Of a DNA stretch of 29,939 nt, positions 1 through 29,939 are shown piece by piece. The stretch covers positions 1 to 29,939 of IMG/VR virus record IMGVR_UViG_3300025009_000315, one strand, 5' to 3'. The notes beneath the pieces are model-generated. The model ran no database searches. It saw nothing but the letters and a program-made list of their open reading frames with translations, and was not told where the DNA came from. The position numbers and the translations under genes were made by a program. The stretch is from a virus. Each line of letters starts with the position of its first letter. The first letter of the stretch is position 1.

Positions 1-267
1 GAACTTCTTGAGGTCGTAGCAGTTGTCTGCCAAGAACTCTTTGAAATCACTAAATCTTTGGTCGGGTTTACTAACACCCCCGTTACCGGGAATCGCCTTA
101 TTTTTACCCGTTGCCGGGAATCCCGGTGTTTCCTCATATAAAGATACGAGTTCGTCAACCGCCCTGTCTGAATAACCTAGTTCTTTCAAGTGAGTCGGTC
201 TTACTGCGTCATCGTGAACTTTTTGCAGTATCTCCTCTACCTTCTGTCTATATTCTTGTTTGGTCAT
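1..267 (-). CDS. Hypothetical protein, C-terminus cut by window edge
   Basis: An open frame of 89 codons starts at ATG 267 and runs off the left edge of the window. It begins MTKQEYRQKVEEI, close to the first residues of the gene just upstream (MTKQEKEIE), which may be chance or a shared start. Its ATG overlaps the upstream stop in an ATGA arrangement (264-267), so it is probably translationally coupled. Residues about 49-64 are Gly/Pro/Asn-rich and come from a 16-bp direct repeat (79-94 and 107-122). I do not recognise the family; the start is well supported and the function unknown. Confidence 0.6.
   Translation of the reverse strand, partial: MTKQEYRQKVEEILQKVHDDAVRPTHLKELGYSDRAVDELVSLYEETPGFPATGKNKAIPGNGGVSKPDQRFSDFKEFLADNCYDLKKF
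79..122. repeat. Pair of 16-bp direct repeats
   Basis: The 16-mer CCCGTTACCGGGAATC at 79-94 recurs at 107-122 with one change (A to G). Each copy holds a near-palindrome (CCCG..CGGG). The repeats lie inside the partial gene and encode a Gly/Pro/Asn-rich linker, so they may be no more than a local duplication. Confidence 0.4.
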
Positions 268-578
268 ATTTTATTAAAACTCCTTATCATGTTAAATAAG
301 TCTATCTTTTCGGTTTTAGTGCCGTTTAGCTCGTTTATAACTTCAAACACCTCTGAATCGTATTTCTTAGGATTTACCTCGCCCTCAATATCATAATACT
401 TGCCACCAAGTCTAAGCAAACAGTGTTCTGATGTACACACAATATCCCCACCATAAATGGTTCGTAGGATATTGGCAAAATACCAACAACTTCCGTTCTT
501 GTAAATGTGTTCAGAGCCAACAAAACTATCCCTTATTGCTCTTATCGTTACCTCTATTTCCTTCTCTTGTTTGGTCAT
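264..578 (-). CDS. Small Cys/His/Asp protein, possibly papain-like fold
   Basis: This is a 104-residue protein with an AAGGAG ribosome site just before ATG 578. Its centre reads GSCWYFANILRTIYGG, then SEHCLLRLGGKYYDIEGEV. That gives a Cys, a His about 20 residues on and an Asp in a YYDIEG turn. Small phage proteins of this pattern (G-x-C-aromatic-F-A..., H-x-hydrophobic, Y-D) resemble minimal NlpC/papain-like folds, but that is my inference from layout. It overlaps both neighbours by ATGA junctions. The function is unknown; a peptidase or amidase role is only a suggestion. Confidence 0.6.
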   Translation of the reverse strand: MTKQEKEIEVTIRAIRDSFVGSEHIYKNGSCWYFANILRTIYGGDIVCTSEHCLLRLGGKYYDIEGEVNPKKYDSEVFEVINELNGTKTEKIDLFNMIRSFNKI

Positions 579-751
579 AGGTTCTCCTTATAAAATTCTT
601 TAGGGTCTATTGTTGTTATTCCGTTCCCGTACATAATGGCGTTTTGTACCGACTCCAGCCAAGCGTTCACATCTTTAGGTCTTATCCAATGTGCGAGTTT
701 AATCAATTTGTTAGCCACCCACACCCTAAGTCTAATAGTTAATAGTTTCAT
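575..751 (-). CDS. Small basic hypothetical protein (58 aa)
   Basis: An open frame from ATG 751 to TGA 575 encodes 58 residues beginning MKLLTIRLRVWVANKLIKLA. A GAGGGGAAG ribosome site lies directly upstream. The start overlaps the stop of the YopX-like gene (ATGA, 748-751) and the stop overlaps the next start (ATGA, 575-578). These two coupled junctions are the best evidence that the gene is real. The N-terminal half is amphipathic and basic. No family is recognised. Confidence 0.65.
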   Translation of the reverse strand: MKLLTIRLRVWVANKLIKLAHWIRPKDVNAWLESVQNAIMYGNGITTIDPKEFYKENL

Positions 752-1221
752 CTTCCCCTCACTTTCCTTAGTAGTTCGGGGTTTTCGTAGATGTTGCCGA
801 TTATTTCTAGCTTGTTTATGTTCGGATACCCAAAGATGTTACTGATTTTTTCCTCTCCATCCCCGTACCACTTGTCGTAGGCCTGTTCTTTCCACTTTTC
901 AACATAGTAATGTTCAAATATTTGTTTTAGATATACCCCGCAACCGTGTTCGTGGTCCTCATAACCTTCGTGGTTGTCAAAAAATCCTATCTGCACTTCA
1001 TAAGTACTGTAACTAGCAGGATAGGTATCTTTTAGAATATCCCCCTCGTAAATCTCCTTACCGTTTTTGTCTTTAAGTCCTGTGTATTGATTTAGTTCGC
1101 AGTTATCCAAATCTATTGTGTTTGAATCTGTCAAAGTACCGTTTCCGAATACAGCAAAATAATCGGGACTTAACCACTTTTTACCCCCCTTATCCCAAGC
1201 ACGAAACTTTATCTCTCTCAT
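748..1221 (-). CDS. YopX family protein
   Basis: This 157-residue protein begins MREIKFRAWDKGGKKW and contains QYTGLKDKNGKEIYEGDIL around residues 46-64. Both are hallmarks of the YopX family, common in phages and prophages of Gram-positive hosts. Length fits the family (about 120-160 aa). The biochemical role of YopX proteins is not established. The start is preceded by AAGGAA and overlaps the stop of a 32-codon frame (ATGA). It lies in an accessory cluster of small early genes. Confidence 0.9.
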   Translation of the reverse strand: MREIKFRAWDKGGKKWLSPDYFAVFGNGTLTDSNTIDLDNCELNQYTGLKDKNGKEIYEGDILKDTYPASYSTYEVQIGFFDNHEGYEDHEHGCGVYLKQIFEHYYVEKWKEQAYDKWYGDGEEKISNIFGYPNINKLEIIGNIYENPELLRKVRGR

Positions 1222-1316
1222 ATTTTTCCTTCCCGAACTTTCCTTAGTTCGTTCAAACCAAATAACTTACTGCTTGTGGCTTCTTTGATTATTTGTATTG
1301 CTGTTTCTTCTGACAT
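1218..1316 (-). CDS. Very small hypothetical protein (32 aa)
   Basis: ATG 1316 is preceded by AAAGGAG at good spacing. The frame runs to a TGA at 1218 that overlaps the YopX gene start as ATGA. The peptide begins MSEETAIQIIKEATSSKLFG and is predicted helical and amphipathic. Ribosome site plus coupled junction favour a real gene. It overlaps the end of the upstream gene by 28 nt. Function unknown. Confidence 0.5.
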   Translation of the reverse strand: MSEETAIQIIKEATSSKLFGLNELRKVREGKI

Positions 1317-1546
1317 CTTAGCTCCTTTAACCTTAAATACTCATCTTCACAAGGCTTACCGCCTATCCGGCGGAATCCATACTCTGCAAAGCTCTCGTAG
1401 TTTTCTATCCCACAAGCTAGTGCATACAAAGCGATGTCGGTCCATATCTTTTCAATCTCTTTATCTATCTTCTTCGCTACGCGTTCCGCGTGTTGTTCAG
1501 TATTTCTAGCGTGTATATATTCCTGTTGTATCGGTTGTTGGAACAT
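1289..1546 (-). CDS. Hypothetical protein (85 aa)
   Basis: The frame is open from TTG 1564. I place the start at ATG 1546 (MFQQPIQQEYIHARNTEQHA), which has an AGAGGG site 4 nt upstream. The protein is charged and helical, with a C-terminal KPCEDEYLRLKELRCQKKQQ segment. It overlaps the upstream small Cys-rich gene by about 40 nt in another frame. Not recognised; possibly a small DNA-metabolism accessory protein like its neighbours. Confidence 0.55.
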   Translation of the reverse strand: MFQQPIQQEYIHARNTEQHAERVAKKIDKEIEKIWTDIALYALACGIENYESFAEYGFRRIGGKPCEDEYLRLKELRCQKKQQYK

Positions 1547-1667
1547 AAGCCCTCTTATCTGCAAACCAACCCCTACCCCCCTGCCTCATTGCTATGTAAG
1601 CGCATTCGTGTGAACAATACTTTCTACCTCGTACTACCTCATTTGTCTGGCATTGTGGGCAGATCAT
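1506..1667 (-). CDS. Small zinc-ribbon-like protein (53 aa)
   Basis: A 53-residue frame from ATG 1667 to TAG 1506 begins MICPQCQTNEVVRGRKYCSH and continues ECAYIAMRQGGRGW. It has a CPxC pair (Cys3, Cys6) and a CxxxC pair (Cys18, Cys22), the spacing of a small treble-clef or zinc-ribbon fold. It fills an otherwise empty gap between the 98-aa protein and the 85-aa protein. Such mini zinc proteins are common in phage early regions, where they often bind nucleic acid or host proteins. No specific function can be assigned. Confidence 0.6.
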   Translation of the reverse strand: MICPQCQTNEVVRGRKYCSHECAYIAMRQGGRGWFADKRAYVPTTDTTGIYTR

Positions 1668-1670
1668 GGG

Positions 1671-1967
1671 TTAGTCCGCAACTCTCCTGTTTTCCACCGG
1701 GGAGTATTCCCTCTGTCTGACAACTTTCCACGTTCCTTTATCCACTTGTATTGTTTTATGCTCCTCGTGGACCAATTCCGTAGGCTTGTCGAGATTTACG
1801 AACATTTCGTCATCTGTGCCATAAACACTTAATGTGGGGGTGTTTAAGCGGTGGGCGTGTCCTGTAGTTTCCCCACGAACCAAAATGTTGTCCTTTCGTT
1901 TCTTTAACCCTTTGGGCAAATTTGATACTGATTCAAGTAAAACATCACCTTGTCTTAGAATAGACAT
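1671..1967 (-). CDS. Conserved hypothetical protein, partner of the DUF6745 gene
   Basis: I choose ATG 1967 (MSILRQGDVLLESVSNLP) because a perfect AGGAGG lies 7 nt upstream. The 98-aa product contains GETTGHAHRL, ELVHEEHKTI and WKVVRQREYSP, a pattern I recognise from small proteins encoded beside DUF6745 genes in phages and actinobacteria; this comes from memory and was not searched. The conserved His residues (GHAH, HEEH) suggest a metal-binding beta fold. It begins 1 nt after the stop of the repeat protein gene, so the two are probably made together. Confidence 0.8.
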   Translation of the reverse strand: MSILRQGDVLLESVSNLPKGLKKRKDNILVRGETTGHAHRLNTPTLSVYGTDDEMFVNLDKPTELVHEEHKTIQVDKGTWKVVRQREYSPVENRRVAD

Positions 1968-1968
1968 T

Positions 1969-2997
1969 TCAAGCCTCCTGTTCCGGCAGGTACTTATCAG
2001 CATCTAGCTGAAATGACCACGCCACTGCCTCCCTGCAGGTCTTAACTGTAGGAGGAACTCTCAAAAAATATATACGTTCTGTTGATGTATCTTTCATCTG
2101 GAGAAGTCTTAACTCCTCCCCATCAACTTGCTCAAAAATACGATGTAATTTGTAATCCGCCCAAGTGTCTATCGTTGCGGGTTTGAACCATTCCATAAAC
2201 TTGTCGTAGCCGACCTTTTCAACCAAACACCTTTTGATTTCTTGGTTTTCTTCCTTTAACCAAACCTCTTTAGTTATCTGTTCTTTGGGTGTTGTTATCA
2301 CATATTCTGGTACTTTTGTTCCGTGCCACGCATAAAACCCCCAACCATCTCGGTACTCCATACATTTTTGTACTTCGTTGTGAAGTTTTCCGTTTTCATC
2401 AAGGGTTAGAAGTTTTGGTTTTCTTACAAGAACAGCCTCTTTAGAATATAAGTGGTAGCCAGATACTAATTGATTTGTTCTATCTAGCCATCTTAAATTA
2501 TTGGGTTCTAACACCTCGTTGAAAAACCCATAAAAGGACAGAAGATCCGCATTGTAATAGGCCCCAACGCTGGCCCAAACGCTGGCCCCAACGCTGGCCC
2601 TAACGCTGGCCCAAACGCTGTCCCAAACGCTGTCCCTAACGCTGGCCCAAACGCTGGCCCTAACGCTGGCCCAAACGCTGTCCCAAACGCTGTCCCTAAC
2701 GCTGGCCCTAACGCTGGCCCAAACGCTGTCCCAAACGCTGTCCCTAACGCTGGCCCCAACGCTGGCCCCAACGCTGGCCCCGCGCAGATATTTCATTCCC
2801 TCGCTAGGCGAGTCTACCCAAGTTATTTTTATACTTTCTTTAAGACCGGCTACTTTGTAGGCTTCTCGAAGATTGTATTCAGCTTCTTTTTCAGTATCGG
2901 GGGTTGAAATCGTATTTAACTGAATCGCAATACGTTCTTTAGCAAACTCGCACATCCTGTCTATTTGGGCGTCTGTGAGTTTAGTTAGTTTTTTCAT
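1969..2997 (-). CDS. DUF6745-like protein with 18 tandem 4-residue repeats
   Basis: This 342-residue protein has an N-terminal helical part (1-70). Residues about 73-144 follow: 18 units of the form V-[W/R/G]-[A/D]-S. The C-terminal domain contains [26 protein letters not shown] and [20 protein letters not shown]. The C-terminal motifs match DUF6745, whose members often carry similar DQVW/ASVW-type repeats that probably form a solenoid. ATG 2997 is preceded by GGAGG and by a promoter with a very short leader. The biochemical function of the family is not known. The repeat tract invites length variation between relatives. Confidence 0.85.
2562..2781 (-). repeat. Tandem array of 18 x 12-bp units inside the DUF6745 gene
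   Basis: On the plus strand every unit reads GCTG-N-CCC/CCA/CCT-AAC, with the first variable base G or T and the second C, A or T. The other ten bases are invariant by eye. A higher-order block of about 60 bp (2581-2640 against 2641-2700) differs at only one base. In the coding frame the two variable bases switch Ala/Asp and Gly/Trp/Arg. Confidence 0.95.
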
Positions 2998-3014
2998 TTT
3001 TGTCCTCCAGATCT

Positions 3015-3042
3015 AGTATAACTTAGTTGCCTATCTTGTCAA
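3015..3042 (-). promoter_or_regulatory. Sigma70-type promoter for the DUF6745 gene
   Basis: Reading leftward, TTGACA (3042-3037), a 16-bp spacer and TATACT (3020-3015) are followed about 18 nt later by ATG 2997. The expected start near 3008 leaves just enough RNA for the GGAGG site. The promoter overlaps the 3' end of the preceding gene. Confidence 0.7.
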
Positions 3043-3376
3043 CACCCCCAGGAGACATTGTTATCCCCGCCCCTCGCCGTACTAATCTTCTACGCTGACG
3101 CATCTTTAACCTCTCTATCCGGGCAAATTCCCCGTCTTTTCTTCTTTTACGCATATAAAGCTTGTTGTAGCACTTTTTGCAAAGTCCCGACTTACTGTAG
3201 TTACTTACTAAAGTTCGGCACTTTGGGCATCTTCGGTCTCCACACATATAAAAGTCTATCGCTTTACCGGCGACCATCCTTATGGCCGGGAAGTATGAAG
3301 GATCCTCGCCCATCCTTTCCAGGTGTTCTTTTAAGTTTTCAAGCGCTTTTGCTTTTCTTATGAGGTATGACGGCAT
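3023..3376 (-). CDS. Cys-rich (zinc-binding) basic protein
   Basis: From ATG 3376 the product is 117 residues; a GTG at 3394 is an alternative start but lies in a hairpin-rich leader. The middle holds CGDRRCPKC (Cys45, Cys50, Cys53) and CKKC (Cys66, Cys69), a zinc-ribbon arrangement. It is followed by a strongly basic stretch (MRKRRKDGEFARIERLKMRQ) suited to binding nucleic acid. It may be a transcriptional or HNH-accessory protein. No catalytic HNH histidine is visible, so I do not call it a nuclease. Confidence 0.6.
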   Translation of the reverse strand: MPSYLIRKAKALENLKEHLERMGEDPSYFPAIRMVAGKAIDFYMCGDRRCPKCRTLVSNYSKSGLCKKCYNKLYMRKRRKDGEFARIERLKMRQRRRLVRRGAGITMSPGGVDKIGN

Positions 3377-3394
3377 ATTTTTTATACCCCGCAC

Positions 3395-3505
3395 AGCCCA
3401 GCACCTGCCGGGCTGCCGTTCGGCGACGAAACACTAGGGCCTAGAAGTAGGGGGCAATAGAATGTGCCCAAGAGTAAAAATCACCCCCTACTTTTAAGTT
3501 CTAGG
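3395..3505 (-). promoter_or_regulatory. Structured non-coding region between ninG-like and zinc-protein genes
   Basis: This 111-nt gap is rich in inverted repeats. AAGTAGGGGG (3445-3454) pairs with CCCCCTACTT (3484-3493), extended outside by CCTAG/CTAGG (3440-3444/3501-3505). Within it GGGCA (3452-3456) can instead pair with TGCCC (3465-3469). A second GC-rich hairpin (3395-3414, 8 bp, 4-nt loop) sits at the proposed 5' UTR of the next gene. No T-run follows either one on the minus strand. They look like an RNA processing or regulatory structure rather than a terminator. Confidence 0.5.
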
Positions 3506-3949
3506 TCAGTTGTTTTCATAACAACCCTTAAATTCTTCTTTATAAAAATCCCGTATTCTTTCGTAGTCTTCCTTCGTATATTCTTTTGTTGTGTGCCTTA
3601 GTTGCTTGAGCGCCTCAACTTTCTTTGACCCGTAAAGTTCAACCATCTTTGTTTCGTAAGCTTCTTTGTTGCCGTGTTTAAAAAGGTTGCACTGCCTACA
3701 CTGTAAGTGAACCAGTTCTTCTTCAAACAAAACTGCATTTCCTCTCCCATCTATAAAGTGGCCTGCCTGACCCCCATACAAAGTAAATAGTGGTGTTACC
3801 CGCCCACAAGTAAAACACTTGCCCGTTTCCTTGGAACCCATACTTATAAGACCGTCCCTTAAACGAATGTACTTAGAAAACGCGCCCCACGCTTCTTTCT
3901 TGACTTTTGACTTAGTTATTGTTTTCTTTTTAGTCGGCTTTTTTGGCAT
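3506..3949 (-). CDS. ninG: NinG/Rap-like recombination protein
   Basis: This 147-residue protein has a Lys-rich N-terminus. It then shows KKEAWGAFSKYIRLRD, GKCFTCG (Cys45, Cys48), GHFIDGRGNAVLFEEELVH (His64, Asn71) and CRQCNLFKHGN (Cys84, Cys87). This is the signature of lambda NinG (Rap) and related HNH-fold recombination proteins, which act on branched DNA during phage recombination. Length is slightly below that of lambda NinG. It overlaps the OB-like gene by 20 nt. The ribosome site is weak, which fits translational coupling. Confidence 0.85.
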   Translation of the reverse strand: MPKKPTKKKTITKSKVKKEAWGAFSKYIRLRDGLISMGSKETGKCFTCGRVTPLFTLYGGQAGHFIDGRGNAVLFEEELVHLQCRQCNLFKHGNKEAYETKMVELYGSKKVEALKQLRHTTKEYTKEDYERIRDFYKEEFKGCYENN

Positions 3950-4262
3950 GTCTTATGGCAATTTCAATCACCGAAAGGCGTTTTTCTACCTCAATTATAC
4001 GATCTTCTAATAGGTCGTTCTTGCTAGGTAATTCGAAGTTCAGGTAGTCGCCGTTTTTGTCTACCTTAACGGTAACTTCCATCCCGGGCTTCCAATCGAC
4101 CATCTTTTCTTGTTTCTTATATTTAAGGTCGAGTTCCTTATCTATGTAACAAGACATCTTCCTTCCGTCTTCGGCCATAATTATGACCATGTTATATCCC
4201 CTTCCGGTCTTACTTGTGCCGGATTTGGTTTCTATCGTTGCGATTTTTATCTTTTCTATCAT
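3930..4262 (-). CDS. Hypothetical protein with OB-like beta domain
   Basis: This 110-residue protein starts at ATG 4262 after AAGGGA and overlaps the upstream stop as ATGA. Residues 1-78 look like an all-beta module (IATIETKSGTSKTGRGYNMV, then a segment ending YLNFELPS) reminiscent of OB folds in single-strand DNA-binding accessory proteins. Residues 80-110 are predicted coiled coil. Lying between a nuclease and NinG, a role in DNA recombination or replication is plausible but unproven. Confidence 0.6.
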   Translation of the reverse strand: MIEKIKIATIETKSGTSKTGRGYNMVIIMAEDGRKMSCYIDKELDLKYKKQEKMVDWKPGMEVTVKVDKNGDYLNFELPSKNDLLEDRIIEVEKRLSVIEIAIRHAKKAD

Positions 4263-4402
4263 GGGTTCCCTTCAGAATTAAATAATAAAGGCGGTGTTCG
4301 TGCTTTTTTATTTGTGTGTTCTTTACGGCAGTAAGATCTGGGGTTGCACGCATAGTCCTGGAAGGTTTTTCCGCAGAACTTACATTTGTAGTTAATCTTC
4401 AT
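4259..4402 (-). CDS. Mini zinc-finger protein (47 aa)
   Basis: A 47-residue frame from ATG 4402 to TGA 4259 begins MKINYKCKFCGKTFQDYACN and continues PRSYCRKEH. The CxxC pair followed by CxxxxxC and a His suggests one zinc site. The stop overlaps the next start as ATGA and the start overlaps the upstream nuclease gene by 11 nt. Together they form a compact group of DNA-metabolism genes. Confidence 0.6.
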   Translation of the reverse strand: MKINYKCKFCGKTFQDYACNPRSYCRKEHTNKKARTPPLLFNSEGNP

Positions 4403-5072
4403 AATATCCCATCTTAATTAAGCTACTTCTATTCTTCCACTCGTACAGGTTCTTGGCCGATAAAAACGGTTCCAACTCGTACACGAATTCCTTATAAGTA
4501 AACGTGCCGTCCTCCGCTAAAGCCAAGCCGAACATCCCCGCCACTTCCGTGCCACACTCGGACAGTGCGTTCTTATAGGCACTTAGTTGGAGTTGTATTT
4601 CTTGAAAAAGTCTACCATCCTTTTGGGTCTTGACGTCTATTAAGTACTGTTTTCCACCGACGTCTACCAACATATCTAGTGTTCCGGCATATTGGTACTT
4701 TTTGCTTATTACTGTCCTTTCGTGTTCTATTACCTTGGGGTTATGGCTATTAATCCATGATTGAAAAGCGCGAGCGTACCCGCCGTAAATACCTCCTTGG
4801 CCTCTAACCTCGCCTATGTTTTCGTAAGCTTCTACAAGGTCGTGGATTGCAGATCCCCTGCCCATAGCTTTTTGTGACACGTCCTTACGGGCGGATATGG
4901 CTTCCTCCCTCGATATTTCGGGGTTTAGTATAACGGCATCGTAGGTTTCCCCACAAGCCCAATACAGCAAGGCGGCGCTCTTGTCTATTATGCCCAGTAT
5001 TGTAGTTACCGAAATATATGGCTTTTTTTCTACCCAATACATCCCGGCGCGTTTTGTGTGTTTTTCGTTCAT
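4392..5072 (-). CDS. PD-(D/E)XK nuclease, RecB/Cas4-like
   Basis: This 226-residue protein shows the RecB-family nuclease order: GSAIHDLVE (His77), then YAGTLDMLV (Asp133), YLIDVKT (Asp146, Lys148) and QLQLSAYKNAL (Gln162, Tyr166). No helicase domain or Cys cluster is present, so it is a stand-alone exonuclease like those phages use for DNA processing or recombination. It sits upstream of the mini zinc-finger, OB-like and NinG genes, a sensible recombination module. The start is ATG 5072, with AAGG about 11 nt upstream. Confidence 0.85.
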   Translation of the reverse strand: MNEKHTKRAGMYWVEKKPYISVTTILGIIDKSAALLYWACGETYDAVILNPEISREEAISARKDVSQKAMGRGSAIHDLVEAYENIGEVRGQGGIYGGYARAFQSWINSHNPKVIEHERTVISKKYQYAGTLDMLVDVGGKQYLIDVKTQKDGRLFQEIQLQLSAYKNALSECGTEVAGMFGLALAEDGTFTYKEFVYELEPFLSAKNLYEWKNRSSLIKMGYYED

Positions 5073-5073
5073 A

Positions 5074-5445
5074 TTATTTATACCTTCTTACTAAATTATA
5101 TTTTTGAACTATCTCAAACCACTCTTCCTCGGTGAAGATATCGCTTTTAAGGCGGTTACACATAAAACAAGCTAAAACTAGGTTTCCCGGCCTATAACCA
5201 CCCCTAGCATCTTTCCTATCTATTTTGGTGTCAAACTTATCCTTAAACTCCCTACCGCAGTAGTGGCATGTCTTTGGTTGGGCTGAATACCAATCAACAA
5301 AATCTTCGGCACTTATTTCAAAATCTATTCCTTTCCCCTTGCAGGTCGCTTTTTTACTAGCGTACTTCACCTTAATTGGGTTTCGTTTTCTATATTCGTT
5401 GTTTGCTTTTCTCATCTTTTCTTTGTCCCTTAGTCTTTTAGTCAT
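5074..5445 (-). CDS. HNH endonuclease
   Basis: This 123-residue protein has a basic N-terminus and then TCHYCGREF (Cys60, Cys63), KIDRKDARGGYRPGNLVLAC (Asp76, Asn88, Cys93) and FMCNRLKSD (Cys96, Asn97). These match small free-standing phage HNH nucleases of the GGYxxGNxVxACxxCNxxK type. It may be a homing-type nuclease or act in genome processing. Its start codon lies 3 nt from a pair of interleaved inverted repeats that include the ribosome site. Confidence 0.88.
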   Translation of the reverse strand: MTKRLRDKEKMRKANNEYRKRNPIKVKYASKKATCKGKGIDFEISAEDFVDWYSAQPKTCHYCGREFKDKFDTKIDRKDARGGYRPGNLVLACFMCNRLKSDIFTEEEWFEIVQKYNLVRRYK

Positions 5446-5448
5446 GTT

Positions 5449-5486
5449 GCCATTCCCCAGCTGGAGCTTAGGAATGGCCTCCAGCT
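5449..5486 (-). promoter_or_regulatory. Interleaved inverted repeats over the HNH ribosome site
   Basis: In minus-strand order the RNA reads AGCTGGAG, GCCATTCC, TAAG, CTCCAGCT, GG, GGAATGGC, AAC, then ATG 5445. The two 8-bp stems interleave (5486-5479 with 5466-5459; 5478-5471 with 5456-5449). Linkers of 0, 4 and 2 nt make a full pseudoknot sterically difficult, so the stems should compete. The second stem hides the GGGGA ribosome site, the first frees it. Confidence 0.7.
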
Positions 5487-5500
5487 AGGGTTTCCTTTCG

Positions 5501-6100
5501 TTAGAAGTTCTTTGTTAGAACCCCCATAAAGTTCACGGAATAATCGCACACTTGTAAGCCTTGTACGCCTTTGTTATATAGGCATATCGCTTCTACGAGG
5601 TCGTTTCCGTTCATACTTAACCTTTCTTCGAGCCAATCGTTGACCTTTTCGGTCACTTGCTCGAACGTATCGTAGCACTTGTTCTCGAAACTATTTTGCC
5701 TGTAGCCGTATCCGTTGAACTTTCCGCTTTCCTTACAAAAGTCGTTTTTCCCGGATGTACTTTCAAGAAAATAGATCGTCTTTAGTGCCGGACTTAGGTG
5801 GTACTGCTCTATGACCTCGATGTCCGTTTTAGGTTTGTTTTCAGCGTTCACTTGTTCAACAGTCAGTTCTTTTTTGGTTTCCCTAACAAAACCTATCCAT
5901 CTAGTCGGAAATTGCCACTCATGTCCAGCTCTCCAGCCATGGTACCCTTCGGCACCGTAAGCTACACCAATAGCAACTAACGTTAAAACAGATAACAATC
6001 GAAACATCTTTCTTTTAAACGTAGTCTTTTCTTTCTTAACCCTTTTCTTTCTTTCGGGTTTTACAAAATCGGCTACGTCTATTTGTTTAAGTTCGTTCAT
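5501..6100 (-). CDS. Membrane-anchored lysozyme/transglycosylase-like protein
   Basis: This 199-residue protein has a basic N-terminus and one membrane segment at about 33-52 (FRLLSVLTLVAIGVAYGA). A C-terminal domain follows with YFLESTSGKNDFC (Glu113), NGYGYRQNSF, CYDTFEQV and ICLYNKGVQGLQVCDY. An E-[S/T]-x-G turn, a GxGxxQ-like loop and a YNxG segment are typical of lytic transglycosylase and goose-lysozyme folds. The orientation would place the enzyme outside the membrane. It lies far from the amidase/holin cluster and may act in entry or early wall remodelling. Confidence 0.7.
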   Translation of the reverse strand: MNELKQIDVADFVKPERKKRVKKEKTTFKRKMFRLLSVLTLVAIGVAYGAEGYHGWRAGHEWQFPTRWIGFVRETKKELTVEQVNAENKPKTDIEVIEQYHLSPALKTIYFLESTSGKNDFCKESGKFNGYGYRQNSFENKCYDTFEQVTEKVNDWLEERLSMNGNDLVEAICLYNKGVQGLQVCDYSVNFMGVLTKNF

Positions 6101-6393
6101 GAATTATCACCACCTTCCGATTCTTTCCATGTATCATAAGCTTGTTGTTCCAAGACTTCTTGCTTTATATGATCACAGGTAGCGCAGTAGCCGGTTTCTT
6201 GCATAAAAGCAACCTCCACAGGATCTACCGGGGCTTTACCACAGCTACAGCGGTGTTCGTATAGAACCCACATCTTTGAGATATTATCAGAGTATCTTTT
6301 AAGGGAATCGGCAAAAGATTGTACCGTATCGGCAAGTTCGTGCTTTCCTTGGCTACGGTAAATATGTACGAGTTTGGCGGTAGTATTAGTCAT
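6097..6393 (-). CDS. Hypothetical Cys-motif protein (98 aa)
   Basis: I prefer ATG 6393, which has AGGAAAG upstream, over ATG 6414, which has no ribosome site and lies close to the -10 element. The product is helical at the N-terminus, has CSCG and CATC pairs about 20 residues apart (probable zinc site) and an acidic C-terminus. Its stop overlaps the lysozyme-like gene as ATGA. It is the first gene after the promoter at 6424-6452. Confidence 0.6.
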   Translation of the reverse strand: MTNTTAKLVHIYRSQGKHELADTVQSFADSLKRYSDNISKMWVLYEHRCSCGKAPVDPVEVAFMQETGYCATCDHIKQEVLEQQAYDTWKESEGGDNS

Positions 6394-6419
6394 CTTGGGC
6401 TTTCCTAATTTCATACTAA

Positions 6420-6457
6420 GGGTATTCTACACCCTAGTTACTTGTTTGTCAATACCC
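6420..6457 (-). promoter_or_regulatory. Promoter flanked by a 7-bp inverted repeat (possible operator)
   Basis: TTGACA (6452-6447), a 17-bp spacer and TAGAAT (6429-6424) form a near-consensus leftward promoter. A perfect inverted repeat, GGGTATT (6420-6426) and AATACCC (6451-6457), overlaps the two elements with half-site centres 31 bp apart. It lies in the 3' end of the small HTH gene, an obvious candidate to bind it. Confidence 0.65.
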
Positions 6458-6617
6458 CTAATAACCGTTGGTAGAACGCTTCCGTTGCAACCCTTTTACC
6501 CGATCTAAGCAGGGATATGTACGAGTGGTCACACCCTACAAGCCGGGCTATTTCGTATGCTGACATCTTGTTATCAAGTATGTCTGATTCAAATATTGTT
6601 TCTTTGCGGTATTTCAT
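6438..6617 (-). CDS. Small helix-turn-helix regulator (Cro/XRE-like, 59 aa)
   Basis: The 59-residue product reads MKYRKETIFESDILDN and then KMSAYEIARLVGCDHSYISL and LRSGKRVATEAFYQR. Residues 18-45 match the HTH pattern (SAxEIAxLVGxxxSYISxLxxGxR) of minimal Cro or phage-repressor-like proteins. Its start overlaps the nuclease stop as ATGA, so it is the last gene of the methyltransferase-nuclease operon. Its 3' end contains the next promoter, which invites autoregulation or local regulation. Confidence 0.7.
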   Translation of the reverse strand: MKYRKETIFESDILDNKMSAYEIARLVGCDHSYISLLRSGKRVATEAFYQRLLGVLTNK

Positions 6618-6985
6618 ATCTTTTTAAAACTATCTAGCTTATAAATACGCCGGGGTTTTTCTCCGTGAGTGTCGAAATATTCCCCTTCTTCTAACACAGA
6701 AAGCAGTTGATAAAAGATTTCGTCCGTTTCTTTATCAAAAATATATAAGTAACACTTGATACCTGTTTCCTTTTCAAACTGTAACCTGCGGGCAACTTGC
6801 CATCTAGGAAGTCCGTGACCGTCAAAGGGTGGTGATAAAAACCGGGCTTGGTGTTTACACTCAAACAAACACCACTCCCCATCTTTCTTTCCTATAGTAT
6901 CGGGTTGAAATACTTCCCACCCATCGTCTTTTAAGAGTTTTAAAAGCTTTTGTTCACCTTCTATCCCTTCTATTTGTATTCCCAT
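6614..6985 (-). CDS. PD-(D/E)XK nuclease-like protein (123 aa)
   Basis: I place the start at ATG 6985, which shares one base with the methyltransferase stop (TGATG) and has GAGGT upstream; an ATG at 7012 is less likely. The product contains EGEQKLLKLLKDDGWEVFQ, then PDTIG (Asp29), FECKHQ (Glu42, Lys44) and RWQVARR (Gln63), the order of a small PD-(D/E)XK fold. It could be a resolvase-like or restriction-like enzyme. Direct coupling to an adenine methyltransferase makes a restriction or self-protection pair worth considering. Confidence 0.72.
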   Translation of the reverse strand: MGIQIEGIEGEQKLLKLLKDDGWEVFQPDTIGKKDGEWCLFECKHQARFLSPPFDGHGLPRWQVARRLQFEKETGIKCYLYIFDKETDEIFYQLLSVLEEGEYFDTHGEKPRRIYKLDSFKKI

Positions 6986-7854
6986 CAGACCTCGTTCCCC
7001 CACGATGACCAACCTTCCCTAGTATTTCTAGCAAAAAGTTCCACCTTACTTCCTAAGGTTCTGTCTTCAATATATTGATACATAATATCCGGTTTTTTGG
7101 AGTGTTCCCGTTTGGCTTCCGTAAAGACTGTGGGGATATAATCACCTTCCTGCTTAATAACCTTGCTTAAGATACCTTTATACCCTACAAGTAAAAGTTC
7201 GGTTCTTCGGTGGAACCCGTTGGAACTCCAACCCCCCACCTTGTCCCACGTTATTGTTATGTGGTACTTAAACCCCCAAAATTCCAACAAACGCAAGGCT
7301 TCGGGAAGGGTACTTAACGTAGACCAAAGAAACAAAACACAGTCTTCCGCCGAGATGCTTTTTACGTCTAGTTCCATAAGCTGTTGTTCGGTCATGGTTG
7401 GGTACTTATCTTCTAGAGGACTTTCCCACTTTTCCAAAACAAACGAACCTATATCCCACGGAGGATCCGCATAAATAACGTTATATTTACCTTCTATTAG
7501 TGGCAACGCTTGCGGGGTTTCTTTTTGTGCGGGTAGGTATTTTGTAACGAGTTTGTTCCATGTGATATTTTTTCCTTCCGGGATATCGTTTATATTGGGG
7601 TATTTTTCGTGAAGTTGTACCGCCCTGTAAACATCCCGATGCCCTACCCCGATGTTCTTTGACAGGTCTGTCAGGGAACTTTCGTTTCCTTTAGCGTATT
7701 TTTTGAAATTTTCATCTTCCCGGATTCTTTGCCCAAGTTCCCAATAACCCTGAACCAGCGCCCACCTAGATGTAAAAACCGCTTCCGTAACTATTGCCTT
7801 GCAGTCTTCCACTAAAAGGTCGTACCACTCCTGAATTTTCGCTAAATCCCTCAT
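6985..7854 (-). CDS. MT-A70 family adenine methyltransferase with DUF1016-like N-terminus
   Basis: This 289-residue protein has two parts. Residues 1-110 (WALVQGYWELGQRIRE, SSLTDLSKNIGVGHRDVYRA) resemble the DUF1016/YhcG N-terminal DNA-associated domain. Residues 120-285 are an MT-A70 methyltransferase with the catalytic DPPW at 130-133, YPTMTEQQLMELD and FLWSTLSTLPEAL. MT-A70 enzymes of phages methylate adenine N6 in DNA, often for protection from host restriction. The start overlaps the preceding 39-codon frame as ATGA. Confidence 0.9.
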   Translation of the reverse strand: MRDLAKIQEWYDLLVEDCKAIVTEAVFTSRWALVQGYWELGQRIREDENFKKYAKGNESSLTDLSKNIGVGHRDVYRAVQLHEKYPNINDIPEGKNITWNKLVTKYLPAQKETPQALPLIEGKYNVIYADPPWDIGSFVLEKWESPLEDKYPTMTEQQLMELDVKSISAEDCVLFLWSTLSTLPEALRLLEFWGFKYHITITWDKVGGWSSNGFHRRTELLLVGYKGILSKVIKQEGDYIPTVFTEAKREHSKKPDIMYQYIEDRTLGSKVELFARNTREGWSSWGNEV

Positions 7855-7970
7855 CTTTTCCTCCCGACCCGGGTTTCAATCATATTCATCCCGAACACCC
7901 ACGCACCAAAAGCTATCCAATCTTCAAAAAGCTTTATTCTAATTGCCGTCCAAAGGCTTATATTTTTAAT
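7851..7970 (-). CDS. Possible 39-aa protein with ATT start
   Basis: A frame ending TGA at 7851 overlaps the methyltransferase start as ATGA and reads NISLWTAIRIKLFEDWIAFG then AWVFGMNMIETRVGRKR. It has no ATG, GTG or TTG start upstream of the sequence that looks coding. An ATT at 7970 has AAGGGA about 4 nt upstream and overlaps the previous gene by 13 nt. An internal ATG start would leave only a short tail. The hydrophobic core could be one membrane helix. The start is uncertain. Confidence 0.4.
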   Translation of the reverse strand: MKNISLWTAIRIKLFEDWIAFGAWVFGMNMIETRVGRKR

Positions 7971-8113
7971 ATTTCCCTTTCCACATACTCAAGGATCCAA
8001 TCAACGCGTTGGAACCCCTTTCTTGTTCGCCCATTTTTTTTCAAAGAAATACGTTCGTAATCTTTTAAGATTTTATAAAGTTTATGTAAACAAAGTGGGT
8101 CTATTTGGCTCAT
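7958..8113 (-). CDS. Small basic hypothetical protein (51 aa)
   Basis: The frame from ATG 8113 to TAA 7958 begins MSQIDPLCLHKLYKILKDYE and ends in RVDWILEYVEREILKI. It has GGAAG upstream and overlaps the preceding gene by 32 nt. Composition (Lys, Leu, Glu, aromatic) suggests a folded helical protein. It lies in the leftward operon ahead of the methyltransferase. Function unknown. Confidence 0.55.
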   Translation of the reverse strand: MSQIDPLCLHKLYKILKDYERISLKKNGRTRKGFQRVDWILEYVEREILKI

Positions 8114-8291
8114 ATACACTTCCGTCGAATATTTTTAATACGTCGTCAGTGTACACCTTGTCGTCCGTCTTGTCAACGCCCGATTTAAAATACCGTTCGG
8201 AATACTGCTTCATAAGGGAGCCTAATTGTTCCGGCGTACATCTTCCGATCATCTTTTGTATTTTCCTAAAATCTGACTGTTGCTCGGTCAT
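8082..8291 (-). CDS. Hypothetical protein (69 aa), first gene of the leftward operon
   Basis: ATG 8291 has AAAGGA at ideal spacing. The product (MTEQQSDFRKIQKMIGRCTP, ... LGSLMKQYSERYF, ... DDVLKIFDGS) is helical and charged. It is the first protein gene after the face-to-face promoter region and a leader of nearly 380 nt. It could be an early regulatory or anti-host protein, but nothing in the sequence identifies it. Confidence 0.6.
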   Translation of the reverse strand: MTEQQSDFRKIQKMIGRCTPEQLGSLMKQYSERYFKSGVDKTDDKVYTDDVLKIFDGSVYEPNRPTLFT

Positions 8292-8304
8292 ACGTCCTTT
8301 CTAC

Positions 8305-8502
8305 CTATTCGGTTACAGGTGGGTTAGTACCTCGTTTAAGATACCTAATTATTTACGGCGGTTTCCGTTTTTTCCCGGTACCGTATCAGTCAACCTATCA
8401 GTTCGTGTGTCTTTAACTCGCACGAAGGGACACGACTTGTTTGACGTGAGTGGCTGTGTCCTTTAGTTCTACTTTGTTGGGTCTTCGTCTATTCGGTTAC
8501 AG
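8305..8502. repeat. Two 14-bp direct repeats in the intergenic region
   Basis: CTATTCGGTTACAG occurs at 8305-8318 and again at 8489-8502, 184 bp apart and in the same orientation. The first copy is 14 nt from the first gene's start. They could be protein-binding sites, iterons or remnants of a duplication. The rest of the sequence between them is not repeated. Confidence 0.6.
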
Positions 8503-8620
8503 TTCGGTGTAGTGTGGTTACTTTTTTTGAGTGCCGACCACTTTCAACCTCCGCACTTACAAAACTAGCCCCCCAACCGAAGTCAGGGAGCTAGTTCTGT
8601 CCACCACGTTATCACTCAAG

Positions 8621-8649
8621 TTGACAAGGTGATAGTCGTTCGCTATAAT
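8621..8649 (+). promoter_or_regulatory. Perfect-consensus rightward promoter
   Basis: TTGACA (8621-8626), a 17-bp spacer and TATAAT (8644-8649) match the sigma70 consensus at all twelve positions. It is the only convincing plus-strand promoter in the window. No gene of note lies in front of it until an intrinsic terminator 260 nt away. Confidence 0.85.
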
Positions 8650-8675
8650 ATATATAGTTTTTTTCATCAAAGACT

Positions 8676-8704
8676 AATATACGCGCCGACGTTAAACGTG
8701 TCAA
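8676..8704 (-). promoter_or_regulatory. Leftward promoter facing the rightward one
   Basis: TTGACA (8704-8699), a 17-bp spacer and TATATT (8681-8676) form a strong leftward promoter. Its expected start (about 8669) lies 13 bp beyond the expected rightward start (about 8656), so the two polymerases would collide. It should drive the leader and the operon ending in the methyltransferase, nuclease and HTH genes. Confidence 0.7.
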
Positions 8705-8869
8705 GAAGAATCCGCTTTCGGGCGGATTTACTTGTTATTAAAGGAAAAATACAGCCCGCAGAAGAATCCGCAGGCCGGGATGCTATACAATTGAAAGTAG
8801 CCTAGCGAAGAAGTCGTTAGACGTGCTAGTGACTCTGTATAACTGTCCAAACTTATTATTTCAAATTTC

Positions 8870-8911
8870 GGGGGTAAATCAATATGCTAATACATGACTT
8901 ACCCCCTTTTT
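8870..8911 (+). terminator. Intrinsic terminator of the ncRNA
   Basis: GGGGGTAA (8870-8877) pairs perfectly with TTACCCCC (8899-8906) and is followed by five T residues (8907-8911). The 21-nt loop is longer than usual. The opposite strand has no T-run after the stem, so this serves rightward transcription. It ends 1 nt before the stop of the metallophosphoesterase gene. Confidence 0.8.
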
Positions 8912-8912
8912 A

Positions 8913-9743
8913 CTAAAAATCCAGTTTCACGGGAACATAGAAAGGTATCCACTCAGTCTTGATTCCCAAAAGCCCCGAAGCGTCCGTCCTCACTTCGCAG
9001 ATGAGCCCACCCATATCAGGTGATAAACCCAGGCGCGTGAGAAAAGGAGTTTGGCTTTGGAATGCCCCCATGGAAAACGCTTCAATATTCCTATAGTGTG
9101 GGATGTGACATTGAGTGTGCCAGTGACCGACAAACAGTGCGTGCGGCTTCACTTCTGGGGAAAATTGCTCACAGATTTTTTGCAACTTGTAGGACCTTGC
9201 GTATGCAACGCCCCCCGCAGAATGCATTAGAGCAATTTTTAATCCCGCCAAGTGAATAAAAGCAAGATAATCTCCGAGGTATTCCATGTCCTCGCGTTCT
9301 TCGCAGATGGCTTTGACTATGTTGTAGCCATCCGTTTTCCAGAAGCTTTCGTCATGGTTCCCAAGAATTACTTTGGTTTTGATGCCTTCAATCTTGGGAT
9401 AGTTTGCAACGACATACTCCCGTTGAGCATCTGCTCCGTGGAGGAATAATTCATACTCTTGGCCTTTGTAGACCTTGGAACCATCCACGAGGTCGCCGCA
9501 GTGCAGGACAAGTTCAATTCCACGTTTCTTACACAGCTTGTAGAAGCTGTGAAGGTGTGTGAGTTGCTGATATTTGGAACCGATTTGGGTGCAGGAAATA
9601 ACTGCGAATTGATAGGTATTTCCCTTCAGCTTGGTCAGGTCGAACTTAAAAGTTTTTCCCGACACCGCAGGAGGGACTTTCGATACGAAATATCCTCTTG
9701 TTTTTAACTCTTCAATTAGTTGGGCATTCGTTAACTTCTCCAT
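8913..9743 (-). CDS. Calcineurin-like metallophosphoesterase with altered motif I
   Basis: I use ATG 9743, which has GGAG 6 nt upstream, giving 276 residues. Motifs follow the phosphoesterase order: HCGDLVDG (Asp84), ILGNHDE (Asn129, His130, Asp131), LMHSAGG (His174) and GHWH (206-209). The first motif, normally D-x-H, reads SCTQIGSKYQQLTHL, so both metal ligands are replaced (Cys51, Gln53). The surrounding GSKYQQLTHL, FLHGADAQ and SYKLQK segments are typical of a phage phosphoesterase family. Fold assignment is firm; activity is in doubt. Confidence 0.88.
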   Translation of the reverse strand: MEKLTNAQLIEELKTRGYFVSKVPPAVSGKTFKFDLTKLKGNTYQFAVISCTQIGSKYQQLTHLHSFYKLCKKRGIELVLHCGDLVDGSKVYKGQEYELFLHGADAQREYVVANYPKIEGIKTKVILGNHDESFWKTDGYNIVKAICEEREDMEYLGDYLAFIHLAGLKIALMHSAGGVAYARSYKLQKICEQFSPEVKPHALFVGHWHTQCHIPHYRNIEAFSMGAFQSQTPFLTRLGLSPDMGGLICEVRTDASGLLGIKTEWIPFYVPVKLDF

Positions 9744-9753
9744 GACATCTCCG

Positions 9754-9939
9754 CTATAGTACTGTGTAGTGAGTCGCAACGAGTGTGTATTTCACACAGT
9801 TTAGGTATTCGTCTTGGTGCATATTTGCCAAGGCCCTATCCTGTGCAGACTGCAGACAGGTCGAGACACCGTAGAAGAAATAAATTTCTTCCCCTAACAT
9901 AACTTCGAGCGTAACTGCGAAAACCACAATATTACCCAC
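9754..9939 (-). CDS. Small hypothetical protein (61 aa, GTG start)
   Basis: A GTG at 9939 preceded by AAGGAGGAGAG opens a 61-codon frame (VGNIVVFAVTLEVMLGEEIY...). The ribosome site is the main support. The N-terminus is hydrophobic for about 15 residues; the remainder is polar (STCLQSAQDRALANMHQDEY). It lies 10 nt upstream of the phosphoesterase start. Not recognised. Confidence 0.55.
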   Translation of the reverse strand: MGNIVVFAVTLEVMLGEEIYFFYGVSTCLQSAQDRALANMHQDEYLNCVKYTLVATHYTVL

Positions 9940-9948
9940 CTCTCCTCC

Positions 9949-10158
9949 TTATTGGTTCGCACTCCTCATAACACACACGGCAGAAAACTCCCACCTAGTT
10001 AAATCAACGCCTTTGGAACGGGCGTAATTTATTAACCCTATGGAATTTTCTACATCCCATGCGTCGGCTTCGGCGTCTTCTGCAGTAAAATGCTTTATAA
10101 CGCCGTCAACGTGGCACTCTTCATTACCGCACACAAATACCATTCTCCACCAATACAC
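9949..10158 (-). CDS. Small hypothetical protein (69 aa, GTG start)
   Basis: GTG 10158 has AGGAGG 6 nt upstream. The product starts MYWWRMVFVCGNEECHVDGV and continues with an acidic helical stretch (FTAEDAEADAWDVENSI) and WEFSAVCVMRSANQ. The two close Cys residues could bind a metal. It ends 9 nt before the next GTG start, so the two are likely co-transcribed. Function unknown. Confidence 0.6.
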   Translation of the reverse strand: MYWWRMVFVCGNEECHVDGVIKHFTAEDAEADAWDVENSIGLINYARSKGVDLTRWEFSAVCVMRSANQ

Positions 10159-10195
10159 TTCACACCTCCTGTGTTGTCAACGTACCTTTCCTAAA

Positions 10196-10288
10196 CTACT
10201 TCCTCTTATTTGAGGGTTTCATCGTCTTTTTTTTCTTTGTCTTTTCCATCTCTCTTGTCATCATTCTTGTCATCTTCTTATTCATCAT
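10196..10288 (-). CDS. Very small, highly basic peptide (30 aa)
   Basis: ATG 10288 follows AAAGGAG and the frame ends TAG at 10196. The peptide is almost only Met, Lys, Thr and Arg (MMNKKMTRMMTREMEKTKKK...). It could be a nucleic-acid-binding tail or a chance frame in purine-rich DNA. The good ribosome site and fit to an otherwise empty gap argue for a gene. Confidence 0.4.
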   Translation of the reverse strand: MMNKKMTRMMTREMEKTKKKKTMKPSNKRK

Positions 10289-10309
10289 AGAAAATTCTCC
10301 TTTAAATAA

Positions 10310-10522
10310 TTACTTTATGGCGTTAATACGAGTCTTTATTTGAACAACGAAAACAAGTAACAAGTTCGCGACGGATACTTTCGCGAATGTTATAAGGTCT
10401 AAAGATTTGGTTCCTAAAAGTGCAGACGATAACTCGTTTAAAAGCCCCGCACCGATTAGATAGGTCGATACTTTTATCTCCTTGGGGAGTTTTCCCCACA
10501 ATTCTTTGATTTTTTCAAGCAT
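10310..10522 (-). CDS. Small membrane protein, candidate holin
   Basis: This 70-residue protein has an amphipathic start (MLEKIKELWGKLPKEIK) and then two hydrophobic stretches at about 18-36 and 43-62, ending in KTRINAIK. Two membrane segments, small size and a basic tail fit class II holins. Its ATG shares one base with the amidase stop (TAATG), so the two are translationally linked. Holin function is inferred from context. Confidence 0.6.
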   Translation of the reverse strand: MLEKIKELWGKLPKEIKVSTYLIGAGLLNELSSALLGTKSLDLITFAKVSVANLLLVFVVQIKTRINAIK

Positions 10523-11334
10523 TAATTACCACCTCCCCATCTTCTAAACATTTCATTAAACAACGCTCTAGTTTCGTAGATAAACTTCCCGTCCTTTTTG
10601 GCGTTAAGTGGGGTTACGTTTTCGGAAAGTGCTTTTTCTAAGGTTATTATTCTGGCGTTTGCTGTTTCTAAGTTCTCTGTGGAGGTTGTAAGTAATTTTT
10701 CCGCGTCCTTTGCTACTTTTTTCCATCTATCCCTCGAGTCTCGCACCCCATCTAGCTCTATGTTTAAAGCGTCTACGAGGTCCGTACACGCATTTTTTTC
10801 TCCAAGAGCAATAAGTAGGCCGTCGGAGATAGCACTCGCCACCCTACCCATCTCGTTGTGGAGGATTTCGTAGTCCCTAGGCTTTCTATTTCCAACTCCG
10901 CACTCGATTATGACGCAGGGAGTTTTAGGTGTTAGAGACGACCACATGTAATAACCTCTCGTGTTGGCGTTAGAGCGTTTAGGCATGTTTTTTATCCCCG
11001 TTCTATCGAAATAGGTCTCCGCGAGTACTGCAGCCATTCGTTGGGATTCTTTTGTTGCTAAATCCATTGTTGGGTCGGCAAAGTCCACAAATCCACCGGA
11101 ATCGTTGTAAATATCAGCATCGTAATGAACTGCTAAAAAGATGTCCCAATCGGTCTCTACTACCTTTGGATCTTCGTTGGCCTTTGAACCCGTTTGATAA
11201 ACCACCACCCCCGCGTTTTCGAGGAGCTTAGCTATCATAGGAACTATAGTTGTTGTCCACCTTTGTTCCCCGGGGGCACCTGTAGCTCCGGAAGTGATAC
11301 CCCCGTGTCCTGCCTGAAGTACTATTTGTTTCAT
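10522..11334 (-). CDS. N-acetylmuramoyl-L-alanine amidase (endolysin)
   Basis: This 270-residue protein has an Amidase_3 domain at 1-175 with LQAGHGG (His10), Glu23, LAVHYDAD (His70) and VIIECGVGN (Glu144). These are the two zinc His residues, zinc Glu and catalytic Glu of the family. Residues about 185-245 are a helical, coiled-coil-like tail in place of a known wall-binding repeat. It would cut the amide between muramic acid and the stem peptide at lysis. It overlaps the membrane protein upstream by ATGA and the candidate holin downstream by one base. Confidence 0.93.
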   Translation of the reverse strand: MKQIVLQAGHGGITSGATGAPGEQRWTTTIVPMIAKLLENAGVVVYQTGSKANEDPKVVETDWDIFLAVHYDADIYNDSGGFVDFADPTMDLATKESQRMAAVLAETYFDRTGIKNMPKRSNANTRGYYMWSSLTPKTPCVIIECGVGNRKPRDYEILHNEMGRVASAISDGLLIALGEKNACTDLVDALNIELDGVRDSRDRWKKVAKDAEKLLTTSTENLETANARIITLEKALSENVTPLNAKKDGKFIYETRALFNEMFRRWGGGN

Positions 11335-11669
11335 TTCTTAACCTCCAGTTTCTTGCCATCATCTCGAACCGACTCGAGACGAAACGCACGAATAGAGATA
11401 AACAACGGAATTAAGAAAACGGGTAGTGCTGTAGTAAGGTAAACGTGCGCCTCTGCATTTGTCATAAGTGCGAACGGTATAAAGGATTGGTATATCATAT
11501 CTAAACCTAGAAAAAGAAAGAAATAAGATAGTATGGAAATAATCTTAGTCGGTTTAAACTTGAAATACCCGTAGCGGTATAAGAAAAACGTTGCTAAGGA
11601 TTCTACGCCGACTAGCAGAAAAATAGGGATACGAAGAAGGGTTGCGTAGTACAGAATAGTTAGGAGCAT
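11331..11669 (-). CDS. Polytopic membrane protein (lysis cluster)
   Basis: The 112 residues hold three or four membrane segments (about 1-30, 44-65 and 78-95) and a charged C-terminus (DDGKKLEVKK). It lies between a XhlA-like protein and the amidase, with one-base spacing on one side and an ATGA junction on the other. A holin or antiholin role is plausible; no family motif is visible. Confidence 0.65.
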   Translation of the reverse strand: MLLTILYYATLLRIPIFLLVGVESLATFFLYRYGYFKFKPTKIISILSYFFLFLGLDMIYQSFIPFALMTNAEAHVYLTTALPVFLIPLFISIRAFRLESVRDDGKKLEVKK

Positions 11670-11670
11670 A

Positions 11671-11952
11671 CTATTTACCCAAAAAGGGCAAGAATTCTAA
11701 TACCCTTCCCGCACCCGCCAGTACGATTAGGGCCGATACTACGGCCACGATCACCCACTGCAATATTGATACAACGGACTTATTGGAAGAAATTAAATTC
11801 TTTATAGCCATATAATTGTCTCCTTCTTTTGTTGCGTGCAGGACGTTAAAATCATTAATATTTTGGAGAGCGTTTTTTACCCCCTCAAAGGCCTGTATAT
11901 TTCGTTCTTGTTGGTCTAGTATTATTTTAAACAACTCGTCTTTATTATTCAT
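11671..11952 (-). CDS. XhlA-like coiled-coil membrane protein
   Basis: The 93-residue protein has a helical, coiled-coil-like N-terminal part (1-60) and a single C-terminal membrane helix at about 64-90 (WVIVAVVSALIVLAGAG). Size and layout match haemolysin XhlA-type proteins, which act with holins in Gram-positive phages and PBSX-like elements. The gene abuts the LamG stop (TAAATG). Assignment rests on layout and context. Confidence 0.6.
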   Translation of the reverse strand: MNNKDELFKIILDQQERNIQAFEGVKNALQNINDFNVLHATKEGDNYMAIKNLISSNKSVVSILQWVIVAVVSALIVLAGAGRVLEFLPFLGK

Positions 11953-12615
11953 TTATAGAAACCCAAAGAAACCGCCACCAGGATTGTGTATAAGTATTAC
12001 CTCGGCCTGAGTCAGTGCCCTACTAAAAATAGCTACATCGTCGACATTACCGTTGAAATAATAGGTCGCGGAGGAACCCCGTCCAATAATCCTCGCACCC
12101 GCACTTGTTCCCATATTTCCTGTCGTATTTTGTGACGCAACTAGAATGCTGTTCACATAAATCTTTTCCTGCGATCCATTATAGGTATAAATAACAGAGT
12201 TATAAAAATTAGAAATTACAACACCGGCAGAACTCGCAAAGGAGCCATCTACGCCGTTAATATTAAATTGAGCTAAAACACTCCCGTTATCGTTTATGAG
12301 CAAACGACTTCTCGTGGCGTCTCTTTGATCGTGCCAAAGCCCTCCATAACCCCCCCCATGTGCCCCCAACGGCATGCAGTGCGCAACAAAGGAGAAACCG
12401 TTTGTGAAATTCGGCACTGCTGTACCGACAGAAATGAAACTAGAAGTTCCGTTAAAACCGGCGCCCTGGTTGAACTTGCCTTTTACCGCACCGTAGGTAA
12501 TGCCTGTGTCGGTACCGTTGTTTGATCCCTTGCTGTCATTGCTATTGCCTTCCATTTTCCAATAGGAAACGATGTTTGCGTCATTGAATAAAGGAAGGTT
12601 TACCAATTCCGCCAT
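11953..12615 (-). CDS. LamG/concanavalin-like domain protein
   Basis: The 220 residues form one LamG-type jelly roll: NIVSYWKMEGNSNDSKGSNNG, GAGFNGTSSFISVG, FSFVAHCMPLG, YNGSQEKIYVNSILV and NVDDVAIFSRALTQAEV. The last segment (DDVAIFSRALTxAEV) is the classic LamG end. Such domains on phage tails bind surface glycans. It starts 1 nt after the fibre stop with GGGAG upstream, so it is probably a virion or receptor-binding component. Confidence 0.88.
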   Translation of the reverse strand: MAELVNLPLFNDANIVSYWKMEGNSNDSKGSNNGTDTGITYGAVKGKFNQGAGFNGTSSFISVGTAVPNFTNGFSFVAHCMPLGAHGGGYGGLWHDQRDATRSRLLINDNGSVLAQFNINGVDGSFASSAGVVISNFYNSVIYTYNGSQEKIYVNSILVASQNTTGNMGTSAGARIIGRGSSATYYFNGNVDDVAIFSRALTQAEVILIHNPGGGFFGFL

Positions 12616-13473
12616 TTATATGCTCCCAATACAATCCCAAACAGTGTTCGCGTTATTACGTTGAAATAGTACGCGCAACATAGTAGACACTGTGGTGGTA
12701 GCCGGCAGAGCCACTGTAGTTGCGGAAAAAGATGCGCCCCATGTTATGGCCCGCGCCGTACCGTTGTCCGTTATCTGAACTTCGATCATGTCCCCAGCGA
12801 CCGGTGTTCCCGTTAGATTTGTTGTCATAGAAGTTATAGCCTGGGCGAGTCCCGTTATCTGGAAAATATCCCCGCTGTCTGTATTTATAGTAGGTGTGGC
12901 ACTTTGGGTAGTTACCACAACACGTTTGGATATACGTTTGTTGGTAAATGTTTGTGTGTGGTCTTTAAATACAAATTCGTCATTTCCTGTCAAAAGTGGT
13001 AACGCTACTGTTCTATCAGCGGCAAGTTCGCAGACAGAAAGTATGTATTGATGATCCGAGGAAGTATCGTTAATTTGAGGAAGTGTTAATACAGAGCCGG
13101 ATTTATGCGTTCCATCTTGATTGTGCGCGACAAGTAACCCATCTATCAGATCATTCCACCCAACGTTAGTTATCAGTATTTCGACCACAGCGCCTGCTAA
13201 ATGTGCCTGCGCGGTTCCCTCTGCGCCGCGTGTGGCAGTCACGAGGTTAGAACCACTAACTACACCCACAACAGTTTCCTCAAGTGACGGAGTTTTAGTT
13301 CCCGCAGAATCCACACGGTCGATTACTGCAACCACTGCGGTGTCGGTGGGAAGCCCTGTAGCCGAGGAGAGTGGGATGGTAGTAACTACTGCGTCCGAGA
13401 CCCCTCCCGAGCCTATCTGTCCAACCCATTTCCTAGCTCCTTTTTTAAATAAATCCGTTGAGCTTGCAGCTAT
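12616..13473 (-). CDS. Tail fibre-like structural protein, unusual start
   Basis: The coding frame clearly extends upstream of GTG 13335. Segments ARKWVGQIGSGGVSD, TTIPLSSATGLPTDTAVV, DRVDSAGTKTPS and RGAEGTAQAHLAGAVVE form a continuous fibre N-terminus that I recognise from other phage fibres. In that frame no ATG, GTG or TTG exists before the upstream stop at about 13503. The best start is ATA 13473, which overlaps the HNH stop as ATAG and has AGAGG 8 nt upstream, giving 285 residues. The C-terminal half is Thr/Ala-rich beta, as in fibre stems. Confidence 0.8.
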   Translation of the reverse strand: MAASSTDLFKKGARKWVGQIGSGGVSDAVVTTIPLSSATGLPTDTAVVAVIDRVDSAGTKTPSLEETVVGVVSGSNLVTATRGAEGTAQAHLAGAVVEILITNVGWNDLIDGLLVAHNQDGTHKSGSVLTLPQINDTSSDHQYILSVCELAADRTVALPLLTGNDEFVFKDHTQTFTNKRISKRVVVTTQSATPTINTDSGDIFQITGLAQAITSMTTNLTGTPVAGDMIEVQITDNGTARAITWGASFSATTVALPATTTVSTMLRVLFQRNNANTVWDCIGSI

Positions 13474-14030
13474 TTTACTATCCTCTTTTCCGCGTTTAAT
13501 TTATTATGACCCCAGCCCCTAACGCCCGACGGCACGGGTCTACCAAAAGTAATTCCATAGTGGCACTTAGCGCACAATGTTCTACAGTTGTCCATATTGA
13601 ATCGTAACTCGACATATTCCGACCAAGACTGAATATGATCGACTTGCAAATCAACACCTCGCGCCCCGCACATCTGGCATGTGTAGTCGTCTCGTTCGAA
13701 CACCCCTCTTTGTATAGTTCTCTGAAACCTAACCCTTTCGAGCCTGTCTTTAGATTGTATCCCGCCCCTCCGCGCCGGATTCTTTTCCCCCGCTAACTTT
13801 CCCCTCAAACTTTGGCTAAGTTTCCTTTTTGTTTCCTCGGACATGCGCTTTCCTTTATTCCACGGTATGTGTCCCAACGCACTCTTATTGCCGATATTAT
13901 CGCCTTTCTTAAACCTTGTTCTCCCGGTGTTCTTACACCCTTCGGGTACAGATGTTCTTCCAACTGCTTTCTGTGCGATACTTAGGTTCCTCAACCCTTG
14001 CGGCGTTCTTTTATAAATTCCCTTAGGCAT
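13470..14030 (-). CDS. NUMOD3-HNH homing-type endonuclease
   Basis: From ATG 14030 the product is 186 residues. It has a basic N-terminus, a NUMOD3-like segment (WNKGKRMSEETKRKLSQSLR, about 57-76) and an HNH domain with CQMCG (Cys118, Cys121), VDHIQSW (Asp131, His132) and CAKCH (Cys153, Cys156). It lies between the nozzle and fibre genes, and its stop overlaps the fibre start. No ribosome site precedes the ATG, only the T-run of an intrinsic terminator. It is probably a mobile gene that has inserted between structural genes. Confidence 0.9.
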   Translation of the reverse strand: MPKGIYKRTPQGLRNLSIAQKAVGRTSVPEGCKNTGRTRFKKGDNIGNKSALGHIPWNKGKRMSEETKRKLSQSLRGKLAGEKNPARRGGIQSKDRLERVRFQRTIQRGVFERDDYTCQMCGARGVDLQVDHIQSWSEYVELRFNMDNCRTLCAKCHYGITFGRPVPSGVRGWGHNKLNAEKRIVK

Positions 14031-14037
14031 AGTAAAC

Positions 14038-14072
14038 AAAAAAAAGACCAATCACCCCAAGGTTCTTGGTCT
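14038..14072 (-). terminator. Intrinsic terminator in front of the HNH gene (cassette A)
   Basis: On the minus strand AGACCAA (14072-14066) and TTGGTCT (14051-14045) form a 7-bp stem followed by eight T residues, the first of them shared with the stem. It ends 7 nt before ATG 14030. A small hairpin CTAAC/GTTAG (14091-14087/14079-14075) lies just upstream. Confidence 0.85.
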
Positions 14073-14104
14073 GTCTAACCGCTCATGTTAGCAAAGATAT
14101 TGTA

Positions 14105-14133
14105 ATTTTATAACCTCCGTACATAATTGTCAA
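14105..14133 (-). promoter_or_regulatory. Promoter of cassette A
   Basis: TTGACA (14133-14128) with TAAAAT at 17 bp (14110-14105), or TATAAA at 15 bp (14112-14107), lies directly after the stop of the nozzle-like gene. TCTTT follows the -10 by 7-9 nt. The RNA meets a small hairpin and then a terminator before the HNH start. Confidence 0.6.
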
Positions 14134-14135
14134 TT

Positions 14136-16142
14136 TTACGTCCAACTAGATGGCAGTCTACGTCTAACCAAAGTGCCCTTAGATTGAAGAGATAGTATGG
14201 TAAAATCCGTGTCCGCCGTGCTGGAAGAAACCTTGTACTGAATGTTGTACACCTTAGCTCTTTTTCTGATAGCCTTTTTAGTTGTGGCCTGTGTAAATGT
14301 CGATGGTGCGTCCACAAGAATTATTGCCCAACTCCCCGCCCCCCCCGAAGTGTTTGTCTGCGTTTCAGAGAAATGATTCTCACCAAATAAATCGGTACCA
14401 ATACCTGTGTTAGATCCAAAATCGGTTATGGTCGCTGTAGCGATTGTACTGAAACTGTTGGACTTGCCAATTCCCAATACTTGAAAGTTTATAGCTCCGC
14501 GCGGGTTTCCAAGCTCCAGAACAGTCTCTTTTAGATTCAAAATATCGGTTTTTACCTTGGACACCGGGATAAGCGGAGATAAATATGTTTGTGTAAAAGC
14601 AGCTCCAAAATCGTTAAGTATGTTTTCTGAGATCTCTACCAATCGAGTTCCGGTCGTGGGAATACACAAAAACTTCGTATCCTTCGATACTGTAGTATAT
14701 TCAAGGAACTGTTTAACACCAAACGACCAATCAACCGACCAGTTTGCTCTTTCGTCGTCCCACACGATAACCCGGTCATTCCCTGAACTCGATGTGGGAA
14801 CCGATATAAAAACCTTAGCATCGTAATAATACGAACAAACAGTGTTCATTTTAGCTCCAGACAAGCTCCTCCAGTAGGGACGAATGTTTTGAGACTTTTC
14901 ATTTGTTCGCAGGATACCGTAATAATTCTTTTCGCTACCTAAATCAAACCAACCCTTCCTGTTTGGGAAGGCTAGATTATTCGGGGTAGCAACAACCCCC
15001 AGTGCTGACTCAGTACCAAACGACCCCACCACCTTTGTTGCGGACGGCACCGAAAAAGATGTACTCCCAACAGTAGCACTTGTGATGGTTATCTGCCAGA
15101 CGGCTCCCCTGCCGTCGGGAGTTCTCGATAAAACCGTGGCTCTACCCTCACCGGTACCACTCTGGTAGTGTTTTACTGCAACAGGAATCTCGCGCCCACC
15201 CTTTTCCAGATTAATCCAACCGCCGCCATAAAAATCAGAGAAGTTTCCAATAAAAGAACCCGTCCCCGAGAAATATACCTTGTACATGTCCGCTGTGTTG
15301 TTGGTTGCCCAAACTCTATTACCCGACAGAACCATGGAGATAAATTTTGGTGCTCCGGTAGTATTGGCATCAGGAACCTCTATATAAACATTCAGGTCGT
15401 TTGTGCCGTCATCGGTAAAGTTTGTTACATCGCTGTTCCCTAGGAGTACCTCATAACCGGATTGATCTGAGAGATATATCTGATATCGGGTAGCGCCAGA
15501 TGACGCCGTCCAAGACCATGTTAATTTATCCGTTCCCGCGACCCAACTATCTCTGGTCTTATTGACCGTGATCGAGGCTTCGGTAGATCCCACAGTTTCA
15601 CCCACGCTGTTAAGCGCAGTAACCTGAGCGTAATATGTATAAATACCGCTAGTAAGCCCCGAGGCGACCCGAGATGCTGTCAGATTGGTTGGGGCTGATA
15701 TTTCTGTGTACGTGGTTAAAACCGACCCATCATACCTGGTCAGTGAGTCCGTTCCGTTGGCAATATACAAATATCCGGCGATTTGCATGAAGTAACACTG
15801 TATTCCTGCGGTAAAACTTGCGCCCGTTATTGCGGTGAGAGTCCCCCCATCAGTAGATTTATAAGCAGTGCCGTTACTGATAGTAATTAGTTCCGTGGTT
15901 CCGTCGGATTTCACATACTCGGCCGCACCATCGATTGTTGCGGGGTGGGATGCACCGTAGTAATTTCTACCCCAGCGTGTTTTCCACAAACCGTCCTGTA
16001 CCTGCATGAGGTTGGTGCTTTGAACCGCAAATTTCGGACTCATTCGCGCCTCCTGCACCAAAGAGGAGTTACCCCCGGAAAAATCATCGATTCCGATGGT
16101 TATTTCTTTTTGTCCGCCGTTTCCACGACCTGTAAAACGCAT
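14136..16142 (-). CDS. Nozzle/tail-tube-like structural protein with Fn3-like segment
   Basis: The 668-residue protein begins with IGIDDFSGGNSSLV and NLMQVQDGLWKTRWG, typical of phage proteins that form propeller-like tail nozzles (T7 gp12 and relatives). Residues about 150-240 (APTNLTASRVASG, YYAQVTALNSVGETVGS, ATRYQIYLSDQSG) look like a fibronectin type III pair. The rest is beta-rich (VIVWDDERANWSVD). It starts immediately after the adaptor gene stop with no strong ribosome site. The role is inferred from order and beta-rich composition. Confidence 0.65.
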   Translation of the reverse strand: MRFTGRGNGGQKEITIGIDDFSGGNSSLVQEARMSPKFAVQSTNLMQVQDGLWKTRWGRNYYGASHPATIDGAAEYVKSDGTTELITISNGTAYKSTDGGTLTAITGASFTAGIQCYFMQIAGYLYIANGTDSLTRYDGSVLTTYTEISAPTNLTASRVASGLTSGIYTYYAQVTALNSVGETVGSTEASITVNKTRDSWVAGTDKLTWSWTASSGATRYQIYLSDQSGYEVLLGNSDVTNFTDDGTNDLNVYIEVPDANTTGAPKFISMVLSGNRVWATNNTADMYKVYFSGTGSFIGNFSDFYGGGWINLEKGGREIPVAVKHYQSGTGEGRATVLSRTPDGRGAVWQITITSATVGSTSFSVPSATKVVGSFGTESALGVVATPNNLAFPNRKGWFDLGSEKNYYGILRTNEKSQNIRPYWRSLSGAKMNTVCSYYYDAKVFISVPTSSSGNDRVIVWDDERANWSVDWSFGVKQFLEYTTVSKDTKFLCIPTTGTRLVEISENILNDFGAAFTQTYLSPLIPVSKVKTDILNLKETVLELGNPRGAINFQVLGIGKSNSFSTIATATITDFGSNTGIGTDLFGENHFSETQTNTSGGAGSWAIILVDAPSTFTQATTKKAIRKRAKVYNIQYKVSSSTADTDFTILSLQSKGTLVRRRLPSSWT

Positions 16143-16829
16143 TTAAACACCAAACCCGTCATCTGCGGGACTAAATTCTGTACTGTCCTGCAACCATGCG
16201 GGAGCGACGTTCCGCGTTCGCATGCCCTCTAGTTTCTGCGTAGCTATTCCAAGGGCAGATGTATCCCCCTCGTCTTTTTTAAGCTCTGATAGAACATAAT
16301 AAACTGCGAACATGGGGTCGGCCATCTCAAACACGGATGCCCCCGCGGTTAGTTTGGTAGCGTTCTTGTAGTAATTATAGGAAATAGTGTAATTTGCGGG
16401 AAAAGTGCTAGAAAGATTCGGATTAAATTCCAGAGTTGGCGAACCGTCTAGGAGGAAATAGCACCAGTGGGATGTATCATTCTCCAAAGTCTGTGCCTTT
16501 TCTTGGGATATTACCTTATATGCGACTTTATTCGTCCCAGAACCCAGCCACACATAACCACTAGCAGGAAACTTAAAATCTGTTGGGCACGCATAAGACG
16601 TATCTTCCGCGGACGTAGTTTTATCCCCCGTCGCAGCATCGGCCAACTTAACAAACAACTCCTTCCACAACACACCCTCCTCGTTTTCCCAGATATTGAC
16701 GGCAACATTCAAGAGTGACAACCAAACAGTAAAATCCTCATCTCCGGATGATGGTGCCGATGAGTCAGATTCATAAAGACTGTTTATATATGTAATTGCG
16801 TCAGAGACGGTATCAATGATTTTTGCCAT
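16143..16829 (-). CDS. Probable head-tail adaptor (T7 gp11-like)
   Basis: The 228-residue protein has a helical N-terminus (IDTVSDAITYINSLYES, VWLSLLNVAVNIWENEEGVL) and then a beta domain (CPTDFKFPASGYVWLG). A helix (FAVYYVLSELKKDEGDTSAL) and a disordered tail follow. N-terminal LNxAVxxWExExG-type helices precede the beta insert in phage adaptor proteins encoded next to the nozzle gene. ATG 16829 directly abuts the T-run of a terminator and has no ribosome site. Confidence 0.6.
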   Translation of the reverse strand: MAKIIDTVSDAITYINSLYESDSSAPSSGDEDFTVWLSLLNVAVNIWENEEGVLWKELFVKLADAATGDKTTSAEDTSYACPTDFKFPASGYVWLGSGTNKVAYKVISQEKAQTLENDTSHWCYFLLDGSPTLEFNPNLSSTFPANYTISYNYYKNATKLTAGASVFEMADPMFAVYYVLSELKKDEGDTSALGIATQKLEGMRTRNVAPAWLQDSTEFSPADDGFGV

Positions 16830-16855
16830 AAAAAAAGACGAGCCTTGTGCCCGTC
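16830..16855 (-). terminator. Intrinsic terminator touching the adaptor start (cassette B)
   Basis: GACGGGC (16855-16849) and GCTCGTC (16843-16837) pair over 7 bp, with one G-T, around a 5-nt loop. Seven T residues (16836-16830) follow and then the ATG at 16829. The hairpin CCTAC/GTAGG (16875-16859) precedes it by 3 nt. Confidence 0.85.
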
Positions 16856-16889
16856 CGACCTACCATCCTTGTAGGTAAAGATTAAGTAA

Positions 16890-16918
16890 ATTATATATTT
16901 TTAAACAAGCTTTGTCAA
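16890..16918 (-). promoter_or_regulatory. Perfect-consensus promoter of cassette B
   Basis: TTGACA (16918-16913), 17 bp and TATAAT (16895-16890) match consensus completely and overlap the stop codon of the 1334-residue protein gene. TCTTT begins 8 nt after the -10. The predicted leader is about 54 nt and consists almost wholly of two hairpins. Confidence 0.8.
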
Positions 16919-19900
16919 ACCACCCGCCAACGTATTAATAAATTTAACAGGTTTGGGCTGTGCGTACTTTTTGACCTTAAACCCCAGTGATTTTTTAACA
17001 CCGCGCGTCTTTATCACAGCTGACTTCGGTTTTCTGAATTTTATAGACCTTATCTTTCTGGCTTTGTTTATTTTAATATTGCTGATACGTCTTTTAACCT
17101 TGCCCATAGATATCTTGACGCTTTTCTTCCCCGACACAAGTTTCATTTTGGCTAGTTTAGCTAATTCTTTTCCGGCTTGTTCTTCCGTCACCTGTCCGAG
17201 TTCGTAAAGTTTATAAACATCGTTTGCGCGCTTGGTTATCTTCCCGTTATATTGAGATTTGGCTTTCCTGTCTAGCTCAGTAATTCCTGTAAGTTTGGGT
17301 GGGGTTAGGTCGGGATTTAGGTTTATGGATTTGACCTCACCACTGCTATTGTCGTAGTAAATATATTTTTCACCCGTGTTTTGTGCCTGACCACCCTCCC
17401 TTACAGCCTCGCGTACCTTTGTTTCTTCTGCATTTTTAACCCTTGTTTCCATTATCTCGTTATAGGTAGACTCCTTGTCGGAAGAACCCCTAACTACCTC
17501 GGATTGCTTCTCGCTTAAAGGGCGCTTGTTACCCTTGAAGTACTCTTGCGCTTCGGGGACTGAGTACTTACCAAATACACCGGCTTGGGCATAGTTCTTT
17601 AGACTCTTATCGATTAAGTATTGTGTATCGCCACCTTTAGTTTTTGATTCCCCCTCGTGAACCGCGGTAAGACCTTCTATGGTTCGTTTAATTTGTTGTC
17701 CACCGAACGGGGGTACAATTTTGGCAAGCGGATCCTGCAAACCTTTTGCCACCAATAAACCACTTCCGTACCTAGTCGGGTCGCCTTCACCAAACAAGTC
17801 TTTTCTTGTAGGGAGCTTGGTATCCCCCACAGTAGCACCATATTCGGGGTACAGCGCGGCAACAGACTGTCCTCCTGGAACATTAGATAACACTTCCCCA
17901 GCTTGCCTTCCTGCCAGCTTTAATGCTCCTATTTTTTTATCTTCTTCTGCTCCGTATGCTTGTAACCCCTCCACAAGAGCATTTATGGGGTCAAAACTAA
18001 CATCGGAGCCACGAATTTCTTTTGCTGCGCGGTTCATAAAGTAAGACGCTACGGCAAAAGTTGCTAATTTTTGGAATTGTTTTTCATCAACCCAACCCTT
18101 CATTACATACCATAGATTTCCCACCTCAAGCTGAAAAGGTGCTACAAGCTGAAACACCCTATCCTTTTGTAATATGGGGACCTCTCCTATTCCCCTACCC
18201 GCCACCATTGATTCTGTGGCATCATCAGCATATTTAATTGCGTTGGGAGCATTTTCTGCTAAAGCCTTTGCATAGTGTGAATTCCATATAAATTTGGTTC
18301 CTATTTCATCTCCAATAGTTACTAACCATTTAGCCATATCACGGGCATTATCGATTAACCCCGTATTGAAACCTGAGAACGGGTCCGAATATCTTTCTCT
18401 TACAAACCTTGACTTGTTTATAGGAGTTTTATTTGAAAATATATCTGCTAGAGTGCCTCCGAGTCCTTTTATAGCATTTTTTGGTCCGGCGTTTGCTATA
18501 CCTTGGGGTATATTAAATAACTGAGCTACAGAAGATGATGCATTCATTAGAATTACATTTGCCTTAATCCTGTTGTTTAACCAGTTAAGTGCGCGCATTG
18601 CCTTCCTTCCACCCGGTATATATTTTTGAAATGCTCTATCTATAGGTCCTGTTTTTCCTGATAAGTCGTTGGCGAAATCGTTTAAGTATTCGATAAAATT
18701 GTTAAGCTTGCCCTTATTTACACCGTCTAGTGTGGCTTGTTCTAACTCGCTAGATAGATTTCTAAAGTTTTCTATGTTTGGGTCTATGTGTTTGGCGTAC
18801 ATGGCCTTTTGAACATAATCTATAAACCCACCCACTGCATCGTATGTTGTTTTATCGCCCCCCCTGCGTTGTGCAAACGATAACCACTTAGACTTTGGTT
18901 TTGTATCTGCCGATATACCCGCAAGCGTAGATTGAACCCCCGAAGGAGACTCGAAGATATTTTTAAGCCCTGCAACACCTTCCTGCATTTCCTTGAAATG
19001 CCTATAGTAGTCAGCTCGTTTAGGGATAATCTTTTCGGGGTTGTTGGGATATATCTTTGCCCTAGACTTGTTTACATCATCTATAAGTGTGTTGTAAGCA
19101 TTTCTAAAGAACTTATCCGCACCAACAATCTTATCCGCAGTACCTTTTCCAAACTTGTTTATTAGTCCTTCGTAGGATACTTTCTTTTCTCCAAATAACT
19201 GAACCATCGCTGATATTTTGCTACCTTTTTGTATTCCTAAGCTTTTCAACGACTTGCTCCAAGACTCTAGTTCTCTTGTCATCAAGTCTTTTCCTCTATA
19301 GAACGGCTCTATGACCTCTTTTTCTACCTCCCCGTACCTTTTGTCGAAAACTGCCTTGAAATTACGTTTTACTGTGTCAAATCCCTTAGCGATGTTCCCA
19401 ATATCTTTTAGCTCCTCTATGTTCTTTGCACCAACACCTTTTGTGTTACCCTCAATGCCTTTTCCAATAATATCTAACTGCTCGCCTGTGGTTTTTATCT
19501 GCCCGGACTCTCTTTGTGATTTGTACCACCTGTTATAATCGTCTTTAGCGGCTCTTTCGGCATCTAGTTTGGCTCTTTGAGCCAGTTTTGCCTTACCGAC
19601 ACTATCTAATTCTGAGGACACGGCGTCAGTTTTTATAGGTTCGTTTCCGAACAGTGTTTTTGTGCCTTTTAGGCCCTCCTGTGCTATACTGTCGCCATAT
19701 GGAAGGTCGGGAACCGAACTCTTTTGAGAAGTGGGTGCTTCTAATACTTGCTTTGGTAGTTCTCCTTGCGGCTGCGTGGGGAGGTTTTGGTTGGCTACTT
19801 TCAATGGCTTTTGCTCTAACGCCGGGGTTTGGCCTTTGGAAGTTACACGGGGGGTCTGATTAACATCCGGCTTTATATTTATATCCGCATTTAGATTTGC

Positions 19901-20905
19901 AAATCCCCTTTGGTCTTTAGCTGCACTCTCGGCATACTTACCGAAGTCTTTAACATAAACTTCAAGGTTCTTGATTGCTTTAGCGAGTGCTTCTTTATCC
20001 CCACTCTGGATAGCCTTAACAATCGCCTGTCGGTGTCTTGGATTTGATAGTGCCTTATATACCCGCTCCTCTCCCCTACTTAAAGCTACGTTGGTAACAA
20101 GGTCTAGCGCCAGACCAAGTAATGGGTGTGATTCCCTTATACCCAGCGCATCTGATATGAATAGGTCTTTTGCGTACCCCCTAAAATCAAGGTTGGGTAT
20201 GGGTTTACCCTCTTTTATGTTTTTGAGCGTCTCAAACGCCGAGTTTTCTGCTAAAGTTGTTACCCTATTAAACATTCTGGGTACTACAACCCCGCTTTTT
20301 TTCCCAAGTCCTTGCCTAAACTGCGCATATGCCCCCTGTAACAAACCCCCACCCATTTCAAGACCACCCTTAAACATTTGTTGATTCAAATACTCTTTCT
20401 GTTGGGGAGTAGTCGTATATTTTTTAAGCATTGCGTTCTGACCTAACTTGAAACTACCTTTTGCAGTATCCCTTCCACCGGATAGCGCTATAGCACCTGT
20501 TCGCAGTTCTCCTAAACCAAGATTACCGATCGCCTTTAATGTCTTCGGTGCTTTGCTTCTGCTTAATGTGTCTGAAAGGAAATCAACCTCGCTTGAAAGG
20601 TCGCGTTTGTTATTCCAAAAGTCTTGGATATTGTTTTGTACTGTACCTATAGCTTGAAAGGGTTTAGATGTAACTACTTTGTTGGCAAGGGAATTACCCC
20701 GATAGGGATTAACAGCGGTTTTTACCTGCTGTATTGGCTTGTTTAGTATGGTGCGCACACCCTCGCGCATACTCGCGGGCAACTGTTGCGTTTTCACCAA
20801 ACCCCTGATGAATGGGTTATCGTTACCCCAGAAATTATCTCCCTGGTTTGCCTCGGGGTTGAAGTAATCCCTTATCTTTTTAGAGAGATCTTTTAAAGAA
20901 GGCAT
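16901..20905 (-). CDS. Large virion/polyvalent-type protein (1334 aa)
   Basis: Length, position next to the adaptor gene and composition suggest an internal virion protein injected with DNA. About residues 770-1000 (RIKANVILMNASSSVAQLFN, then FQLEVGNLWYVMKGWVDE) resemble the large-polyvalent-protein-associated helical segments seen in phage polyvalent proteins. A Pro/Gln-rich linker lies near 350-400 and a long helical region near 430-700. The last 75 residues are very basic (KVKRRISNIKINKARKIRSI), fit for DNA contact. No catalytic motif was found by eye. Confidence 0.65.
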   Translation of the reverse strand: MPSLKDLSKKIRDYFNPEANQGDNFWGNDNPFIRGLVKTQQLPASMREGVRTILNKPIQQVKTAVNPYRGNSLANKVVTSKPFQAIGTVQNNIQDFWNNKRDLSSEVDFLSDTLSRSKAPKTLKAIGNLGLGELRTGAIALSGGRDTAKGSFKLGQNAMLKKYTTTPQQKEYLNQQMFKGGLEMGGGLLQGAYAQFRQGLGKKSGVVVPRMFNRVTTLAENSAFETLKNIKEGKPIPNLDFRGYAKDLFISDALGIRESHPLLGLALDLVTNVALSRGEERVYKALSNPRHRQAIVKAIQSGDKEALAKAIKNLEVYVKDFGKYAESAAKDQRGFANLNADINIKPDVNQTPRVTSKGQTPALEQKPLKVANQNLPTQPQGELPKQVLEAPTSQKSSVPDLPYGDSIAQEGLKGTKTLFGNEPIKTDAVSSELDSVGKAKLAQRAKLDAERAAKDDYNRWYKSQRESGQIKTTGEQLDIIGKGIEGNTKGVGAKNIEELKDIGNIAKGFDTVKRNFKAVFDKRYGEVEKEVIEPFYRGKDLMTRELESWSKSLKSLGIQKGSKISAMVQLFGEKKVSYEGLINKFGKGTADKIVGADKFFRNAYNTLIDDVNKSRAKIYPNNPEKIIPKRADYYRHFKEMQEGVAGLKNIFESPSGVQSTLAGISADTKPKSKWLSFAQRRGGDKTTYDAVGGFIDYVQKAMYAKHIDPNIENFRNLSSELEQATLDGVNKGKLNNFIEYLNDFANDLSGKTGPIDRAFQKYIPGGRKAMRALNWLNNRIKANVILMNASSSVAQLFNIPQGIANAGPKNAIKGLGGTLADIFSNKTPINKSRFVRERYSDPFSGFNTGLIDNARDMAKWLVTIGDEIGTKFIWNSHYAKALAENAPNAIKYADDATESMVAGRGIGEVPILQKDRVFQLVAPFQLEVGNLWYVMKGWVDEKQFQKLATFAVASYFMNRAAKEIRGSDVSFDPINALVEGLQAYGAEEDKKIGALKLAGRQAGEVLSNVPGGQSVAALYPEYGATVGDTKLPTRKDLFGEGDPTRYGSGLLVAKGLQDPLAKIVPPFGGQQIKRTIEGLTAVHEGESKTKGGDTQYLIDKSLKNYAQAGVFGKYSVPEAQEYFKGNKRPLSEKQSEVVRGSSDKESTYNEIMETRVKNAEETKVREAVREGGQAQNTGEKYIYYDNSSGEVKSINLNPDLTPPKLTGITELDRKAKSQYNGKITKRANDVYKLYELGQVTEEQAGKELAKLAKMKLVSGKKSVKISMGKVKRRISNIKINKARKIRSIKFRKPKSAVIKTRGVKKSLGFKVKKYAQPKPVKFINTLAGGLTKLV

Positions 20906-20927
20906 CTTTTATGAAAACCTTCCGTTA

Positions 20928-22070
20928 TCAACCAAACAAGTTGTTTCTATCTCTCTCATCTTCTCCACCATAGTTGTATGCATAAGCATTTCTATTGCCT
21001 TGTGCCACGACCGGTTGACCAAAGATGTCTGTCGCCTGTGGTAGGTTGGGGCTTATCTCGGAGACTTGCTGCATGGTAGATTTTAGCGTAGATATATTAT
21101 CGGATACACGCATAGCCCATGTATCCAATGCCTGTTTTTTGGTTACAGCCTGTTGATTAATATCGTTCAGACTCTGGATGGCCTGGTCTAACAGACTTTT
21201 AGACAGTGCCTGCAGGTCTTGTGACTTTCCCAACTGACCCTGACTTTTCAAGGAGGCTAGTTGGTTTTGCGCGTCATTAAACCACATCGCAATCTGTTGT
21301 ACCTGTTGGTTTTTCGCCTCTGATAGATTATTAACCTCTGTGTTGTAAATATTATTCAGATTTGTTTCTCTTGCGTTTATATCAGCAAGGATGTTTGCTG
21401 TTTCATTCATCACTCCCGACCTTTGTTGGGTACCCATTTTATTTAATGCGTAAGAATACTGGTCTGCGGCCGAACTGTCTCCCGCACCGCGGGATCCTAA
21501 AAATATGTTTCCCGCCATAAAAGCGTTTCGTATGTTTTCTGAAACATCGCGTAAACTTCGAGTCTGGTTTTGCTCTGCCGAAGTCCTGTTTTGACCGAGG
21601 CTTTGGAGTCCTTGCTCCCTCTGCAAATTTAACGATCCTAAACCCTGTTGATATTGACTGTTGGCCATACTCTCCTGTGCTAACCTCTGTCCAGAAAGTC
21701 CGGACAGTTGGGAGTCTAAACTACGCACGTAATTGTCCCACCCAGAGGATATATCTCCTCTTAAACGTCTTGCGCTCTCGTCTATACTCTCGGGTGTAGA
21801 ACGATCTGTTTCTCTGGGCATTACGTTAGGTGTGGTGTTTCTCGGAACGCCACCACCTGTAGTCACGCTCGTACTTGGAGTATTCGATCGAGATAACAGG
21901 TTACTACCAGTAGTATTGTAAGGACTGACTGCCTGCGTGGCTATTTGATTGGCCGTAGTCCTATTTATTGGGTATTTTCGTGCTGTTTGTACAGAACCCT
22001 TTTTGCCACCGAAGAACTCGGTTATACTTAACTCCGGGAGACCCCTCCAACTTCCAAATCCTATTGCCAT
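20928..22070 (-). CDS. Gln/Asn/Ser-rich helical virion protein
   Basis: This 380-residue protein has a disordered Thr/Ser/Pro-rich N-terminus (about 35-95). Residues 95-340 are helical and Gln-rich with heptad-like spacing (LSGLSGQRLAQESMANSQ, QQVQQIAMWFNDAQNQLASL). It includes NAFMAGNIFLGSRGAGDSSA, a turn common in internal virion proteins encoded beside large ejection proteins. AAAGGAGG lies about 10 nt before ATG 22070, after a terminator. Probably an inner-core or ejection protein. Confidence 0.6.
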   Translation of the reverse strand: MAIGFGSWRGLPELSITEFFGGKKGSVQTARKYPINRTTANQIATQAVSPYNTTGSNLLSRSNTPSTSVTTGGGVPRNTTPNVMPRETDRSTPESIDESARRLRGDISSGWDNYVRSLDSQLSGLSGQRLAQESMANSQYQQGLGSLNLQREQGLQSLGQNRTSAEQNQTRSLRDVSENIRNAFMAGNIFLGSRGAGDSSAADQYSYALNKMGTQQRSGVMNETANILADINARETNLNNIYNTEVNNLSEAKNQQVQQIAMWFNDAQNQLASLKSQGQLGKSQDLQALSKSLLDQAIQSLNDINQQAVTKKQALDTWAMRVSDNISTLKSTMQQVSEISPNLPQATDIFGQPVVAQGNRNAYAYNYGGEDERDRNNLFG

Positions 22071-22094
22071 ATATAACGTACCTCCTTTTTAAAT

Positions 22095-22131
22095 AAAAAA
22101 AGACCTCTCCACCCCAAAGGTTTCAAGGTCT
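22095..22131 (-). terminator. Intrinsic terminator (cassette C)
   Basis: AGACCT (22131-22126) pairs with AGGTCT (22106-22101) and is followed by a T7 run (22101-22095; its first T is the last base of the stem). The 19-nt loop contains AACCTTTGGGGTG, close to the cassette A loop (AACCTTGGGGTG). The hairpin GTTGC/GCAAC (22150-22136) lies 4 nt upstream. Confidence 0.85.
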
Positions 22132-22164
22132 GCGTGTTGCTCTTGGCAACCGAAAGACACCTAT

Positions 22165-22192
22165 ATTATACACCTAGATATAAATAAATCAA
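22165..22192 (-). promoter_or_regulatory. Promoter of cassette C
   Basis: TTGATT (22192-22187), a 16-bp spacer and TATAAT (22170-22165) overlap the stop codon of the glycosyltransferase gene. TCTTT begins 7 nt after the -10. The leader runs through a small hairpin and a terminator before the ribosome site of the Gln-rich virion gene. Confidence 0.7.
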
Positions 22193-23280
22193 GAAAGAAC
22201 CGATTTGAAAAAATCTGCATAAAGTTTAATGTTGTCTTTCATCTGATGTGTGTTCTCAACCGTCTCGAAAGCGTTCTCTGCCATACTTTTCCTGAGCTTT
22301 TTATCTTCTATGAGCTTTTTAATACTTTCGTACCAACCGCTTGCGGTGGTAGCCAAAAACCCATTGGTTCCGTGATTGACCGCCTCGTTGTACTGACGTA
22401 TGTTACTCCACACCCCCGGTTTTACGGCACTACTCGCCTCAAGGTATTTAATGGATGATTTACATCTATTGTAGATGTTGTCGTCTAGGGGTGTTACTAT
22501 AATATCTGCCTCATCCATGAAACCCGGCATTCTTTCCCCAACCCATTTGTACAAATCCTGATGTCCGTAGCTATTCTCATATCGTTGCCCCCACCTGTAT
22601 TTATATTTGGGAATCAAGGCACCCACAGTTTTTAGAGTAACGTTGGGATACTCTTTCATAATCATATCTATTCCCCTCGCAAACTCCTCGCTTTGCAGGT
22701 CGATAAAGTGGGACGTGCTGCCGAAATGCACAAGGCGTATGTCAGCCGTATCTTTAAAAGGTGACCTGTGTGTGTACAGATTATCCAAATCTATATAATT
22801 CGGGAACACCACTATCTCGGAAACGGATTTATCGGTATTGTGCGAAATAGCGTTTCTCAAATACTTGTTGGTAGTAGTTATGTAATCTACCTCGTTGCAT
22901 ATTGCAGTAAAGTTGTGTAGATTCTCCGAACCTTTTTTGAACGCCTCATAAACTGGGTTATCTGGCAGTATTCCCCAGATAAGATCATCCACATCCATTA
23001 TCAAAAGTCTGTTAAACTTCCTTGCCATAAGCCCCATTTTGGCAAATTCCCACGACATCGCCGTATAGTTAAAAAATATAATATCGTGCTTTGAAGCTAC
23101 ATCTAACCAGTCCAGTGTCTTGTGTTTTCTGGGATCGTATACATGTACTACAAACTTGGTATCAACATCCTTGTAACCGTTTAAGTGCCTTGCCGGCTGT
23201 ATTATCCGCGCAAAATCTACCCCGGACGTACGTTCCAAAGATTGATGGGACGGCAGTGCAAAAATACGTATAGTTTTCAT
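22189..23280 (-). CDS. GT-B glycosyltransferase (GT4-like)
   Basis: The 363-residue protein has the two-lobe layout of GT-B enzymes. The N-lobe contains LLIMDVDDLIWG and YITTTNKYLRNAI. The C-lobe contains LVHFGSTSHFIDL, DIIVTPLDDNIYNRCKSSIK, YLEASSAVKPGVWS and a C-terminal helix of the usual type. It overlaps the next gene by 4 nt and is last of the glycan island. Sugar donor and acceptor cannot be told from sequence. Confidence 0.85.
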   Translation of the reverse strand: MKTIRIFALPSHQSLERTSGVDFARIIQPARHLNGYKDVDTKFVVHVYDPRKHKTLDWLDVASKHDIIFFNYTAMSWEFAKMGLMARKFNRLLIMDVDDLIWGILPDNPVYEAFKKGSENLHNFTAICNEVDYITTTNKYLRNAISHNTDKSVSEIVVFPNYIDLDNLYTHRSPFKDTADIRLVHFGSTSHFIDLQSEEFARGIDMIMKEYPNVTLKTVGALIPKYKYRWGQRYENSYGHQDLYKWVGERMPGFMDEADIIVTPLDDNIYNRCKSSIKYLEASSAVKPGVWSNIRQYNEAVNHGTNGFLATTASGWYESIKKLIEDKKLRKSMAENAFETVENTHQMKDNIKLYADFFKSVLS

Positions 23281-24029
23281 CTCTGCGTATCCTCCAGGAA
23301 CTTATCCAACTTCTTATCGAAAATCTCTCTCAAGCCAATGTAGTGTCGCCTGAAGGCACCCACGTTGAATATCTCGCCCGGGTCCGCACCAAAACTCATG
23401 CCGTCAGACCCAGGCTCATACTTATTGGTGTAATCCTCCTTCGAGTAGGTTTTGTTAAACATGACCACACGACATCCGCACAACCTAGCAACCTCCGTCA
23501 TTGCCGAAACAGGGTCGTAACAGTACATTACTTGGCACTCGTTTAGCAGATCTGCCAGCCCCCCCTGATTCCGTGCTAAAGAACGATCGACAATAATCGC
23601 CCCGGGCTTGTGTAAACCTAAATCCTCGCCCTTTCCCACAAACACCGCCCTCTTATCGCGGGCCCTGTGTTGGTCTTTAAATATGTTCGTGTTTATCACA
23701 GGTAAGAACATGTAATGATCGTCATTAGTATCCCCGAACAGTCTTGAAAAGTAGTAATTATGCTCGTTCGGATCAATTTCCTTTAATCCCCCCCCCTGTC
23801 CGCTGGACATGACACCTAGTTTATTCAATATATATCTCACCACCGTACCTGCCCCGACGGGATTGTCTGCTACTATCTCGGGGTATACCGCAACCACATC
23901 ACCTGCCGGATATTGGTTCATATATACTTCCACCCCCCTAGCCAGAAGGTGCCCATAAAGACCAAACATTACTTTTATCCCCCCACTAACAGGGTCATAG
24001 GGAGGGGAAACAAGTACGTATGGTTTCAT
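23277..24029 (-). CDS. Glycosyltransferase-like protein
   Basis: The 250 residues begin PYVLVSPPYDPVSGGIKVMF and GLYGHLLARGVEVYM, the SGG-hydrophobic opening of GT-B enzymes. It continues with YMFLPVINTNIF, KRAVFVGKGED, YCYDPVSAMTEVARLCGCRV and VMFNKTYS, a C-lobe donor-site pattern. It is shorter than normal GT-B enzymes (about 350), so the N-lobe may be reduced. It lies 1 nt after the DxD-type transferase gene. Confidence 0.72.
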   Translation of the reverse strand: MKPYVLVSPPYDPVSGGIKVMFGLYGHLLARGVEVYMNQYPAGDVVAVYPEIVADNPVGAGTVVRYILNKLGVMSSGQGGGLKEIDPNEHNYYFSRLFGDTNDDHYMFLPVINTNIFKDQHRARDKRAVFVGKGEDLGLHKPGAIIVDRSLARNQGGLADLLNECQVMYCYDPVSAMTEVARLCGCRVVMFNKTYSKEDYTNKYEPGSDGMSFGADPGEIFNVGAFRRHYIGLREIFDKKLDKFLEDTQR

Positions 24030-24030
24030 T

Positions 24031-24777
24031 TTAAATCCTCCTTACAGCAATACTATTACCACCAAAAGCAATTTTCTTTGCCCACACTCTAACCTCGTCG
24101 GTAAGTGGCATGTTATCGAAATCTAGTTTAGGAAAAACATTTCCCCTAGCAAAGTGGTAGGCAAACACCTGCTCGTTCTTGCACATCAGCTTGTCATCCT
24201 CTATATAAAACAGAGGTTCCCGACCCAAAGACTTACAACCGTAGTAATCCTTTTCCTTGTCAAATACCTTCAATTTCAACTTAGATATTTTTGAATCATT
24301 ATAAATCAACAAATTTAGAGTATCGTTTTCCTTGCGTAGGTACTTCATTGCTTTTCGATTTATCTTTTGCCATGCTTTCCAGAAATCTGGGTGCGTTGAG
24401 GCAACCATACCCGCCTGTAGATACATCTCCTCGGTAATGTTTTCAAAACTAGCGTTCTCATAATCGTTGTAGTTCCATACAGCACCCACATCATAATCTG
24501 TGTTGTCAAACACCTCGGTTAGGCGTCCACAAACTAGCGTATCGGCGTCTATGTTTACGATTAAATCATACTTATCGACCAAAAGTTCCGCCAAAAACGG
24601 CTTGGCTTGATAAAAATTGATATTTTTCTCAGCGAACAACTTATCTACGACATCCTGCCGAAAGACTATCAAATCAATGTCGGGATGAAACCGGACAAAA
24701 GAGTTAATAAAAATGTGCGTCCCGACGGGGTAGAAATATCTGTCGTCTGCTACTGTAAATGCGCATTTTCTTTGCAT
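24031..24777 (-). CDS. GT-A glycosyltransferase (GT8-like, DxD)
   Basis: This 248-residue protein shows an N-terminal nucleotide-binding opening (KCAFTVADDRYFYPVGTHIF), the DxD motif in DLIVNIDADTLV (Asp77, Asp79), NYNDYENASF and a C-terminal YHFARGN. The order fits GT8-like or nucleotide-diphospho-sugar transferases, which use a divalent metal held by DxD. It is the first of three transferase genes in a row. Confidence 0.78.
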   Translation of the reverse strand: MQRKCAFTVADDRYFYPVGTHIFINSFVRFHPDIDLIVFRQDVVDKLFAEKNINFYQAKPFLAELLVDKYDLIVNIDADTLVCGRLTEVFDNTDYDVGAVWNYNDYENASFENITEEMYLQAGMVASTHPDFWKAWQKINRKAMKYLRKENDTLNLLIYNDSKISKLKLKVFDKEKDYYGCKSLGREPLFYIEDDKLMCKNEQVFAYHFARGNVFPKLDFDNMPLTDEVRVWAKKIAFGGNSIAVRRI

Positions 24778-24780
24778 AGA

Positions 24781-25251
24781 TTAAATCCTCGCCACAAAAT
24801 GTTGGTTCGGATACTCAAAATATCGGTATCCTAAGTTTTCCAAAATATTCTTAACTGGCCTATCGTGGTACTCACCAACAATAGTTCTGACCAAGGTTTT
24901 AGGAAACGCACTATTGAATAGTTCCACCTCATCACCCTCTATGTCGATTTTCAATAAATCCAGCACAGGTATCACGTGTCCCGACATAAATTCGCCGAGG
25001 TTTAAAACACGCTCTTCATATAACCGAACTTTGTTAAGTTTATTGTCTTTTATAGTTTGTCTAAATAAATCTAGGCTACGCGTATCTTTATCGACTGCGT
25101 GTATCGTGCTGGCTCTGGGATAGACCCATAGGGAAAACGCCCCTATATTACAACCTAAATCCATAACCACAAGGTTATCAAATACAGGAGAATACTCTCC
25201 ATTTTCCAGAACCTCCCAAATATACCTGGTCGTGTCTAAATGAATAATCAT
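24781..25251 (-). CDS. FkbM family methyltransferase (second copy)
   Basis: ATG 25251 overlaps the upstream stop as ATGA and is chosen over ATG 25281. The 156 residues hold motif I (VVMDLGCNIGAFSL), the acidic motif II (IHAVDKDTRSLDLF) and LDLLKIDIEGDEVELFNSAF, the hallmark of FkbM enzymes. It is shorter than its upstream neighbour, missing an N-terminal helix pair. It probably methylates a sugar in the same glycan. Confidence 0.85.
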   Translation of the reverse strand: MIIHLDTTRYIWEVLENGEYSPVFDNLVVMDLGCNIGAFSLWVYPRASTIHAVDKDTRSLDLFRQTIKDNKLNKVRLYEERVLNLGEFMSGHVIPVLDLLKIDIEGDEVELFNSAFPKTLVRTIVGEYHDRPVKNILENLGYRYFEYPNQHFVARI

Positions 25252-25901
25252 CTGGTAAATAAAACCACTATTGCTGAACATTCATAACGTCTTGCCTGAA
25301 AACCCAGCCTAAGCATGTGTTCAACAAGAAGTTGCCACGTGGGGTAATGAAACTCTACTTCAATCGCCTTAATCTTTGGAGCTATTTTGATAAATCCCTC
25401 GGATCTTAGAATTTTGTCCTCTGCCCCCTCTACATCAAACTTTACGAAATCCACCTCACCGATTCCGTTCTGCGCCATAAAGGTATCAAACGACATTGTT
25501 TTTACCCTTTCCCCACCCTGGCCGTAATCGTTGGTGATAGAATTGCACGTAAGGTTGTTGGGTAGGAAGTTTATCGTGGCGTCTCCATCGCTATCGGATA
25601 AGGCCAAATTAAAAACCTCCACATTATCCCACCTGTTGAACTCTTTGTTTTTCCTAAGCGCCTCAAAATGCATAGACGAGGGCTCGATAGCATAAACCTT
25701 TTTAGCATAATCCCTCATAAACTGCGTTACAACACCTATATTTGCCCCGACATCGATTATAACCATATCCTTTTTCTGGTTTAGAACATCGGCGTAGATA
25801 CTATCAAAGTATATTTCTTTATATATCCACGGAATATATAGACTATCAAACTTTATAGGACTCTTTTTTGTACCCTTCGGGTAGTATAGTGCGCCTAACA
25901 T
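25248..25901 (-). CDS. FkbM family methyltransferase (first copy)
   Basis: The 217-residue protein contains MVIIDVGANIGVVTQFM (SAM motif I), VYAIEPSSMHFEALRKN and VDFVKFDVEGAEDKILRSEG, the FkbM signature. FkbM enzymes O-methylate hydroxyls of sugars and polyketides. It starts 2 nt after the HNH stop. Together with the second copy it could methylate two positions or two residues. Confidence 0.9.
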   Translation of the reverse strand: MLGALYYPKGTKKSPIKFDSLYIPWIYKEIYFDSIYADVLNQKKDMVIIDVGANIGVVTQFMRDYAKKVYAIEPSSMHFEALRKNKEFNRWDNVEVFNLALSDSDGDATINFLPNNLTCNSITNDYGQGGERVKTMSFDTFMAQNGIGEVDFVKFDVEGAEDKILRSEGFIKIAPKIKAIEVEFHYPTWQLLVEHMLRLGFQARRYECSAIVVLFTR

Positions 25902-25903
25902 AG

Positions 25904-26353
25904 CTATCTCTTTCTATTATTGGGAAATATTTTACTTATCACACCCCAATTAGATTCCTTGTCCTTTTGTAGGTGGCATTTATGACATAAAGATTCCCAA
26001 TCATCTAAGTCACGTTTATACTCATAACTTATATTAGACCACTCAAACGGGGGTTTGTGGTCGTCCCCTCTTGCGCATCTATCCGCACTTCCTAGTTTAC
26101 TTCTAACCCAATCGTGAAGAGCATCGTAGCCAACTAAATCCCCTTTCCAATTGTGTGGGGTATGTCCGGCTTTAAATTCGGTATCCGGAGACTGGTGGAT
26201 TCCCTTTAGTCCTGTATTCCACGGCTTAGCACCTTTCTTGAAAGCAGTACTAGGAACTATCCCTGTTTTCTTGCCAGTATTCCATGCAACGTGTCCCTTC
26301 TTAAAGTGCGTTTTACCTGTATTATATTGCGGGTGTCCCTTAGTAAACGGCAT
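25904..26353 (-). CDS. HNH endonuclease with four KGHxxxNTGK-type repeats
   Basis: The 149-residue protein opens with repeats: FTKGHPQYNTGK, FKKGHVAWNTGKK, FKKGAKPWNTGLK and FKAGHTPHNWKG. The nuclease part (YDALHDWVRSKLGSADRCAR, FEWSNISYEYKRDLDDWESL, CHKCH) matches a common phage HNH type. The first Cys pair is damaged: Cys93 is followed by Gly96 where Cys is expected, so zinc binding may be lost. It lies between the TPP enzyme and FkbM genes, a probable insertion. Confidence 0.85.
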   Translation of the reverse strand: MPFTKGHPQYNTGKTHFKKGHVAWNTGKKTGIVPSTAFKKGAKPWNTGLKGIHQSPDTEFKAGHTPHNWKGDLVGYDALHDWVRSKLGSADRCARGDDHKPPFEWSNISYEYKRDLDDWESLCHKCHLQKDKESNWGVISKIFPNNRKR

Positions 26354-26359
26354 GTGTTT

Positions 26360-26388
26360 ATATTATCACAGTCCCAACCATGTTACAA
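26360..26388 (-). promoter_or_regulatory. Weak promoter candidate for the HNH gene
   Basis: TTGTAA (26388-26383), 17 bp and TAATAT (26365-26360) give four of six matches each, and the -35 abuts the stop of the TPP-enzyme gene. It could give the HNH gene its own expression. Support is modest. Confidence 0.35.
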
Positions 26389-26895
26389 CTACCTTATCAA
26401 CCCTATAAAACTTGCCTCATCGTGTTCCACCATGTACTTAACCATTGTCGGTATTTGTTCCTTAGATGTCGGGTAATGTTCCATCAATTGGCACGAGTGT
26501 ATAAACTCCTGTGCCTTAGTTCCATCGTGACTATATCCATCATGCCTGTAGTTGTCGCCTACCCCAGAGCCTACAAGCCTTACTGCGATGTTCTCGTGAG
26601 CCAAGTACAACGATATGGTTTCAGCGGCACGCAGAAAAAAACTGGTTATCGTATACACAAAAGGCTTCTTGCCCTCCTGTGCTAATCCTACGGCAATATC
26701 TAACATCGCCTGCTCGGCAGCTCCACAGTTTATGAATCTACCCGGGAACATGTTCTGTATTTTATCGAACATGCCGTATCCCAAATCCCCCGTCAATAGA
26801 TAAATACTACTATCCTTTAACATTTCGCTGAACAAAGCTCCTGCGAAGTAACCTCGTTGCGATTGGTGCCAACCTTCCATCTCTTTTTCTTTCAT
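26389..26895 (-). CDS. Transketolase-like subunit, pyrimidine-binding domain only
   Basis: The 168 residues correspond to the transketolase middle (Pyr) domain: QSQRGYFAGALFSEMLKD, LLTGDLGYG (36-40), FINCGAAEQAMLDIAVGLA with the conserved Glu61, FLRAAETI and a YSHDG turn. The usual C-terminal domain is absent. Full transketolases are about 620-660 aa; the two phage subunits total 375. It should pair with the TPP-binding subunit encoded two genes upstream. It overlaps the GroES-like gene by 4 nt. Confidence 0.85.
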   Translation of the reverse strand: MKEKEMEGWHQSQRGYFAGALFSEMLKDSSIYLLTGDLGYGMFDKIQNMFPGRFINCGAAEQAMLDIAVGLAQEGKKPFVYTITSFFLRAAETISLYLAHENIAVRLVGSGVGDNYRHDGYSHDGTKAQEFIHSCQLMEHYPTSKEQIPTMVKYMVEHDEASFIGLIR

Positions 26896-27140
26896 TTCTT
26901 TACCTCACATAAAACATCTTCTTCCGCCACAATAATTATATCTTTATCTCCGGTCTCAAACCCCGCGTGTTTCCTGATTAAATACATCTTATTTACCTTT
27001 AAATCCGAGCCATTGTTTACTGCTAGGGCGGTACCGTACTTAAAATCCTTCGCGGAATCGATCAGAATAATCTCACCCGCGGAGCTTTCCAAACCCCCCT
27101 CAATGTGCAAGACGACGTAATCGTGTAGTGGTTTAATCAT
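26892..27140 (-). CDS. GroES-like co-chaperonin
   Basis: The 82 residues follow the Cpn10 pattern: IKPLHDYVVLHIEGGLESSA, GEIILIDSAKDFKYGTALAV, a short roof segment (NNGSDLKVNKMYLIRKHAGF) and DKDIIIVAEEDVLCEVKK. The family opening (IRPLxDxVxV) and closing (xEDILAxVE) segments are evident. The loop that grips GroEL is shorter than in bacterial GroES. It may serve a host GroEL, as T4 gp31 does for capsid folding, though it lies inside a sugar-enzyme gene pair. It overlaps both neighbours (8 and 4 nt). Confidence 0.8.
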   Translation of the reverse strand: MIKPLHDYVVLHIEGGLESSAGEIILIDSAKDFKYGTALAVNNGSDLKVNKMYLIRKHAGFETGDKDIIIVAEEDVLCEVKK

Positions 27141-27756
27141 TTAATAACTCCTTGTATTGCTCGTTTGTGGGAGATAGGTAGTGCGCAGACACCCCCTGTA
27201 ACCACCCGGGGTATTTAAAAAGATTGGTTCTTATTACTAAGCTTGGGTAAAACATCTGCATCCTTGTATCTAACGCATCTACATCCACTTTGCCGAGCGC
27301 AGAATATCCGTTAGCATTACAGACAATCTTTAGGTTCTCCAAACGCAGTTCCCCCGCTATACGTAGCGCCTCCCAACAACTCCCCTCGGCCATTTCCCCA
27401 TCGGAAACCAATACATAGACATCTATCTGAGGTTGCGCCAACGCCATTCCTACCGCTATTGGCAACCCGTGTCCTAGACTGCCAGTAGATACCCATATTT
27501 GGTTATCTACATCCCTGTTTGGGTGTGTTCCATGCCTTTTCACGAGTTCTTCCGCGTTTGCGATACCGCTCTTCTCAAGGATCACCGCCAAGGCCAGAAA
27601 AGCGTGCCCGTTGGACAGCACGAACTTATCTTGTGGTTTCTTAACCAAAAATAGTTTGTCTATAATGCCTACCGAGGTCAAAACACTACTCAAATGAGTT
27701 AGGCCTAGTTTCTGGGATATTTCAATACACCTGCGTTCTAGTTTATTTAACGGCAT
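27133..27756 (-). CDS. Transketolase-like subunit, TPP-binding domain
   Basis: The 207 residues match the transketolase N-terminal domain: VLSNGHAFLALAVILEKSGI, STGSLGHGLPIAVGMALAQ (92-107) and SDGEMAEGSCWEALRIAGEL with NLKIVCNANG. The last two form the metal/TPP-binding G/SDG...N motif (118-149). It is shorter than split-transketolase A subunits (about 270-280 aa). It overlaps the epimerase gene by 14 nt and the GroES-like gene by 8 nt. Likely role: two-carbon transfer in making an unusual sugar. Confidence 0.87.
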   Translation of the reverse strand: MPLNKLERRCIEISQKLGLTHLSSVLTSVGIIDKLFLVKKPQDKFVLSNGHAFLALAVILEKSGIANAEELVKRHGTHPNRDVDNQIWVSTGSLGHGLPIAVGMALAQPQIDVYVLVSDGEMAEGSCWEALRIAGELRLENLKIVCNANGYSALGKVDVDALDTRMQMFYPSLVIRTNLFKYPGWLQGVSAHYLSPTNEQYKELLND

Positions 27757-28510
27757 TTACCATTTCCTCTATTGAAATCTCTAGCGATTTATTAGGAAGC
27801 CATCCATAACCCCTTGCTTTGAAATTATCCGATATCCATTCAACATCATCATAATCCCGCAAACTTTTAACCTCGTGCGTATTCGCTTTCTTTCCTGTTG
27901 TTTTCTCAACCAACAATCTAACTTCCTGGTTGCTGTAGCTTGTCCCCGTTCCCAGCTCGAAAATACCCCGAATGCCTTTGTTTGATAGCATCATTATGCC
28001 GTTTACTAAATCCTCTACATCAATCCAGTCATGTCTAGGTTCGGGTACAAAATCCATCTCCTCGCCCGTAAGACAAGACCTAATAAGGGTTGGGATAAGG
28101 TGCTCCTTCTGCTCCCCAACGCCCGTGACCGATAGCGGTCGAACTATGCTTATCGGAGCATTGTATTTCTCCATAAAAGATAGAAGTATCTCCTCAGAGG
28201 CTTTTTTTGTCCTAGAATATGTTGTCTGAACCCTACGTTTAACCGAGGATGTAGACAAATACACAAAGGACTTAATCTTTTTCCAATCGATCCAATTAAG
28301 TACGGTAATTAAATCGCTAACATTGGCTTTAATTATTTTATCGTCCTCAGTATGCCAATACATATTTCCGTAGGCAGAGAGAAAAAACACCTTTTCGGCA
28401 TCTGAAAAATGAACTTTATCTATGTTTTCGTGGGGAATTGTTACAACAGCGTCTAGTCTAGCAACCAGATGTCGTCCTATAAAAGAGTTTGCGCCCGTTA
28501 TATACTGCAT
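27743..28510 (-). CDS. NAD-dependent sugar epimerase/dehydratase (extended SDR)
   Basis: I use ATG 28510 (255 residues); a TTG three codons upstream is a weaker start. The Rossmann opening YITGANSFIGRHL carries the TGxxxFxG motif. SFVYLSTSSVK supplies the catalytic Ser/Thr and YSRTK the Tyr98/Lys102 pair. PRHDWIDVEDLV and GIFELGTGTSYSNQEV are typical of sugar-nucleotide epimerases/dehydratases. It is first in the glycan island after a good promoter. The exact substrate is not predictable. Confidence 0.9.
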   Translation of the reverse strand: MQYITGANSFIGRHLVARLDAVVTIPHENIDKVHFSDAEKVFFLSAYGNMYWHTEDDKIIKANVSDLITVLNWIDWKKIKSFVYLSTSSVKRRVQTTYSRTKKASEEILLSFMEKYNAPISIVRPLSVTGVGEQKEHLIPTLIRSCLTGEEMDFVPEPRHDWIDVEDLVNGIMMLSNKGIRGIFELGTGTSYSNQEVRLLVEKTTGKKANTHEVKSLRDYDDVEWISDNFKARGYGWLPNKSLEISIEEMVNAVK

Positions 28511-28535
28511 ACCTAACAAATCCTACTGCAATGCT

Positions 28536-28564
28536 AGTATAGCACCTTTCTAAATAACCATCAA
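28536..28564 (-). promoter_or_regulatory. Extended -10 promoter of the glycan island
   Basis: TTGATG (28564-28559), 17 bp and TATACT (28541-28536) preceded by TGC form an extended -10 promoter. The start near 28529 gives a leader of about 20 nt to ATG 28510. No terminator hairpin follows, unlike the three promoters of the virion genes. Confidence 0.7.
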
Positions 28565-28575
28565 GACCTTCAAAC

Positions 28576-28833
28576 TTAGTACTCATTTCGATACCTGTCG
28601 TGTCTTTCCACGAAATCATGGATATCGGCTATCTCGTCTTTATTGTTATCACGATGTGCTTTGACAAGCGCCTCACGCATGCTCCGCACAGCAGCACTTT
28701 CCTTGTTCAACCTACCACGAGCAAGGTCGGCCTGTCTTACAACGTTGGGATCCCCGCTTCTAAGACCCTTCTCTATAAGATCCCGGTCAGCGGACCTATT
28801 ATCGTTGTTTTTTCTAAAAATTATCTCTGTCAT
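28576..28833 (-). CDS. Small charged protein downstream of the capsid gene
   Basis: ATG 28833 has GGAGGGAAGGA upstream and is preferred to ATG 28869, which lies in a hairpin. The 85 residues (MTEIIFRKNNDNRSADRDLI ... VRSMREALVKAHRDNNKDEI ... FVERHDRYRNEY) are helical and highly charged. It follows the major capsid gene, so a small virion or assembly role is possible. Not recognised. Confidence 0.6.
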   Translation of the reverse strand: MTEIIFRKNNDNRSADRDLIEKGLRSGDPNVVRQADLARGRLNKESAAVRSMREALVKAHRDNNKDEIADIHDFVERHDRYRNEY

Positions 28834-28856
28834 ACACTGTTCCTTCCCTCCGTGGT

Positions 28857-28884
28857 GGGAGAAGCACATTAGGGTGTGCCTCCC
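28857..28884 (-). promoter_or_regulatory. GC-rich hairpin between capsid gene and downstream gene
   Basis: GGGAG-GCACA pairs with TGTGC-TT-CTCCC around a 6-nt loop (10 bp with a 2-nt bulge). No T-run follows on the minus strand, so it is more likely an mRNA-stabilising or processing hairpin than an intrinsic terminator. Confidence 0.55.
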
Positions 28885-28911
28885 CCAACCACTACTCAGT
28901 ACTACCCAAGG

Positions 28912-29865
28912 TTAAACAAGAGCAAATCTCGCGGCCTGTACCCAATCACTGTTGAGTAATTTAACTGCGTAAGAACCTGCCCACGAAACATATGATACTC
29001 TACCGGCAGGTGAGTTTGAATCCACCTGATTCGGAAGAATATACAGTTTCGGTTTATCTTGCGATAGATCGTAGCAACCAAACGAGTTGTCTCCGTGAAC
29101 GTAGGTGTAGTATCTAGTAACACCCGAAGATGCTGTAGATGCTGCCTCAGTTCCAGAGGAAACGTCTTTGTTTAGAAGCCACCTAACTTGGTAAAGCTCT
29201 CCCATCTCCCCCCTGTAAAGATCCTTTACATCGGAGTACGTTTTCGCATTTACCCACGTGGAATCACCGATTAGATTGTACTTGCTGATAGGATCTGTCT
29301 TACCAATATACATCCCGTCCTTGTAAGGTCTCGCCTTAGCAATTTCGAGAGCTTTGGTCATAAGCCTTATATCACAAGCATCTAGCGTGTCGCCCGCAGT
29401 AAATGTTGCCACGTCGTGGTTGTTGCCGTAGAAAGCTGTGCCGTTTTGAAGTTCTGCTCTAACCAAACGATTGAGAGTTTCTCCCATGTTTTGACCCACA
29501 AGTTCCACCTTTTCTTTCATGCTGCTATCAATGGATACCAAAGTTAGCAACTTTGAGTGAATGGTTGTTAAGCCATACTCAGAAAGAGTCATGGATACAG
29601 TACATGCCGTAATAGCACATGTTACTGGGTTTGAGAGTTCCCCCAAAGGGCTGGTAATGATAGTGAGGGGTGTGTACCTAGTGAAGTTGACTGTTCGTCC
29701 CTCATTCACGGGGTGTGTCCTCATCTGAGCGCCCTCCTTCAAAACAAGCTCATACTCCGCTCTCGCAAGGAAAACCTTTTCGTAATAGGTTTTTACCTCC
29801 TGAGTCAGAGTGCCTGTCGTGTTGGGGTTTGTCACCCCACTTATTCCTGATCCGACTGCTGCCAT
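28912..29865 (-). CDS. Major capsid protein, N4-gp56 family
   Basis: This 317-residue protein begins with TLTQEVKTYYEKVFLARAEY and then ELVLKEGAQMRTHPVNEGRT, the well-conserved N-terminal pattern of the N4-gp56 capsid family (HK97 fold). A long spine-helix region (MKEKVELVGQNMGETLNRLV, RAELQNGTAFYG) and a P-domain follow. Length is near the family norm (about 300-400). It should be the most abundant virion protein. The AGGTGAG ribosome-like site is about 15 nt from the ATG, unusually far. Confidence 0.92.
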   Translation of the reverse strand: MAAVGSGISGVTNPNTTGTLTQEVKTYYEKVFLARAEYELVLKEGAQMRTHPVNEGRTVNFTRYTPLTIITSPLGELSNPVTCAITACTVSMTLSEYGLTTIHSKLLTLVSIDSSMKEKVELVGQNMGETLNRLVRAELQNGTAFYGNNHDVATFTAGDTLDACDIRLMTKALEIAKARPYKDGMYIGKTDPISKYNLIGDSTWVNAKTYSDVKDLYRGEMGELYQVRWLLNKDVSSGTEAASTASSGVTRYYTYVHGDNSFGCYDLSQDKPKLYILPNQVDSNSPAGRVSYVSWAGSYAVKLLNSDWVQAARFALV

Positions 29866-29900
29866 ATAGTTTTAATATCTCACCTTCCTTCTTAGTGCTT

Positions 29901-29939
29901 TTAGGCTTGAACCACCCCTAGTTGTGCCTCAAGCTCGGC
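29901..29939 (-). CDS. 3' end of an upstream gene (12 codons)
   Basis: From the right edge an open frame reads AELEAQLGVVQA and stops at TAA 29903-29901, 35 nt before the capsid gene. In phages of this order the gene ahead of the capsid is commonly a scaffold or portal-linked protein, but twelve residues do not allow a call. Confidence 0.35.
   Translation of the reverse strand, partial: AELEAQLGVVQA

Follow-up and report, generated by a model that had tools for sequence, protein, structure and literature searches.

Why does a phage whose genes run in one direction have a perfect consensus promoter pointing in the other? The question is raised by IMG/VR record IMGVR_UViG_3300025009_000315, a linear viral contig, of which we analyzed a stretch of 29,939 nt (hereafter the window). 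A first-pass annotation, made from the sequence alone, had read the promoter as the start of the only plus-strand unit among minus-strand genes, a structured RNA of about 255 nt that might regulate infection, sequester a protein, or act against host defense. Our tentative answer is that the promoter belongs, as the reverse member, to a face-to-face pair at the junction of the late and early genes, and that it would meter early transcription in cis.

The junction and its two promoters

Profile and family searches place every gene of the window that has a family match on the minus strand, in agreement with what had been said of all genes. The late operon ends with a metallophosphoesterase (MPE) gene, whose stop codon lies at 8913, and a noncoding gap of 620 bp (8292-8912) separates it from early-type genes (Table 1). 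Searches outside the group returned little. The first conserved early protein matched only two known close relatives, the junction region had no DNA relative among named phages and plasmids, and a 22-bp core pattern was absent from the bacterial genomes searched. The MPE profile had no match in bacterial genomes either, so the host was not found. The early leader also contains a 20-nt direct repeat (8305-8324 and 8489-8508, 90% identical, 184 bp apart).

Table 1. Positions of features at the late/early junction and in its surroundings (window coordinates unless a relative is named)
Feature	Position	Strand	Remarks
Major head protein	28.9-29.9 kb	minus	
Endolysin	10.5-11.3 kb	minus	
MPE, last late-operon gene	8913-9779	minus	PF00149, PF12850, phrog_7339
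Structured late-operon 3' trailer	8745-8912	minus	z -5.8; ends in terminator 8777-8752
Early promoter, TTGACA-17-TATATT	8704-8676	minus	11/12; faces the reverse promoter; expected start near 8669
Reverse promoter, TTGACA-17-TATAAT	8621-8649	plus	12/12; expected RNA start near 8656
Untranslated reverse transcript (predicted)	8656-8911	plus	From promoter and hairpins; no conserved ORF with a Shine-Dalgarno sequence
First terminator-like hairpin of reverse RNA	8702-8734	plus	Weak U tract; overlaps early-promoter -35
Second terminator-like hairpin of reverse RNA	8870-8911	plus	At MPE 3' end
Early-operon leader with two adjacent hairpins	8555-8668	minus	z -7.0; second hairpin (8595-8564) terminator-like
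69-aa protein, first conserved early ORF downstream	8082-8291	minus	85% identical in L004
Early-type genes past the gap			MT-A70 methyltransferase, endonuclease VII-like protein, exonuclease, NinG/Rap-like protein
Reverse-RNA hairpin overlapping early-promoter -35, relatives	L004 6054-6020; L016 7229-7199; L024 7565-7537		

The reverse promoter is as perfect as first described, and it is the sole plus-strand site scoring at least 10/12 in the 29.9-kb window, where the minus strand has ten such sites. It is not a lone unit: a near-perfect minus-strand promoter, overlooked earlier, faces it and is directed at the early genes. The -10 boxes of the two are 26 bp apart, and their summed score is 23/24. 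Among 40 Markov-shuffled copies of the window there was no 12/12 site and no face-to-face pair with a summed score of at least 21/24. These scores count matches to the sigma-70 consensus. RNA polymerase usually covers DNA from about -55 to +20 and, with a gap of 26 bp, the two initiation complexes would overlap. A second perfect 12/12 promoter of the window (16890-16918, minus strand) lies at the 3' end of a 1334-aa late gene and is kept in the relative L007.

Conservation of the pair among relatives

We fetched MPE relatives from viral contigs, and the case for the promoter pair consists of four lineages including the window, one of which (L016) is weak; L002 matches the window without a difference over 10.9 kb and hence adds no information. 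In all four lineages, opposite-strand promoters point at each other downstream of the MPE gene, behind a terminator-like hairpin. L004 is 93.8% identical to the window over the longest alignment, its MPE gene differs at 79 of 831 nt (23 of 110 four-fold sites changed), and only 62% identity remains in its promoter region (79/128 columns). It keeps both promoters, with a -10 gap of 24 bp and a span from -35 to -35 of 82 bp versus 84 bp in the window. L024 (51% MPE identity) has TTGACT-16-CATAAT opposite TTGACA-16-TATAAT, one side scoring 12/12, again with a gap of 24 bp. The reverse promoter thus scores 12/12, 11/12, and 12/12 in the window, L004, and L024, respectively. In L016 (63% MPE identity), two opposed TTGCAA-17-TATAAT sites of 10/12 each are 66 bp apart, a pair near chance level, since chance alone gives about 0.2 pairs with a summed score of 20 per 30 kb. 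With only 24 to 26 bp between the -10 boxes in every lineage but L016, polymerase footprints would overlap and the promoters would compete.

Face-to-face pairs are found well beyond this group. Our scan of viral contigs for near-consensus pairs gave a raw count of 106 stretches, and the loci that were fetched held 66 distinct pair sequences, in unrelated settings and over the whole range of gap lengths, so that the arrangement appears recurrent and not the property of one family. Two candidates were not counted as further cases: L037, where an integrase and a tRNA 3' end occupy the slot, and L046, whose pair sits elsewhere.

Some relatives differ around the junction in other ways. The MPE frame of L024 is split into an N-terminal part ending at 6645, an HNH endonuclease ORF (6771-7205), and a C-terminal part (7331-7489); the interruption (6645-7330) probably represents a self-splicing intron that encodes a homing endonuclease. 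The early leader of L004 carries, at 6197-6930, an extra HNH-endonuclease ORF, a small ORF and, after them, noncoding G+C-rich DNA without an Rfam match; none of this is present in the window.

The predicted reverse RNA and the strand that folds better

What would the reverse promoter produce? Judging from promoter and hairpins, the transcript is probably a mix of forms of about 80 and 255 nt. It may often stop at the first hairpin, as in the relatives, and read-through would then extend it to the second (GGGGGTAAATCA...TGACTTACCCCC-TTTTT), which adjoins the MPE stop codon. Much of the earlier description of a 255-nt unit is sound: the promoter, a terminator-like hairpin with a T tract, the position of this hairpin against the 3' end of the MPE gene, and the lack of a credible reading frame, as no ORF with a Shine-Dalgarno sequence is conserved on the plus strand between relatives. 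Its length is less secure, given the earlier hairpin, where transcription could already stop after about 80 nt. The RNA had also been said to fit no known family, and Rfam indeed gave no match at gathering thresholds; the best weak match, Spy392987 (23 bits against a cutoff of 47), covers the terminator hairpin only.

Inspection by eye revealed no sequence of the reverse RNA common to the four lineages, and both its sequence and its length vary between them. The reverse RNAs of L004, L016, and L024 have a terminator-like hairpin within about 55 to 105 nt, which overlaps the -35 box of the early promoter (Table 1). In L004 this hairpin persists although its stem sequence differs from that of the window. 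The early transcript likewise has a terminator-like hairpin within about 75 to 160 nt in the window, L016, and L024.

The stems and possible three-way junction previously assigned to the plus-strand RNA belong largely to the other strand. The margin of the plus strand over shuffled sequence is modest (z -1.9 for 8657-8912 and -2.6 for 8745-8912) and that of the minus strand far larger (z -5.0 and -5.8, respectively), so that the stems that had looked consistent are mostly the complement of minus-strand structures. The minus-strand consensus of the window and L004 has 56 pairs, with 49 unchanged, 6 changed on one side, 1 compensatory, and none broken, versus 2 changed pairs among the 38 of the plus-strand consensus; this is a two-sequence alignment, which is a thin basis, and consensus folding favors kept pairs. 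The wobble pattern is strand specific, since a G-U pair in the minus-strand RNA becomes an A-C mismatch in its plus-strand complement. A covariation test of the plus-strand stems had been proposed as a check; in these two sequences the plus strand keeps 2 changed pairs and the minus strand 7. The stems at 8745-8912 are best read as mainly the minus-strand 3' trailer of the late operon and its terminator. The hairpins of the early leader (8564-8636, minus strand) are both strong, the second with a UUCG loop, and might be an attenuator or antitermination site.

Possible interference between promoters and its rivals

We suggest, as a tentative explanation, that the two promoters act on each other. 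The minus promoter would start the early operon, and the plus promoter would yield an untranslated RNA, about 80 nt long if it ends at the first hairpin and about 255 nt long if it extends to the late-boundary hairpin. The promoters would compete for occupancy, and each elongating polymerase would sweep the opposing promoter. The reverse promoter would in this way meter early transcription in cis, with the RNA mainly a by-product and the terminators keeping reverse transcription out of the late genes. The conserved item is the opposed promoter pair, and this points to a cis effect on the early promoter and away from an RNA that sequesters a protein or counters host defense. A cis effect also fits promoters that are conserved without conservation of RNA sequence or length, and the RNA is probably more important for holding back the early promoter opposite it than as a folded machine. 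The recurrence of the pair downstream of the MPE gene in L004, L024, and L016 and the span kept in L004 despite regional drift count for this interpretation, and the weaker, wider, near-chance pair of L016 counts against it.

Known phage systems offer precedents. In phage 186, the convergent pR lowers pL 5.6-fold (PMC6593788). Lambda pO, likewise convergent, reduces transcription from pR and influences replication; the authors of that study favor polymerase interference over OOP RNA acting in trans (PMC3985674). On the other hand, another convergent pair of phage 186, pE on pR, showed no significant interference (PMC7708051). The likeness to pR/pO and OOP is a short untranslated RNA from a promoter converging on the early lytic transcript (PMC3985674), here with an intrinsic terminator and as judged from sequence features only. 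In lambda, however, pO is located far within the pR transcript, with OOP antisense to cII; in the window the promoters meet head-on where early transcription would start, and the RNA runs in the direction of the late-operon end, stopping before the MPE gene without overlapping a regulated coding mRNA. Its antisense overlap is limited to the noncoding late trailer and the opening bases of the early leader. The pR-pL switch of 186/P2 also opposes a promoter to an early lytic one (PMC6593788), and in the temperate relatives of the window the reverse side carries an integrase. Unlike pL of 186, which encodes proteins such as CI, the reverse side of the window encodes no protein, and the -10 boxes of its group are only 24 to 26 bp apart in three lineages.

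The main rival, in our view unlikely, is that the noncoding junction is a replication origin opened or primed by one or both of the short transcripts. Such a role has been proposed for the PE1-T transcript of lactococcal c2-type phages, where a variable noncoding early/late junction combines a strong early promoter and an untranslated RNA (PMC7150918), and the effect of lambda pO on replication points the same way (PMC3985674). L024 adds three exact DnaA boxes (TTATCCACA) with 20-bp spacing at 7916-7964, about 350 bp downstream and directly upstream of its early genes. However, the junctions of the window, L004, and L016 have no exact DnaA box and no visible iterons, and the annotated proteins of the window include no initiator. 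The early and late modules of c2-type phages diverge, whereas here all genes run in one direction with an extra promoter opposed to them; the junction is a candidate origin only. A relic of lysogeny, with a former integrase promoter left after integrase loss and a functionless RNA, is rather improbable. Its attraction is that L015/L005 (73%), L037 (52%), and L038 (47%) have exactly this slot occupied by an opposite-strand integrase, which makes the reverse direction the lysogeny side in temperate relatives and RNA-only in the window group, and that a 9/12 reverse site of L037 overlaps its 12/12 early promoter. As the window is a fragment of a genome, its lack of an integrase is valid for the 30 kb at hand only. 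Yet the reverse promoters of the window, L004, and L024 outscore the candidate integrase promoters (8 to 10/12), and the one in L004 has survived where its surroundings drifted. A tRNA 3' end lies directly upstream of the early genes in L005 (6970-7000) and L037 (8181-8280) and is probably the attachment (attP) core. In L037 it sits between the early promoter and the early genes, so that integration would sever one from the other.

Could the RNA itself be the active part? We give little credence to an antisense role, in which read-through RNA would pair with the late-mRNA 3' trailer and tune the stability of that mRNA, as OOP does on cII. By position the complementarity is complete over about 170 nt, and the second plus-strand hairpin sits just outside the MPE gene; but L004, L016, and L024 have a terminator-like hairpin ahead of the trailer, so most reverse RNA would not overlap it, and the minus-strand trailer conserves its structure on its own. 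Equally doubtful is a trans regulator of host or phage targets, about 60 to 255 nt long, made from a near-consensus promoter and coupled in dose to early transcription. The first-pass proposal of a 255-nt RNA acting in trans through its own plus-strand fold seems very improbable to us. A promoter, a terminator, no ORF, and no Rfam match agree with it, but the plus-strand fold is weak, the minus strand has the better stems and keeps them, and the lineages share neither sequence nor length of the RNA; neither a fold nor compensatory changes specific to the plus strand emerged, in a thin test on two close sequences.

The locus is thus a conserved two-promoter module of a known kind, not a new class of structured RNA. 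If promoter interference is its function, an uncultivated phage group has two near-consensus promoters, each excluding the other, set head to head where its early operon begins, and an RNA-only reverse unit stands where temperate relatives keep their integrase. Promoter competition and transcriptional interference could then be tested at minimal spacing in a simple natural setting, and the locus would exemplify a lysogeny slot that has come to act purely as a governor of transcription.
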